From assembly GCA_903855995.1 (NCBI GenBank), contig CAIOAN010000013.1, forward strand, positions 204,875-268,874: a DNA stretch of 64,000 nt. Reading direction: 5' to 3'. A program made the translations under genes and the position numbers. Origin of the DNA: an uncultured Opitutia bacterium (GTDB lineage: Bacteria > Verrucomicrobiota > Verrucomicrobiia > Opitutales > UBA953). The notes below the pieces were generated by a model. It had not been told where the DNA came from. It searched no databases and saw only the letters and a program-made list of their open reading frames with translations. Shown piece by piece: positions 1 through 64,000 of the stretch. How positions within the stretch are numbered: position 1 is the stretch's first letter; each line of letters opens with the position of its first letter.

Positions 1-140
1 ACCGCTAAAGGCTGCACGGGCGGAAAAAGACGACCTTACGGCGGAATCCTGCCGAGGTTGGGATTGAAATCCCGGGGTCGGCGGTCTCTTTTATAGGCCT
101 TCCAGCGGAACTCCCCGACTCCGCCGGCTGTCCTATCCTC

Positions 141-2594
141 ATGCCCCCCAAGGCCACCCTCCTTCTCGGCGTTCTCCTGAGCGCCACTGGCTCCGCTGAA
201 CCAATCAACTTCAGCCGACAAATCCGCCCGATCCTCTCGGAAAACTGCATCGCCTGCCACGGGCCCGATGAAAAAGCCCGCAAGGCGAAGCTGCGGCTCG
301 ATGACGAAACAGACGCCAAGCGTGACCGCAAAGGCGACTTCGTGATTCTACCTGGCAAACCAGAACAGAGCGAACTGATCAAACGCCTGGAAACCAAAGA
401 TCCGGAAGAAGTCATGCCGCCGCCGAAGCAGCACAAGACCGTATCGCCGGAACAAATCGCGCTACTCAAGGAATGGATCAAGCAAGGCGCGCCCTGGGGC
501 CGTCACTGGTCCTACGAACCGGTGGTGCGACCTTCGGTCCCGAAAAGCGATGAGCGCAATCCCATCGACGCCTTCCTCGCCGAACGCCAGCACCAGGAAA
601 AACTTTCGTGGTCGCCCGAAGCCCCGAAGAATATCCTGATCCGCCGACTCGCCCTCGACATCACCGGCCTGCCCCCCACCCCCGCCGAGATCACCCAACT
701 CTCCGGCGACAAGCACGCGGACATCGTCGCCTATTTCCTGGCGAAGCCGGCCTATGGCGAACACTGGGCCCGCCAGTGGCTCGACCTCGCCCGTTATGCC
801 GACAGCGCTGGCTACCCGAGCGATCCCGGCCGCGAGATCTGGGCTTACCGCGACTGGGTCATCCAGGCGTTGAATCAGAATCAGCCTTTCGACCAGTTCA
901 CGGTCGAACAGATGGCCGGCGATCTCCTGCCGAATCCAACCGAAAACCAGATCATCGCAACGGCCTTTCACCGCAACACGATGACCCAGAACGAAGGCGG
1001 TACGAGTGACGAGGAATTCCGCGTCGCGGCCGTCATCGACCGCGTCAACACGACCTATGCCGTCTTCATGGGCACCACGATGGCCTGCGCCCAGTGCCAC
1101 ACGCATAAATACGACCCCATCACGAACAGCGAATATTTCCAATCGTACGCGTTCCTCAATCAGAGCGCCGACAGCGACAAGAAAGACGAAGTCCCCCTCC
1201 ACGAAATCTACCCGCCCGGAGTCAAGACGCGCCGCAATCAGTGGATGAAGGACGCCGCGGCGGCGGAGGCGGTCTTCAAGAAGACCAACCCCGCCTGGCT
1301 GGCGGGCTACGACGATTGGCTGGCGAAAAAACCGAAACTAACTGAGAAGCCGCTCAAGGCCGCGCTCGACGCACCGAAAGACAAGCGCACCAAGGCCCAG
1401 GAAAAACTCCTGACCGATTATTACGTCCGCAACATCTCCCCGGCGACCAAGGCCGAACGCCTGCTCGCCAACGACCTCAAGAAAAAGATCGCCGACTCCA
1501 GGCCGGTGACGGTGCCGATCATGCAGGACCTGCCCGCCGCCCAACGTCGCAAGACCTTCATCCAGCTCCGTGGCAACTGGCAGGCGCTCAGCGACGAGGT
1601 TAATGAAGGCGTGCCTAAGAATCTATCCGCCTGGGACGAATCCTTGCCCAAGAACCGCCTGGGCTTCGCGCGCTGGATCGTCAGCCGCCAAAATCCGCTG
1701 ACCGCCCGCGTGACCGTCAACCGCCTCTGGGAGACGGTCTTCGGCGTGGGCATCGTGCGCACGAGCGAGGAGTTCGGAAGCCAGGGCGACCTCCCCCTCC
1801 ACCCTGAGTTGCTCGATTGGCTCGCAGCGGAGTTCATGGACAGCGGCTGGGACACGAAGAAGATGCTTTCACTGATGCTAAACAGCCGGGCCTATCGCCA
1901 GAGTTCAGCCAGCAACGGCAAGTTCAACGAGCTTGACCCCGACAACCGTTTCGTTGCCCGCGGCCCGCGCTTCCGCCCTTCCGGTGAAATGCTCCGCGAT
2001 CAGGCCCTCGCCGTCAGCGGCCTGCTCAGCCCCAAGATGTTCGGCGCACCCGTCCGCCCGATGCGTCCGAACCTCGGACTGAGCATCGCCTTCGGAAGTT
2101 CGGGCGACTGGATGACCAGCGCCGGCGAAGACCGTTATCGTCGCAGCCTCTACACCGAGACCAAACGCAGCACCCCTTATCCGAGCTTCGCGACCTTCGA
2201 CGCCCCCAACCGCGAGACGTGCGTCATCCGACGCGGACGTTCCAACACGCCGCTGCAGGCCTTCGTGACGCTCAACGATCCGGTCTTCGTCGAGGCCAGC
2301 CAGGCCCTCGCCCGTCGCCTGCTCAAGGAAGGCGGCACCACCGAGGAAGCCCGCCTGCAATTCGCCTTCTCCCTCTGCCTTTCTCGTACCGCGGATCCCC
2401 ACGAAGTAGCGACCTTGCAGAACCTGCTCACGAAATCATTGGCTCAATACAAGTCCGATGCCGCGCTCGCCTTGAAGATGGCGACCGATCCGCTCGGCCC
2501 AGCCGATAAAGGTGCCGACGTTCCGACGCTCGCCGCGTGGACCGCTGTCAGCAGCGTGATCATGAACCTCGACGAGTTCCTCATGCGCCGCTGA
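141..2594 (+). CDS. PSCyt1/DUF1549/DUF1553 family protein (planctomycete-type cytochrome C), secreted
   Basis: 817 aa ORF; signal peptide MPPKATLLLGVLLSATGSA; CIACHG and CAQCHTHK heme-type motifs; GLPPTPAEI, QWLDLARYADSAG and NRLWETVFG motifs. Confidence 0.93.
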   Translation: MPPKATLLLGVLLSATGSAEPINFSRQIRPILSENCIACHGPDEKARKAKLRLDDETDAKRDRKGDFVILPGKPEQSELIKRLETKDPEEVMPPPKQHKTVSPEQIALLKEWIKQGAPWGRHWSYEPVVRPSVPKSDERNPIDAFLAERQHQEKLSWSPEAPKNILIRRLALDITGLPPTPAEITQLSGDKHADIVAYFLAKPAYGEHWARQWLDLARYADSAGYPSDPGREIWAYRDWVIQALNQNQPFDQFTVEQMAGDLLPNPTENQIIATAFHRNTMTQNEGGTSDEEFRVAAVIDRVNTTYAVFMGTTMACAQCHTHKYDPITNSEYFQSYAFLNQSADSDKKDEVPLHEIYPPGVKTRRNQWMKDAAAAEAVFKKTNPAWLAGYDDWLAKKPKLTEKPLKAALDAPKDKRTKAQEKLLTDYYVRNISPATKAERLLANDLKKKIADSRPVTVPIMQDLPAAQRRKTFIQLRGNWQALSDEVNEGVPKNLSAWDESLPKNRLGFARWIVSRQNPLTARVTVNRLWETVFGVGIVRTSEEFGSQGDLPLHPELLDWLAAEFMDSGWDTKKMLSLMLNSRAYRQSSASNGKFNELDPDNRFVARGPRFRPSGEMLRDQALAVSGLLSPKMFGAPVRPMRPNLGLSIAFGSSGDWMTSAGEDRYRRSLYTETKRSTPYPSFATFDAPNRETCVIRRGRSNTPLQAFVTLNDPVFVEASQALARRLLKEGGTTEEARLQFAFSLCLSRTADPHEVATLQNLLTKSLAQYKSDAALALKMATDPLGPADKGADVPTLAAWTAVSSVIMNLDEFLMRR

Positions 2595-2621
2595 CCCAAA
2601 CCACCTGCCCTTGCCCCTCCT

Positions 2622-4070
2622 ATGCACCCACTTCGCGAAGCTCAACTGAGCCTCCAGACCCGCCGCCACTTTCTGAGCAGCGTCGGTCAGTTCAGCCTCG
2701 GTGCCATCGCCCTCCACGCCTTGAAGGCCGAGGGTGCGCCCACCTCCAACGATAACCCGCTTGCGCCGCGGCAGCCACACTTCAAGGCCAAGGCGAAGCG
2801 CGTCATCTACCTGCACATGTCGGGCGGCCCGCCCAACCTCGACATCTTCGACTACAAACCGGAGCTGGTGAAACGAAATGCGGAAAATTGCCCGGACTCC
2901 TTCCTCAAGGGACGCACCTTCGCATTCACGACCGGCGTACCCAAGCTCATGGGCAGCCCGCGCACATTCAAGCAATACGGCAAAGGCGGCCTCTGGATGA
3001 GCGACGCTGTCCCGAACTTCCAGAAAGTCGCCGACGAGATGACGCTCCTGAAGGCGATGCACACGGATCAGTTCAATCATGCGCCGGCTGAACTCCTGCT
3101 CTTCACCGGCCACGCCCGCCAAGGCCGTCCGTCGATGGGCTCCTGGGCCACTTATGGCCTCGGCACGGAGAACCAAGACCTTCCGGGCTTCGTGACGATG
3201 ATCTCCAACGGCGTCCAACCCAGCGGCGGGCAAGGCTGCTGGGGCTCCGGCTTCATCCCCTCGGTCTTCCAAGGCGTGCAGTGCCGCAGCAAAGGAGACC
3301 CCGTGCTCTTCGCGAACGACCCGCCCGGCATGACCCGCGATCTCCGCCGCGCCACACTCGACGCACTCAAGGACCTCAACCAGCGCCAGCAGGACGAACT
3401 CGGCCACGCTGAGACCGTCACACGCATCGCCCAGTATGAACTCGCCTTCCGCATGCAGACCAGCGTGCCCGAAGTCATGGATATCTCCAAGGAGTCACCG
3501 GCGTCACTCGAAGCCTACGGCGCCAAACCAGGTGAATCCAGTTTTGCCAACAACTGCCTCCTCGCCCGCCGCCTCGTCGAGAAAGGCGTGCGCTTCGTGC
3601 ACCTCTTCGACTGGGGTTGGGATTTCCACGGCACGGGCCCGAAGGAAGACATCCGCGACGGCCTCACCGCCAAGATGGCCGCGACTGACAAACCCGTCGC
3701 CGCACTGATCAACGACCTCAAGCAGCGTGGCCTGCTCGATGATACGCTCATCGTCTGGGGCGGCGAATTCGGCCGCACACCTTTCCGCGAAGGACGCACC
3801 GCCGCCAGCCAGGTGCTCGGCCGCGACCACTTCCCCGACTGCTTTACGATTATGATGGCCGGCGGCGGCGTGAAGGGCGGCTTCCAGTTCGGCGAGACCG
3901 ACGAGATGGGCTTCGCCGGCGTGAAGGACAAGGTCCATGTCCATGACCTGCAGGCCACCATCATGCACCTGCTGGGCTTCGACCATGAACGCCTCACCTA
4001 CCGTTTCCAAGGCCGTGACTACCGCCTCACCGACGTTCACGGAAAAGTCGTGAAGGAGATCCTCGCGTGA
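2622..4070 (+). CDS. DUF1501 family protein
   Basis: 482 aa [31 protein letters not shown] and C-terminal YRFQGRDYRLTDVHG motifs; follows a DUF1549/DUF1553 gene. Confidence 0.93.
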   Translation: MHPLREAQLSLQTRRHFLSSVGQFSLGAIALHALKAEGAPTSNDNPLAPRQPHFKAKAKRVIYLHMSGGPPNLDIFDYKPELVKRNAENCPDSFLKGRTFAFTTGVPKLMGSPRTFKQYGKGGLWMSDAVPNFQKVADEMTLLKAMHTDQFNHAPAELLLFTGHARQGRPSMGSWATYGLGTENQDLPGFVTMISNGVQPSGGQGCWGSGFIPSVFQGVQCRSKGDPVLFANDPPGMTRDLRRATLDALKDLNQRQQDELGHAETVTRIAQYELAFRMQTSVPEVMDISKESPASLEAYGAKPGESSFANNCLLARRLVEKGVRFVHLFDWGWDFHGTGPKEDIRDGLTAKMAATDKPVAALINDLKQRGLLDDTLIVWGGEFGRTPFREGRTAASQVLGRDHFPDCFTIMMAGGGVKGGFQFGETDEMGFAGVKDKVHVHDLQATIMHLLGFDHERLTYRFQGRDYRLTDVHGKVVKEILA

Positions 4071-7000
4071 ACGCGAGGGGGCCTACGGGCAAGTGTATCG
4101 CGGGAGGGACAGCACCACGTGCTGTCCTGATTCTCCTCGTGATGGCCTGCGGCCTTTCCGCCGAGGACCTCCGCTTCAATCGCGACATCCGCCCGATCCT
4201 CTCGGAGAACTGTTTCTTCTGCCACGGCCAGGATCCGAAACACCGCGAGGCGAAGCTCCGTCTGGATATCCGCGCCGAAGCCCTGATGGAACACGACAGC
4301 GGCTTCGCAATCGTGCCGGGACACCAGGAGAAGAGCGAAATCCTCAAGCGCCTGCTGACGCATAACCCGGACGACCAGATGCCGCCTCCGGAATCGAACC
4401 GCAAGGTGACGCCGGCGCAGATCGAACTCATCCGCCGATGGATCGCCCAAGGCGCCCCCTACGAGAAGCATTGGTCTTTCGTGCCGCCCGAGAAAGCCCC
4501 TGCGCCCAAACTCAGCGACGCCTCTTGGGCTCGTCAGCCTTTTGATCGCTACGTCCTAGCGAAACTTGAGGCCGAGAAACTCAAGCCATCCGCCGAAGCC
4601 AAGCCCGCCACCTGGCTGCGTCGAGCCGCCTTCGACCTGACCGGCCTGCCGCCCACTCCCACCGAGATTACGGCCTTCGAGTCCGACGCCTCCCAGCGTG
4701 GCGAAGCCGCCTATGCCGCCGCGGCAGACCACCTGCTCGCCTCTCCCCGCTTCGGCGAACGCCTTGCCCAGGACTGGCTCGATGTCGCCCGCTACGCCGA
4801 TACCCATGGCTTCAATAATGACTCCGCCCGCTCGATGTGGCGCTGGCGTGATTGGGTGATCGAGTCTTTCAACGCAAACCTGCCCTTCGATCGCTTCATC
4901 ACCGAACAACTCGCGGGCGACCTACTGCCGAGCCCGACGCCCGATCAGCGCCTGGCCACGGCCTTCAACCGTAACCACGTCATCAATTCCGAAGGCGGCA
5001 TCATCGACGAGGAGTATCGCGTGGAATACGTCGCCGACCGCGTGCGCACGACGAGCACCGCCCTGCTCGGCCTGACGACCGAGTGCGCCCGTTGCCACGA
5101 CCACAAGTTCGACCCGATCACCCAGAAGGACTACTATCGGATGTTCGCGTTCTTCAACAACGTGCTCGAATATGGTGAAGACGGACGCATCGCCAACGCG
5201 GTGCCGCTGCTTGCGACCCCGACCCGCGAACAGCAGGCCGAACTCAAGCGGATGGACGAAGCCATCGCTGCGCTCGATCGCAAGATCGCGGCGCTCAAGA
5301 CCGATGCGCTCGGTCCGGCCGGCCTGCGCGAACGCCTGGCTGCTGAAGACGCCAAGCTTCTGCCCAAGTCACTGAAGCCCGCCAAGCCGACCGAAGCCCG
5401 CATCCTCGCCAAGGAAGCCGGTATCGACGCGAAACGTGGTACGACCCTTTCCGTCTGGTTCAAGGCCAGCTCATCTACCGCCGACAGCCCGATCCTCAGC
5501 GCGCTGGATAGGTCCGGCAATCCCGCCGGCGTCGGCTACGGCAACGGCCGTGAACTCCGTCTCGTCGACGGCGAAATCGAATGGACCGCGAGCCAGCGTC
5601 ACCCGGCTTATGCGACAATCATCCGCACAATCGGCGCGAATATCGGTCCGGGCACATGGCACCAGGTAGCCGTTCACATCCAAGGCAAAGAGAACGCCGC
5701 GACCATCGCGCTCTTCGTCGACGGTGAGGAAGTCCCCACGCAGACGCGCCATGATGGCGTCTCCGGTGCTCCGGCTAATCGCGACTGGCTCCTCGGCTCT
5801 GACGGTAAAGCGAAGCCCTTCGACGGCGAGGTCACCGGCTTCCGTACCTACCCCTCCATCCTGAAGCCTGAACAGGTGCGTCAGGCCTTCTGGCTGCAGT
5901 CCGCAGACAAGATCTCCGAGCCGCAACGCAAGGCGGCCGACCTACGCACGCTCCGCCGACACATCGGCTCGACCCAGGCCTTGCAGACCGAACGCGATAC
6001 CCTCTGGACCCAGCGCCTCGCCACTGTCCGTAACCTGCCCACGACGATGGTCATGGAAGAGATGCCCGTCGTCCGCCAGGCCTATGTCCTGAATCGCGGA
6101 CAATATGACGCCCATGGCGAAAAGGTCGAAGCCGGCGTGCCCGAAGAACTGATCGCCCCTTGGCCAAAGAATGCCCCGAAGAACCGTCTCGGCCTCGCCC
6201 AGTGGTTCCTGCAACCCCAGCACCCGCTCACCGCCCGCGTGGTCGTGAACCGCTTCTGGGCCCAGCTCTTCGGCGTCGGGTTGGTCAAAAGCGTCGAAGA
6301 TTTCGGCACGCAAGGCGAATGGCCCAGCCACCCGGAGGTGCTCGACACCTTGGCCCGCGACTTCGTCGACGGCGGCTGGAACGTGAAAGGCTTCTTCAAG
6401 TCCGTGGTGCTTTCCTCGACCTATCGTCAGACCAGCGACGCCTCACCGGAACTCTACGCCCGCGATCCGGAGAACCGCCTGCTCGCCCGCGGCCCGCGCG
6501 TACGCCTGACCTCCGAACAGATCCGCGACCAGGCCCTCGCCGTCTCGGGACTCCTCGCCGAAAAGATCGGCGGCCCGAGCGTGCGCCCCTATCAACCCGA
6601 GAGCCTCTACAAAGGCATCGTCGTCGACGCCCCTTACCCCAGCACGACCTGGGACCTCGGTAAGGGCGACGAACTGTACCGTCGCAGCCTCTACACCTTC
6701 TGGAAACGCACCGTGCCGCACCCGGCCATGCTGACCTTCGATTCGCCCGACCGCGAATTCTGCAGCGCCCGGCGTTCCCGCACCAACACGCCCCTGCAGG
6801 CCTTGGTCCTCTGGAATGAGACCGGCTACCTCGAGTCCTCCCGCAAGCTCGGCGAACGCATGCTCAAGGAAGGCGGAGCCGATGACGCCTCCCGCACGAC
6901 CTTCGCCTTCCGTCTCGCAACGGGCCGCATGCCACGAGCGGAGGAGTCGGCGGTCCTGACGCGCACGTATGCCAAGCTCCGCGCCGACTTCACCGCCCGG

Positions 7001-7135
7001 CCTGACGACGCCGCCAAGCTGATCAAAGTCGGCGCCTCCGTTCCCGATCCTGCGCTTTCCGCCGTCGAACTGGCCGCTGCTGCTGGCGTGGCCAACATGA
7101 TTCTCACGCTGGACGAAACCATCACCAAGAACTAA
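4067..7135 (+). CDS. PSCyt1/DUF1549/DUF1553 family protein with LamG-like insert
   Basis: 1022 aa ORF, GTG start overlapping the upstream stop (GTGA); CFFCHG and CARCHDHK motifs; LamG-like segment (TTLSVWFKASS...VDGEEVPTQ...FDGEVTGFRTYPSIL). Confidence 0.9.
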   Translation: MNARGPTGKCIAGGTAPRAVLILLVMACGLSAEDLRFNRDIRPILSENCFFCHGQDPKHREAKLRLDIRAEALMEHDSGFAIVPGHQEKSEILKRLLTHNPDDQMPPPESNRKVTPAQIELIRRWIAQGAPYEKHWSFVPPEKAPAPKLSDASWARQPFDRYVLAKLEAEKLKPSAEAKPATWLRRAAFDLTGLPPTPTEITAFESDASQRGEAAYAAAADHLLASPRFGERLAQDWLDVARYADTHGFNNDSARSMWRWRDWVIESFNANLPFDRFITEQLAGDLLPSPTPDQRLATAFNRNHVINSEGGIIDEEYRVEYVADRVRTTSTALLGLTTECARCHDHKFDPITQKDYYRMFAFFNNVLEYGEDGRIANAVPLLATPTREQQAELKRMDEAIAALDRKIAALKTDALGPAGLRERLAAEDAKLLPKSLKPAKPTEARILAKEAGIDAKRGTTLSVWFKASSSTADSPILSALDRSGNPAGVGYGNGRELRLVDGEIEWTASQRHPAYATIIRTIGANIGPGTWHQVAVHIQGKENAATIALFVDGEEVPTQTRHDGVSGAPANRDWLLGSDGKAKPFDGEVTGFRTYPSILKPEQVRQAFWLQSADKISEPQRKAADLRTLRRHIGSTQALQTERDTLWTQRLATVRNLPTTMVMEEMPVVRQAYVLNRGQYDAHGEKVEAGVPEELIAPWPKNAPKNRLGLAQWFLQPQHPLTARVVVNRFWAQLFGVGLVKSVEDFGTQGEWPSHPEVLDTLARDFVDGGWNVKGFFKSVVLSSTYRQTSDASPELYARDPENRLLARGPRVRLTSEQIRDQALAVSGLLAEKIGGPSVRPYQPESLYKGIVVDAPYPSTTWDLGKGDELYRRSLYTFWKRTVPHPAMLTFDSPDREFCSARRSRTNTPLQALVLWNETGYLESSRKLGERMLKEGGADDASRTTFAFRLATGRMPRAEESAVLTRTYAKLRADFTARPDDAAKLIKVGASVPDPALSAVELAAAAGVANMILTLDETITKN
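4107..4127. repeat. Dispersed palindrome GGACAGCAC-CAC-GTGCTGTCC inside the 5' end of a CDS
   Basis: Same 21-mer as 32191-32211, 43223-43243 and 53247-53267; translated as GTAPRAVL in the 4067-7135 ORF. Confidence 0.9.
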
Positions 7136-7140
7136 CCGCC

Positions 7141-8595
7141 ATGTCCTGCCATCAATACGAGAACATGCATTCGCGGCGCGAGTTTCTCCAGAAGACCGGC
7201 CTCGGGCTGGGGGCCGGTGCCCTCGCCCACTTGCTCGGCGGCTGCGCTTCGACCAGCACCGCCGACGACCCGCACATCAACGGCCTGGCCGGATTGCCCC
7301 ACTTCGCACCCAAGGCCAAACGCGTCATCTGCCTCTTCCAATCCGGCGGCCCCTCGCACCTCGATCTCTACGACCCCAAGCCCGAGCTTGAACGTCAGTT
7401 CGACAAGGACCTGCCCGATTCCATCCGCCGCGGCCAGCGCATCACTGGCATGGTGGCCTCGCAGACGCGACTCGCCTGCCAGCCAACCCGGTTCAAATTC
7501 GCCCGCCACGGCCAGAGCGGCGGCGAGTTCAGCGAACTGCTGCCGCACATCAGCGGCATCGCCGATGACATCTGCGTGATCCGCTCGATGCACACGGAGG
7601 CTATCAATCACGATCCGGCGATCACGTTCTTCCAGACCGGCAGTCAGCTGCCCGGCCGCCCGAGCATGGGTGCCTGGACGGATTACGGCCTCGGCCGGAT
7701 GAACGACAATCTCCCGTCCTTCGTCGTGCTCATCTCGGTGAACAAAGAGAAGTCCGGCCAAGGCCTGCTTGCACGCCTCTGGGGCAGCGGCTTCCTGCCC
7801 AGCGCCCACCAAGGCGTCCAGTTTCGCGGCGCGGGCGAACCGGTGCTCTACTTGCGCGACCCCGAAGGCCTCACCCGCGATCAACGCAAGGTCATGCTCG
7901 AAGGCGTCAACGAACTCAATCGCCTCAACCTCGCCACCGCCGGCGACCCCGAGATCTCCGCCCGCATCAGTCAGGCCGAGATGGCCTACCGCATGCAAGC
8001 CAGCGTGCCCGAACTCATGGATCTCAAAGGCGAGACCAAGGCCGTCATGGACAGTTACGGACCCGATGTGAATACGCCCGGCTCCTTCGCTCGCAACGCC
8101 CTGCTCGCCCGCCGCCTCGCTGAGAAAGGCGTGCGCTTCATCCAGCTCTACCACCGCGACTGGGACCACCACGGCAGCCTACAGGACATGCTACCCAAGA
8201 TGACCCGCGATGTCGACCAACCTGCGGCCGCGCTGGTGAAGGACCTTAAGCAGCGCGGCATGCTCGACGACACCCTCGTCATCTGGGGCGGCGAGTTCGG
8301 TCGCACCCCTTACGCCCAAGGCGGAGCCAATCGTGAAAAATACGGACGCGACCACCACGGCAAGGCCTTCTCTATCTGGATGGCTGGCGGCGGCATCAAG
8401 CCCGGGATGACCTACGGAAGCACCGACGACTTCGGCTTCAACACCCTTGAGAACCCCGTGCACATCCACGACCTCCAGGCCACGATCCTCCATTGCCTCG
8501 GCATCAACCACGAACGCCTCACCTATCGCTTCCAAGGCCGCCAGTTTCGCCTGACAGATGTGCATGGCCGCGTCGTCCGCGATATACTCGCGTAG
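7141..8595 (+). CDS. DUF1501 family protein, Tat/lipoprotein-like N-terminus
   Basis: 484 aa; [51 protein letters not shown]. Confidence 0.92.
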   Translation: MSCHQYENMHSRREFLQKTGLGLGAGALAHLLGGCASTSTADDPHINGLAGLPHFAPKAKRVICLFQSGGPSHLDLYDPKPELERQFDKDLPDSIRRGQRITGMVASQTRLACQPTRFKFARHGQSGGEFSELLPHISGIADDICVIRSMHTEAINHDPAITFFQTGSQLPGRPSMGAWTDYGLGRMNDNLPSFVVLISVNKEKSGQGLLARLWGSGFLPSAHQGVQFRGAGEPVLYLRDPEGLTRDQRKVMLEGVNELNRLNLATAGDPEISARISQAEMAYRMQASVPELMDLKGETKAVMDSYGPDVNTPGSFARNALLARRLAEKGVRFIQLYHRDWDHHGSLQDMLPKMTRDVDQPAAALVKDLKQRGMLDDTLVIWGGEFGRTPYAQGGANREKYGRDHHGKAFSIWMAGGGIKPGMTYGSTDDFGFNTLENPVHIHDLQATILHCLGINHERLTYRFQGRQFRLTDVHGRVVRDILA

Positions 8596-8644
8596 ACGCG
8601 GAAGGTATTGGCGGTTAGCGGTTGGCGGTTGGGCTGAACCTCAG

Positions 8645-8748
8645 GCCGCCGCAGGGCGGCCGAAGGTAGGGGCTCGGCTATGCCGCGCCCTCCTGCAGCG
8701 GAGTGCACGATGAATCGTGCCCCTACCATGGTTCGCCCTGCGGCGAAC
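8645..8748. repeat. Cluster of palindromic modules with distinct stems
   Basis: GGCCGCC-GCAG-GGCGGCC (8645-8662); GGTAGGGGCTCGGC-TAT-GCCG; GCACGAT-GA-ATCGTGC (8705-8720) followed by CCCTACC; GTTCGCC-CTGC-GGCGAAC (8731-8748). Confidence 0.85.
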
Positions 8749-9001
8749 AATTGAGCGTCACCTCCCTGCCACCTGCCACCCGGAGCTGCCACCCGCCACC
8801 TGAGAGTGTGTCTCCCGCAGCTTCTGAGCTATCATTCCCTGAACGAGGAACAATGAACCAAGCACCTCTCCTAGGTTACTTCCGCCTCTATCACGTTCCT
8901 TCATTTATAATATCAATGTGACCGAAACGACATGGGTCGTAATTCTGACACTTTATGGCTTTGCGACCTCCTCGTTACTGTGACCAGTCTCATCCATCCC
9001 C

Positions 9002-11911
9002 ATGCGTCACCTCCTCGCACTTACCCTCTGGGCTTCCCTCGCCCTCGCGGCCTACGAACCGCTCAACGACAAAAACCGCCCCACGGCCAGCGAACCCGCG
9101 CTTTCTCCGGCCGGCACCGCCGCCGCCCTCAAGGTGCCCGCGGGCTTTCGCGTCGAGCTAATCGTCGGTGAGCCCAAGATCGTCCAACCGATTGCCTACA
9201 CGATCGATGACCGCGGCCGCCTCTGGATCGTCGAGAACACCAACTACCCCGCCAGCCCTGGCGAGGCCAAGGATCGCATCCTCGTCCTCGAAGACACCAA
9301 GGGCAACGGCACCTTCGACAAGCAGACGGTCTTCTGGGACAAGGCCACCTTCACGAGCGGCATCGCTGTCGGCTTCGGCGGCGTCTGGCTCGGCTCTCCG
9401 CCCAACCTACTCTTCGTCCCGCTCAAGGATGGCGACGAACCCAAGCCCGCCGGCGAACCGCAGGTCATGCTCGATGGCTGGAAGAGCAACGACACGCACG
9501 AGACCCTGAACGACTTCATCTGGGGGCCGGACGGCTGGCTCTACGGCACGCAGGGCATCTTTAATCGCTCCCTCGTCGGCAAGCCGGGCACCCCGGATAG
9601 CGAACGACTCATCGTCGAAGGTGCCGTCTGGCGCTTCCATCCGACGCGCAAGGTCTTCGAACGCTGGAGCGAAGGCGGCAGCAACCAGTGGGGCGTGGAT
9701 TGGAATGACCACGGCGAAGCCTTCTTCGAAGCCTGCGTCATCCCGCACATGTGGCACGCCATCCAGGGCGCCCGCTACCAGCGCCAAGCCGGCACTCACC
9801 CGGACGTCCACACTTACGAAGACATCAAGACCATCGCCTGGGGCCGCTACGAGAAAGCCGCCTACGCCGGTGCGATGGTCTACCTCGGCGGCGCCTTCCC
9901 CGCCGAATGGCACGACCAGTTCTTCTTCCATGACATCCACATGAACAAACTGCGCTGCGAGACGATGATCCCGACGGGCAGCGGCTACCGCAGCGAGAAG
10001 AAGATCGATTTCGGCGTGAGCTCCGACCGTTGGTTCCGCGGCCTGTCTCCGCAATATGGCCCGGATGGCGGCGTCTTCATCAATGACTGGTACGACAAGG
10101 TACCTTGCCACCAGCAGATGAACTTCACCGACCGCTCCAACGGCCGCGTCTATAAGATCGTCACCGACGCCGTGAAGCCCGTGAAGGTCGACCTCGCGAA
10201 GCTCTCCGACGCCGAACTGGTCGCCCATCACCTCAACGCCAACGAGTGGTACGTCCGCCACGCCCGCCGCCTCCTCCAGGAACGCGGCGCCAACGCGACC
10301 ACGACCGCCGCGCTGGAGAAGATCCTCTTCGAGAACGCCGATGACACCCGTCAACTGCGCGCCCTCTGGACGCTGCACGCCCAGGGCGCCCTCACCGAAG
10401 CCACCCTCCTCCGCACGCTCGAAGCCAAGAGCGACGCCGTCCGCGGCTGGGCCATCACCTGCGCCACCGAAGCCGGCAAGCCCACGGCGAGCCTCTACGA
10501 TCGCATCGTCCAACTCAGCCAGAAAGACCCTTCCGCCGTCGTGCGCCGTCGCATTGCCTCCGCCGCCCAGCGCCTCCCACTCGCCGATCGCTGGAACTGG
10601 CTCGAACCGCTCGCGCAGCATGCCGAAGATGTGTCTGATCAGAATATCCCGTTCCTTCTCTGGTACGCACTGGAACCGGCTGTAGCCGCCGATCCCGTCC
10701 GCGGCCTGGCCCTCGCTCAGAAGACACCCTTCACTAAACTCACCAACTTCACTGCCCGCCGCTTGGCCACCGCCGCAGTCGAACCCGGTGCGAAAGGCGA
10801 ACAGCTCGAGCTCCTGAGCCAAGCCCTGCTCGCCGCTGACGCGAACCTTCGCGCCACGCTCCTCAATGGCATCAAGGACGGCCTCGTCGGACAGGTCCGC
10901 CTCAACGAACCCCCCTCGTGGCCCAAGGCCTACACCGAACTCGCCAAGCACCCTTCTAACGAGGTCCGCAGCAGCGCCCGCCAGATCGCGGTGACCTTCG
11001 GCAACGCCTCGGCCTTGGATCAACTCCGCGCCACCCTCCTCAACCCCAAGGCGGCCGTGCCTGAGCGCGCCCGCGTCCTCGCCAACCTAGCCCAGATTCA
11101 CGACAAGGTATCGCTCTCGGCGATCCTCGAACTCGCCAAGGCCGGTAAACTGCGCGGACCAGCCATTACCGCCCTCGGACAGTTCGACGACCCTCGCATC
11201 GCGCCGCTTCTGGTTCAGTTCATCGTCGAAGAAGACAAAGGCGTCCGCTCTCTCGCCCTCAACACCCTCGCAGGACGCGCTGACAGTTCCCGCGCGCTCC
11301 TCGCTGCAATCGACGCCGGTAAATTCAAGAAGGATGTTCTCAGCGCCCCGCTCGCCAGCAAAATCCGGGGGTTCAACGACGCCCAGATGAACACCTGGCT
11401 CGAAAAGAACTGGGGCACCGTCAACGCCAGCTCCGAGGCGAAGGTTAAGGCCATCGCCAAATATAAGAAGTTCCTGGGCACCGACGCGATCCTGCGCGCC
11501 GACGTCAAACGCGGCCGAGATCTGTTCCGCGGCTCCTGCGGCCTCTGCCACCAGCTCTTCGGCACCGGCGGCGAAATCGGCCCGCACCTGACCGGCGGTT
11601 ATACCGACCTCGAATACCTCCTGCAGAACATCATCGATCCCAACGCCGTCATCGGGAAGGACTACCAGCTCGTCTACATCACCTTGAAGGACGGCTCCCT
11701 CCAAGCCGGTATCATCGGCGCCGAAAACGAATCCACCGTTTCGCTCAAAGTACCCGGTGCTCCGGCACCCGTGGTCATCGCCAAGGACCAGATCAAGACC
11801 CGCGTCGTCAGCCCGAATTCTCTCATGCCCGAAGGCCTCCTCAACGGACTCGAGGAACCGGATGTCCGCAGCCTCTTCCTCTACCTTCGCCAGACCAGCG
11901 AGCCGAAGTAA
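9002..11911 (+). CDS. PVC-type heme-binding CxxCH protein with glucose dehydrogenase-like propeller and HEAT-like repeats
   Basis: 969 aa; signal peptide; PAGFRVELIVGEPKIVQPIAYTIDDRGRLWIVEN start; C-terminal CGLCHQLFGTGGEIGPHLTGG heme site. Confidence 0.9.
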   Translation: MRHLLALTLWASLALAAYEPLNDKNRPTASEPALSPAGTAAALKVPAGFRVELIVGEPKIVQPIAYTIDDRGRLWIVENTNYPASPGEAKDRILVLEDTKGNGTFDKQTVFWDKATFTSGIAVGFGGVWLGSPPNLLFVPLKDGDEPKPAGEPQVMLDGWKSNDTHETLNDFIWGPDGWLYGTQGIFNRSLVGKPGTPDSERLIVEGAVWRFHPTRKVFERWSEGGSNQWGVDWNDHGEAFFEACVIPHMWHAIQGARYQRQAGTHPDVHTYEDIKTIAWGRYEKAAYAGAMVYLGGAFPAEWHDQFFFHDIHMNKLRCETMIPTGSGYRSEKKIDFGVSSDRWFRGLSPQYGPDGGVFINDWYDKVPCHQQMNFTDRSNGRVYKIVTDAVKPVKVDLAKLSDAELVAHHLNANEWYVRHARRLLQERGANATTTAALEKILFENADDTRQLRALWTLHAQGALTEATLLRTLEAKSDAVRGWAITCATEAGKPTASLYDRIVQLSQKDPSAVVRRRIASAAQRLPLADRWNWLEPLAQHAEDVSDQNIPFLLWYALEPAVAADPVRGLALAQKTPFTKLTNFTARRLATAAVEPGAKGEQLELLSQALLAADANLRATLLNGIKDGLVGQVRLNEPPSWPKAYTELAKHPSNEVRSSARQIAVTFGNASALDQLRATLLNPKAAVPERARVLANLAQIHDKVSLSAILELAKAGKLRGPAITALGQFDDPRIAPLLVQFIVEEDKGVRSLALNTLAGRADSSRALLAAIDAGKFKKDVLSAPLASKIRGFNDAQMNTWLEKNWGTVNASSEAKVKAIAKYKKFLGTDAILRADVKRGRDLFRGSCGLCHQLFGTGGEIGPHLTGGYTDLEYLLQNIIDPNAVIGKDYQLVYITLKDGSLQAGIIGAENESTVSLKVPGAPAPVVIAKDQIKTRVVSPNSLMPEGLLNGLEEPDVRSLFLYLRQTSEPK

Positions 11912-11920
11912 TCAATTCCG

Positions 11921-12808
11921 ATGAAAATCTTTACTCGTCTTTTTGTCATCGTCCTGCTGGCCCTCCAGCTCCCGCTACTCGCCGCCGACAAGAAACTCGT
12001 TGTCCTGATTGCCGGCAAGCCGAGCCACGGCCCCGGCGCACATGAGCATAATGCCGGCGTACTGCTCCTCGCCAAATGCCTGCGTGAAAGCGCCGGCGAC
12101 CAAGTCGAGGTCAAGACGCACCTCAACGGCGAATGGCCCGCCGACGACGAGATTGCCCATGCCGACAGCCTCCTGATTTACGCCGACGGCTATACCGGCC
12201 ACCCCGCCGTGCTGAAAGATCGCCTCGCTCAGTTAGCCATCCAGATGAAGCGCGGCTGCGGTTTCGTCACCCTTCATTGGGCGACTGAAGTCCGTAAGGA
12301 TAAAGGCGGCGCTGAATTCCTCGAATGGATGGGCGGCTACTGCGAACCGTTCTGGTCCGTCAATCCGCACTGGCAGGCCGATTTCACCAAACTGCCCGTG
12401 CATCCGATCGCCAACGGCGTCCACCCTTTCACGACACACGACGAATGGTATTTCCACATGCGCTTCAAGGACGGCATGCAAGCCGTCACCCCGATTCTGA
12501 GCGCGATTCCTCCAGTCACCCTGAAACTTCCCGACGGTGAACGCTCCGGTAACGCCGACGTCCGTCAGCAGGTGGCAGACCGCATCCCTCAGCACGTGGC
12601 CTGGGCCACCGAACGCGCCGACGGCGGCCGTGGCTTCGGCTTCACCGGCGGACACGATCACAAGAACTGGGGCAACGCCGATCAGCGTAAATTGGTCTTA
12701 AACGCCATTCTCTGGACCGCCAAGGTCCCCGTCCCCGCCATCGGCGTGGAATCCAAAGTCACCCCCGAAGAACTGCTCGCCAACCTTGACCCCAAGGGTA
12801 AGAAGTAA
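11921..12808 (+). CDS. ThuA domain-containing protein
   Basis: 295 aa; signal peptide; LIAGKPSHGPGAHEHNAG, DEWYFHMRF and GFTGGHDHKNWG motifs. Confidence 0.85.
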   Translation: MKIFTRLFVIVLLALQLPLLAADKKLVVLIAGKPSHGPGAHEHNAGVLLLAKCLRESAGDQVEVKTHLNGEWPADDEIAHADSLLIYADGYTGHPAVLKDRLAQLAIQMKRGCGFVTLHWATEVRKDKGGAEFLEWMGGYCEPFWSVNPHWQADFTKLPVHPIANGVHPFTTHDEWYFHMRFKDGMQAVTPILSAIPPVTLKLPDGERSGNADVRQQVADRIPQHVAWATERADGGRGFGFTGGHDHKNWGNADQRKLVLNAILWTAKVPVPAIGVESKVTPEELLANLDPKGKK

Positions 12809-12818
12809 ACGCACCCCC

Positions 12819-13784
12819 ATGCGTCTTCTCGCCCTCCTCCTTACGACCTCGCTTTTCGCCGCCGACGCGCCGAAGACCAAAGCCCCTGCCGCGCCCCATG
12901 CGCCCGAACCGCCCACCTACCTGACCGCCGACACCGCCGGTCCGGACTTCCCGCTGCAGGGCGAATACGCCAACGAGAAGATGGGGGCCGACGTCATCGC
13001 CCTGGGTGATGACAACTTCCGCCTCGTGCTGCACAAAGGCGGCCTCCCCGGCGCCGGCTGGGATGGCTCCGCGAAGATTGAAGTCGACGGCAAGCGCGAC
13101 GGCGCAGGCGTCAAATTCCAAGACAAGATCGACTCAGCCGTGCTCGCCGATGGCAAGCTCGTGATCAAGAGCACGGGGATGGTCCTCACACGTACCGTGC
13201 GCCACAGCCCAACCGAAGGGCTCGCCGCCCCGAAAGACGCGACCATCCTCTTCGATGGCAAGAACGCCGACGCCTGGGTCGACGGCAAGATCGATCCTCG
13301 CGGTTTCCTCGAAGCCAACACGAAGACCAAGCATGCCTTCACCGATTTCACCCTGCACGTCGAATTCTTCCTTCCGTTCAAACCCCTCGGACGCGGACAG
13401 AGTCGCGCCAACAGCGGCGTCTACCTTCAGCACCGCTACGAAATCCAAGTCCTCGACAGTTTTGGCCTCAAGGGCCTCGATAACGAGTGCGGCGGCATCT
13501 ACAAGAATAGCGCCCCCAAGGTGAACATGTGCTTCCCGCCCCTCCAATGGCAGACCTACGACGTCAACTTCACCGCCGCTAAGTTCGACAAGGACGGCAA
13601 GAAGACCGGCAGTGCTTTCGTCACGGTCCGACACAACGGCGTAGTGGTGCAGGATAATCTCGAACTCCAGGGCGCGACCCCCGGCGGCGCGTTCAAGACC
13701 GAAGTCCCAGCACCCGGCCCCATCTACCTGCAAGGCCACGGCAACCCCGTCGTCTATCGCAACGTTTGGGTGGTGGCTAAATAA
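12819..13784 (+). CDS. DUF1080 (3-keto-disaccharide hydrolase-like) family protein
   Basis: ATG at 12819 begins the signal peptide MRLLALLLTTSLFAADAP; LFDGKNADAWVDG, NSGVYLQHRYEIQVLDSFG and YLQGHGNPVVYRNVWV motifs. Confidence 0.88.
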   Translation: MRLLALLLTTSLFAADAPKTKAPAAPHAPEPPTYLTADTAGPDFPLQGEYANEKMGADVIALGDDNFRLVLHKGGLPGAGWDGSAKIEVDGKRDGAGVKFQDKIDSAVLADGKLVIKSTGMVLTRTVRHSPTEGLAAPKDATILFDGKNADAWVDGKIDPRGFLEANTKTKHAFTDFTLHVEFFLPFKPLGRGQSRANSGVYLQHRYEIQVLDSFGLKGLDNECGGIYKNSAPKVNMCFPPLQWQTYDVNFTAAKFDKDGKKTGSAFVTVRHNGVVVQDNLELQGATPGGAFKTEVPAPGPIYLQGHGNPVVYRNVWVVAK

Positions 13785-13915
13785 GCGAGGACCAGAGGCC
13801 CCGAGGGCCGGAGGACAGGAAGAGTGCAGGTGCCATTTTCCGCTCAAAGATTATCCATTATCGGCGTCGGTAATCCATGGGTCTTGCTAGCCCTAGCCCC
13901 ACCCCTACCCCTGTG

Positions 13916-15937
13916 ATGCGTATCCTCCTACTCTTAGTCGCGACTTCCCTCTTCGCGGCCGAACATAAGATCAAGCCGGGCGACGACCCTCAGGCGATTC
14001 TCGATGCAGCCGCGCCGGGCGACAAGCTGACCTTCCTACCGGGCCTGCACCAGCACGGCCTCACGAAGCACCGCGCAATCCTCTACGTTGACAAGTCCAT
14101 CGAGATCGAGCTGATGGCCGGCGCGACGCTCAAGTTGTCCGATGACTTCTGCAAATTGGAGAAAGCCGGCGAGATCACGACCGACCAGGACGCGGGCAAG
14201 AAGCTCGACGACCTCGAGATCGGCGGCGACTACGACCTGAGCGGCGTCCGCGAGTTCACGATCATGACCGACAGCGAAGGCAAGGACGGCAAGCCCGACA
14301 CCTTCGCCTGGGGCGATAAGTTCAACGACACCTCACACAAGCGTACCCCGATCACGGGCGACTGGCAGGAGCTCAGCCGCGGCGTGAAGGTGAAGTTCGG
14401 CAGCAAGACCGGCCACAACGTCCGCAGCGTCTGGTATGTCAGCTACGACGGCCCCGAGGCCTATGGCATCCGCATCGGCCATGGCCGCCAGCCCGACGTC
14501 ATCTCCGGCGTCCGCATCACCGGCAAGGGTACGATCGACATGAACGCCTCCCGCAACGTCCAGCCGGGCTTCCTGGTGAAGAACATCAACGCCTGCGTGC
14601 TCGCCCACGGCCGCGTCCGCAACGTGCTGGTCGATGGCATCACGATGACCGACACGAACCGCTCGGTCATGGCCTACGGCGAACACACCGGCAAGCTCCT
14701 GCCCGGAGGAAAAGTCGGCCCGGGCGAGTCGTTCGACGCCGAGAACATCACGGTGCAGTTCACCCGTACGCTCAATCCGAACGGCAGCGGCTATCTCCTC
14801 GGACATCCCTCCTTCCGCGGCAACCTGCGTAACTTCCGCTGTAACTACAATTACATGGAGACCAAGACGACCTCCATCGAACCCAACTTCAACCTCGATG
14901 GCTATGAGGTCGTCGGCAACATCATCAAGAGCGACGGTGAGGCCATCCACTGCTGGCGTCACTCCAAGAACGGTGTCATCGCGGACAACCTCCGCGTAGG
15001 CGACAACACCTTCAAGCCGGTGATCATTACCGGCGCCCCGAAGGGCTGGGAGCCCCCGATGCCGCCGGCTGCCAAGAACAACCTCAACGCGATGGGTAGC
15101 CGTGTCTCCGGACCCCTCTCTAGCCTCGCCCCCAAGCCCTTCGGCCGGCGCCTGCTCGTCAGCGATTACGTCGGTGGCAAGGTCGCGATCGTCGCCGCCG
15201 ACGGACGGATCGAATGGCAGACCCCGGCCGAACACCCGCAGGACTCGTGGCTCCTGCCCAACGGCAACGTGCTCTTCAGCCACGTCCACGGCGCCAAGGA
15301 AGTGAAGCCCGACCAGTCTGTCGCTTGGGAATATGTCGCCGACACCAAGACCGAGATCCAGGGCTGCCAGCCGCTCGCCGACGGACGCGTGCTTGTGGTC
15401 GAATGCGGCCCGGGCCGCCTCCTCGAGATCGGCCGCGACGGCAAGATCGCCAAGGAGATCAAAGTCCCCCTGACGCCGACCATCCGCACGCACGAACAGA
15501 TGCGTGGTTGCCGCAAGACGGCTGACGGACGCTACCTCGTGAGCGCCAAGGGCGACCGCGCAGTCCTCGAACTTTCTGCCGACGGTAAGCTCCTCCGCAC
15601 CCAGCCGGTCAACGGCGACGTCCATGACGTCCGCGAACTCACCAACGGTAACTGGCTGGTCGCCCTCGGCGAAGGCGATGGCCTCGTCGAGATCGACCGC
15701 TCCGGCAAGACTGTGTGGAACGTCGGCCGCAACGAAGTCACCGACAACCCGATCTTCCTCGCGAGCTCCGTCGAGCGCCTCGCCAACGGCAATACCCTCG
15801 TCATGAACTGGCTCGGCCACGGCCACCTCGGCGCCACCGCCCAGATCTTCGAAGTCGACGCTCAGAAGAAACTCATCCGCCAATTCACCGACCACCGCCA
15901 GTTCACCAGCATTAATCATATTCAGGTATTGGAGTAA
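13916..15937 (+). CDS. Secreted protein with N-terminal beta-helix-like region and C-terminal beta-propeller (PQQ/NHL-like) region
   Basis: ATG at 13916 begins MRILLLLVATSLFAAEHKI; KPGDDPQAILDAAAPGD beta-helix-type start; repeated blades (VAAADGRIEWQTPAE, LLEIGRDGKIAKEIK, LVEIDRSGKTVWNVGRNE). Confidence 0.75.
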   Translation: MRILLLLVATSLFAAEHKIKPGDDPQAILDAAAPGDKLTFLPGLHQHGLTKHRAILYVDKSIEIELMAGATLKLSDDFCKLEKAGEITTDQDAGKKLDDLEIGGDYDLSGVREFTIMTDSEGKDGKPDTFAWGDKFNDTSHKRTPITGDWQELSRGVKVKFGSKTGHNVRSVWYVSYDGPEAYGIRIGHGRQPDVISGVRITGKGTIDMNASRNVQPGFLVKNINACVLAHGRVRNVLVDGITMTDTNRSVMAYGEHTGKLLPGGKVGPGESFDAENITVQFTRTLNPNGSGYLLGHPSFRGNLRNFRCNYNYMETKTTSIEPNFNLDGYEVVGNIIKSDGEAIHCWRHSKNGVIADNLRVGDNTFKPVIITGAPKGWEPPMPPAAKNNLNAMGSRVSGPLSSLAPKPFGRRLLVSDYVGGKVAIVAADGRIEWQTPAEHPQDSWLLPNGNVLFSHVHGAKEVKPDQSVAWEYVADTKTEIQGCQPLADGRVLVVECGPGRLLEIGRDGKIAKEIKVPLTPTIRTHEQMRGCRKTADGRYLVSAKGDRAVLELSADGKLLRTQPVNGDVHDVRELTNGNWLVALGEGDGLVEIDRSGKTVWNVGRNEVTDNPIFLASSVERLANGNTLVMNWLGHGHLGATAQIFEVDAQKKLIRQFTDHRQFTSINHIQVLE

Positions 15938-15989
15938 GCGGTTAGCGGATAGCGGTTGACGGTTAGGAAAGACATACCCGATGCATCGA

Positions 15990-16082
15990 GGTAGGGGCAG
16001 CACCGCGTGCTGCCCTAGGTGTATCGGGTAGGGCTGACCACCCTTGGTCAGCCGCGGTTGAGCGAGGGCGCTCAACCCTACC
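15990..16082. repeat. GGTAGGG-framed palindromes: GGGCAGCAC-CGC-GTGCTGCCC and the GGCTGACCA/GGTTGAGCG double hairpin
   Basis: 15995-16015, 16032-16053 and 16056-16077; array ends in CTACC at 16082. Confidence 0.92.
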
Positions 16083-16224
16083 AATGAAAGGTGCGAGCGG
16101 TTAGCGGATAGCGGTCGGCGAATAGGAGATCGCAGGACTCAAGGGAAGCTTGAGGGAACCCGCCCCCTGAGGGATTGTCCTTAAAGCCATCCCCTGCCCG
16201 ACGGCTTGACTCAGGCCAATCCGC

Positions 16225-16244
16225 CTATTCCATATTTGGAATAG
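16225..16244. promoter_or_regulatory. Candidate IclR-type operator, perfect palindrome CTATTCCA-TATT-TGGAATAG
   Basis: 8-bp arms and 4-nt spacer, 9 nt upstream of the IclR start codon; contains TTCC-N6-GGAA. Confidence 0.6.
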
Positions 16245-16253
16245 TTTCCGCAT

Positions 16254-17057
16254 ATGAAAACCCCTGCCGCGAAGCGCCTATCCTCACCCTCGACCGAAAC
16301 GGGTGCCTCGAGCGTGCCTGCCCTCGAACGCGGCCTCGCGATGATCGAGACGCTGGCGCATCGCCCTGAAGGACTGACGCTCTCCGAGCTGACCGCCTCC
16401 CTCGACCTCTCACCGGCTTCCGCCCACCGCATCACGGGCACGCTCGAAGACGCCGGCTACCTGCGTCGCGATGAAGTCACCCGCCGCTACACCCTCACCC
16501 GCAAACTCCTCCTGCTCAGCCAGCCGCGCGGCGAATCCCGTAGCTTGGTCGCGGCCGCCATCGAGGCGATGCGCGCCATTCAACAGCACACCGGCGAGAC
16601 AACTCAGCTCTGCTGCCTCGCCGAAGATCGCTGCGTGATGCTCGATCAGCTGGCCTCCACTCACCCGTTCAAATACATCGTCGACCTGGGCTGCCTCGCC
16701 CCGCTCCACTGCACGGCACCCGGCAAGGCAATCCTCGCCTTCCTCCCCGACGCCGAACAGGACGCCGTACTCTCCCGCCTGAAGCTCGAGAAGCACACGG
16801 AGAAGACGATCGTCACGAAGCGCGACCTCGCCACAGAGATTGAACGCATCCGCACCCTGGGCTACGCCTTGGACAAGGGTGAGCACTTCGACGGGATCAA
16901 CTGCGTCGCCGCACCGATCCTCAACCAACACGGGCATGCGATCGGCGCCGTGACCATCGCCGGCCCCTCCAGCCGCTTCCCCGCCGCCGCCATGGCCGAA
17001 CGCGGCCAGTTCATCCGCGAACAGGCAGACCGCATCGCCCGCGCTTTCCTTTCCTGA
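16254..17057 (+). CDS. IclR family transcriptional regulator
   Basis: 267 aa; HTH segment (ERGLAMIETLAHRPEGLTLSELTASLDLSPASAHRITGTLEDAGYLRRD) and IclR effector domain. Confidence 0.93.
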   Translation: MKTPAAKRLSSPSTETGASSVPALERGLAMIETLAHRPEGLTLSELTASLDLSPASAHRITGTLEDAGYLRRDEVTRRYTLTRKLLLLSQPRGESRSLVAAAIEAMRAIQQHTGETTQLCCLAEDRCVMLDQLASTHPFKYIVDLGCLAPLHCTAPGKAILAFLPDAEQDAVLSRLKLEKHTEKTIVTKRDLATEIERIRTLGYALDKGEHFDGINCVAAPILNQHGHAIGAVTIAGPSSRFPAAAMAERGQFIREQADRIARAFLS

Positions 17058-20000
17058 TGCGCCGCGCTCTCGCCATCCTCGCGCTGGGCACCTCGTCCCT
17101 GGCGGCCGCCGACCTCATGCCAGCGGACCTGGAATTCTTCGAAACGAAGATTCGCCCGGTACTCGTCGCGGAGTGCTACGAATGCCACGACGCGAAGAAG
17201 CAGAAAGGCGACCTCCGCCTCGATTATCGCGATGGCTTGCTCAAGGGCGGCGAAGAAGGCGCGGCCATCGTCCCAGGCGACGCCAAGAAGAGCATCCTAA
17301 TCCAGTCCATGGATTACAGCCATGAGACCCTCCAGATGCCGAAGAAGCGTCCGAAGCTCGACGCGAAGATCATCGCGGACTTCGCGGAGTGGATTAACCG
17401 CGGCGCGCCCGACCCGCGCACCAAGGCCCCCGAAGGCTCGATCACTCCGGCCTGGTCCGACCTGCTGACGGTCCGTAAGAACTGGTGGAGTTTCCAGCCG
17501 ATCACCTCGCCGCCGATCCCCTCCGGCAAGTCCGCCAGCCCGATCGACCGCTTCCTCGACGTGAAGATTGCCGCCGCCGGCATCACGCCTTCCGCCATTG
17601 CCGACAAGGCCACCCTCCTCCGCCGCGCGACCTATGTGCTCACCGGCCTCCCGCCCTCCCCCGCTGAGATCGCCAGCTTCGAGGCCGACACCTCGCCCGA
17701 CGCCTTCGCCAAGGTCGTCGACCGCCTGCTGGCCTCGCCTCGCTACGGCGAACACTTCGCCCGCCACTGGATGGATCTCGTCCGCTACGCCGATACGCAC
17801 GGCAGCGAAGGAGATCCCGCCATCCCGCAGGCCTGGCGTTACCGCGACTACCTGATTCGCGCCTTCAATACCGACGTCCCCTACGACCAGTTCGTCCGCG
17901 AACAGCTCGCCGGCGACCTGCTGAAGTCGCCTCGCATCAACACGGCAGATAAGCTCAACGAGTCCGCCCTTGGCACCGGCCACTTCCGCATGATCGAACA
18001 CGGCTTCCAGCCCGTGGACACGATCGACGAGCAGGTCCGCAACGTGGACAACCAGATCGACGTCGTCTCGAAGACCTTCCTCGGACTCACGGTCTCCTGC
18101 GCCCGCTGCCACGACCATAAGTTCGATGCCATCAGCCAGGCCGACTTCACCGCCTTCTACGGTATCTTCGCCTCGACTCGCCCCGGTCAGGTGACCATCG
18201 ACTCGCCCGCCCTACTCGACCAGCACCGCGACCGGCTCACCGAGCTCAAGCAGGCCATCCGCTCGGAACTCGCCGCCGACTGGATCCGCCAGGCCAAGGA
18301 CCTCCCGGCTGCGCTCCAACGCATCCGCGCTACCTCCAAGGACCGTGTCGGCCTTGAGGAGAAGCTCGCCCAGGTCGAAAGCGAACTTTCCGCCGATGTC
18401 TTCCGTCGTCGCCTGAAGGCGGACAAAGCAGCCGGCCCGGCCCCCAGCCATTGGTGGACCTTCGAACAGGATGGCCGTGACCTCGTCGGCAAGCTCGACG
18501 CCAAACTCAACGGTAGCGCGCTCATCAAGAACGGGCGGCTCATCCTCGACGGTGAGGATTCCTTCGCCGAGACCGGCCCGACCACCGAGACCCTGACGGC
18601 CAAGACCCTCGAAGCCTGGGTCGCGCTGCCCACCCTCGACCAACGCGGCGGCGGCGTCATCACGGTGGAGTCCATCGGCGGCGGAACCTTCGACTCGCTC
18701 GTCTTCGCCGAGAGACAGAAGGGCAAGTGGATGGCCGGGAGCAACAATAGCCTGCGCACGCAGAACGTGAACGGTCCGGCCGAGACCTCGAAGCCCGGTG
18801 AACTCATCCACCTGGCGATCGTCTATCAAGCCGACGGCCGCATCGAGCTCTACCGTAACGGCCAGCCCTATGGCACCGGCTACGCTCCGGCCAACGAGAA
18901 GGCCGCGCTCCATACGTTCGCCCAAGACAAATCGCGCCTGCTCTTCGGACGACGTCACACCGGTGGCGGCAACGCCTTCCTCCGTGGCGAACTCGAGGAA
19001 GCTCGCCTGTACGGCTTCGCTCTGACCGCGGCCCAGATTGCCGATTCTTTCAAAGCGGGCACGCTCCGCGGCGAACTCGCGCCCGTCGCGACCAAGGATG
19101 AAAAACTCGCAGGCCTCCGCGCCCAGGCCTCCGAGCTCCGCTCCAAACTGGAAGCGCTCAAGTCGGCCGACGGGAAACTCGCCGAGAGCTTCAAGCACGA
19201 AGAAGACCCGACCTATCCGCTGCATGCTGCGGCCTTCCTTCGTGTCGGCCTCAAACCGAAGGAAGCCAAGGTCCCGAGCAGCGTGAAAGCCGATTGGTCG
19301 CTGAGCGACGGCAGCTCTGCGAAATGGCTGCGTCATGGTAACGGCATGGCAGCCCGCTTCACCCCAGGCGAATTCCGCATCGAGACCAACGGGCCTGACG
19401 TGACGAAGCAGATCCTCCCCTCGGGCCTGCACTCGCACCCGCTCTCCGTCAAGCACAGCGCGGTGCTCACCTCGCCGCGCTTCAAAGTCACCACCGACTT
19501 CATCAGCGTCCAGGCGATGGGGCGCGGTGCCACGGTGCGTCTCATCACGGACAACTACCCGATCGGCAACTCCGGCAACCGCTTCCCTAAGGCTGCGATC
19601 AACTCGGACCGGCCCGTCTGGATCACGCTCGACACCGCCTACCGCAAAGGCTCGTCCGCCTACTTGGAGTTCACCTTGCCCGACGACTCAACTCGACCCG
19701 AAGGCAAAGAAGCCGCCGACGGCTCCTATGGCGTCCGTCAGGTCGCATTCCATGCGTCCGGCGCCGGGCCCACCTCAGGTGAAGCCATCGTCGTCCAAGC
19801 GCCGCAGCTGAAGACCGTCAAAGAAGTGGCGATAGCCCTTACCGAGGCCTCCTCCGCCTGGGCCAAGGATAGTGCCGACGAAGCCCAGGCCGCCCTCCTC
19901 GACGCCGCGCTGCGACATGGCCTGCTGGACGCCCGAAGCGCCCTCACGCCGCGACTTACCACCTTGACCGCTGAATACCGGAAACTGGAAGCGGAACTGG

Positions 20001-20965
20001 TCACCCCGCGTCGTGCCCCCGGCCTCTGGGAGGACGTCGGAATGGACATGCCGCTCTTCGTTCGCGGCGAATATAAGAATCCGGCCGCCCCTGTCCCTCG
20101 TCGTTATCTCGAAGCCTTCGACACCAAGGCCTTCGCGACCACCGGCAGCGGACGCCTCGAGCTCGCCGAGAAAATCGCCACCCCCGACAACCCACTCACC
20201 GCCCGCGTGATGACGAACCGACTCTGGCACCATGTCTTCGGACGCGGACTCGTCGGTACGGTCGACAACTTCGGACGCCTCGGTGATCACCCGACGCACC
20301 CCGAACTGCTCGATTACCTCTCGAAACGCTTCGTCGACCAGAAGTGGTCCGTAAAGACGGCGCTGCGCGAACTCCTTCTGACGGACGCGTTCCAACGGTC
20401 GAGCCTGCCCTCATCTTCGGCTCAGGCCAAAGACGCCAACAACGACCTGCTCTCACACGTGCGTGTCCGACGCCTCGAAGGCGAAGCCCTCCGCGACTCG
20501 CTCATCACCCTGACCGGCAAGATCGAGCACCGCATGTATGGCCCCGGTGACAACGCCGTTGCCGCACCACGGGAACAGGTCCGTCGCAGCGTCTACCTCA
20601 CCATCCGTCGCAACTCGCTCAACCCGCTGATCACGACGTTCGACGGACCGAAGCCGTTCACGACGGTCGGTCGCCGCGACTCCACGAACGTGCCCGCCCA
20701 ATCGCTCACGCTACTGAACAGCCTCTTCGTGATCGATGCCGCCAAGCAGTGGGCGACCACCCTCGACCGCAGCCAGCCCGACACCGCCAAGGTCGACGCT
20801 CTGTTCCTCCAAGCCCTGGCCCGCAAGGCCAGCCCGACCGAACAGGCGGCAGCGGCGCGTTACCTGGCAGACCTCAAGCTCACCCACGCCGACAAACCGG
20901 TGATGGTCTGGCAGGACTTCGCCCAGTCGGTCCTCAATCTCAAGGAGTTCCTTTATCTCAAATAA
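17057..20965 (+). CDS. PSCyt1/DUF1549/DUF1553 family protein with LamG-like insert, large form
   Basis: 1302 aa; start overlaps the IclR stop (TGATG); CYECHD and CARCHDHK motifs; LamG-like segment ([24 protein letters not shown]...). Confidence 0.9.
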
Positions 20966-20966
20966 C

Positions 20967-22373
20967 ATGCACCCGCTCACCCGCCGCGAACTGCTCCGCC
21001 GCTGCTCCCTAGGCTTCGGTGGCATCGCCCTGTCCGGCCTGCTCTCGTCGCCCGCCTTCGGCGCCGAATCCTCCGGCAAGCGCCCGCTCAAGGCCAAGGC
21101 GAAGAACGTCATCTTCTGCTACATGTCGGGCGGCGTCTCGCACGTCGACTCGTTCGACCCCAAGGCCGCCCTCGCCAAGCTTAACGGCAAGCCGATGCCG
21201 GTGCCGGTCCAGCGCACGGTCTTCAATAATAACGGCAACATCATGGGCAGCCCCTGGGAGGCCAAGCGCTACGGGCAGTCGGGCATCGAGATGACGAACC
21301 TCTTCCCGCAGATCGCCGACTGCGCCGACGACCTCACGGTGGTCCGCTCGATGACGAGTAAGGTCAGCGAACACGCGCAAGGGAACTACTTCTTTCATAC
21401 CGGCTTCCCTTTCATGGGTCATCCCAGCGCCGGCGCCTGGCTCAACTACGGCCTCGGCAGCGAGAACCAGAACCTCCCGGGCTTCGTGGTCCTCCAGAGC
21501 GGGAATGCCGGCACCCCGCACGGCGGCGTAGGGCTCTTCAACAACGGCTATCTCCCGGGACAGCACCAGGCCTCGATCATCAAGGCCGATGGCGCCCCGC
21601 CTCTCGCGAATATCAAACCCGGCGAAGCCGACGCCACCCAGCGTCGCCGCCTGGGCTTCATCAACGAAGTCGACAAGGCTTTCGCCGAAGCGTCCCGCGA
21701 GCCGCAGGTCGAAGCCGCCATCCGCAATTACGAGACCGCCTACCGCATGCAGGCCGCCGTCCCCGAGATCTGCGACCTCAGCGGCGAATCCGAAGCCACC
21801 AAGGCGATGTATGGCATCGACTCCCCCGACAAGCTCACCGCCGGTTACGCCCGTCAGGCTCTGCTCGCCCGTCGCCTCGTCGAGAAAGGCGTCCGCTTCG
21901 TCGAGCTCAGTTGCCTCTCTGGCAATATCGGTGGCGGCAACGCGGCCAACCCGTGGGATCATCACGGTGCCATCGTCAAAGGCCACGGCATGATGGCCCA
22001 TCAGGTCGACCAGCCGATTGCGGCGCTCCTCAAGGACCTCAAGCAGCGCGGACTCCTCGAGAGCACCATCGTCATCTTCTCCGGCGAATTCGGCCGCACG
22101 CCGTTCTCCCAGGGCAGCGACGGACGTGACCACAACCCGTACGGCTTCAGCCTCTGGGTGGCCGGCGGCGGTTTCAAACCCGGCACCGTCTTCGGAGCGA
22201 CCGACGAGCTCGGCTACTACGCCGTCGATAAGCCGCTCACGGTCTACGATTTCTGGGCCACCATTCTGCACCAGCTCGGCATCGACCACGAGAAGCTCAC
22301 CTACCGCTTCGGTGGCCGCGATTTCCGCCTGACGGATGTGCATGGTAGCGTCGTCCGCGAGATTATCGCGTGA
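20967..22373 (+). CDS. DUF1501 family protein
   Basis: 468 aa; [56 protein letters not shown]. Confidence 0.92.
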
Positions 22374-22381
22374 AGAAGTTA

Positions 22382-22406
22382 TTTGTTCTTGGTTCGTTGT
22401 TCTTTG
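22382..22406. repeat. Post-stop microrepeat tract TTTGTTCTTGGTTCGTTGTTCTTTG, reverse complement of the pre-start tract 22507-22530
   Basis: Direct reading; complement differs by one indel and one substitution. Confidence 0.85.
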
Positions 22407-22506
22407 TTTGCCTGCAAGGGAAGCAAGGCAGGCTTGAACTCCGCCGCTCAGCCGCGACTAAACAATGAATCTAGGCTCCATCCATTTATATCTAAGAACA
22501 AAACCT

Positions 22507-22530
22507 CAAGAACAACGAACTAAGAACAAA
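22507..22530. repeat. Pre-start microrepeat tract CAAGAACAACGAACTAAGAACAAA
   Basis: Pairs with 22382-22406; related tracts near 23276 and 24630. Confidence 0.85.
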
Positions 22531-22541
22531 GAACTAAAAAC

Positions 22542-23198
22542 ATGCGCTCCCTCCCCCTCCTCCTGCTCAGCCTTTCCCTCTTCGCCGAAGAGAAACCCGC
22601 CGGAGTCATCATCCACGAAACGGGTGCCCATGAGCCGCTCGCCCAAGGCCTAGCCTTCTTCCATGGCTCATGGAAGTTCGCCGAAGGCGCGATGCTCGGC
22701 GAGCAAGTGCCGACCGAGAAGCATACGGCCACGATCAAAATCCTTACCGCCTTCGACCAGATCAAGGCGGAGTGGAAGATGAAGTTCCTCGATCCGAAGG
22801 AAAACTTTCTCTTTGTCTCCTGGCCGGCCGACTCAGGTGCACACGCCATGGATTTCACTTTCCTTCCTGACAGCGGAAAGTTCGAGCTCATCCGTCCCGC
22901 CTACAAAGACTTGAAGCGCGAAGTCCTCGCCAAAGGCGAACTCAAGGACCTCACCAAAGATTGGCATGATGTCGTCTGCGTCCACGACGGCGCGAAGTTC
23001 ACCCTCACGATCGATGGCGTGACCATCTCCGCCTCCGACGATGCCTTTAATCGCCCAATGGGCCCGTTCTACCTCAATGGTGGCGGCTTCAACGGCGCCC
23101 GCTATCTCGTCAAGGACCTCAAGGTCACCGCACTCCCCGGCTCACCCCAGACTCGCGCTTTCCTGCCGGTGAAGCCCGCAGCGGCGGCAAAGAAGTAA
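22542..23198 (+). CDS. Secreted DUF1080/LamG-like protein
   Basis: 218 aa; signal peptide MRSLPLLLLSLSLFAEE; HDVVCVHDGAKFTLTIDGV...GPFYLNGGGFNGARYLVKDLKV. Confidence 0.65.
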   Translation: MRSLPLLLLSLSLFAEEKPAGVIIHETGAHEPLAQGLAFFHGSWKFAEGAMLGEQVPTEKHTATIKILTAFDQIKAEWKMKFLDPKENFLFVSWPADSGAHAMDFTFLPDSGKFELIRPAYKDLKREVLAKGELKDLTKDWHDVVCVHDGAKFTLTIDGVTISASDDAFNRPMGPFYLNGGGFNGARYLVKDLKVTALPGSPQTRAFLPVKPAAAAKK

Positions 23199-23394
23199 AG
23201 ATGCCGGAGGGACCGGGGATCTGCCGGGCAAGACCTGATGATGTTACCCGCATTTCCATTCATTAGTTCCCCGAACAAAGAACAAGGAACCAAGAACAAC
23301 TAACCCTTAACCATTCCCTCATCTCCCCTCATTTATCTTTTCTTTCAAAGCATCATCCATCCCTCATCCTTCATATGCCCTCTTCTCCCCACCC

Positions 23395-24273
23395 ATGCGC
23401 CTCCTCCTCGCCCTACTCCCCCTCTTCGCCCTCGCGGCCGAACCTAAGCCGATCCGCGTCTTGGTCTGGGACGAACAGCAGCCTCAACAGTCTCAGGGTT
23501 ACGGCGACAAATTCCTCGGTGAGACGCTCGCCGCAGAGCTCGCCAAGAACAAGCACCTCGTCGTCAAGACCGCTCGACTCGCCGATGCCGATCAAGGCCT
23601 GAGCGACGCCGCGCTCGATCAGACCGACGTGCTCGTCTTCTGGTGCCACCGCAAGGTCAAGGAACAGGACGACGCCCGCGTCGAAGCGGTCGTGAAGCGC
23701 GTGCAGGCCGGCAAGCTCGGCTTCATCGCTCTCCACTCCGCCCACTGGGCCAAGCCTTTTGTCCGCCTCATGCAGGAGCGCTCCAAGGACGACGCCATGA
23801 AGCAGCTGACCGCCGAAGAACGTGCCGCCGCCAAATGGGTCTTCGTCAACGATGCCCCTTACTACAAAGGCGTCAAAGCCGGCGCCCCGCTGACGCCCTC
23901 AGTCAAACGCGACGGCAACACCTACACACTCACCCTGCCCCAGTGCGTGTTCCCAGGCTATCGCGCCGACGCCAAGCCCGGACACATGACAACCGTCACC
24001 GCGAATCACCCGATTGCGGCCGGCCTTCCGGCGAAATGGGACATCCCTCAAACCGAGATGTACAACGAACCCTTCCACGTCCCAACTCCGGACGCCGTCG
24101 TCTTCGAAGAACGCTGGGACAAAGGAGAATATTTCCGCAGCGGTATGACCTGGCAGGTCGGCGCCGGTAAAGTCTTCTACTACCGCCCCGGCCACGAGAC
24201 CTACCCCATCTATAAGCAGGCGGAGAATATCAAGGTCGTGGAAAACGCGATTCGCTGGTCGGTGATAAAGTAA
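23395..24273 (+). CDS. ThuA domain-containing protein
   Basis: 292 aa; signal peptide; IRVLVWDEQQPQQ, FIALHSAHWAKPF and VFYYRPGHETYPIY motifs. Confidence 0.87.
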   Translation: MRLLLALLPLFALAAEPKPIRVLVWDEQQPQQSQGYGDKFLGETLAAELAKNKHLVVKTARLADADQGLSDAALDQTDVLVFWCHRKVKEQDDARVEAVVKRVQAGKLGFIALHSAHWAKPFVRLMQERSKDDAMKQLTAEERAAAKWVFVNDAPYYKGVKAGAPLTPSVKRDGNTYTLTLPQCVFPGYRADAKPGHMTTVTANHPIAAGLPAKWDIPQTEMYNEPFHVPTPDAVVFEERWDKGEYFRSGMTWQVGAGKVFYYRPGHETYPIYKQAENIKVVENAIRWSVIK

Positions 24274-24383
24274 CGTAAAAAACTAATCCAGTTACGGGTT
24301 GCAGGTGGCGGCCCCGGGTGGCGGGTGGCAGGAAAAGAGCCAGAAGTCAGAGGGAGACTTGAAAACATGCTAGGCGCTTTCTT

Positions 24384-24503
24384 GGGTAGGGCGGTCATTG
24401 CCATGACCGCCGTTCGCATCGGTGCGTGCGGCGAGCTGGGCAAGGTCACCGACCTTTCCGTTATCCGTCCGCCCACGGTCGTGATGGCAATCACGCCCCT
24501 ACC
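24384..24503. repeat. 120-bp composite palindromic repeat, copy 1 (inverted relative to 33712-33831)
   Basis: GGGTAGGGCGGTCAT-TGCC-ATGACCGCC ... CGTGAT-GGCA-ATCACG-CCCCTACC; matches the reverse complement of 33712-33831 along its length. Confidence 0.9.
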
Positions 24504-24725
24504 TCATGCCCGGGCTCATCATCCGATCTCCAGTTCCCCCTTGAGCGCCCATCCCCGCCACCTGCCACCCGGGGCCGCCACCTGCCACCCGAGACTGCAT
24601 CTCCCGCTGCTTCTGTGCGGCAGTTTCCTTAACAAAGAACAACGAACCAAGAACATCTCCCGAGTTACTTCCGCATCCCCCATCATTCATCTTTCATCTT
24701 TCCGCCCATCCCCCATCTTACGCAC

Positions 24726-25799
24726 ATGCTCCTCCGCCTTCTCCCCCTCCTGGCCGCGATCTCCCTATCCGCGGCCTCTGTCTCGACCTTCGCCGGCAAT
24801 GGCAAGAAGGGTTACTCGGGCGAGGGCGATAACGAACCGGCCACCGAAGCGAAGATGGACAATCCCTTCGGCGTGACGCGCGGCCCCGACGGCGCGATCT
24901 GGTTTTGCGAATACACCGGCCAGCGCATCCGCAAGGTGACCCCCGACGGCAAGATCCACCTGGTCGCCGGCAACGGCAAGGTCGGCTACTCCGGCGACGG
25001 CGGTCCCGCCACCGAAGCAACCTTCAACCTTCCGCACGAGCTCCGCTTCGGCCCGAAGCGCGGCAACCTCTTCATCGTCGACATGATGAATCACGCCGTC
25101 CGTAAGATCGACACCACGACAGGCATCATCACGACGGTCGTCGGCACGGGCAAGCCAGGCTACTCCGGTGACGGCGGCCCCGCCAGCCAGGCCCAGCTGA
25201 AGAATCCGCACAGCATCCAGTTCGACGCCAATGGCGACCTCTTCATCTGCGACATCGGTAATAGCGTGATCCGGAAGGTCGACATGAAGTCGCACGTGAT
25301 CACGACCATCGCCGGCACCGGTAAGCCTGGCGACTCGCCCGATGGCGCCCCGGTCAAGGGCACGCCGATCAAAGGCCCGCGCTCCATCGACTTCGACGCC
25401 GCCGGCAACCTCTGGGTCTGCACCCGCGAAGGCAATCAGGTCCTCAAACTCGACCTCAAGGCCGACAAAATCTCGCTCATCGCCGGCACGGGCAAGAAGG
25501 GCTTCACTGGCAACGGCGGCCCAGCCAAACTCGCCACCCTCAGCGGCCCGAAGGGCGTGGCGTTCGACGCCGCAGGCAACGCTTGGATCGCCGACACGGA
25601 ATCGCACTCAATTCGCATGGTGAACATGAAGACCGGAAACCTTGAGCTCAAGATCGGCACGGGCGTCAAAGGCGATGGCCCCGACGGCGACCCTCTGAAG
25701 TGCCAACTGGCCCGCCCGCACGGCGTCTTCGTGGACAAGGACGGTTCGGTCTACGTCGGCGATTCCGAAAACCACCGCGTCCGCGTCTGGAAGCAGTAA
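24726..25799 (+). CDS. NHL repeat beta-propeller protein, secreted
   Basis: 357 aa; repeated AGNGKKGYSGEGDNEPATEAK / VGTGKPGYSGDGGPASQAQLKNPHS blades. Confidence 0.88.
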   Translation: MLLRLLPLLAAISLSAASVSTFAGNGKKGYSGEGDNEPATEAKMDNPFGVTRGPDGAIWFCEYTGQRIRKVTPDGKIHLVAGNGKVGYSGDGGPATEATFNLPHELRFGPKRGNLFIVDMMNHAVRKIDTTTGIITTVVGTGKPGYSGDGGPASQAQLKNPHSIQFDANGDLFICDIGNSVIRKVDMKSHVITTIAGTGKPGDSPDGAPVKGTPIKGPRSIDFDAAGNLWVCTREGNQVLKLDLKADKISLIAGTGKKGFTGNGGPAKLATLSGPKGVAFDAAGNAWIADTESHSIRMVNMKTGNLELKIGTGVKGDGPDGDPLKCQLARPHGVFVDKDGSVYVGDSENHRVRVWKQ

Positions 25800-25802
25800 G
25801 CC

Positions 25803-26843
25803 GTGACGCTCACCCGCCGCTCCCTCCTGAAGAACGCCCTCCTCGCCGGGGCTTGGTATGGCGCGGTCGGACGATCCTTCGCGCAGGCTTCGTCCCCCGA
25901 AGTCCTCGGCCAAGGCGACTTCAAGTATCGCGTCGTCCCCGGCTGGGGCGTGCTCGATGACAAGACGCCGGTCAACGATTGCCACGGGCTCGCCCGCACG
26001 GCCGATGGACAAATCGTCCTGCTGACCAACCACGTCGCGAACAATGTCATCTTCTTCGACGGAGCCGGCAAGCTGGCGCACAAATGGACCGGCCCGAAAT
26101 TTCCTGGCGCCCACGGCCTGGCGCTCGTTCCCTGGAAGAAATCGGAAGCCCTCTTCATCACCGATCTCAACCTGCATTCGGTATTCAAAATAGCGACCAA
26201 CGGTGAACAACTCGGCGAGTGGCACCTCCCCGCCAATACGGGCAAGTACGCCAAGGAGACCGACTATCGTCCGTCTTGGACGCTCCACCGCGCCGATGGC
26301 GAGTTCTACGTCCTCGATGGCTACGGCAAGGACTACATCCTGCACTACGCCGCCGACGGTTCGTTCAAGCGCCTCCTAGGCGGCGCCGAAGGCGGCATCG
26401 TCCACTGGGGCCCGCACGGCGGCATGATCGACACGGCCGCCGACCAGACCGAGACGATGCTCATCGCGATGAGCGATCAGCAGTACCTCCTCCGCCTCGA
26501 CCTCGACGGCAATAAGCTCGCCCAGACCGACCTCCCCGGCGGCAACCCCCGCCAGATCCGCCGCATGGGCCAGCACTACGTCGTCGCCCACCTCGCCGAC
26601 AACTGGCCTAAGGACCGCAATAGCCGCGGCTTCCTCTCCGTCCTTGATGCGAATCTGCGCGTCGTCTCCAACATCGCCGGATCGGCGCCCGTCTACGACA
26701 CCGTCGGTAAGCTCCTCCCGATGAAGCACACCGCCGACGTCTTCCTTCACCCGCATGACGTCCTGGCCAATCCGGACGGCTCGCTGATCGTCGCCCAGTT
26801 CGCCTCCGGCAAGACCTATCCCATCAAGTTGGAGCGGGTCTAA
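25803..26843 (+). CDS. NHL-type six-bladed beta-propeller protein with Tat-like signal
   Basis: 346 aa, GTG start; TLTRRSLLKNALLAGAWYGA; propeller-like DCHGLARTADGQIVLLTNHVANNVIFFDGAGK. Confidence 0.75.
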   Translation: MTLTRRSLLKNALLAGAWYGAVGRSFAQASSPEVLGQGDFKYRVVPGWGVLDDKTPVNDCHGLARTADGQIVLLTNHVANNVIFFDGAGKLAHKWTGPKFPGAHGLALVPWKKSEALFITDLNLHSVFKIATNGEQLGEWHLPANTGKYAKETDYRPSWTLHRADGEFYVLDGYGKDYILHYAADGSFKRLLGGAEGGIVHWGPHGGMIDTAADQTETMLIAMSDQQYLLRLDLDGNKLAQTDLPGGNPRQIRRMGQHYVVAHLADNWPKDRNSRGFLSVLDANLRVVSNIAGSAPVYDTVGKLLPMKHTADVFLHPHDVLANPDGSLIVAQFASGKTYPIKLERV

Positions 26844-26910
26844 GGCGGATTAATCGAGGTTCAGGCAATAAGTAATGGAACCATCCCTTACCCGGGCTTA
26901 CCTAACCTAG

Positions 26911-29910
26911 GTGCCTTCCCCTCGCACAGTCTTTAGGAGGTTTGCCAGCCTGACATGCCTTGCGGCACTTAGCACGACTGGCCTTCAAGCCGCCGTGTCA
27001 TTCGAGTCGGAGGTGAAGCCGATCTTCGAGAAGCACTGCATCGAGTGCCATGGGCCGAAAAAGCAGAAGAGCGAGTTCCGACTGGATGATCGCGAGGTCG
27101 CCCTGCACGGAGGTGAAAGCCATGCCCCGAACATCCTACCGGGTAAGCCAGCCGAGAGCCCGCTGCTGAAGTTCGTGACGACGGCTGACCGCGACACGCG
27201 AATGCCGCCCAAGGGCGAGCGTTTGACCGCGGCCGAGGTCGATACGCTGAAACGCTGGATCGCCGAAGGCGCTGTCTGGCCGGAGTCCGCCTCCCTGAAG
27301 AAGACCGACCCGCTCGACTGGTGGTCATTGAAGCCCCTGGCGAAGCCCGCCCTGCCCTCCGGTGACGCCGCCCACCCGATCGACCGCTTTATCCTGGCGA
27401 AGCTCCAGGAGAAGCACCTGCAGCCCTCCGCCACCGCCGACGCGCGCACAATCCTTCGCCGCCTGAACTTCGACCTGATCGGCCTGCCGCCCACGGCCGA
27501 TGAACTCGCTGCCTTCGAGAAGGAAGCTGCCCAGGACCTGCCCGCCGCCATCGGCCGCGCCGCCGACCGCCTCCTGGCCTCCCCCCGCTATGGCGAACGC
27601 TGGGGTCGTCACTGGCTCGACGTCGTCCACTACGGCGACACCCACGGTTACGACAAGGACAAGCTCCGGCTCAACGCTTGGCCATATCGCGACTATGTCA
27701 TCCGCGCCTTCAACGACGACAAGCCCTACACCCGCTTCGTCGAAGAACAGCTGGCCGGCGATACGCTCTACCCGCAGACGGCCGACGGACATATCGCCCA
27801 AGGCTTTATTTCAGCAGGCCCGTGGGATTTCATCGGCCACGCGGAACTGCCCGAGACAAAACTCGACGGTAAGATTGCCCGCGCGCTCGACCGTGACGAC
27901 ATGGTGTCAAACACGACCGGCGCTTTCCTCGCGACGACCGCCCAGTGCGCCCGTTGCCACAACCACAAGTTCGATCCGATCAAGCAGGAGGATTACTACA
28001 GACTTCAGGCTGTCTTCGCCGCCCTCGATAAGGCTGATAAGACTTTCGATGTGGACCCGGATGCCGCCAAACGTCGCGCCCCGCTGGTCGCCGAACGCAC
28101 CCGACTCGACGGAGAGATCAAGACGCTCAACGAGAAGATCGCGACGGCCGACACCCGCCGCGCGACGCTCATCGGTAAGATCATCGATGAATTGAAGCAA
28201 GGGTCCGCCGCCGTGGAACGCCTGGAATACGGCTACCACAGCGCGATCTCCAAGGAACAGTCCGCCACGAAGTGGGTGCAGGTCGACCTCGGGGTCGCCC
28301 GCGAACTCACTGAGGTCAGCCTGACGGGCTGCCACGATACGTATAACAATATCGGCGCCGGCTTCGGCTTCCCGGCCCGCTATAAGGTCGAGCTTTCCGA
28401 CGACGCGAAATTCGCCCAAGGGGTGACCATCATCGCCGACTTCACCGGCGCCGACGTCCCGAATCCGGGCGTGAAGCCGCAACGCTTCGCGCTGGCCAAA
28501 CTGAAAGGGCGCTACCTGCGCGTAACAGCCACCAAGCTAGCTCTTCGTAAGAACGATTACATCCTAGCCCTCGCCGAACTCCAGGCCGTCGACCCCAAGG
28601 GCCGCAACGTCGCCCTGGGCGCTAACGTGACGTCGCTCGACAGCATCGAAGCCGGCCCGCGCTGGGGACGCCTTAACCTGACCGACGGCTACTTCTACGG
28701 CCCGAAGTCCGAACGCGACGATGCCCGTATCGCGCTCCTCGAACGCGAACGTACCGAGATCCGCAAGGGGTCGAACAAGGTCGCCCCCGCAGATAACGCC
28801 CGCCTCGCCGAGCTCAACGCCGCCCGCGCCAAGGTCGCCAAAGAACTCGCCGCACTCCCCGCCCCGCAGGTCGCCTACGTGGGCACGATCCACAAGGGCA
28901 CGGGCTCCTTCGCCGGTACGGGCGCCAACGGCGGCAAGCCGCGTCCGATCTTTATCTTAAAACGCGGTGACGTGAGCCAGCCCGACAAGGAAGTCGGCCC
29001 GGGAACCCTACCCTTCACCAAGGAACTGAACTCCCAGTTCGATCTACCCGCCGACGCCCCAGAAGGCGCGCGTCGTGTCGCCCTCGCCCGTTGGATCACC
29101 GACAACCGTAATCCGCTCACCTGGCGTGTCATCGTGAACCGGCTCTGGCATTATCACTTCGGCCGCGGCTTGAGCGATACGCCGAACGACTTCGGGCGCA
29201 TGGGTAGCCTGCCCACACACCCCGAGCTGCTCGACTGGCTGGCCGTCGATTTCCGCGACGGAGGTCAGTCGCTCAAGAAGCTCCACCGTCTGATCGTCAC
29301 GAGCGCGACCTATCGTCAATCCTCCCTCGGTAATCCCGCCAACGAGAAGATCGATACGAGCAACGCGTTCCTCTGGCGCATGAACCGCCGCAAGCTCGAG
29401 GCCGAAGCGGTCAATGACTCGGTGCTCTCGGTCGCCGGCAAGCTCGACCTCACGATGGGCGGCCCGGGCTTCCAGGACTTCGTCATCGATAAGCCGCAGC
29501 ACTCGCCTCACTACGAATACGACCAGCACGACGTCGAGGACCCGAAGTCCCATCGCCGCTCGGTCTATCGCTTCATCGTCCGCTCCCAGCCCCAGCCCTT
29601 CCTCACCGTGCTGGACTGCGCCGACCCCTCGATGTCGGTCGCGAGCCGCAACGAGACCGTCAACGCCCTGCAGGCCCTCGCGATGCGCAACAATCGCCTG
29701 ACAGTCGCGATGGCCAAGCACTTCGCGGCCCGCGTGGCCAAGGAAGCCACCACCCCGCCCGCCCAGATCGACCTGGCCTTCCGCCTGGCACTAGGCCGTC
29801 CTCCTTCCACGAGCGAAGCCGAAGCGATGTCGGGCTATGTGCGTGAGCACGGGCTCACGAATCTCTGCCGACTGATCTTCAACCTGAACGAATTCAACTT
29901 CGTCGACTGA
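26911..29910 (+). CDS. PSCyt1/DUF1549/DUF1553 family protein with F5/8 type C-like insert
   Basis: 999 aa, GTG start; CIECHG and CARCHNHK motifs; SATKWVQVDLGVARELTEVSLTG...RYLRVTATKLALRKNDYILALAELQ discoidin-like segment. Confidence 0.9.
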   Translation: MPSPRTVFRRFASLTCLAALSTTGLQAAVSFESEVKPIFEKHCIECHGPKKQKSEFRLDDREVALHGGESHAPNILPGKPAESPLLKFVTTADRDTRMPPKGERLTAAEVDTLKRWIAEGAVWPESASLKKTDPLDWWSLKPLAKPALPSGDAAHPIDRFILAKLQEKHLQPSATADARTILRRLNFDLIGLPPTADELAAFEKEAAQDLPAAIGRAADRLLASPRYGERWGRHWLDVVHYGDTHGYDKDKLRLNAWPYRDYVIRAFNDDKPYTRFVEEQLAGDTLYPQTADGHIAQGFISAGPWDFIGHAELPETKLDGKIARALDRDDMVSNTTGAFLATTAQCARCHNHKFDPIKQEDYYRLQAVFAALDKADKTFDVDPDAAKRRAPLVAERTRLDGEIKTLNEKIATADTRRATLIGKIIDELKQGSAAVERLEYGYHSAISKEQSATKWVQVDLGVARELTEVSLTGCHDTYNNIGAGFGFPARYKVELSDDAKFAQGVTIIADFTGADVPNPGVKPQRFALAKLKGRYLRVTATKLALRKNDYILALAELQAVDPKGRNVALGANVTSLDSIEAGPRWGRLNLTDGYFYGPKSERDDARIALLERERTEIRKGSNKVAPADNARLAELNAARAKVAKELAALPAPQVAYVGTIHKGTGSFAGTGANGGKPRPIFILKRGDVSQPDKEVGPGTLPFTKELNSQFDLPADAPEGARRVALARWITDNRNPLTWRVIVNRLWHYHFGRGLSDTPNDFGRMGSLPTHPELLDWLAVDFRDGGQSLKKLHRLIVTSATYRQSSLGNPANEKIDTSNAFLWRMNRRKLEAEAVNDSVLSVAGKLDLTMGGPGFQDFVIDKPQHSPHYEYDQHDVEDPKSHRRSVYRFIVRSQPQPFLTVLDCADPSMSVASRNETVNALQALAMRNNRLTVAMAKHFAARVAKEATTPPAQIDLAFRLALGRPPSTSEAEAMSGYVREHGLTNLCRLIFNLNEFNFVD

Positions 29911-29912
29911 CC

Positions 29913-31400
29913 ATGAACGACTCCCCTTACCATCGTCAGTCCGGCGTCACCGCGATGAACCGTCGCGACTTCCTCTTCTGCTCCGGCGGCGGCCTCGGCG
30001 GCATCGCCCTCGCCAGCCTGCTCGGACAGGAATCGCTCCTCGCCGCCACGCCGACCAGTGGCGTCCTCCACGCCCCGGCCAAAGCGAAGCGCGTCGTCCA
30101 ACTCTTCATGGCCGGCGCCGCCAGCCACGTCGACATGTGGGACTACAAGCCGCTGCTCGAGAAGAAGCACGGCGAGAAGTGGGATCCGGGTGAAGCCGTC
30201 GAACTCTTCCAGAGCAGCCCGGGCTCGACCTTCGCGTCGCCGTGGAAATTCAAACCCTACGGCAAGTCGGGCAAGATGCTCAGCGACATCGTCGCGCCCA
30301 TCGGCGACGTCGTGGATGATATCGCCTTCGTGCATAATATCGTCGGCCGCTCCGGCGTGCACAGCCAGGCCACCCTGCTGCAGTCCACCGGCTTCCTGAT
30401 TCCCGGCTACCCGAGCATCGGCGCCTGGGTGAGCTACGGCCTCGGTTCGCTCAACGACAACCTCCCGACCTTCGTCGTGCTGCCCGATATCCGCGGCCTA
30501 CCTTCCAATGGTCAGAAGAACTGGGACTCCGCCTTCCTCCCTGGCCAGAACCAGGCCACCCAGGTGCGCGTCAACGCCCCAAAGCCCATCGCCGACCTCT
30601 CGCCGCCTCCGGCCGACTACATCACGCCCTCCGGCGAGACCGCCGGACTCGAACTCCTCGGCAAGCTCAACCGTGCCCATGCCGACTCGCATCCGGGCGA
30701 CCCACGTCTCGAAGCTCGTATCCGCAGCTACGAGCTCGCCGCCAAGATGCAGCTCGCCGCGCCCGACGCCCTCGATCTCTCCCAAGAATCCGAAAAGACC
30801 CAGGCCCGCTATGGCATCGATAACTCCACGAAGGTCTGGCCCAAGGAGATCAACGTCGCCGAGGAGCAGGATGCCTTCGGCCGTAAATGCCTGACCGCCC
30901 GACGGCTCCTCGAACGCGGCGTGCGCTTCGTGCAGATCTGGTCCGGCAACGACAACGGCTTCCCGCGTCGCAACTGGGACTCGCACGAGGACATCGCCCG
31001 CGACCACGCCCCGCTCTCGCTCGGCATGGCCAAGGGGACCGCGGCCCTCATCCAGGACCTCAAGGACCGCGGCATGTTCGAGGACACCCTGATCATTTGG
31101 ACCACCGAGTTCGGCCGCATGCCGTGCGCCCAGGGCGGAAAGGGGCGCGACCATAACCCCTTCGTCTTCACCAACTGGCTGGCCGGCGGCGGTATCAAGG
31201 GCGGCGTCTCCCACGGCCCGAGCGACGAGTGGGGCTACAAGCCCGCTGACCGGTCACACTTCACCCAGGGCTACGATATCCACGCTACCGTCCTGCACCT
31301 CCTTGGCCTCGACCACGAGAAACTTACCTTCCGTCACAACGGCGCCAACCGGCGCCTCACGGACGTCCACGGCCACGTGATCAAGGAGATATTGGCGTAA
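29913..31400 (+). CDS. DUF1501 family protein, Tat-like signal
   Basis: 495 aa; NRRDFLFCSGGGLGGIALASLLG; WTTEFGRMPCAQGGKGRDHNP; FRHNGANRRLTDVHG. Confidence 0.92.
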   Translation: MNDSPYHRQSGVTAMNRRDFLFCSGGGLGGIALASLLGQESLLAATPTSGVLHAPAKAKRVVQLFMAGAASHVDMWDYKPLLEKKHGEKWDPGEAVELFQSSPGSTFASPWKFKPYGKSGKMLSDIVAPIGDVVDDIAFVHNIVGRSGVHSQATLLQSTGFLIPGYPSIGAWVSYGLGSLNDNLPTFVVLPDIRGLPSNGQKNWDSAFLPGQNQATQVRVNAPKPIADLSPPPADYITPSGETAGLELLGKLNRAHADSHPGDPRLEARIRSYELAAKMQLAAPDALDLSQESEKTQARYGIDNSTKVWPKEINVAEEQDAFGRKCLTARRLLERGVRFVQIWSGNDNGFPRRNWDSHEDIARDHAPLSLGMAKGTAALIQDLKDRGMFEDTLIIWTTEFGRMPCAQGGKGRDHNPFVFTNWLAGGGIKGGVSHGPSDEWGYKPADRSHFTQGYDIHATVLHLLGLDHEKLTFRHNGANRRLTDVHGHVIKEILA

Positions 31401-31414
31401 AGCAGCTCGTCGTT

Positions 31415-32122
31415 CTACTTCTTCTTGTAGTACTTCACGTCATCAAGGGTTACCTTGTTCGACACGAGGAGACGCAGGACTTGCTTGGTTTCGTGGGCGA
31501 TGCCGGAAGAGCTGAAGCTGCCGATGAGCTTACCATCCACGGACGCTGTCATGGTATCGCCAAGGATCGTGACATTCAGGGAATGCCATTCGCCCACGCT
31601 GATATCGGCAGGAATGGTCTTAGCCTTGGTCTTGATGATATCCGCATCTTCCTTGGAGAGCTTACCAGCTTTGCGGTCATCGTAGTACTTCAAGAGCATC
31701 CCACCGGTCTTCATGTCCTGGAGGGTGACTTTCTTGGTGCCAAAGGTCGCCGCGCACAGATGGCCGGCATGCACTTCCTTCAGGGTCAAGTCGGCGAAGT
31801 TCAGCATCAGGGTGTCTTTCGCCTCATGGAATTTGAAACGCATCGTGGCGGTGCCGTCGATGAACTGGAAGGCGTGGCCGACATCCACCGCGTGGATGGC
31901 TTCCGGATGGATGTAAATGTACATCGTGCCGTCCACGAGATCGACCTCCTTGTTGCCTTTCGCGCTCCAGGAACTGCTGGTGTTCCAGCCGTTGCCCGGT
32001 TCGTCCTTCAGTTTCTGGGTCTCCTTACGCTCAAAGTCATCGGAGAACACGAGGGTGCCGAAGTTATCTTCAGCCACGACCGACAGGGCGAAACAGCAGG
32101 CAAGGATAGGAAGGATACGCAT
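31415..32122 (-). CDS. Secreted LamG/DUF1080-like protein of unknown function
   Basis: 235 aa; signal peptide MRILPILACCFALSVVAED; LVFSDDFERKETQ...GEWHSLNVTILGDTMTASVDGKLIGSF; convergent with 29913-31400. Confidence 0.7.
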   Translation of the reverse strand: MRILPILACCFALSVVAEDNFGTLVFSDDFERKETQKLKDEPGNGWNTSSSWSAKGNKEVDLVDGTMYIYIHPEAIHAVDVGHAFQFIDGTATMRFKFHEAKDTLMLNFADLTLKEVHAGHLCAATFGTKKVTLQDMKTGGMLLKYYDDRKAGKLSKEDADIIKTKAKTIPADISVGEWHSLNVTILGDTMTASVDGKLIGSFSSSGIAHETKQVLRLLVSNKVTLDDVKYYKKK

Positions 32123-32185
32123 GGGAGGGGTAAGCGGACACTGAGGTCGGACTCAGCTAAGCCAAGCGGGAACGAGCCGACTCTA

Positions 32186-32249
32186 GGTAGGGACAGCACC
32201 ACGTGCTGTCCTAGCAACCCCTATGTCGTGACGCGGTCCCGGCCCTACC
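32186..32249. repeat. Pair of GGTAGGG-framed palindromes (GGACAGCAC-CAC-GTGCTGTCC at 32191-32211 and the GTCGTGAC-type stem)
   Basis: Same two modules recur at 43218-43285; the second is reverse-oriented between sites. Confidence 0.88.
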
Positions 32250-32390
32250 TCATGCACCGCAGCATTCATTCCGGTTTCCGGTCTCCTATTGAGCCCTGTC
32301 TCTCCCCGTGTCCCCATGTCCCCGTGCCCCCTCGCGTGCACCGCACGCGTTCACCTTTGCACTTTTGCACCTTTGCACATCATTCACCTC

Positions 32391-33572
32391 ATGTTTCGGT
32401 TTCTGTCCCTCACCCTCCTGACATCCGTCCTCTCCGCGCAGACGATCACCATCGCCCCGGCGCCCGTCGATCGCGCGGCCTTGGTCGTGCAGGTCAAGGT
32501 CGCACGCTGCACGGGTGACGTACTCTCGGCCAAGGATGCGACCGGCCACGAATACGACCTGCAGGCCGATGACGACGAAAGCAGCACCTTGGTCCTCGGG
32601 TTCGTTCCTGCCAACCAAGCGGTGACCCTCAAGGTGGCCACCGTCGCCAGCACGCAGCCTCACGCGATCAAGGTCGGCCCAGGCGAAGACGGCCTGACGA
32701 TCTCAATCGATGGCCAAGCAGCCCTCAATTTCCGTACCGACAAGACCAAGAAACCTCGGGCCGACATCAAGGACGAGATCCTGCGTGCGGGCTACCTCCA
32801 CCCGGTACGCTCCCCCTCCGGTGCCATCGTCACCGGAGACTACCCGGCCAACCATCCGCACCACCACGGCATCTGGACACCCTTCACCAAGGCGGTCTTC
32901 CAGGGACGAGCCACGGATTTCTGGAACATGCAGTCGAAGAAAGGCGAAGAACAGTGGCACGGCGGCGGACGACTTTGGTCCGGCGAAGTCTACGGCGGCT
33001 TCGAAGCCGAGATGCACATGAACGACCTGAGCGGCCCTAAGCCCATCACCGCCCTGGTCGATCGCTGGTCGGTCACGGCCTACGCCATTTCGCATGCGCC
33101 CAAGCCGATGCACGTCTTCGACCTCACGACCACGCAGACCTGCACGACGAACGACCCGCTCGAGCTCCCCGAATACCATTACGGCAGCTTCGGCCTCCGC
33201 GGACCCGACGAATGGAACGGCAAGGACGGCGCCCGCTACCTGACCTCTGAGGGGCTCAGCGACCGAAAGAAGGCCGACGGTACCCGCGCCCGCTGGTGCT
33301 ACCTCGGCGGCAAGACCAGCGCCGGACTCTCCGGTACGGCCGTCCTGGGCTTCCCTGGTAATTTCCGCTTTCCGATGCCCCTGCGTCTGCATCCGGACAT
33401 GCCCTACTTCTCGATTGTCCCACAGAAGCTCGGCGCTTTCTCCATCGAGCCCGGCAAGCCTTACGTCACCCGCTACCGCTTCGTGGTCACCGACGGCGAA
33501 CCCGACGCCAAACTCTTCGACGCCTGTTGGAATTCATTGGCGCATCCGGCGGTGGTGAGTGTGGTGAAATAG
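32391..33572 (+). CDS. DUF6807/PmoA-like family secreted protein
   Basis: ATG at 32391 begins MFRFLSLTLLTSVLSAQ; GYLHPVRSPSGAIVTGDYPANHPHHHGIWTPF and PDMPYFSIVPQKLG motifs. Confidence 0.8.
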   Translation: MFRFLSLTLLTSVLSAQTITIAPAPVDRAALVVQVKVARCTGDVLSAKDATGHEYDLQADDDESSTLVLGFVPANQAVTLKVATVASTQPHAIKVGPGEDGLTISIDGQAALNFRTDKTKKPRADIKDEILRAGYLHPVRSPSGAIVTGDYPANHPHHHGIWTPFTKAVFQGRATDFWNMQSKKGEEQWHGGGRLWSGEVYGGFEAEMHMNDLSGPKPITALVDRWSVTAYAISHAPKPMHVFDLTTTQTCTTNDPLELPEYHYGSFGLRGPDEWNGKDGARYLTSEGLSDRKKADGTRARWCYLGGKTSAGLSGTAVLGFPGNFRFPMPLRLHPDMPYFSIVPQKLGAFSIEPGKPYVTRYRFVVTDGEPDAKLFDACWNSLAHPAVVSVVK

Positions 33573-33711
33573 GTTCAAGCGGTTGGCGGGTGGCGGTTAG
33601 CGGTTAGGAAAGACATACGTTTCGGGTAGCGGGTGGCAGCCCCGGGTGGCAGGTGGCGGGCAATACACGCTCAAGGGGAAACCGGTGACCGGATGATTGG
33701 TGGGGACATGA

Positions 33712-33831
33712 GGTAGGGACGTGATTGCCATCACGTCCGTGGGCGGACGGATGTCGGATTGGTCGGTGACCTTGCCCGGCTCGACGCGCCCACGGATGCG
33801 AACGGCGGTCATGGCAATGACCGCCCTACCC
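33712..33831. repeat. 120-bp composite palindromic repeat, copy 2
   Basis: GGTAGGGACGTGAT-TGCC-ATCACGTCC...GGCGGTCAT-GGCA-ATGACCGCCCTACCC; reverse complement of 24384-24503 with internal substitutions. Confidence 0.9.
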
Positions 33832-34080
33832 ATGACAGGTAGCAGCGGTTAGCGGTTGGCGGATGGGAGAGACATTCATTCCGGGTGGCAATTGGTAGGG
33901 CGGGCCCTGACTTCGAACGGACGGCTCGGAGTGCCATCCCTACCCAATGCACACCTAAGGGGTTCCTGGTCTCCCATGAGTCGTGCATCAATCTAACCGC
34001 TAACCGCCAACCGCTAACCGCTTCCACCTCCCTACGCTTCCTCCTTTATCATCCCTCCTTCATCCTCCATCTTCACTTCC

Positions 34081-34725
34081 ATGCCCTCCCGCAAATCCGC
34101 CTGGATCGATGTCACCACCCCGTTCGCCAACGGCATGCACGGCTGGCCGGGCAATCCTCCGACGGTGATCAAGCCGCACGCCTCGCTCGCCAAGGGCGAT
34201 GTCTGCAATGTCTCGGTCTTCAACCTGAACACGCATGCGGGGACGCACATGGACTCGCCCTGGCACTTCCTCAAAGGTCTGGGCACGATGGATGACCTGC
34301 CCTTCGACGCCGTCATCGGCCCCTGCCGCGTGGTCGAGATCAAGGACCAGGAATCCATTAAGCCAGCCGAGCTCGCGAAGTTGAAACTCAAGAAAGGCGA
34401 GCGCATCCTTTTCCGCACCCGTAACTCGCAGGTGAGCTGGAAGAAGAAGTCCTTCGACAAGGATTTCGTGTACGTCTCCAAGGAGGCCGCGCAGTATCTC
34501 GCGGACAAAGGCGTGCGCACCGTGGGCATCGACTACTTCAGCGTCGGCGGGTTCTACAAGGACGCGGTCCCGACCCACCATATCCTGCTCGGCAAGAAGG
34601 TCTGGATCATCGAAGGGCTCAACCTCGCCAAGGCCAAGCCCGGCCGCTACGAGATGATTTGCCTACCGATCCGCATCGCGAAAGGCGACGGCGCCCCCTG
34701 CCGCTGCATCCTCCGCCCGCTCTGA
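34081..34725 (+). CDS. Cyclase family protein (kynurenine formamidase-like)
   Basis: 214 aa; HAGTHMDSPWHF metal-binding motif; GIDYFSVGG. Confidence 0.88.
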   Translation: MPSRKSAWIDVTTPFANGMHGWPGNPPTVIKPHASLAKGDVCNVSVFNLNTHAGTHMDSPWHFLKGLGTMDDLPFDAVIGPCRVVEIKDQESIKPAELAKLKLKKGERILFRTRNSQVSWKKKSFDKDFVYVSKEAAQYLADKGVRTVGIDYFSVGGFYKDAVPTHHILLGKKVWIIEGLNLAKAKPGRYEMICLPIRIAKGDGAPCRCILRPL

Positions 34726-34727
34726 GG

Positions 34728-35501
34728 TCAGTCGAGGGTCTTCTTGCCCCGCGCGAAGGCGCTCGGGGTCACGCCGGTATGCTTACGGAACTGCGCGGTG
34801 AAGCTGCTCTGGTCGCAGAAGCCGAGGCGCATCGCGAGCACGCCCAGTTTTTCCTCGCCCTTGCGGATGCTTTCGCAGGCGGCGCGGACGCGACACTTCA
34901 TCCAATAGTCACGAGGCGAAAGGCCGAGCGCGTCGGTGAAACGACGCTGCAACTGGCGCACGGACAGCCCGCAGGCGTCGGCAAGCGTCTGCGCCGAAGG
35001 GTATTCGGCGACATTCTCCTGCAACATGCGCGTCGCGGGACCAATCTTCACGTTCATCGACGCAACCGGCGCCTGGCCCATGCACACGCGCGAGACGCCG
35101 AGAATCCCGATGATATCACCTTTGCGATTCCGCACGGGATACTTGCTCGTGACGTGCCAGTCGGGCAGGCCGACGGCATCCAGACAGATTTCGATCTTAT
35201 CCAGTAATGGCTTACCGGTCCGATAAACTTCGACGTCGTCGGATGTGTAAGATTGAGCCAGCACACCAGGAGTCAGGTCTTGGTCCGTCTTGAAGAGCAT
35301 CTCCCACGCTTCGCGGAAACCGTGGCGCGTGGTCCACAGCCCGCTCGCATAGAGATGCTCGCCGGCTCGGTTCTTGAGGAAACACAGAAAGCCCGGGAGC
35401 GAATCGAAGATCGCCATCATCTCGGCATCCACGACGACCTCCTGAAGATAGTCTTTCTGTTTAGCCAGTAGGCCAGAACGGTCAGGTGTCGCTTTTGGCA
35501 T
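34728..35501 (-). CDS. AraC family transcriptional regulator with N-terminal PAS-like domain
   Basis: 257 aa; DSLPGFLCFLKNRAGEHLYAS PAS-like; LADACGLSVRQLQRRFTDALGLSPRDYWMKCRVRAAC...LGFCDQSSFTAQFRKHTGVTPSAF. Confidence 0.9.
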   Translation of the reverse strand: MPKATPDRSGLLAKQKDYLQEVVVDAEMMAIFDSLPGFLCFLKNRAGEHLYASGLWTTRHGFREAWEMLFKTDQDLTPGVLAQSYTSDDVEVYRTGKPLLDKIEICLDAVGLPDWHVTSKYPVRNRKGDIIGILGVSRVCMGQAPVASMNVKIGPATRMLQENVAEYPSAQTLADACGLSVRQLQRRFTDALGLSPRDYWMKCRVRAACESIRKGEEKLGVLAMRLGFCDQSSFTAQFRKHTGVTPSAFARGKKTLD

Positions 35502-35622
35502 AAAAAAGGTATATGGAGTTTAAAAAGCCCTCAAGGGGAAGACTAATAGGTGAAACACCTGTGATTATTATCTAAAAGCGATTTGCACCAAAGGTTCCGC
35601 TGGGTGATAAAAATAATCCCAC

Positions 35623-36327
35623 ATGAAGCCTGTTGTCCAAATCTCCCTAGACCTCACGAACATCGATGAGGCCCTCGAAACTGCCGCCATGGCCATGCGT
35701 GCCGGGGTAGATTGGCTGGAAGCCGGCACCCCCCTCATCCTCGCCGAGGGCCTCCACGGCGTCCGCGCCCTGCGTAAGGCTTTCCCCAACATCCCGATCG
35801 TGGCCGACCTGAAGACGATGGATGGCGGCTACCTCGAAGCCGAGATGATGGCCAAGGCCGGCGCCACCCACGTGGTGGTGATGGCCCGTGCCCACGAAGA
35901 AACCCTGAAGGTCATCGTGAAGGCAGGCCGCGACCATGGCGTCCAGGTGATGGGCGATAACCTCGGCTGCCCCGACATGGTCGCCGGCGCCAAGCTCTGC
36001 GAAGACCTGGGCTGCGATTTCGTCATCCACCACATCGGCTACGACGAACGTCGCGGCATCGCCGCCCGCGGACTCCGCATGCCCAGCCCGATGGACCAGC
36101 TCCGCGAAGTCGTCCAAGCGGTCAACGTCCCGGTTCAGGCCGTTGGTGGCCTCACCCTCGAGCAGGCGGTGCGTTGCCCGGAATACGGCGCCCCGCTCGT
36201 CGTCCTCGGCGCTCCGCTCACGATCGATGCCGACGCCTTCAAGACCGCCTCGGGCGACCTCGAGTCCTCCCTGCGCCTGATCTGTCAGAAGGTCCACGCC
36301 TACGGTGACGTCAAAGTCGGCCGCTAA
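35623..36327 (+). CDS. OMPDC-superfamily decarboxylase/synthase (3-keto-L-gulonate-6-P decarboxylase / hexulose-6-P synthase-like)
   Basis: 234 aa; DWLEAGTPLI, VADLKTMDGG (DxKxxD) and GGLTLEQ motifs. Confidence 0.82.
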   Translation: MKPVVQISLDLTNIDEALETAAMAMRAGVDWLEAGTPLILAEGLHGVRALRKAFPNIPIVADLKTMDGGYLEAEMMAKAGATHVVVMARAHEETLKVIVKAGRDHGVQVMGDNLGCPDMVAGAKLCEDLGCDFVIHHIGYDERRGIAARGLRMPSPMDQLREVVQAVNVPVQAVGGLTLEQAVRCPEYGAPLVVLGAPLTIDADAFKTASGDLESSLRLICQKVHAYGDVKVGR

Positions 36328-36369
36328 ACATTCCCCCTATACTCCATACTCTATACTCCATACTCTCTC

Positions 36370-37395
36370 ATGAATAACGCCGCCGTCGTCAACTTCGCCC
36401 CCGAAAAGGGCTCCGTCGAAATCCGCGAGATCGCCCGACCCGTCATTGGTGAAGAAGACGTCCTGCTCGAAGTCGCCAATATCGGCGTCTGCGGTAGCGA
36501 CCTCCATCAGTGGACTGCCGACCATTCCTGGCCGGTCAACTACCCGGTCGTCCTCGGCCACGAATTCGCCGGCCGCATCGTCGAGCTGGGCAAGAAGGTC
36601 GAAGGCTGGAAGGAAGGCGACCGCGTCGTGAGCGAGACCGCCGCGATCATTTCTGCCAACAACCCGATGACCCGACGCGGGCTCTACAACCTTGACCCTA
36701 CCCGCAAGGGCTTCGGCTACGGCGTGAACGGCGCGATGACCAAGTACGTCCGCGTCCCGCAGCGCATCCTGCACGCGGTGCCGGACGCCCTCCCCTTCGA
36801 ACAGGCCTGCCTGACCGAGCCTTGCTGCGTCGCCTACAACGCCGTGGTGAAGAACGCGCGCATCGAACCCGGCGACCGCGTAGTCGTCCTCGGGCCCGGC
36901 ACGATCGGCATCCTCTGCGCGGCGATGGCCAAGCAGTGCGGCGCCGAAGTCGCCATCGTCGGCCTCCCGCAGGACGCCCACCGTCTCGCGATCGCCAAGC
37001 AGTATGGCTGCGAAGTCATCATCGGCGATGCCAAGCCCTGGGCCCAGCAGCGCGACGGCCTCGGTTGCGACGGCGTGATCGACGCCGCCGGCGCCTCCGC
37101 GACCTTGAAGATTGCGCTCGATATCGTCCGCCCCGCCGGCTGGGTCAGCAAGGTCGGGTGGGGTCCTCAGCCACTCGGCTTCAACCTCGATCCGCTGGTG
37201 CAGAAGAACATCACGCTCCAGGGCAGCTTCAGTCACAACTGGCCCATCTGGGAACGCGTCATCGCCCTCATGGCCAGCGGACAGTTCGACGTCCGTCCGA
37301 TCATCGGCGGCGTCTGGCCCATCACCGACTGGCACACGGCCTTCGAGAAGATGCACAAGGGTGAAGTCGTGAAATCCGTCCTCAAACCCGTCTGA
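36370..37395 (+). CDS. Zinc-dependent alcohol/polyol dehydrogenase (threonine dehydrogenase-like)
   Basis: 341 aa; GVCGSDLHQW, GHEFAGRIVELGKKVEGW and GPGTIGILCAAMAKQCGA motifs. Confidence 0.9.
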   Translation: MNNAAVVNFAPEKGSVEIREIARPVIGEEDVLLEVANIGVCGSDLHQWTADHSWPVNYPVVLGHEFAGRIVELGKKVEGWKEGDRVVSETAAIISANNPMTRRGLYNLDPTRKGFGYGVNGAMTKYVRVPQRILHAVPDALPFEQACLTEPCCVAYNAVVKNARIEPGDRVVVLGPGTIGILCAAMAKQCGAEVAIVGLPQDAHRLAIAKQYGCEVIIGDAKPWAQQRDGLGCDGVIDAAGASATLKIALDIVRPAGWVSKVGWGPQPLGFNLDPLVQKNITLQGSFSHNWPIWERVIALMASGQFDVRPIIGGVWPITDWHTAFEKMHKGEVVKSVLKPV

Positions 37396-37397
37396 GC

Positions 37398-38285
37398 ATG
37401 CGCCTCCAAGACAAGGTCATCATCGTCACCGGCAGCACGACTGGCATCGGCAAAGCCATTGCCAAACGCTGCGTGCGCGAAGGCGCCAAGGTCGTCATCC
37501 ACGGACTCGAGAAGGATCTCGCCGAAGCCACGCTCGCCGAGATCGGCGCGGAAGCCGCCAAAATCTGGGTACCCAAAGGCGGGCAAGTCATCGTCCAAGG
37601 TGCCAACGCAAAGCACACACCCGCAAACGCCGAGCCTGTTGCAGTCTCTCACATCGAAGACCTGATGTCACCGGGTTGCCCGCAGCGCTTAGTCGACCTC
37701 GCGGTAAAGACCTTCGGCAAGCTCGACGGCGTGGTGAACAACGCGGCGATTATCGCCCAAGGCAATATCCAGACCACCGACGCGGCCTTCTTCCATAAGA
37801 TGCTCGCGGTGAACACGGTCGTCCCGTTCCTGCTCATCCAGACCGCCCTGCCCCACCTGACGAAGTCTCGCGGCGCGGTGCTCAACATCGGCAGCGTCAA
37901 CGCCTACTCGGGCGAACCCAATCTGCTTCCCTACAGCGTCTCGAAAGGCGCGCTGACGACCCTGACCCGCAATCTGGGCGACTCACTCCACCGCCTCAAC
38001 GGCGTGCGCGTCAATCAGATCAACCCGGGCTGGGTGCTCACGGAGAACGAAGCCCAGCGTAAGAAGGCACACGGCCTCAAGGCCGACTGGTATGCCGACC
38101 TGCCCCGTGTTTACGCGCCCTCGGGTCGCCTGATCACGCCTGATGAGATCGCCGCGGCGGCCATCTACTGGCTCGCCGACGAAGCCGGCCCGATCAGCGG
38201 CTCAGTCGTCGAACTGGAACAGCATCCTTTCATCGGCCGTAACCCGCCGAAGGATCCGGAAAACCTGCCGGGACAGAAAGCCTGA
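37398..38285 (+). CDS. SDR family oxidoreductase
   Basis: 295 aa; VTGSTTGIGKAIA; LDGVVNNAAI; YSVSKGAL. Confidence 0.9.
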   Translation: MRLQDKVIIVTGSTTGIGKAIAKRCVREGAKVVIHGLEKDLAEATLAEIGAEAAKIWVPKGGQVIVQGANAKHTPANAEPVAVSHIEDLMSPGCPQRLVDLAVKTFGKLDGVVNNAAIIAQGNIQTTDAAFFHKMLAVNTVVPFLLIQTALPHLTKSRGAVLNIGSVNAYSGEPNLLPYSVSKGALTTLTRNLGDSLHRLNGVRVNQINPGWVLTENEAQRKKAHGLKADWYADLPRVYAPSGRLITPDEIAAAAIYWLADEAGPISGSVVELEQHPFIGRNPPKDPENLPGQKA

Positions 38286-38287
38286 CC

Positions 38288-39172
38288 ATGCCGAAGATCG
38301 CCGCCTTCCCGAAGGCCTACATGCATGCCCTCTGCAAGGACGGCACGATGAAACTCTCCGAGTGGTTCACACTAGCCGCCACGCTCGACGTCCAAGGCCT
38401 GGAGTTCTACGCCGGCTTCCTCGAGATGGCCGACGAATCCAAGTGGCCGGTCTTACGCCGCCAGGTCGCCGACCTCGGGATGTCCATCCCGATGATGTGC
38501 TGCTCGCCCGACTTCACGCACCCGGACAAGGCCTTCCGCGATACCGAGATCGCCAAGCAGATGCGCTGGATCGACATGACCCACGCGCTCGGCGGTTCCT
38601 ACTGCCGCGTACTCAGCGGCCAGCGCCGTCCCGAACTCACCGACGCCGAAGGCGTGCGCCTCGCGGCCGAGAGCATCGTCGCATGCATACCTTACGCCAA
38701 GGAACGCGGTGTCACGCTCATCCTCGAGAACCACTACAAGGACGATTTCTGGATGTATCCCGAGTTCGCCCAGAAGATGGACGTCTTCTGCGCCTTGGTG
38801 AACGCCCTACCCTCCGACGGGTTCGGCGTGAACTACGACCCCAGCAACGCCTACATCGCCGGAGACGACCCCATCGCGCTGCTCAAGCGCGTCTCGCATC
38901 GCGTCGTGACGATGCACGCCTCGGATCGTTACCTCATCGAAGGCACGTTGGAAGACCTCCGGAAGGAAGAAGGCGGCGCGGCCGGCTACGCTAAACGCCT
39001 CCGCCACGGCGAGATCGGCAAGGGCCTTAACGACTACGACGCCATCTTCACCGAACTCAAGCGCGTCGGCTTCGACGGCTGGATCAGCATCGAGGACGGC
39101 GTCGACGGCATCGACCAGCTCCGCCGCAGCGCCGACTTCCTCAAGCACAAGACCGCCCAATACTGGGGCTAA
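38288..39172 (+). CDS. TIM-barrel sugar phosphate isomerase/epimerase family protein
   Basis: 294 aa; LILENHYKDDFW; FGVNYDPSNAYIAGDDP; RVVTMHASDR; DGWISIEDGVDG. Confidence 0.88.
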   Translation: MPKIAAFPKAYMHALCKDGTMKLSEWFTLAATLDVQGLEFYAGFLEMADESKWPVLRRQVADLGMSIPMMCCSPDFTHPDKAFRDTEIAKQMRWIDMTHALGGSYCRVLSGQRRPELTDAEGVRLAAESIVACIPYAKERGVTLILENHYKDDFWMYPEFAQKMDVFCALVNALPSDGFGVNYDPSNAYIAGDDPIALLKRVSHRVVTMHASDRYLIEGTLEDLRKEEGGAAGYAKRLRHGEIGKGLNDYDAIFTELKRVGFDGWISIEDGVDGIDQLRRSADFLKHKTAQYWG

Positions 39173-39177
39173 GACTT

Positions 39178-40815
39178 ATGCGTCAGCTCACCACCCTGCT
39201 CTTAAGCCTGCTTGCGCTCACTGCCGGCGCTGAGCAGACGGACGTCGTGGTCGTGGGGGGCACTCCCTCCGGCGTCGCCGCCGCAGTCGCCGCCGCCCGC
39301 TCGGGCGCCAAAGTCGTCCTGATCGAAGAATCCCGCCACGTAGGCGGCATCCTGTCGGGCGGTCTGACGAACACCGATATCCGCAAGACCGACGCCGTCG
39401 GGGGGCTCTACGTCGAATTCAAGCGTCTGGTGGTCGAACATTACACCAAGACCTACGGAGCCAATTCGCCGGAACTGAAACTCTGCAAAGATGGCAACAT
39501 GTTCCAGCCCAAGGTCGCTGAAATAGTCTTCCGCCAATTACTGACGGCCGAAAAAAACGTGCGACTCATCGAAGGCGCCCGAGTCGTTGAAGCTCGCACT
39601 CCGAGTGGCCAAGCCACTCCAGGCCGCCGCCTCGATGGCGCCACGCCCAAGGCCTTCAGCCCGAAGCAGAAGCTGACTTCGGTGACGTTCGAAACGTCTT
39701 CCGGCCGTACCACGATCGACGCCGGGGCTTTCATCGACGCCACCTACGAAGGCGATCTCGCCGCCCTCGCCGGCGCCGACTACCGTGTGGGCCGTGAAAG
39801 CACCGCAGACTTCAAGGAAAAGCACGCCGGCAAGATTTACATCCGTTTCGGCGACAGCAATCCTCTACCCGGCTCGACCGGTGAAGCCGACGCAGGTATC
39901 CAGGCCTTCTGCTTCCGCTTCCACCTGACCAAGAACCCCGCGAACCAGCTACCGGTCGAGAAGCCCGCGGACTTCAACCGCGACGATTATAAGTTCCTGC
40001 TGGCTGATTTCCGGGGCGGCAAACTGACCCGACTCAACCAAGCCGTGCAGTTCTACGCGATGCCCGGCGGCAACTACGAGATCAACAGCAACCACCCCAG
40101 CCACGAGACCGGCGTACCCAGCGAGTCCCTCGACCTTGCGGAAGAGAACTACGGCTGGCCCGAAGCCGGCGTCGCCGAACGCGCCCGGATTTTCCGCCGT
40201 TATTGGAACTACCAGGAAGGCCTAATCTGGTTGCTGCAGAATGACCCCGAAGTGCCCGAGGACATCCGCAAGGACGCCCAGCAATGGGGCTTCCCCAAGG
40301 ATGAATTCACGGACAACCGTGGCCGTCCTCACCATATCTACGTGCGCCAAGGCCGACGCATCTGGGGCGAGCACACCGTCACGGAGAACGACGCCAAGTT
40401 CCTCGAAACCACCGGACTGCCCGCGCATAAGCCCGACGGCATCGCCATCGCCGAGTACCCGTTCGACAGCCACGCCGTGTCGCACTTCGACCCAGCCTAC
40501 CCGCTGCTCCGTCCGGGCTACTTCTACGTCGAACACGAGCCGTTCCAGATTCCTTACCGCAGCCTGCTGCCCAAGACCGTGGACGGCCTGCTCGTGCCCG
40601 TGGCTTGTTCCGCCTCGCACGTCGGCTATCAGACCATCCGTATGGAGCCCGTCTTCATGGCCCTCGGCGAAGCTTCCGGCATCGCCGCCGCCCAAGCCGC
40701 CGCCGCCGAGGCTGAACTCCGCGCGATCGACGTACCTGCCCTCCAGCGCGAAATCCTGAAGCGCGGCGGCGTCATCCTCTACGAAGCCACGGCCAAGCGC
40801 CCGGCAGGACTTTGA
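39178..40815 (+). CDS. FAD-dependent oxidoreductase, secreted (FAD_oxidored type)
   Basis: 545 aa; signal peptide; DVVVVGGTPSGVAAAVAAARSGAKVVLIEESRHVGGILSGGLTNTD. Confidence 0.88.
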   Translation: MRQLTTLLLSLLALTAGAEQTDVVVVGGTPSGVAAAVAAARSGAKVVLIEESRHVGGILSGGLTNTDIRKTDAVGGLYVEFKRLVVEHYTKTYGANSPELKLCKDGNMFQPKVAEIVFRQLLTAEKNVRLIEGARVVEARTPSGQATPGRRLDGATPKAFSPKQKLTSVTFETSSGRTTIDAGAFIDATYEGDLAALAGADYRVGRESTADFKEKHAGKIYIRFGDSNPLPGSTGEADAGIQAFCFRFHLTKNPANQLPVEKPADFNRDDYKFLLADFRGGKLTRLNQAVQFYAMPGGNYEINSNHPSHETGVPSESLDLAEENYGWPEAGVAERARIFRRYWNYQEGLIWLLQNDPEVPEDIRKDAQQWGFPKDEFTDNRGRPHHIYVRQGRRIWGEHTVTENDAKFLETTGLPAHKPDGIAIAEYPFDSHAVSHFDPAYPLLRPGYFYVEHEPFQIPYRSLLPKTVDGLLVPVACSASHVGYQTIRMEPVFMALGEASGIAAAQAAAAEAELRAIDVPALQREILKRGGVILYEATAKRPAGL

Positions 40816-40817
40816 AT

Positions 40818-42113
40818 ATGAAAACCATCAAGACGGACGTCCTGGTCTGCGGAGGCGGTTGCGCCGGCTCAGCAGCCGCTCTTGCCTCCGCTCGCTCCGG
40901 GGTGAAGACCTTGCTGATTGAGCGTGCCGGCTTCGCAGGCGGTATTATCACCGCGGTCGGCCTGCCGTATTTCGACGGCCTGATTGACAAGCCGACCGGA
41001 CGCTTCGTCGTCCGTGGCATCGCCCTAGAATTCCTCCGCGAACTCGGCCTCGCCAAGCCCGACGCCAAACGCATCGACGACCTGCCCGCCCACCTCATCA
41101 CGAAGTATTGGGGCTCGGTCCATATCCCGAACACCGACGAGTTCAAACTGCTCATGGACGGACTCATCCGTCGCCACTCTGAGCATCTGAGCGTACTTTA
41201 TCATTCGCTGGTCTGCGACGTGGAGACCAAGGGAGGACTGATCACCGCCGTCATCGTCGCGAACAAGGACGGCCTCGTACGTATCGAGGCCCGCCAGGTC
41301 ATCGACTCCACCGGCGACGCCGATGTCGCGAACTGGGCCGGCTGCCCCTCCGAGAAGAACCCAGAGATGATGCCGCTCACGATGCACTTCCGCATCGGCA
41401 ACGTCACACCCAACAAAGAGATGGCGCCGGCCGCCAAGCAGGCGCTCGTCGACGCGCATAAGGCCGGCAAGCTGCCGGAGTTCTACGGCCCTGGACTGAT
41501 TTTCGCCTTCGCCAAGAACGAAGCCTATATCCACGCCACCCGCATTGCTGGGGACGCGACCGACGCCGCCGACCTCACGCGCTGCGAGATGCAAGGCCGC
41601 CAGGACGCTTGGACGATCTTCCGCGAGTGGAAGGAAAAGGTCCCAGCCTTCAAGGACAGCTACCTGATCTCGACCGGGCCTTACATCGGCATCCGCGATA
41701 CGCGCCGCATCATCGGCGTCGAACGCCTGACCGTCGAGGATCTGCAGACTAACCGTCGCCACGACGATGCGATCGCCACGGGCTGCTGGTTCCTGGACAT
41801 CCATCCGCGCAAGACGACCACCGACAAGCCCTTCGCTGGTTCCGGCTTCCAGCCCAAACCCTATGACATCTCCTACCGCACCCTGCTCCCGCAGAAGGTC
41901 GGCAACCTGCTCGTCGCCGGACGCTGCCATAGCGCGACGCACGTCGCCTCCGCTTCCTCCCGCGTCACCGTGACAGCCATGGCCCTCGGCGAAGCCGCCG
42001 GTGTCGCCGCCGCCCTCGCCTGCGAGACCAAATCCGAGGTCGCCACGCTCGACGGCCGTAAGATCCGTGAAACCCTCTCCCGCCGCGACGCCGGCCCCTT
42101 CACCGATGCCTGA
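40818..42113 (+). CDS. FAD-dependent oxidoreductase (FAD_oxidored type), paralogue of the upstream gene
   Basis: TDVLVCGGGCAGSAAALASARSGVKTLLIERAGFAGGIITAVGLPYFDG; C-terminal LLVAGRCHSATHVASASSRVTVTAMALGEAAGVAAAL. Confidence 0.88.
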   Translation: MKTIKTDVLVCGGGCAGSAAALASARSGVKTLLIERAGFAGGIITAVGLPYFDGLIDKPTGRFVVRGIALEFLRELGLAKPDAKRIDDLPAHLITKYWGSVHIPNTDEFKLLMDGLIRRHSEHLSVLYHSLVCDVETKGGLITAVIVANKDGLVRIEARQVIDSTGDADVANWAGCPSEKNPEMMPLTMHFRIGNVTPNKEMAPAAKQALVDAHKAGKLPEFYGPGLIFAFAKNEAYIHATRIAGDATDAADLTRCEMQGRQDAWTIFREWKEKVPAFKDSYLISTGPYIGIRDTRRIIGVERLTVEDLQTNRRHDDAIATGCWFLDIHPRKTTTDKPFAGSGFQPKPYDISYRTLLPQKVGNLLVAGRCHSATHVASASSRVTVTAMALGEAAGVAAALACETKSEVATLDGRKIRETLSRRDAGPFTDA

Positions 42114-42333
42114 TAATCCCAATCGCAGCCACCCCGCCGGCATCAGCCGTCGCGACGCCCTCCGCGGCGTTTTCCTCGGTGCACTCGGACTCGCCGTGGT
42201 TCCGCGGCTCGCTGAAGCCAAGGAAGCCGTCAGCGTGCCCAAGGCCGCCGACACCTTCGTACCAGAGAACAACTACCCAACCTTCACCGACGAAGCTGAG
42301 TGCAAATCCGAAGACGGCCCGTTCACTCCCTAA
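42106..42333 (+). CDS. Small Tat-signal protein (75 aa), unknown function
   Basis: ATG at 42106 overlaps the upstream stop by 8 nt; MPDNPNRSHPAGISRRDALRGVFLGALGLAVVPRLAEAKEAVSVPKAADTFVPENNYPTFTDEAECKSEDGPFTP. Confidence 0.65.
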   Translation: MPDNPNRSHPAGISRRDALRGVFLGALGLAVVPRLAEAKEAVSVPKAADTFVPENNYPTFTDEAECKSEDGPFTP

Positions 42334-42334
42334 C

Positions 42335-43222
42335 ATGAATCCGGAAGTCGTCCGCCCTAACCTCGTCGGCCTCGGGGAAGTCCTGTGGGATGTCTTTCCG
42401 GATGCGGCCCACTTCGGAGGTGCGCCGGCTAACTTCGCCTGCCATGCCGCGGGCCTAGGTGGGGACGCGTGGGTCGTCAGCGCGGTCGGCCGGGACAAAC
42501 TAGGCGATGAGGCTCTGGCCTCCCTTTCGGCCAAGAACGTCCACACCCTCCTCCTTCAGCGCAACGATCACCCGACGGGAACAGTCACGGTGACCCTCGA
42601 TGCGGCCAAGCAGGCGAGCTACGTCTTCGCGTCCGACCCCGCCTGGGATCACATCGCCTGGAATGCGTCGCTGGCTCTACTAGCCAAGAAATGCCAGGCC
42701 GTGTGCTTTGGCTCCCTCGCCCAACGCGCCCCGGAAAGCCGACGCACCGTGCGTGAATTCCTCGAGAACACCTCCGCCGATTGCCTGCGTATCTTCGACG
42801 TCAACCTACGTCAGGCCTTCTACTCCCGCGAAGTCATCGAGTCCTCCCTCGGCTTCGCCAACGTCTTCAAACTGAACAACGACGAAGTTCCTACGGTCGC
42901 CGACCTGCTCGGCCTGCCCAAAGACGAGAAAGCCTTCATGCTCGCCGTCGCCCAGCGTTTCGACCTGCACACCGTAGCTCTGACGCGAGGTGCCGCCGGC
43001 TCGCTCGTCTGGCATAAGGGTACCTACGACGAGAAGACCGCCCCGAAGGTCGCCGTCGTGGATACCGTCGGCGCCGGAGACTCCTTCACCGCCGCCCTCG
43101 CCATCGGCCTACTCCGCGGCGATGACCTTGCGCGCATCCATCAACGCGCCGTCGACGTCGCCGCCTTTGTTTGCACGAAAGCCGGAGCGACGCCTGAGCT
43201 GTTACCGGAATTTCGGAGGTAG
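42335..43222 (+). CDS. PfkB family carbohydrate kinase (fructokinase-like)
   Basis: MNPEVVRPNLVGLGEVLWDVFPDAAHFGGAPANFACHAAGLGGD; DTVGAGDSFTAALAIG. Confidence 0.92.
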   Translation: MNPEVVRPNLVGLGEVLWDVFPDAAHFGGAPANFACHAAGLGGDAWVVSAVGRDKLGDEALASLSAKNVHTLLLQRNDHPTGTVTVTLDAAKQASYVFASDPAWDHIAWNASLALLAKKCQAVCFGSLAQRAPESRRTVREFLENTSADCLRIFDVNLRQAFYSREVIESSLGFANVFKLNNDEVPTVADLLGLPKDEKAFMLAVAQRFDLHTVALTRGAAGSLVWHKGTYDEKTAPKVAVVDTVGAGDSFTAALAIGLLRGDDLARIHQRAVDVAAFVCTKAGATPELLPEFRR

Positions 43223-43431
43223 GGACAGCACCACGTGCTGTCCTATGGTCTGCACATTTAGGTAGGGTCGGGACCGCGTCACGACATAGGTGCCTTTGGT
43301 AGGGCTGAGCGCCCCGCTCAGCCGCGGCTGACCTAGGAGGTCAGCCCTACCCTCGATGCAAAAGACAAGGATAGCACGTGGTGCTGTCCCTACCTCGTGA
43401 CAACTAGATCGGCACGCAGTGCCGACCCTAC
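43218..43431. repeat. Cluster of six palindromic modules in GGTAGGG/CCCTACC frames
   Basis: 43223-43243 GGACAGCAC-CAC-GTGCTGTCC; 43267-43285 GTCGGGAC-CGC-GTCACGAC (1 mismatch); 43303-43323 GGCTGAGCG-CCC-CGCTCAGCC; 43326-43346 GGCTGACCT-AGG-AGGTCAGCC; 43369-43389 GGATAGCAC-GTG-GTGCTGTCC (1 mismatch); 43407-43427 GATCGGCAC-GCA-GTGCCGACC (1 mismatch). Confidence 0.92.
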
Positions 43432-43435
43432 CTCG

Positions 43436-44830
43436 TCACCACGTATACCGAATGGTATAAGTGACCGTCTTCTCTTCGTCGGGCTGGAGCGGGACGCGGA
43501 ACTCGAAGCTCGTCGCGTCCTTCTTCTCATGCGGCTGGCTCTGGGCGGTCAGCGTCCAGGTGCCGCCCCGGTTCGCATGTTCGAGGACCCGGATCTCGAC
43601 CGGCTCTTTCTTGTGATTACGGACCTTGATCTCGAAAGTCTGCGTGGCGATCCGATTGGAACCGTCCTCGGTATTGTTCGTCATGCGATGCTCGCCGGTG
43701 AGGTCGAAGCTGTTGCCGGTGAGGACGCGGATGGTCTCATCCTTCGGGGTGTGGTCGATCTGGTTCTCGCCCACGAACTCGAGCTGGCGGTCGCCATCCT
43801 GGGAATAGAAGCGCACCTTGCCCTTCGGCAGGGCGATGCCGAGCTTGTTGGCCTCGGAGTTCTTGAACTCGCGATAGACCTGGACCTTGCCAGTCGAGGA
43901 GACCCCGCGGCGGTTATAATGCTGGGCGCCGTCGAAGACATAGATGCGCTCGGCCTTCACGCCCGTAGCCCGCACGAACTCGACTTGCTTGGTCTCCTTG
44001 TCCCGCAGCGTCGCGGGGTTGCCTAGGGTGTAGAGATGGAATTCGTCGAACGACTTCTCGGTCACCACTTTGGCACCGGCCATGGAAAGGCTGTCGAAAG
44101 CCGCAGCGCGTACCGCCTGCGGGTATTCTGGCTGCACGCGATTCACATCCCCGGCCATGAGCTTTATTTTAGCCTCATTGAAAGTCATGCCGCTCTGGTT
44201 GTTCATCGTCACCCAGCCGACGACGTCCAAGACATCGCTCTTCTCGGTGGCGACGAGGTTGTAGCTAGCCTCCCACGTGAAACCACGGCTCAGATAGGCT
44301 ACCTCGGCGTTAATCTTACCCGAAGAACCGGAGTTTAGTTTCCAGTTCAGCGTCGGCTTGAGGACGTTGTCAGTGCCGAGAGAGGGGAAGACTGGCTCGC
44401 CGGGCAGGGTGAACTGCAGCTTGCCGTCGACTTCGATGATGGGTTCGACGAAATTGCCACCGGGAACGAAACCGCTGCGCACGATCTTGCCGACGACAAC
44501 GCGATCGGGCTTATTGGTCTCGCGTCGATTAAACTCGAGGGTCTTACCTTCGAAGAGCGACATCAGCATCGCCTGCGAGACGGGGTCGTTTCGATAGGAC
44601 TGCTCGAGGATCTGGAACTCGGCTTTGCCCGCGACGTCGCGCAGGATGACGGAGTCGGCTTCAACCTGCGCCGTGGCGCCAGCGAAGGAGACCTGGTTGA
44701 CGCCGGACTTGAGGTCGATCGGCAAGGTCTCACGCACCACGGCGTAGCCGCCGTTGTAAATCGTGAGCGCCGGATCGGCGGCGAAGGAGACGGAAGCGGC
44801 GGCCAGCAGGAGGAGCGCGGGGAGTTTCAT
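43436..44830 (-). CDS. DUF4139 domain-containing protein, secreted
   Basis: 464 aa; signal peptide MKLPALLLLAAASVSFAAD; LTIYNGGYAVVRETLPIDLKSGVNQV; FEIKVRNHKKEPVEIRVLEHANRGGTW. Confidence 0.85.
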   Translation of the reverse strand: MKLPALLLLAAASVSFAADPALTIYNGGYAVVRETLPIDLKSGVNQVSFAGATAQVEADSVILRDVAGKAEFQILEQSYRNDPVSQAMLMSLFEGKTLEFNRRETNKPDRVVVGKIVRSGFVPGGNFVEPIIEVDGKLQFTLPGEPVFPSLGTDNVLKPTLNWKLNSGSSGKINAEVAYLSRGFTWEASYNLVATEKSDVLDVVGWVTMNNQSGMTFNEAKIKLMAGDVNRVQPEYPQAVRAAAFDSLSMAGAKVVTEKSFDEFHLYTLGNPATLRDKETKQVEFVRATGVKAERIYVFDGAQHYNRRGVSSTGKVQVYREFKNSEANKLGIALPKGKVRFYSQDGDRQLEFVGENQIDHTPKDETIRVLTGNSFDLTGEHRMTNNTEDGSNRIATQTFEIKVRNHKKEPVEIRVLEHANRGGTWTLTAQSQPHEKKDATSFEFRVPLQPDEEKTVTYTIRYTW

Positions 44831-44956
44831 GGGGTTGGGGAAATTCTGGGAAGCGGAAGAAGCTTTCCGATATTAATAAGCGCAACCGGCGGGGACATCC
44901 GTCTGAGGACTATCCCTTACCGACCCTTCCGACGCTGGCGGCGGTAACAAAGGTAG

Positions 44957-45002
44957 GGCTGACCACCCTTGGTCAGCCGCGGTTGAGCGAGGGCGCTCAA
45001 CC
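44957..45002. repeat. Double palindrome GGCTGACCA-CCCT-TGGTCAGCC / GGTTGAGCG-AGGG-CGCTCAACC
   Basis: Identical modules at 16032-16077; reverse orientation at 53499-53545 and 56628-56673. Confidence 0.92.
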
Positions 45003-45379
45003 CTACCCAAGACAAGGGCTAACAATTCAAAGGGAAACCGGAGACCGGATAGCTAGATGGGGGCATTTCTTTCAGGTCCCAGGTCTCGGCCGTCGGGTCT
45101 CAGGTTCGGCTGCTCAGGTACAGGTTCAGGCACCCTGCCTTCTGTACTCTGTCCTCTATTCAGCCATCCTTCATTTCAGGTGCCAGGTGACGGCCACCGG
45201 GGCATCGGCCATTCAGGCGTCGGCAGTCAGCCTTCGGCAGCCGGCCCCAGGCGCCAGCTGCCGCCACCTGAGATTTCCTAACCGCCAACCGCTTGCCGCT
45301 AACCGCTGACACTGGCGACAGCCTATCCATTCAGCCCTCCACTCAGTCCTCAACGCAGTCCTCCACCCAGCCCTCCACT

Positions 45380-46282
45380 CTACCTCCCCTTCTTCCTCTG
45401 CTTTCTCCGATACTCCACCGGCGTACACCCCATCTCCCGCTTGAACAGGCGATTGAAAAAGGTCACTTGGCGGAAACCGCAGGCCAGGGCGATGTCCAGG
45501 ACACTCCGCTCGCTATCCCGCAGCTCCCGACGGGCGGCCTGTAGGCGGAGCTCGTTCACGAAAGCGCTGAAGCTGTGGCCGGAGTGTTGCTTAAACTGCC
45601 GGGCGAAGGTCGGGCGACTCAGGCCAGAGATCTTCAGGAGGTCCTCCAGCCGGATCTCGTCGCGGAAGTTGGCCACGAGATGCTGCACGGATTTCGAGAT
45701 GGCCTTCTGATAATGGGACTCGGCGCTGAGCGTGAAACTGCGCGAGGACAACAGCGCGAGGTCGGACTCGGGCGCGTCGGCCACCTCCGCCAGGAGACGC
45801 AGCAACGCCGCGAGCTGTCCGGCGCCCTTACTCCGGGCAACATCCTGCATGAGCGCGGCGATGGCCGTCGCGGTCCGCCCACGCAGGTGCAAGCCGCGTT
45901 CGGCCCGCTTGAAGAGATCGCGGAGCTCGAGATTCTCTGGGAAAGCCCACACGGGATGGCTCTCGGGGAAGTGCCACTGGATCGAAAGCCCGCCCGACGC
46001 CCCCGAGGTATGCCAGTGGTGCGGGAGACGTTCGCCGAGCAGGACCAGATCGCCGGCCGCGAACGTGCCGATGGCATCGCCCACGAAGCGCGTGCCCTCC
46101 CCCGCCGTGAACAGGGTCAGTTCCACCTCCTTATGGAAGTGCCAGTGATTACCCTCCCCTTGGACAGGCTGCGTCCGACCAGGTCCCAAGATGCATTCGA
46201 CGTCCCGGAGCGTCTTTGACCAACGCAAGACGCGGAAGGAGTGCCCTTCGGGCAGCTCGACCTTCTCGCGGATGGCTTTCAT
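45380..46282 (-). CDS. AraC family transcriptional regulator with cupin-like N-terminus
   Basis: 300 aa; HFHKEVELTLFTAGEGTRFVGDAIGTFAAGDLVLLGERLPHHWH; C-terminal HTH (CGFRQVTFFNRLFKREMGCTPVEYRRKQRKK). Confidence 0.92.
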   Translation of the reverse strand: MKAIREKVELPEGHSFRVLRWSKTLRDVECILGPGRTQPVQGEGNHWHFHKEVELTLFTAGEGTRFVGDAIGTFAAGDLVLLGERLPHHWHTSGASGGLSIQWHFPESHPVWAFPENLELRDLFKRAERGLHLRGRTATAIAALMQDVARSKGAGQLAALLRLLAEVADAPESDLALLSSRSFTLSAESHYQKAISKSVQHLVANFRDEIRLEDLLKISGLSRPTFARQFKQHSGHSFSAFVNELRLQAARRELRDSERSVLDIALACGFRQVTFFNRLFKREMGCTPVEYRRKQRKKGR

Positions 46283-46401
46283 AGGGTCATTCGTATCAAA
46301 GACACCCCCACCTGCAAGGGGGTAATTGAGATGATAGTGCCACCAAGGGAGACGCCCAGCGTAGCGATTCCCGCACCGCGTGTTAGAATAGTCCTTTCCC
46401 C

Positions 46402-47445
46402 ATGAGCACTCCCGTCACGTATCGATTCTCTTTCGGCCCCTGGAATATCAGCGAGGGCGGCGACCCCTTCGGCGGCGACGTCCGCAAGGTCTTCCCCCAC
46501 GAGGAGAAGTTCGCCCTCTATCGCCCCCTCGGTTTCGAAGGCGTGCAGTTCCATGACGACGACGTCGTTCCGGGCATGGATGACCTGAAGCCTGATCAGA
46601 TCCAGAAGAAGGCCACCGAGGTAAAGGCGATGCTCGCCAACCAAGGCCTCGCCCCGGAGTTCGTCGCCCCGCGCCTGTGGTTCGCCGACCAGACCGTCGA
46701 CGGCGCCTACACTTCCAACAGCGCCTCCGACCGCGCGTACGCCTGGGATCGCACCAAGAAGTGCATCGACATCGCCAACGCCGTCGGCTCCAAGGCCATC
46801 GTGCTCTGGCTCGCCCGCGAAGGCACCTACATCCGCGAAGCCAAGGACGCCAAGCTGGCCTACCAGCGCCTGCTCGAGACGGTCAACGCGATGCTCGACT
46901 ACGATAAGAACATCGAGATCTGGATCGAGCCGAAGCCGAATGAGCCGACCGATCAGGCCTACGTGCCCACCATCGGCCACGCCCTCACCCTCTCCTACGC
47001 CTCCAAGGACCATAAGCGCGTCAAGGGCCTCATCGAATCCGCCCACGCGATGCTCGCCGGCCTCGACGCCAGCGACGAGATGGCCTTCGCCCTCGCCCAC
47101 GACAAACTGGCCAGCGTCCACCTCAACGACCAGAACGGCCTGAAATACGACCAAGACAAGAACTTCGGCGGCGCCAACCTCCGCGCGGCCTTCAACCAGG
47201 TCCGCGTCCTCGAGGAGTCCGGCTACGGTAGCCGCGGGGAATTCATCGGTCTGGACGTCAAGGCCATCCGCACCCAGCGCGGCTCGCCGGTCACCGACCA
47301 CCTCAAGAACAGCCGCGAGCTGTTCCTTGCGCTTGTGGCCAAGGTCCGCACGGTAGACCAGAAGCTCGTCCAGCAGTATCGCGACGCCCGCGACTACGAA
47401 GCGCTCGAGCTCTACATCCTCAAGCACATCATGGGACTGAAGTAA
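46402..47445 (+). CDS. xylA: Xylose isomerase (class I-like)
   Basis: 347 aa; GVQFHDDDVVP, WIEPKPNEP, ASVHLNDQNGLKYDQDKNFGGANL motifs. Confidence 0.85.
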   Translation: MSTPVTYRFSFGPWNISEGGDPFGGDVRKVFPHEEKFALYRPLGFEGVQFHDDDVVPGMDDLKPDQIQKKATEVKAMLANQGLAPEFVAPRLWFADQTVDGAYTSNSASDRAYAWDRTKKCIDIANAVGSKAIVLWLAREGTYIREAKDAKLAYQRLLETVNAMLDYDKNIEIWIEPKPNEPTDQAYVPTIGHALTLSYASKDHKRVKGLIESAHAMLAGLDASDEMAFALAHDKLASVHLNDQNGLKYDQDKNFGGANLRAAFNQVRVLEESGYGSRGEFIGLDVKAIRTQRGSPVTDHLKNSRELFLALVAKVRTVDQKLVQQYRDARDYEALELYILKHIMGLK

Positions 47446-47464
47446 GTCCCGCCCTCTCCCCCTC

Positions 47465-48292
47465 ATGAAGCAGTATCGCCTCAACCGCCTCTTCAACGCT
47501 TCGTCCAAGCGTTGCTTCGACGTCGCCGTCGACCACGGCTTCTTCAATCAGCCCGGCTTCCTGCAGGGCATCGAAGACATGCGACAGGTCGTCGCCACGC
47601 TCGTCGACGCCGGCCCCGACGCCATCCAGCTGACGGTCGGTCAGGCCCGCCACCTGCAGTCCATCCCGGGCAAGCAGAAGCCGGCCCTCGTTCTGCGTAC
47701 CGATACCGCCAACGTCTACGGCAAGGAGCTCCCCGCCACGGCGTTCAGCCTGATGATCGAGGAGACGATGCTGCAGGCCGTCCGCCTCGACGCCGCGTGC
47801 GTGTGCGTGAACCTCTTCCAGATTCCCGGCGCGCCCGACGTGACCGCGCAGTGCATCGAGAACATCATCAAACTGAAGCCGCAGGCCGATTACTACGGCA
47901 TGCCAATGATGGTCGAACCGCTCGTCTTCCAGCCCAATGCCATCGCCGGCGGCTACATGGTCGATGGTGACCTTACCAAGATTCTCCACCTGGTCCGCCA
48001 GGCGGTCGAACTCGGCGCCGATGTGATCAAGGCCGACCCGACCGATGACGTCTCGCAATACCACAAGGTCATCGAGACGGCTTCCGGCATCCCAGTCCTC
48101 GTCCGCGGCGGCGGTCGCGTGAGCGACAAGGAAATCCTCGTCCGCACCGAAGGCCTCCTCAAGCAGGGCGCCTCGGGCATTGTCTACGGTCGCAACGTCA
48201 TCCAGCACCCGAACCCGCGTGGCATCACGCAGGCGCTCATGGCGATGGTACATCGCAACGTGTCGGTCGACGAAGCCCTGAAGCTCATCTGA
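47465..48292 (+). CDS. DhnA-type class I aldolase family protein (FBP aldolase/DeoC/LacD superfamily)
   Basis: 275 aa; DVAVDHGFF, ADVIKADPTDDV, PVLVRGGGRVSD, GIVYGRNVIQHPNP motifs. Confidence 0.85.
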   Translation: MKQYRLNRLFNASSKRCFDVAVDHGFFNQPGFLQGIEDMRQVVATLVDAGPDAIQLTVGQARHLQSIPGKQKPALVLRTDTANVYGKELPATAFSLMIEETMLQAVRLDAACVCVNLFQIPGAPDVTAQCIENIIKLKPQADYYGMPMMVEPLVFQPNAIAGGYMVDGDLTKILHLVRQAVELGADVIKADPTDDVSQYHKVIETASGIPVLVRGGGRVSDKEILVRTEGLLKQGASGIVYGRNVIQHPNPRGITQALMAMVHRNVSVDEALKLI

Positions 48293-48297
48293 ACCCC

Positions 48298-49683
48298 GTG
48301 TCCTCTCCTGACCCAGCCGTCCTCAGCCGCCTACGCGAAATCGTCGGCGTCGAGAACGTGCTGACGTCGCCGGAGGACACCATCCCTTACGGCTTCGACG
48401 GCACGGCCGCCCTCAAGGGCCCGGTCGGCGTGGTCGTTTTGCCCGGTTCGACCGAAGAAGTATCCGAGGTGGTGAAGCTCGCGGCCTCACGCGGCATCGC
48501 AATCGTCACCCGCGGCTCCGGCACCGGACTTAGCGGCGGCAGCGTGCCTTCGGAAGGCTGCCTCGTCCTTTGCCTGACGCGCCTGGATAAGATCCTCTCC
48601 GTCGACGCCGCTAATCTCACCGTGCGTGCGCAGTGCGGCGCCATCACGGCCGCCATCGACGCCGCAGCGAACAAGCACGGTCTCTTCTATCCGCCCGACC
48701 CGGGTTCGATGAAGATCAGCACCATCGGTGGCAACGTCGCCGAAAACTCCGGCGGCCTCCGCGGCCTCAAATACGGCGTCACCCGCGATTATGTGATGGG
48801 ACTTGAGGTCGTGCTGCCGGACGGTCGTATCGCCCATTTCGGCAACGCCTGCGTGAAGGATGTCGCCGGCTATTCGATGAAGGACCTCTTCATCGGCTCC
48901 GAGGGCACGCTGGGCATCATCACCGAAGTCCTGCTTAAGGTCCTGCCCCGCCCCGCCGCCCGCCGCACGATGCTGGCGAGCTACGATCGCATGGAGGACG
49001 CCGCGCAGACGGTGTCCGACATCATCGCGGCGAAGATCATCCCCTGCACCCTGGAGTTCCTCGACCGCATGACCATCGGCTGCGTCGAGGACTACGCCAA
49101 GATCGGCCTACCCCGCGATTGCGAGGCGCTGCTGCTCATGGAGACCGACGGGCATCCGGCCGCGGTCGCCGAAGAAGCCGAACAGATGCTGGCCCTGGCC
49201 CGCGCCCGTGGCGCCCGCGACGTCCGTGTCGCCCGCGATGACGCCGAAGCCCTGCAACTCGCCTCCGCCCGCCGCTCCGCCTTCTCCGCCCTCGCCCGCG
49301 TCCGCCCGACCACCATCCTTGAGGACGTCACCGTGCCGCGCGACAAACTCGCCGAGATGGTCGCTTTCGTCGCCGAGGTCGCGAAGAAGCATAATCTGCT
49401 CGTCGGTACGTTCGGACACATGGGCGACGGCAACCTACACCCGACCTTTCTGACCGACGAGCGCAACACCGAGGAGATGGCCCGCGTCCACGAAGCCCTG
49501 GAGGATATCGTGACCAAGACCCTTGCGCTCGGCGGCACGATCACCGGCGAACACGGCGTCGGCCTGGCGAAGAAAGCCTGGCTCCGACGTCAGGTCGGCG
49601 AGAACAGCCACGACCTCATGCGCGAGATCAAGCGCGCTTGGGATCCGCGCAATCTGCTCAACCCCGGCAAGATCTTCGACTGA
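48298..49683 (+). CDS. glcD: FAD-linked oxidase, glycolate oxidase subunit GlcD-like
   Basis: 461 aa, GTG start; VTRGSGTGLSGGSVPSEGCLVL; NVAENSGGLRGLKYGVTRDYV; GEHGVGLAK. Confidence 0.85.
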   Translation: MSSPDPAVLSRLREIVGVENVLTSPEDTIPYGFDGTAALKGPVGVVVLPGSTEEVSEVVKLAASRGIAIVTRGSGTGLSGGSVPSEGCLVLCLTRLDKILSVDAANLTVRAQCGAITAAIDAAANKHGLFYPPDPGSMKISTIGGNVAENSGGLRGLKYGVTRDYVMGLEVVLPDGRIAHFGNACVKDVAGYSMKDLFIGSEGTLGIITEVLLKVLPRPAARRTMLASYDRMEDAAQTVSDIIAAKIIPCTLEFLDRMTIGCVEDYAKIGLPRDCEALLLMETDGHPAAVAEEAEQMLALARARGARDVRVARDDAEALQLASARRSAFSALARVRPTTILEDVTVPRDKLAEMVAFVAEVAKKHNLLVGTFGHMGDGNLHPTFLTDERNTEEMARVHEALEDIVTKTLALGGTITGEHGVGLAKKAWLRRQVGENSHDLMREIKRAWDPRNLLNPGKIFD

Positions 49684-49686
49684 GGG

Positions 49687-50997
49687 ATGAAGCCTTCGCT
49701 CAAGCTCCTCGATTACTCGATCCTCCAGCAGTGCATGCATTGCGGGATGTGCCTGCCGGCCTGCCCGACCTACGACGCGACCAAGAAGGAACGCCATAGC
49801 CCCCGCGGCCGCATCTCGCTCATGCGCGCGGTCGCCGACGGTGAACTCAAGTTGTCGCCGGCCTTCGCCGACGAGATGAGCTACTGCCTCGGCTGCCTGG
49901 CCTGCCAGACCGCCTGCCCCGCCGGCGTGGATTACTCTAACCTACTCGAGACTGCCCGCGCCGAAGTCCAATCCGCCGGCCTCAACCAGACCTTCACCAG
50001 CCGCTTCTGGCGCACGGTCACGATCCGCGGCCTGTTCATGCGCCCGCGCCTGCTCCGGTTCGTCGGTCGGCTCCTCTGGCTTTACCAGCGACTCGGCCTG
50101 CAGACCGCTTTCCGCAAGATAGGCCTGACAAAGCTCCTACCGAAAGACCTTCGTCGCCTGGAACCGCAGTGCCCGACCATCGCGACGAAGTTCTCGCCGC
50201 AGCTCATCCGCCCGATCGAATCCCCAACCAAGAAGCAGCACCGCGTCGCCCTGCTCACGGGTTGCGTCCAGGATCTCGTCTTCGCCGATATCAATCGCGA
50301 CACGGCGGACGTCCTTCTGGCGAACGGCTGCGAAGTCCATACGCCACCGGTCCAACCCTGCTGCGGCTCGCTCCACGCCCACAACGGCGAAGCCAACGCG
50401 GCCAAGACCTTGGCGAAGCGGATGATCGATCTCTTCCCGCCGTCGCAGTTCGACGCCATCATCACGAACGCTGGTGGCTGCGGGAATCATCTCCGCCATT
50501 ACGGCGTCCTGCTCGCCGATGACGCCGTCTACGCGCCGTTGGCGAAGCTCTGGGATGCGAAGCTACGCGACATCCATGAATGGATGATGGAGCACGGTTG
50601 CCGCGCCCCGCGCACGGGTCTGGGCGACCTCACCGTCACCTACCACGATTCCTGTCACCTGACCCATGGACAGAAGGTCACCAAGCAGCCGCGCGACCTG
50701 CTTAAGCTGATCCCCGGCCTGAAACTCGTCGAACTCCCCGAAGCCAATTGGTGCTGCGGCAGCGCCGGCATCTATAACATTACCCAGCCCGAGCAGTCCG
50801 AACAGCTCCTGGTCCGCAAGGTCGGGCACGTCATCGGCACCGGCGCATCGGTCCTCGCCACCGCCAACCCCGGGTGCCACCTTCAAATCGCCCGTGGCCT
50901 CCGCCAAGCCGGCTCACCCATCTCTCTCCTCCAACCCGTGACCCTTCTGGCCCGAGCCTATCGCGCGGAAAAGATGGCTGAGTCGATGACTGCATAG
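49687..50997 (+). CDS. glcF: Fe-S protein, glycolate oxidase subunit GlcF-like
   Basis: 436 aa; CMHCGMCLPACPTY and CLGCLACQTACPAGV ferredoxin motifs; CCG domains (QPCCGSLHAHNG, NWCCGSAGIYN). Confidence 0.88.
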   Translation: MKPSLKLLDYSILQQCMHCGMCLPACPTYDATKKERHSPRGRISLMRAVADGELKLSPAFADEMSYCLGCLACQTACPAGVDYSNLLETARAEVQSAGLNQTFTSRFWRTVTIRGLFMRPRLLRFVGRLLWLYQRLGLQTAFRKIGLTKLLPKDLRRLEPQCPTIATKFSPQLIRPIESPTKKQHRVALLTGCVQDLVFADINRDTADVLLANGCEVHTPPVQPCCGSLHAHNGEANAAKTLAKRMIDLFPPSQFDAIITNAGGCGNHLRHYGVLLADDAVYAPLAKLWDAKLRDIHEWMMEHGCRAPRTGLGDLTVTYHDSCHLTHGQKVTKQPRDLLKLIPGLKLVELPEANWCCGSAGIYNITQPEQSEQLLVRKVGHVIGTGASVLATANPGCHLQIARGLRQAGSPISLLQPVTLLARAYRAEKMAESMTA

Positions 50998-51101
50998 ATC
51001 ACAGAAGAACTCATCCCTTCCTCCCTCTGCCATCCGTCATCTGTCATCTCCCTCTGGCCAACCATTCAACGATTCAACTAATCAACCTCCCCCCTCTCCT
51101 C

Positions 51102-52223
51102 ATGTCTCCCGTAAAAATCGGCATCATCGGCGGCGGCCTCATGGGTCGCGAAATGGCCAGCGCGTTCGCCCGCTGGTGCGCGCTCACCGACGTCTCGGTC
51201 CGCCCGGTCCTTACGGCTGTGGCCGACCTCAATCCCGCCACGCTCTCGTGGTTCGATTGCATTCCCTCCTGCACGCAGAAGACCACCGACTATAAGGCTC
51301 TGCTCGCCAACCCCGACGTCGACGTGGTCTACGTGGCCGTCCCGCACAACCTGCATGAGCAGTTGTATTGCGACGTCCTTGCCGCCGGCAAAGACCTCTT
51401 CGCCGAGAAACCCTTCGGCATCGACCTCGCCTCCGCCCGTCGCATCCATGCCGCGGCCAAGGCCAGCGGTCGCTTCGTGCGCTGCAGTTCTGAGATGCCC
51501 TTCTTCCCGGGTGCGCAGCGCGCCTTCGAGCTCGCGAAGTCCGGCTCCATCGGCCGCATCCTCGAAGTCGTCTCGGGTTTCCACCACAGCAGCGACCTCG
51601 ACCCCACCAAGGCCGCCAACTGGAAGCGCCTTAATGCAATGTGTGGTGAAGGCGGTGCCCTCAATGACCTCGGCATGCACGCCTGCCACATCCCGCTGCG
51701 CCTCGGCTGGAAGCCCTCCCGCGTCTTCGCCCAGCTCCAGAAGGGTTACCCCCAGCGCCCCGACGGCAAGGGCGGCGTGACGAACTGCGACACGTGGGAC
51801 AACGCGCTCCTCAACACCTGGATCAAGGTCGGCGAGCACGAAGTCCCCATGCGCCTCGAGATGAAGCGCCTGATGCCTGGCGCGACCAACACCTGGTATA
51901 TCGAGATCCTCGGCACCGATGGCGGCGTCCGCTACAGCACTTCTGACACCAAGGCCCTCTGGCTCTTCGAACGCGGCAAAGAACAATTCTGGAAGCGCAC
52001 CGACCTCGGCTTCAGCACGCCCTTCAAGACCGTCACCGGCGGCATCTTCGAACCCGGCTTCGCCGACGTCATCCAACAGATGTGGGCCGCCTACCTCATG
52101 GAACGGGCCGGCCTGCTCAACGGCCGCTTCGGTTGCGCCACGCCCGACGAAGCCGTCGCCACCCACGAGATCTTCGCCGCCGCCCTGCAATCGCAGGCCC
52201 AATGCACCGTCGTTTCCCTCTAA
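51102..52223 (+). CDS. Gfo/Idh/MocA family oxidoreductase
   Basis: 373 aa; KIGIIGGGLMGREMASAFA; AGKDLFAEKPFGIDL. Confidence 0.9.
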   Translation: MSPVKIGIIGGGLMGREMASAFARWCALTDVSVRPVLTAVADLNPATLSWFDCIPSCTQKTTDYKALLANPDVDVVYVAVPHNLHEQLYCDVLAAGKDLFAEKPFGIDLASARRIHAAAKASGRFVRCSSEMPFFPGAQRAFELAKSGSIGRILEVVSGFHHSSDLDPTKAANWKRLNAMCGEGGALNDLGMHACHIPLRLGWKPSRVFAQLQKGYPQRPDGKGGVTNCDTWDNALLNTWIKVGEHEVPMRLEMKRLMPGATNTWYIEILGTDGGVRYSTSDTKALWLFERGKEQFWKRTDLGFSTPFKTVTGGIFEPGFADVIQQMWAAYLMERAGLLNGRFGCATPDEAVATHEIFAAALQSQAQCTVVSL

Positions 52224-52230
52224 ATTTCTC

Positions 52231-53241
52231 ATGCCAAAAATTCCCCGCCAAGGCATTCTTGCCGCCGGCAATTTCATCGTCGACTACGTCAAGGTCATCG
52301 ATGGCTACCCAGTCCAGGACATGCTCGCGAGCATCCTGAGCGAATCGCGCTCCAACGGCGGCGGCCCGTATAACGTCCTTAAGGACCTCGCGGCGATGAA
52401 GGTCGAGTTTCCTCTCTCCGCCTGCGGACTCGTCGGCGACGACACCAACGGCCAGTGGATCAAGCGCGACTGCCAGAACCACCGCATCGACGTCGGCATG
52501 CTGCACCTCAGCAAGGACCACCCGACCTCCTACACCGACGCGATGACCGTGCAGTCCACCGGCCGCCGCACCTTCTTCCATTGCCGGGGCGCCAACGCGC
52601 ACTTCGACCTCAAGCATTGCTCCTTCAGCAAGACCAACGCCCGCATCCTGCACCTCGGCTACCTCATGCTGCTGGATCGCATGGACACCTTCGAAAACGG
52701 CCAGACCATCGCCGCCAAGTTGCTCTTCAACGCCCGCTCCGCCGGCCTCGAGACCTCGGTTGACATGTGCAGCGCCTCGCACCCGCAGTTCCGCGAGATC
52801 GCGCTCAGCGCCCTGCCCCTCACCGATCACCTCGTCATCAACGAGATCGAAGCCGGCCTGAGCCTCGGCGAAATCATCGACCCCAAGAACGCTGGCTGGC
52901 TCCTTCGTTCCGCCGAGCAACTGCTCTCCCTCGGCGTGAAGAAGACCGTCACCATCCACACCGAGCATGGCGCTGTCTGCGCCACCGCCGAAGGCCTCCG
53001 CCTCAAGCAAGCTTCGCTCAAAATTCCGACTGGTTACAGCAAGGGCGCGACCGGCGCAGGCGATGCGTTCGCCGCCGGCATGCTTTACGGCCTCCACGAA
53101 GGCCTCGAAGTCCAGGAACGCCTCAAGCTCGCCGTCTGCTGCGCCGCCGCCTGCCTCGCCGATCCCACGCCCTCCAAAGGCCTGCGCCCGGTGAAAGACT
53201 GCCTCGCCCTGGCCGAGCAGTTCGGCTTCGGGGAGTTTTGA
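52231..53241 (+). CDS. PfkB family carbohydrate kinase
   Basis: ATG at 52231; GILAAGNFIVDYVKVIDGYP; SNGGGPYNVLKDLA; GYSKGATGAGDAFAAGMLYG. Confidence 0.9.
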   Translation: MPKIPRQGILAAGNFIVDYVKVIDGYPVQDMLASILSESRSNGGGPYNVLKDLAAMKVEFPLSACGLVGDDTNGQWIKRDCQNHRIDVGMLHLSKDHPTSYTDAMTVQSTGRRTFFHCRGANAHFDLKHCSFSKTNARILHLGYLMLLDRMDTFENGQTIAAKLLFNARSAGLETSVDMCSASHPQFREIALSALPLTDHLVINEIEAGLSLGEIIDPKNAGWLLRSAEQLLSLGVKKTVTIHTEHGAVCATAEGLRLKQASLKIPTGYSKGATGAGDAFAAGMLYGLHEGLEVQERLKLAVCCAAACLADPTPSKGLRPVKDCLALAEQFGFGEF

Positions 53242-53246
53242 GGTAG

Positions 53247-53658
53247 GGACAGCACCACGTGCTGTCCTAGGTGCAAAAGTGGATGCAAGTTTCAGGTGGC
53301 GGGTGGCAGCCCCGGGTGGCGGGTGGCGGGAAAGCATTTCAGGTCTCAGGTCTCGGCCGTCAGGTCCCGAGTTCAGGTGTTCAGCACCGGGATTAGGTTC
53401 GGGGCCTGCACCCGTACCCGTACCCGAACCCGACAACCCGCACCTGATACCCGATGGCCGAGTCCTGGGACCCGAGATGATTTGTCTGCCTCGGGTAGGG
53501 TTGAGCGCCCTCGCTCAACCGCGGCTGACCAAGGGTGGTCAGGCCTACCTTGTTTTGCTTCGCAGCCGTTCACCCTGCCAGCAGATCCCCACGCGACGCA
53601 TCGCGTCGCGTTAAAAGACATCATTTCGGCTCAAAAAGATATCGCATAACGTTTCCTT
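53247..53658. repeat. Long intergenic direct repeat, copy 1 (flanks the beta-helix gene on its 5' side)
   Basis: Ordered modules shared with 56404-56788: GGACAGCAC palindrome, GGTGGCGG tract, CAGGTCTC tract, ACCCGT tract, TTGAGCG/GCTGACC palindromes, TTGTTTTGCTTCGCAGCCGTTCACCCTGCCAGCAGATCCCC, swapped stem, paired AAAAGAYAYC. Confidence 0.92.
53613..53643. promoter_or_regulatory. Two direct half-sites AAAAGACATC / AAAAGATATC, 21-bp period
   Basis: 53613-53622 and 53634-53643, upstream of the ATG at 53700; matches the arrangement at 56743-56773. Confidence 0.5.
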
Positions 53659-53699
53659 GGAACAAGGTAGGGGCCAAGAGTGACCCTATCTTCTTAAAC

Positions 53700-56396
53700 A
53701 TGCGTCCACTTGTCATCGCCTTCCTCGGCACCTTCTCACTGGGAGCGGCCGACCATTACGTCAGCATCCAGGGTAACGACGCCTGGTCCGGCCTGCTCGC
53801 CGAACCGAATGCAGCGCACAGCGACGGCCCCTTCCGCACCTTACCCAAGGCCCGGGCGACCGCGCGCGCCGAGCTCACGGCGGGTGCCAAGGAAAGCACG
53901 ATCCTGCTCCGCGCAGGCGTCCACGAAATCACCACCACGCTCAAACTCGATGCCGGAGACTCTGGCCTGACCATCGCCGCGTTCCCGGGAGAACACCCGA
54001 CCATCATCGGCGGCAGCGAGATCAAGGACTTCAAGCCCTACCAAGGGAAGATCCTGCAGGCCGACGTGGGCGCACAGGGATTCAAGGGCACCTATTTCCG
54101 TCAGCTGATCTTCAATGGCCGCCGCCAGCACCTCGCCCGTTATCCAAACTTCGACGCCAAAAATCCTTACACCGGCGGCTGGGCTTACGTCGACGGCACC
54201 TACATCCCGATGTACAAGGATGACCCGACCGACAGTAAGCGCAGCTTCAAGCTCCGTCCCAAGGATCGTCGCACCTGGGCGCATCCCGACGAAGTCGAGA
54301 CGTTCATCTTCCCGCGTTACAACTGGTGGAACAACATCGTCCCCGTGGCCTCAGCCGACAGAGATACCGGCGAGGTCAAACTCACCAAGGATTGTTCCTA
54401 CCCCATTCGTCCGCTCGACCGATATTACTTCCAGAACTCCCTCGAGGAGCTCGATGCCCCGGGCGAATGGTATCTAGATAAGCGCTCGTGGATGCTGTAT
54501 TTCTGGCCAGAAGAACCTCTGGACGGCCGTCCCGTTTTCGCCCCGAAGGTTCGCACGATCATCGACGTCTTTGCGGCCAAACACGTCACCGTGCGCGGGA
54601 TCACTTTCGAATGCGCCGAAGGCAACGCTGTCAGTTTTGGTAAATGCGAGGACTGCCTCTTCAAGGGCAATGTCGTCCGCAACGTCGGCGATTACAGCGG
54701 CTCCGGCGTGAATGTCGGCGGCGGCACGGGCAACGGCGTCGTCGGCAACGACATCAGCCATATTGGCTCCAACGGCGTCAACCTTAACGGCGGTGACCGC
54801 CTGAAACTAACCCCCTGCGGCAATTATGCCGATAACAACTACATCCACCATATCGGTGAATCCTACAAACAAGGCGTCGGCATCAGCTTCTCTGGCGTGG
54901 GCATCCGGGTGTCCCATAACCTCATCCACGACGGCCCCCGCATGGGCATCATGTTCTCCGGCGGCAACAACAGCGTCATCGAATACAACGAGGTGCGGCA
55001 CATGAACCTCGAGACTTCCGATACCGGCGCGATCTACACCGGCGGGCGCGACTGGATTTCCTCCCGTGGAGCAGTCATCCGCTATAACTACTTCCACGAC
55101 ATGATCGGCTTCGGCCAGGACGGCCATGGCCAGTGGGAAAGCCCAACCTTCGCCTGGGGCGTCTACCTCGATGACAACACCGGCGGCATCGACGTGATCG
55201 GCAATCTCATCATCCGCTGCTCCCGCGCCGGCATCCACCTCCATAACGGCCGCGACAACGTCATCGAAAACAACGTCTTTGCCGACAACGGCAGCGCCCA
55301 GCTCGAATACAGCGGCTGGACCAAAGATCACAGGTACTGGAAAAGCTTCGAGCAGGACATGATCAAGACCTACGAGAAGTTCATCATCGAACCGGTCTGG
55401 CAGAAGATGCGCCACATGGACCTGCATCCGGCGAAGGCCATTCTTGAGGACGACACCATCATGGCGGGCAACGTCGCCGCTCATAACATCTTCTCGGCCG
55501 CAGGCGAAAAATCCAAGATTTACAACGTCAACCGCGTCAACTTCGCGCACAACTCCTGGACAAGCAACCTCGTCTGGCATGCCGGCCAACCCGTGCTCAC
55601 CGGCCGTCAGGACGCAGGCAAATCCATCGGCGAAAATCTGGTCGCCAATCCGGGCTTCGAAGAAGGCCTCGACGGCAAGAACCCCAAAGCATGGGGTTGG
55701 CAGATCAAGCCCACCGGCGCGAAGACCGAGCTCGTGACCGACGCCGTCAGCGGCCAGAGCGCCCTACGAATCGACGCCGCACCGCCCCAAGTGAACAAGA
55801 CCCAGAAGCTGTGGCTTAACTTTGTCAGCACCCCGATGACGAACCTGCACCCCGGCAAGACCTACCGACTCAGCGCCAAGGTCAAAGCCAGCCAGCCTGG
55901 CATGAAAATCAATGTCATGCTCCAATCCTACATCGACAAGATCTACTACTGGAACAGCGCCAAAGGAACCTTCACGATTGGGGATAAAGGAGCTGGGTGG
56001 CAGGAAGTGTCGTCGATCTTCACCCTGCCCGCTCCCGGCGAGAAGAGCTGGCATGAACAAATGAAAGCCTTCAAGGTGCGGATCGATGTCAGCCAGGAAA
56101 CTGGCAGCGTGTTCGTCGATGACGTCGCCCTGTTCGAGGTTGAGAAAATCGACGAATGGCAATCCTGGCAGGCTCTTGGTGCGGACCGGGATTCCGCCGT
56201 CGGCGATCCTCTCTTCGTCGATGCCGCGCACGACGACTACCGCCTGCGCCCTGAATCCCCCGCCTTCAAACTTGGCTTCAAATCCTTGCCGCTCGACCAG
56301 ATGGGGCCCTACCCAAGCAAGGACCGGGCTTCGTGGCCCATCATCCAAGCCGAAGGTGCCCGCGAGCATCCGCTCGTCGTGCAGCCGATGAAGTGA
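53700..56396 (+). CDS. Secreted right-handed beta-helix protein (possible polysaccharide lyase/glycosidase) with CBM4/9-like domain
   Basis: ATG at 53700 begins MRPLVIAFLGTFSLGAADHYVS; HYVSIQGNDAWSG, beta-helix repeats (NGVNLNGGDR, IEYNEVRHMNLETSDTGAIYTGG); NLVANPGFEEGLDG...GKTYRLSAKVKAS CBM-like. Confidence 0.83.
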   Translation: MRPLVIAFLGTFSLGAADHYVSIQGNDAWSGLLAEPNAAHSDGPFRTLPKARATARAELTAGAKESTILLRAGVHEITTTLKLDAGDSGLTIAAFPGEHPTIIGGSEIKDFKPYQGKILQADVGAQGFKGTYFRQLIFNGRRQHLARYPNFDAKNPYTGGWAYVDGTYIPMYKDDPTDSKRSFKLRPKDRRTWAHPDEVETFIFPRYNWWNNIVPVASADRDTGEVKLTKDCSYPIRPLDRYYFQNSLEELDAPGEWYLDKRSWMLYFWPEEPLDGRPVFAPKVRTIIDVFAAKHVTVRGITFECAEGNAVSFGKCEDCLFKGNVVRNVGDYSGSGVNVGGGTGNGVVGNDISHIGSNGVNLNGGDRLKLTPCGNYADNNYIHHIGESYKQGVGISFSGVGIRVSHNLIHDGPRMGIMFSGGNNSVIEYNEVRHMNLETSDTGAIYTGGRDWISSRGAVIRYNYFHDMIGFGQDGHGQWESPTFAWGVYLDDNTGGIDVIGNLIIRCSRAGIHLHNGRDNVIENNVFADNGSAQLEYSGWTKDHRYWKSFEQDMIKTYEKFIIEPVWQKMRHMDLHPAKAILEDDTIMAGNVAAHNIFSAAGEKSKIYNVNRVNFAHNSWTSNLVWHAGQPVLTGRQDAGKSIGENLVANPGFEEGLDGKNPKAWGWQIKPTGAKTELVTDAVSGQSALRIDAAPPQVNKTQKLWLNFVSTPMTNLHPGKTYRLSAKVKASQPGMKINVMLQSYIDKIYYWNSAKGTFTIGDKGAGWQEVSSIFTLPAPGEKSWHEQMKAFKVRIDVSQETGSVFVDDVALFEVEKIDEWQSWQALGADRDSAVGDPLFVDAAHDDYRLRPESPAFKLGFKSLPLDQMGPYPSKDRASWPIIQAEGAREHPLVVQPMK

Positions 56397-56403
56397 AGGG
56401 CCA

Positions 56404-56788
56404 GGACAGCACCACGTGCTGTCTTAAGCGCATTCATCCTCAGGTGGCGGGTGGCAGCCCCGGGTGGCGGGGATGCATTCTCAGGTCTCGGGTCTCGGCC
56501 ATCAGGTCCCGGGTTCAGGTGTTCGGCACCAGGTTCAGGTTCGGGGCCTGCACCCGTACCCGAACCCGACAACCCGTACCTGATGGCCGAGACCTGGGAC
56601 CCGAGATGATTTGTCTGCCTCGGGTAGGGTTGAGCGCCCTCGCTCAACCGCGGCTGACCAAGGGTGGTCAGCCTTACCTTGTTTTGCTTCGCAGCCGTTC
56701 ACCCTGCCAGCAGATCCCCATGGCGATGCCAAACATCGCCATAAAAGACACCATTCGAGCGTAAAAAGACACCCGATTGGGTTTCCTT
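56404..56788. repeat. Long intergenic direct repeat, copy 2 (flanks the beta-helix gene on its 3' side)
   Basis: Same ordered modules as 53247-53658. Confidence 0.92.
56743..56773. promoter_or_regulatory. Two direct half-sites AAAAGACACC / AAAAGACACC, 21-bp period
   Basis: 56743-56752 and 56764-56773, upstream of the ATG at 56837. Confidence 0.55.
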
Positions 56789-56836
56789 CTTTTCGGCGTG
56801 CGAGCATCCTTTCGCTCACCCCCAAGAAGTGACCCC

Positions 56837-57871
56837 ATGAGCACCAAGAAATATAACGTCGGCATCATCGGCTACGGTTGGGCCGCTACGGCCCACATCG
56901 ATGCCATCAACGCGAGCAGCCAGGCGCAAGTCACAGCGATCTACTCCTCCCGCCCGCTCGACTCCGCCACGCTCAGCGCCAAGCACGGCGGCAAGATCAA
57001 GGCCTACGACACGGTCGAAGCCCTGCTCGCCGACCCGGAGATTCATGTGGTCGATATCACGAGCTACCCGAGCCAACACTGCGCCCAAGCCGTCGCCGCC
57101 GCGAAAGCGAAGAAGCATATCATCCTCGAGAAACCGATGGCGAACTCGATGCCTGAGGTCATCCAGATTTTCGAAGCCGCCGAAAAGAACGGCGTGAAGG
57201 GCTGCGTCTGCTTCGAGTGCCGCTTCTCCAGCCAGATGGAAGCCACTAAGGCCGTCATCGACCAAGGCCTCATCGGCGACATCCACTACGGCGAAGTCGA
57301 CTACTACCACGGCATCGGCCCGTGGTATGGCCAGTACCGCTGGAACATCGGCAAGAAGGACGGCGGCAGCGCCCTCCTCACCGCCGGCTGCCACGCGCTC
57401 GACGCGCTCCTGATGTGCATGCCGGGCGAAGTCGACTCGGTCACGAGCTTCAGCACGAAGTCGAAGAGCGAGTACTTCACCCCGTACGAATACGACACCT
57501 CCGCAGTCACGATTCTGAAGTTCAAGAACGGCGCCGTCGGCAAATGCGCCGCGGTCGTCGACTGCCTCCAGCCCTACTACTTCCACACCCACCTCGTGGG
57601 CAGCCATGGCAGCGTACTCGATAACAAGTTCCACTCCGCCAAACTGAAGACCAACAAGTCCCAGTGGAGCGGCCTCTCGATGAAGATGCTCGATTCCGGC
57701 GACGTCAGCGACCACCCCTACCAAGCCCAATTCCAGGCCTTCTTCGACGCGCTCGACAAAGGCCAGGACATGCCGCTCACAAGCTTCCGCGACGCCCTCC
57801 GCACGTTCAAGGTGATCTTCGCCGCCGACCAGAGTGCCGCGACCGGCGGCCAGCCGGTCAAAGTCGCCTGA
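56837..57871 (+). CDS. Gfo/Idh/MocA family oxidoreductase
   Basis: ATG at 56837; YNVGIIGYGWAATAHIDAINAS; KKHIILEKPMANS. Confidence 0.9.
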   Translation: MSTKKYNVGIIGYGWAATAHIDAINASSQAQVTAIYSSRPLDSATLSAKHGGKIKAYDTVEALLADPEIHVVDITSYPSQHCAQAVAAAKAKKHIILEKPMANSMPEVIQIFEAAEKNGVKGCVCFECRFSSQMEATKAVIDQGLIGDIHYGEVDYYHGIGPWYGQYRWNIGKKDGGSALLTAGCHALDALLMCMPGEVDSVTSFSTKSKSEYFTPYEYDTSAVTILKFKNGAVGKCAAVVDCLQPYYFHTHLVGSHGSVLDNKFHSAKLKTNKSQWSGLSMKMLDSGDVSDHPYQAQFQAFFDALDKGQDMPLTSFRDALRTFKVIFAADQSAATGGQPVKVA

Positions 57872-57875
57872 ACCG

Positions 57876-58676
57876 ATGCCCTCCTGCCTCGCCATCTTCG
57901 CCCACCCCGACGACGTCGAGTTCTACGCCGCCGGCACGATGCTCCAACTCGCGAAGCGTGGCTGGGAGCTGCACTACTTCGATCTCTGCGCGGGCAACGG
58001 TGGCTCCGTCCAGATGGATGGACCCACGACCGCGACCGTTCGCCTCGCCGAAGCCCAGGAAGCCGCCCGCCTCCTCGGTGCGAAGTTTTATCCGCCCGTG
58101 GTGAATGACATGACGCTAACCTACGACATCGAGGTCATGCGCAAGGTCGCCTCGGTCATCCGCCAATCCAAGGCCGACATCATCCTCACCCATGCCCTAT
58201 CGGACTACATGGAGGATCACATGACCTGTGCGCGGCTGGCCGTCTCGGCGGCCTTCACCCACGGCATGCCCAACTTCGACACCGTCCCGCCGGCGCCACC
58301 CTATGCGCACGATGTGACCATCTACCACGCCATGCCCCACGGCCTGCGTGATCCGCTCCGCCAGAAAGTCCGGGCCGGTCTGTACGTCGATACCTCCGCG
58401 CAACATGCGCAGGCTAAACAAGCGCTCGGTGCTCACGCTTCCCAGAAGGATTGGCTCGATAAAAGCCAGGGGATGGATTCCTACCTCGCTACGCTCGACG
58501 CGATGTCATTGCTCGTGGGAAAACTTTCCGGCAAATACACCTACGCACAAGGCTGGCGCCGGCATCTGCATCTCGGCTTCAGTGCCACCAACAAGGATCC
58601 GCTGCGTGCGGCGCTCGGCGACGACGCCATGGCCGACGAGATCTACGAAGCCGCCCTCGAACAACCCCTTCCATGA
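57876..58676 (+). CDS. PIG-L/LmbE family deacetylase
   Basis: ATG at 57876; CLAIFAHPDDVEFYAAGTML; ILTHALSDYMEDHM. Confidence 0.9.
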   Translation: MPSCLAIFAHPDDVEFYAAGTMLQLAKRGWELHYFDLCAGNGGSVQMDGPTTATVRLAEAQEAARLLGAKFYPPVVNDMTLTYDIEVMRKVASVIRQSKADIILTHALSDYMEDHMTCARLAVSAAFTHGMPNFDTVPPAPPYAHDVTIYHAMPHGLRDPLRQKVRAGLYVDTSAQHAQAKQALGAHASQKDWLDKSQGMDSYLATLDAMSLLVGKLSGKYTYAQGWRRHLHLGFSATNKDPLRAALGDDAMADEIYEAALEQPLP

Positions 58677-59620
58677 CCCTCCACCTCTCGCGCCGTCGAT
58701 TCTTCCAGCTCGCTGGTCTAGCGTCCCTCGCCTTCCCGCTCCGCGGATGGGCGGCGCTCGATACCTCGGGTGGCGACGAAATCGTCATCCTCAATGACAT
58801 CCATGTCACCGGTATCCCTGAGGAAAAAATCCCTGCAAACGCCAAGGCCGACGGCGAACACCTCCGTGCCGCGGTGAAGCAGATCCTCGCCCTCGCGAAG
58901 AAGCCCGCCGCGGTCATCATCAACGGCGACCTCGCCCTCGCGATTGGCACCGCTGAGGATTACGCCCTCGTCCGCGAGATCGTCGCCCCGTTACGCGACG
59001 CCGGCATCCCGCTTCATCTCACCCTCGGCAACCATGACGTCCGTGACATCTTCATGGCCGCCTTCCCGGAGATGAAGAGCGCGTCCTCCCTCAAAGAGCA
59101 CCGCCACAACAGCCTCATCGACCTTCCCTCCACCCGGCTCATCCTGCTCGACACCCTCGACCAGACCCCTGGCCCGGGCGGTAAGCTCGGCGCGGAGCAG
59201 ATCGCCTGGATCCTCGCCAAGATCGACGAAGTCCCGACCAAGCAGGTCGTGATTATTGGCCACCACAACCCGCAGGTCGGCGGCGATACGAGCCACTACA
59301 AGGGCGGCATCGCCGACACGGCCGACTTCTGGCCGGAGATTGCCAAGCGCCCGCAAGTGAAGGCCTATATCCACGGTCACACCCATGAATGGACGCAGGC
59401 CTTGGAGAACGGCATCCACATCATCAGCACCCTCGCCTGTGCCTATGTGTTCAATGCGAACACCAACGCCACCGGCTGGACCTCCGCCCGCTTCAACGCC
59501 CACGGGTTCCAGCTAAAGCTCAATACCCTCGAGACCGACCACGCCTGGAACGGCGAGGCCAAGTGGTTCTTTGGACGCCAGCCCGCGCCCAAGAAAGCCG
59601 CCGCGCCGAAAAGGAAATAA
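58673..59620 (+). CDS. Metallophosphoesterase, Tat-like signal
   Basis: 315 aa; LSRRRFFQLAGLASLAF; ILNDIHVTG, INGDLA, LGNHDVRD, IIGHHNP, HGHTHEW motifs. Confidence 0.9.
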   Translation: MTLHLSRRRFFQLAGLASLAFPLRGWAALDTSGGDEIVILNDIHVTGIPEEKIPANAKADGEHLRAAVKQILALAKKPAAVIINGDLALAIGTAEDYALVREIVAPLRDAGIPLHLTLGNHDVRDIFMAAFPEMKSASSLKEHRHNSLIDLPSTRLILLDTLDQTPGPGGKLGAEQIAWILAKIDEVPTKQVVIIGHHNPQVGGDTSHYKGGIADTADFWPEIAKRPQVKAYIHGHTHEWTQALENGIHIISTLACAYVFNANTNATGWTSARFNAHGFQLKLNTLETDHAWNGEAKWFFGRQPAPKKAAAPKRK

Positions 59621-59622
59621 GC

Positions 59623-60486
59623 GTGCGCCTCATCAAGGAACAGCAATCTCCCGTCTCCGCGAACGAGCTGGTCGCTTGTGAGCACCTGAGCCAACGCGAC
59701 TTCGGCTGCGTCTGGCATCACCACCCCGAGCATGAGATCTTCTTCCTGCTCCGCGGCGGCACGGAGCGCTGGATCGGCGACAAGATGGCGCCGCTCAAGG
59801 CAGGCGAAATCCTGCTCCTCGGTTCCGACCTCCCGCACGACTTCCGTAACGACCGCAAAGGCCGCCAAGCCGGCGTGGAATGGATCCTCGTCCAATTCCG
59901 GCCTAACCTCTTCGGCGAAGAATGGACGCAACACTCGTCCGTGTCGGCCATCCGCCGACTGCTCGAACGCGCGCGTCTCGGCCTCGAATTCCGCGGAGTC
60001 ACCCGCAAGCAGGCCGCCGCGCTCCTGCATAAGATGCCCAAGGCCCACGGCCTCAGGCGCATGGCGCTGCTGATCGAGTTCCTCGAACTTGCCGCCAGCT
60101 CCGACGAACTCAAGGAGATCACCTCGGCCGGCTTCCATGCGACCATCGACGAGCATTCCTCGGACCGCATCGGCAACGTTGTCGCCCACATCAAGGCCAA
60201 CCTCGGCAAGCCGCTCTACGTCCCCGAACTCGCCACGCTCGCCGGCCTGAGCGAAAGTGCCTTCAGTCGCCTGTTCAAGAAGTGCACCGGGCGTTCCGTC
60301 CCCCAGTATCTCAACGAACTGCGCATCGCCCGCGCCGCTCGTCTGCTCGCCGAGACTGACGAGTCCGTGAAGCAGATCGCGCACCAGTGCGGCTACCCCA
60401 CCGCGGCCTATTTCCACCGCCAGTTCCAGCGCCACCAGGAGCTTCCGCCCCTCGCCTACCGTGAGGCCATCCGCCGCCACGCTTAA
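59623..60486 (+). CDS. AraC family transcriptional regulator
   Basis: GTG at 59623; cupin-like HHHPEHEIFFLLRGGTERWIGD; C-terminal HTH LATLAGLSESAFSRLFKKCTGRSVPQYLNELRIARAARLLAE. Confidence 0.9.
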   Translation: MRLIKEQQSPVSANELVACEHLSQRDFGCVWHHHPEHEIFFLLRGGTERWIGDKMAPLKAGEILLLGSDLPHDFRNDRKGRQAGVEWILVQFRPNLFGEEWTQHSSVSAIRRLLERARLGLEFRGVTRKQAAALLHKMPKAHGLRRMALLIEFLELAASSDELKEITSAGFHATIDEHSSDRIGNVVAHIKANLGKPLYVPELATLAGLSESAFSRLFKKCTGRSVPQYLNELRIARAARLLAETDESVKQIAHQCGYPTAAYFHRQFQRHQELPPLAYREAIRRHA

Positions 60487-60572
60487 TCCCGACCCCTTCA
60501 CCCACAAAGAACCAAGAACAGAGAACTTTTCCTTTCCTCCCCTACCCCCACCCCTAACCCTCTCACAAACCC

Positions 60573-61781
60573 ATGACCCCCACCCTGTACATCCGTTTAG
60601 CCGCGATGGTCTTCCTGCACTACTTCGTGTGGAGCTGCTGGTATAACACCATGTCGGTCTACCTGCTGAAGTTGAACTTCACGGGTGGACAGATCGGACT
60701 CGCCTACGGCACCACCGCTATCGGCGCGCTCGTCTCGCCCTTCCTCATCGGCGTCATCGCCGACCGCTACGTACCAGCCCAACGGCTGCTCGGCGTGCTG
60801 CACCTGCTCGGCGCGGGCCTGCTCTGGTGGATCTCCCAGCAGACCAACTTCAGCATCTTCTACCCGTCGCTCATCGTCTACACGCTGACCTACATGGCAG
60901 GCCACGGGCTCATCAACACCATCACACTCACCCACGCCCCGAATCCGGCCAAGTGGTTCCCGATCGTCATGGCCGCCGCCTCCGCTGGCTGGATCGCCGC
61001 CGCGAACGTGATCAACTTCGCGGGACTGGCGGACAACAAGGGCATGTTCACCCTCGCCTGCGGTGTCGCCATCGCCATCGCGCTCTACTCCTTCAGCCTC
61101 CCGAATACCCCGCCCAAGGGCGACGCCGGCCCGATCTCGGCCAGCAAGCTCCTCGGCCTCGATGCGCTGAAGCTCTTCAAGGACCGCTCTTTCGCGGTGT
61201 TCATGCTGAGCTCGTTCCTCATTTGTATACCGCTGAGCTTCTACTTCGCCTGGACCGGTGCCTTCCTGGATGACATGCAAGTCGCTAATTACACTTCCAA
61301 GATGACCCTTGGACAGTTTTCGGAAATCGGCTTCCTTCTCCTACTGCCGGTGCTCCTGCCATTCCTTGGCGCCAAGCGCATCATGATCCTCGGCATGGCC
61401 GCCTGGGCCGTCCGCTTCGCGCTGTTCGCTTACTTCCATGAACAGCCTACGGCCACCTGGATGGTCCTCGGCGGTATCCTCCTCCACGGCATGTGCTATG
61501 ACTTCATCTTCGTGATGGGCCGCATGTATGTCGACAAGGCCGCCGGCGATAGCCTCCGCGCCTCCGCCCAGGGCCTCCACGCCGTCTTCACCCTCGGTGC
61601 GGGCATGTTCGTCGGTTCGTGGCTCTCCGGTGTCGTCGTGCAGCAATACACCTTCGGTTGGTTTGGCTTAGCCCATAACTGGAAATCCATCTGGCTCGTG
61701 CCCGCGATCATGAGCGCCGCGCTCATCCCGATCTTCCTGGCCCTCTTCCGCGAAAAGCCCGCCGACACCCAAGACGCCTAA
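60573..61781 (+). CDS. MFS transporter (nucleoside/sugar permease-like)
   Basis: 402 aa; multiple hydrophobic segments; RLAAMVFLHYFVWSCWYNTMSVYL start. Confidence 0.85.
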   Translation: MTPTLYIRLAAMVFLHYFVWSCWYNTMSVYLLKLNFTGGQIGLAYGTTAIGALVSPFLIGVIADRYVPAQRLLGVLHLLGAGLLWWISQQTNFSIFYPSLIVYTLTYMAGHGLINTITLTHAPNPAKWFPIVMAAASAGWIAAANVINFAGLADNKGMFTLACGVAIAIALYSFSLPNTPPKGDAGPISASKLLGLDALKLFKDRSFAVFMLSSFLICIPLSFYFAWTGAFLDDMQVANYTSKMTLGQFSEIGFLLLLPVLLPFLGAKRIMILGMAAWAVRFALFAYFHEQPTATWMVLGGILLHGMCYDFIFVMGRMYVDKAAGDSLRASAQGLHAVFTLGAGMFVGSWLSGVVVQQYTFGWFGLAHNWKSIWLVPAIMSAALIPIFLALFREKPADTQDA

Positions 61782-61826
61782 CCTTCCCCGATACTCGATA
61801 CTCCATACTCTTGCCCCCTGGATAAA

Positions 61827-64000
<2,174 letters not shown>

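Follow-up and report, generated by a model that had tools for sequence, protein, structure and literature searches.

The hairpins at 43218-43432 of this window (the whole stretch of DNA analysed, 64,000 nucleotides from an uncultured Opitutia bacterium) are almost certainly GTAG-tagged REPs, mostly arranged as REPIN/BIME pairs; such elements are mobile units that are not autonomous and depend on RAYTs (TnpA-REP) for their copying. The sequence-only reading had set them apart from typical REP/BIME elements on the ground that their outer frame is kept and their stem identity is not; this contrast falls away, as the elements belong with REP/BIME and the constant frame corresponds to the superfamily's GTAG tag. 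That reading had also accepted that an existing repeat family with variable stems in this frame would undo its claim, and the GTAG REPs are such a family (PMC3733652); because stem variation, heterodimers and the presence of several families in one genome are already covered in that work, the elements are of a known kind. Among the origins it had offered, a palindrome-generating enzyme came closest in that a single-strand transposase is implicated, but such an enzyme spreads hairpins that already exist. An apparent oddity is resolved in this manner into a known system, and REP-RAYT biology is extended to an uncultured Opitutae genus.

Framed hairpins in the window

Six hairpins, three per strand and all behind GGTAGG, occupy 43218-43432 as first described, with outer ends at 43218, 43261 and 43298 on the + strand and at 43351, 43394 and 43432 on the - strand. 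They resolve into the following elements:

43218..43243, + strand: REP ACAGCAC, loop CAC; cognate RAYT in sister genomes L075, L080, L089 and L094
43261..43285, + strand: REP with imperfect stem GTCGGGAC/GTCACGAC, loop CGC; present in the L109 orthologue too
43298..43351: REPIN (head-to-head) of the TTGAGCG/CTGACCA class, arms CTGAGCG-CCC (43298-43323, + strand) and CTGACCT-CCT (43326-43351, - strand); sister genomes have another REPIN there
43369..43394, - strand: REP ACAGCAC, loop CAC, with a single stem transition
43409..43432, - strand: REP TCGGCAC, loop TGC; cognate RAYT in sister genomes L074, L092 and L098

Within 43216-43222, the TAG stop of the upstream ORF (42179-43222) forms part of the GTAG tag in the first of these REPs. 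The mismatch at 43369 would indeed be a G-U wobble in RNA; the stem is an ACAGCAC copy with a single C-to-T change, and this one transition mutation explains its odd appearance. The other places in the window to which the same geometry had been ascribed carry framed hairpins as well, some of them with one arm decayed:

8665..8727: REPIN, TAC-like class (GCTCGGC / GCACGAT arms), like those flanking RAYTs L099, L101 and L102
15990..16015, + strand: REP GCAGCAC, loop CGC; cognate RAYTs L076, L093, L095 and L096
16027..16082: REPIN CTGACCA/TTGAGCG, loops CCCT; the L001 RAYT is flanked by this family
24385..24503: REPIN CGGTCAT / GCGTGAT, loops TGCC; GTAG tags ~116 bp apart
32186..32249: REPIN with an ACAGCAC-CAC arm on the + strand and a decayed CCGGGAC arm on the - strand
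33712..33830: REPIN ACGTGAT / CGGTCAT, loops TGCC
33894..33944: REPIN, TCC class, decayed (CGGGC... / ACGGCTC...)
44952..45007: REPIN CTGACCA/TTGAGCG, loops CCCT
53242..53267, + strand: REP ACAGCAC-CAC
53494..53549: REPIN TTGAGCG/CTGACCA, second arm slightly decayed
56623..56678: REPIN TTGAGCG/CTGACCA, second-arm tag mutated to GTAA

A search for both tags closing an element within 30 nt finds one place only, because the pairs exceed 30 nt.

Other repeats occur as well. A second intergenic repeat (33570-33700 and 33840-34030 of the window, and also in L110, L111 and L119) consists of arrays of heptamer-like CTAACCG/CGGTTAG variants (4.3 copies at 33993-34022), which adjoin a larger imperfect palindrome with GGGAAACCGGATGATTGG...CCGGTTTCCGGTCTCCC. 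At C10 ~83,080 and at 33712 and 32186 of the window, REPINs lie in or beside the centre of this palindrome, an arrangement much like that of other GTAG REPs, for which target palindromes have been described. A long intergenic mosaic of degenerate CAGGTCTCGGGTC and ACCCGTACCCGAACC motifs is present in two near-copies (53280-53490 and 56430-56620). An ACAGCAC element borders each copy on one side, without its tag in the case of the second, and a TTGAGCG/CTGACCA REPIN on the other; similar tracts occur at C10 ~49.5 kb. Three short tandem arrays, at 22492-22542, 36337-36366 and 45326-45380 with units CTAAGAACAAGAA, CTATACTCCATACT and TCCACTCAGCCC, are unrelated to the REPs.

Stem families and their transposases

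Stems of 9 bp and loops of 3-4 nt are found in the large majority of elements. The earlier claim that stem identity is not kept survives in part, as several stems do share one frame, but the stems are not free, and fall instead into discrete recurring families. In a 425-kb sample of stretches from the same genome (the remainder being covered by whole-genome searches), TTGAGCG and ATGCGAT each recur ten times, CTGACCA eight times, and ACAGCAC and GCAGCAC five times each, with others besides. The families of this sample and their loops are:

TTGAGCG with CTGACCA, loop CCCT
ACAGCAC, loop CAC
GCAGCAC, loop CGC
ATGCGAT, loop GAC
ATGACCG with GCGTGCG, loop GCC
ACGGCTC with CGGGCTC, loop TCC
GCGCGAC with ACGCGTC, loop GGT/GGC
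CTGGCCA with TCGAGCA, loop TCCT/TCCG
CGGTCAT with ACGTGAT, loop TGCC

Neighbouring elements in the sample stand head-to-head in 26 cases, tail-to-tail in 4 and in tandem in 18; in all 26 head-to-head pairs the stems of the two arms differ, and in 17 the loops are exactly the same. Stem cells are paired at 99.5%, with both sides changed in 71 cells, among family representatives that had been preselected as hairpins. The apparent variability of the stems is thus a mixture of several REP families, in which the two arms of one element also have different stems. Some 8-10 families coexist in the genome, several of them probably as relics of RAYTs no longer present in it, and old, decayed families persist.

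The RAYT/TnpA-REP gene that had been proposed as an object of search is present. The REP-associated tyrosine transposase family has four members in this genome, and three of these are compact (open frames of ~166-192 aa), each type being single-copy, unlike a multi-copy insertion sequence, and each gene being bracketed by its own REP family:

L001: RAYT between TTGAGCG/CTGACCA elements, one of which contains the stop codon of the gene
L003: RAYT between GCGTGCG/ATGACCG elements
L062: RAYT between ATGCGAT elements

The RAYT genes match NCBIfam REP_Tyr_transpos with E = 1e-20 to 6e-24, and against the curated family cut-off of 80, L062 scores 85.4 bits, with L003 (75.1) and L001 (73.7) just below. 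The closest solved structure is that of E. coli TnpA-REP (4er8), and alignment with it conserves the HUH, the metal-binding asparagine, the catalytic Tyr with N-P behind it, and the W-Q...R residues, the last of which are associated with recognition of GTAG (roles of the residues after PMC6006769); L001 carries DHIHMI and Y...NP in this alignment, and the motifs are visible in other RAYTs as well. One RAYT is 92% identical to one from an uncultured Opitutae genome, and on that ground the organism is placed in the Opitutae. It was also observed that a TGA within REP stems ends RAYT genes (L001 1860-1895; L003 1775-1800). The larger RAYT-like gene, of 310 aa (L002 1300-2460, G000 C13 ~102.2-103.4 kb), sits between long inverted repeats sharing GGGGTCAGGCCGTTAC, without GTAG REPs, and this unit is TIRYT-like, resembling the TIR-flanked relatives (TIRYTs) described in PMC3733652.

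An ACAGCAC-type RAYT was sought in this genome and none was found, the best matches being the other RAYTs at 32-43% identity; nor does this genome hold a RAYT for the TGCC, GGT/GGC and TCCT families, for which a mobiliser can at most be assigned from sister species. Window families that have no RAYT here do flank RAYTs in sister species, namely ACAGCAC-CAC, GCAGCAC-CGC, TCAGCAC/TCGGCAC-TGC, the TCC class and the TAC class. In the genus at large, most compact RAYTs are flanked by their own REPs, and a tree of 28 RAYT proteins shows no disagreement between clade and flanking REP type, the 11 REP labels needing 10 changes (the minimum) as compared with 20.9 for shuffled labels. Because this match is in part the inheritance of one locus by shared descent, it shows association and is not proof of specificity. 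Viral contigs searched for the ACAGCAC family gave no exact match.

Turnover, placement and alternative explanations

The gap that holds the six hairpins lies between genes that are kept in sister genomes, the upstream gene in eight (85-92% DNA identity) and the downstream gene in seven (81-89%). The ACAGCAC element is found in the orthologous gap of L115 and L116, and a variant of it in L109; in L112, L113 and L114 the gap begins with a different REPIN, in L110 it holds a TCC REPIN only, and in L111 no REP at all. The middle of the gap is taken by the CTGAGCG/CTGACCT REPIN here, as opposed to a TAC-class pair in several sisters. Such different REP sets, or none, between kept flanking genes are as expected of mobile units, and the orthologous locus illustrates how rapidly intergenic DNA is rewritten by them. 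As L111, in which the element is absent, already reads GAGGTAG at the stop of the upstream gene, the first element may have landed on, or been kept at, a pre-existing GGTAG. Two loci were searched for a clean empty site, one that lacks nothing but the REPIN between undamaged flanks, and the search yielded no more than half-sites; L110 and L111, and likewise L119 and L117, match on one side only.

Gyrase, nucleoid and mRNA-stability roles have been reported for E. coli BIMEs, and it is conceivable that REPs spread by RAYTs were later recruited to similar ends, with some copies functional now. This precedent, and the persistence here of decayed old families, speak for such recruitment; the one locus examined turns over quickly, which argues that most copies are not strongly selected, and on balance we regard recruitment as rather unlikely.

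With regard to placement, 87 of 89 strict elements lie outside predicted ORFs (simple gene calls made in the analysis), and these 87 are distributed over tandem (50), convergent (21) and divergent (16) gaps. A nearly complete exclusion from ORFs, the many tandem or convergent gaps, and the coincidence of the tag at 43218 with the stop codon of the upstream gene would suit hairpins that are selected as transcription terminators, attenuators or mRNA 3'-end protectors, the frame being part of the RNA signal. Such selection, however, leaves the GTAG tag and the bracketing of RAYTs unexplained, no 3' end exists in the divergent gaps that hold 16 of the 87, and the contents of orthologous gaps differ or are missing altogether. 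Furthermore, an Rfam search of the window returned no match at gathering score, by which a structured RNA known to Rfam is rejected. We therefore hold a terminator or protector origin to be improbable.

The shuffled-sequence control suggested at the outset was run, and chance does not yield similar numbers: the window holds 22 cases of GGTAGG with a hairpin of >=7 bp behind it, where 20 dinucleotide shuffles gave 0.1 +/- 0.3 (maximum 1), and 30 cases of GTAG alone before a hairpin, where they gave 3.6 +/- 1.9. Although the window is 63% GC and unframed hairpins are not rare, the idea that a GC-rich genome produced the framed palindromes through chance or through mutations that stabilise hairpins is refuted by these shuffles and by the recurrence of identical stem families across the genome and across species, and its probability is close to nil. 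In the 425-kb sample, perfect 8-bp hairpins are enriched 55-fold for a GTAG immediately in front of them and 78-fold for TAGG; every other tetranucleotide comes behind these two, the next being CTAG (26-fold, 8 cases). A covariance model recovers at least 161 element copies in this genome and finds the elements in 26/26 genus genomes searched, the counts being lower bounds, with 150 candidates scored per genome.

Proposed mechanism and comparison with known REP systems

As HUH single-strand transposases, the RAYTs would mobilise the REP pairs. By analogy with the TnpA-REP of E. coli and Stenotrophomonas, the enzyme would bind the folded single strand through the GTAG foot and the loop, and would require a paired stem of which it reads little sequence; it would then cut at a nearby dinucleotide, and the pair would move via a single-stranded intermediate. 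On the same analogy, recognition of the loop over the stem letters would be the simplest account of arms that have a common loop and different stems. We tentatively suggest, as a possibility that we do not hold to be the probable one, that the RAYT of this genus reads the GGTAGG foot, the loop and the length of the paired stem, leaving the stem letters nearly free; hence each REPIN would have two stems around one loop and avoid a long perfect palindrome, and new families might arise through stem drift and a loop switch matched by a change in the RAYT. Were this true, the genus would constitute a natural library with which to decode loop recognition. In any case, about ten RAYT-REP lineages occur in one genus with a common foot and stem length and with differing loops and stems, and such close homologues allow recognition of the loop by the transposase to be tested.

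The closest counterpart is the GTAG superfamily of Di Nocera et al. 2013 (PMC3733652), which is defined by its frame and comprises 24 families with different stems, forms heterodimers, and can be represented by several families in one genome; Opitutus terrae, of the same phylum as the organism studied here, is rich in GTAG REPs, including families GTAG-17, GTAG-19 and GTAG-20. Variable stems in the GTAG frame have been described there, for the SMAG elements of S. maltophilia, and in PMC3686654. Common to that superfamily and to the present elements are the unpaired GTAG at one end, stems mostly of 6-9 bp (up to 13) and mostly short loops, multiple families per genome, head-to-head dimers and heterodimers, the flanking of RAYTs, and a mostly intergenic location, in some cases inside larger palindromes; the comparison with the published families is one of described features. 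The present elements differ in that nearly all families carry an extended tag, GGTAGGG...CC, and in that 26/26 sampled head-to-head pairs are heterodimers, most with a common loop. A CGTC-tagged REP superfamily is ruled out by the GTAG tag.

In the REP of the S. maltophilia REPtron (PMC8266576), GTAG is followed by a perfect 8-bp stem with a loop of 3 nt, dimensions that closely approach those observed here (9 bp for the stem, 3-4 nt for the loop), and in this Stenotrophomonas system changes to the loop severely impair or abolish activity, with stem letters having a modest effect. The phylum, the loops and the stems differ. The REP/BIME of E. coli, with its TnpA-REP (4er8), has in common with ours the GTAG foot, the RAYT family by sequence, and the catalytic and tag-reading residues. 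E. coli REPs need a bulged stem, however (PMC8266576), whereas most stems here are perfect 9-bp helices that are completely different between arms, so that a REP of the E. coli bulged type was rejected. Finally, Nunvar et al. 2013 (PMC3686654) found in Pseudomonas and Stenotrophomonas that REP abundance tracks the cognate RAYT, and that where a REP family lacks a RAYT, relatives often carry one; the same pattern of REP-RAYT dynamics is seen here, in a genus of the Verrucomicrobiota.

Follow-up and report, generated by a model that had tools for sequence, protein, structure and literature searches.

Within one freshwater genus of Opitutae, a dispersed intergenic repeat ending in CCCC is associated with perfectly paired hairpins, the distal arm of which is usually the end of the neighbouring gene; at three genes the inverted copy that completes the stem is absent in most repeat-free orthologues, and both arms change in concert. 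The best explanation of the whole, with a probability of about 0.5, is that a locus-specific hairpin stands at the CCCC end of the repeat and that its near arm is made by template switching and later re-matched by further switching or by compensatory change. The original prediction was partly supported. A hairpin kept while its sequence changes was found at the site where it had been proposed and in dozens of other slots, orthologous sites included. The further idea of one fixed two-sided slot receiving new palindromes did not hold, since the left border is the dispersed repeat and the distal arm and the right border belong to the neighbour.

Duplicated block and palindromes at two promoters

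The analysed stretch of DNA, hereafter the window, is 64,000 nucleotides long. Two perfect palindromes with 9-bp arms and unlike sequences had been noted on either side of a beta-helix protein gene, in the same slot between common flanks; both palindromes could be read directly, and the flanks are shared further than had been described. In copy 1, TTCACCCTGCCAGCAGATCCCC (53569-53590) is followed by ACGCGACGC (53591-53599), ATC, GCGTCGCGT (53603-53611), T, and AAAAGACATCATT (53613-53625). In copy 2, the same left flank (56698-56719) is followed by ATGGCGATG (56720-56728), CCAAA, CATCGCCAT (56734-56742), and AAAAGACACCATT (56743-56755). The left flank has 2 exact occurrences in the window against 0 expected. 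The features of the locus are as follows:

53448-53591, plus strand: copy 1 of the duplicated upstream block, last 144 nt, 97% identical to 56577-56720; GTAG-tagged REP-like hairpins from 53494
53556-53590, plus strand: copy 1 of the dispersed repeat, TGCTTCGCAGCCGTTCACCCTGCCAGCAGATCCCC; 14 copies in its own genome (core with ≤3 mismatches)
53591-53611, no strand assigned: hairpin 1, ACGCGACGC-ATC-GCGTCGCGT; an equal stem occurs at the Gfo/Idh promoter in several relatives
53613-53643, plus strand: direct repeats AAAAGACATC / AAAAAGATATC with a spacing of 21 bp, 5' of the beta-helix gene, read from the sequence
53700-56396, plus strand: beta-helix protein gene (name from the original prediction); the ORF spans 53535-56396, and 53700 is the first ATG 3' of the hairpin
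56577-56720, plus strand: copy 2 of the duplicated upstream block, last 144 nt, 97% identical to copy 1
56685-56719, plus strand: copy 2 of the dispersed repeat, from direct reading and a search of the window
56720-56742, no strand assigned: hairpin 2, ATGGCGATG-CCAAA-CATCGCCAT; its distal arm and AAAAG are also present in G027
56743-56773, plus strand: direct repeats AAAAGACACC / AAAAAGACACC with a spacing of 21 bp, identical in 12 relatives at the Gfo/Idh locus
56837-57871, plus strand: Gfo/Idh/MocA-type gene (named by resemblance) with hairpin 2 in its promoter; the upstream regions of orthologues were compared in 19 other genomes

The duplicated intergenic block is about 330 nt long, and its similarity reaches leftward to about position 53250 in copy 1 and 56405 in copy 2. 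Identity between the copies falls off at the palindrome base. To the right of the palindromes, only the AAAAGAYAYC direct repeats, 21 bp apart, and one TTTCCTT are common to both. A search for plasmid copies of the block gave no match. The direct repeats upstream of the beta-helix gene are a possible, putative activator site; with their counterparts at 56743-56773 they precede two neighbouring genes and are possibly a candidate operator of the AraC/XylS type. The regions 53231-53561 and 56388-56690 are composites of GTAG-tagged REPs (GGACAGCAC-CAC-GTGCTGTCC; GTTGAGCG..CGCTCAAC) and GGTGGCGGG / CCCGTACCCG phrases, resembling other intergenic regions of the window.

Distribution of the repeat and of the adjoining hairpins

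The left flank, TGCTTCGCAG-CMG-TTCACCATGCCAGCAGWTCCCC, recurs between genes as a dispersed repeat with a CCCC end. Its 22-nt core, with up to 3 mismatches allowed, was found in 14 copies in the genome of the window and in 30 of 55 genomes of the genus, sampled as one genome per species, with a maximum of 40 copies per genome; the reversed-pattern control of the core gave zero copies. Scanning of the GTDB species genomes yielded 97 stretches, for which the listed titles were Opitutae, Opitutus, or Verrucomicrobia assemblies with one Akkermansia-labelled exception. One of these assemblies, Opitutae bacterium BS6, carries many copies on a small number of long contigs, and the same slots turn up in genomes of separate lakes; misassembly is therefore improbable as the origin of the pattern. 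In close repeat pairs, orthologues included, the CCCC ends point outward in 53 cases versus inward in 9, the inward pairs all being >780 bp apart. In a miniature transposon with terminal inverted repeats, such inverted copies would enclose a homogeneous element, but the DNA between close pairs is variable, from 71 to >600 bp.

Perfect stems of 7 bp or longer, no more than 12 nt from CCCC, accompany 52% of 171 distinct copies, compared to 0.4% in shuffled sequences and about 2% at random positions. The slots therefore do not mostly lack palindromes, as they might have done; most of them have one. In 66 of the 89 stems of at least 7 bp the stem starts 0-1 nt past CCCC. Perfect stems of at least 9 bp follow 25% of the repeat copies versus about 1% of random positions in the same contigs, REPs included. 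The 171-copy set contained 70 distinct stems, counting those of at least 6 bp, and the strong hairpins adjacent to C runs in the examined DNA were mostly singletons (58 distinct among 83), unlike GTAG-REPs. Nor are the stems common mobile palindromes that share a border: the copy-2 palindrome occurs only once in the genome, and its other matches at up to 3 mismatches carry 2-3 of them. Locus-specific hairpins also follow a related C-rich phrase, GTGTCACCTTGCCCACGTGTCCCC.

Other repetitive elements were observed in the same genomes. The intergenic DNA of L103, L146, L150, and other loci contains arrays of degenerate 7-9 nt phrases (CCAACCGCTAACC, TACTCGATACTCC, GTCAACTTGCCAGC, TTTGCACCTTTGCAC), which at orthologous places are swapped for different phrases up to the stop codon. 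A second repeat has constant flanks on both sides of a variable hairpin, TTGCAC-[GGAGC-ttc-GCTCC, GCGGC-tcc-GCCGC, GGCGC-ttc-GCGCC ...]-TTGCAC, and a stem of at least 5 bp was found in 27 of 50 contexts of such sites.

Neighbouring gene ends as the source of the distal arm

Hairpin rates were 64% at gene 3' ends with the repeat, 13.8% at those without it, and 2.1% in coding interiors; the difference between 64% and 13.8% rejects gene-end hairpins that are independent of the repeat. About one third of the repeat-bearing gene ends lack a stem of that kind, at least 7 bp long. Among repeat copies facing a gene start, which include both copies of the window, a hairpin was present in 38 and missing in 77.

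Of 74 hairpins that face a convergent gene, 70 have its stop codon within the stem or loop or ≤10 nt farther on, as judged by simple ORF calls: it falls in the stem or at the edge of the loop in 30 cases, within the loop in 15, immediately past the stem in 26 (≤10 nt away in 25), and elsewhere in 3. These positions indicate that the distal arm is usually the gene's own end, and the near (proximal, CCCC-side) arm is its reverse-complement copy. The DUF3472-like gene (named by resemblance), with the final codons ACG AAG TAA, ends in its own sense with ACGAAGTAAGC-gaa-GCTTACTTCGT-GGGGG. The TonB-receptor-like gene, also named by resemblance, ends with ACGAGGCGCTTC-tga-GAAGCGCCTCGT-GGGGG, where the loop is the stop codon. 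At L242 of G067, two convergent gene-end hairpins lie between a DUF3472-like and a TonB-receptor-like gene with only GGGGGAAGTTCCCCC between them, an arrangement that looks like two inverted repeats trimmed by deletion to nothing but their ends.

Orthologues with and without the inverted copy

Eleven close orthologues of the DUF3472-like gene have the inverted copy of ...ACGAAGTAAGC before a G run, 8 of them perfect and 3 imperfect or shifted. Nine distant orthologues whose coding end is similar lack both the inverted copy and the repeat. In G065 and G070 both are absent, and the sequence looks like a deletion relative to G000. At the ACT-domain gene, the inverted copy accompanies the G run: in G000, G065, and G070 it follows an 11-nt loop and precedes GGGGG and different sequence, and in G067 and G035, with proteins 97-98% identical, another phrase is present and the hairpin is absent. 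The TonB-receptor-like gene repeats the pattern of the DUF3472-like gene, its end mostly lacking the inverted copy in repeat-free orthologues. Thus, at the three genes, repeat-free orthologues mostly keep the gene end without the inverted copy. In 17 gene families with both states, the counts of hairpin to no hairpin were 46:9 with the repeat versus 20:46 without it (Fisher p = 3e-9, relatedness uncorrected); several of the repeat-free hairpins in this count retain the G run and resemble repeats that have been truncated. At the same gene end, a repeat-free orthologue sometimes carries a different hairpin, such as a GTAG-REP or a T-tract terminator (groups S50 and S77).

Concerted change of both arms

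Across 193 ordered comparisons between orthologues, both partners of a pair had changed at 73 positions versus 9.8 expected if the arms were independent, and 68 of the 73 were complementary; the comparisons are not independent, and the counts are therefore given without a p-value. One-sided changes numbered 108 (56 + 52) in the same comparisons, and since they are common, re-matching must be slow or incomplete. At the ACT-domain gene, the near arm matches variants of alanine and arginine codons and TAA, TAG, and TGA stops across species. G061 has an uncorrected state there, in which the near arm still fits the coding end of G013 and G004. The coding end of the TonB-receptor-like gene varies (ACGAGGCGCTTC, ACGCGTCGCTTC, ACGCGCAAGTTC), and the near arm varies with it. 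Inspection of the ortholog groups by eye revealed no loop inversion, which marks some template switches, and no single-step event was seen between near-identical strains.

Compensatory base changes are usually taken to prove that an RNA stem is functional. The dozens of independent hairpins seen here provide a natural system in which to ask whether covariation is produced by selection or by a copying mutation, and many of them are anchored in codons and can be traced through synonymous and stop-codon changes.

Origin and maintenance of the hairpins

The simplest origin for exact inverted copies 8-14 nt long, adjoining their source, is a single template-switching step. The distal arm belongs to the neighbour, being mostly a gene 3' end with its stop codon where the repeat faces a convergent gene and, at the window's locus, a promoter. 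In the proposed mechanism, short-range template switching (foldback copying) would write the near arm in the DNA itself, perhaps more readily where the C/G run of the repeat meets the neighbour. When the gene-side arm mutates, the near arm could later be re-matched via further template switching or compensatory change, and the hairpins may be retained as 3'-end structures. Template switching is an established mutation that both creates and repairs such stems in one event (PMC8794818). A more active role of the repeat, in which its CCCC/GGGG end would direct foldback synthesis so that adjoining DNA is copied inverted and the matched hairpin is refreshed as the gene evolves, appears unlikely.

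Selection alone is possible, though on balance doubtful, as the explanation of the whole. Under it, the gene needs a 3'-end hairpin for termination or exonuclease protection, the arms drift with compensation, and the repeat is passive or a rut-like downstream element. The location of hairpins at stop codons, the covariation of the arms, and the presence of other hairpins (GTAG-REP, T-tract terminator) at some repeat-free orthologous gene ends are consistent with this. However, many close orthologues are hairpin-free, such as those of the ACT gene in G067 and G035; the stems extend over stop codons and coding sequence and would be disrupted there by ribosomes; and point mutation would hardly yield exact inverted copies, 10-14 nt long, of conserved coding ends. 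An RNA wobble signature was sought and rejected, one-sided changes giving 26 A-C versus 19 G-T without a clear strand preference. No gene-sense G-U pairs occurred among about 1050 stem pairs, and this near-absence of wobble pairs leans toward copying, though the stem search penalised mismatches. Selection on RNA could account equally well for the maintenance of the hairpins. The continued matching of the arms is compatible both with repeated template switching and with selection for a hairpin at the 3' end.

The hairpins also suggest that, in this lineage, inverted copying next to a single repeat rebuilds gene 3' ends again and again. If true, such copying would account for the one-step origin of perfect locus-specific hairpins.

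Hairpins at the window's locus in relatives

The Gfo/Idh promoter of G061 and G016 has the repeat and the ACGCGACGC hairpin; in G061 the kinase is directly upstream of the Gfo/Idh gene, with no beta-helix gene in between. The same hairpin, with arms of about 13-16 bp, stands behind another phrase at this promoter in G002, G070, G034, G024, G011, and G068, and G067 has it with one mismatch, also behind another phrase. The distal side alone was found in G008, G015, G029, G025, and G001. Orthologues of the beta-helix gene were present in G027 and G004 only. In G027, the Gfo/Idh promoter carries GCGATGC-TCC-GCATCGC with CATCGCCATAAAAG, equal to the copy 2 distal arm, and the repeat is absent; a near-identical hairpin lies upstream of the beta-helix gene, both hairpins standing behind a CCCTATCCC-type phrase. 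In G004, the beta-helix gene immediately follows the kinase with neither repeat nor hairpin.

Since seven relatives have the promoter hairpin without the repeat and the copy 2 distal arm occurs in G027, each hairpin of G000 belongs to its own promoter, and this is the main reason why the two stems differ. The shared left block was duplicated, or converted and homogenised, up to the hairpin base. At this locus, then, a duplicated upstream block is set against two promoter hairpins, unlike since the promoters differ. The matching of the copy 2 near arm to a changed distal arm poses the same question as at the gene ends. Because a hairpin is present without the repeat at this locus, the repeat is not always the cause.

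Another reading is that the repeat was inserted, or its recombination tracts end, at pre-existing hairpins. The repeat-free hairpins of this locus with arms of 13-16 bp, the meeting of repeat and hairpin inside the outer part of the near arm, and the end of copy 1/copy 2 identity at the hairpin base agree with it, but at the three gene ends studied in depth repeat-free orthologues are mostly without a hairpin, and as a general account it is quite improbable. Exchange of dispersed mobile palindrome families sharing a border with the repeat is already largely refuted and hardly credible: although GTAG-tagged REPs abound in the genus (310 of 566 strong hairpins in the examined DNA, 42 stem types) and Opitutus terrae was reported to be highly enriched in them (PMC3733652), the GTAG foot is absent, C-run stems are mostly singletons, the copy-2 palindrome has a single copy in the genome, and Y1-transposase matches have no evident relation to the number of repeats.

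Comparison with known systems

GTAG- and CGTC-tagged REPs have a constant tag beside an intergenic palindrome and family-specific stems, are often located 3' of genes, and the GTAG can give a TAG stop (PMC3733652). The elements described here likewise have a constant part adjoining an intergenic palindrome with varying stems, but the constant part is about 35 nt long and ends with CCCC, the stems are locus-specific, and an arm is the end of the neighbour's gene. Assignment to these REPs was rejected on the basis of the CCCC foot without unpaired GTAG or CGTC, the 70 distinct stems, and the uniqueness of the copy-2 stem. The Y1 transposase (RAYT, Y1_Tnp) is matched in 34 of 55 genomes, with no evident relation to the number of repeats, and appears doubtful as the driver. 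One Y1-transposase (RAYT-like) gene, at G000:C10:43114-43323, has GTAG-REP-like matches on either side (C10:42865, C10:43508).

Like intrinsic (Rho-independent) terminators, the gene-end structures are GC-rich hairpins directly 3' of a gene, but a U tract is absent, GGGG follows the hairpin in the gene's sense, and the stop codon is often within the stem; a G run in this position was found after 68 of 76 hairpins with the repeat. A known RNA family was rejected, since no Rfam family matched within the window at the gathering score.

The hairpins also resemble template-switch hairpins (quasipalindrome correction), with which they share a perfect inverted copy a few nucleotides from its source and multi-base changes in both arms. 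The perfect inverted copy near its source was found here, and relatives having the source without the inverted copy were found at the three genes; at the window's locus, by contrast, some relatives have the hairpin without the repeat. Unlike template-switch hairpins, the present ones are linked to the CCCC end of one dispersed repeat and to gene 3' ends, lineage-wide and at dozens of loci. Nothing on such repeats in Opitutae was found among the papers searched, and a description of one dispersed repeat bordered by mirror copies of the gene ends that it meets was not found in a search covering few of the subscription journals. Intergenic repeats, template switching, and gene-end hairpins are each known separately.
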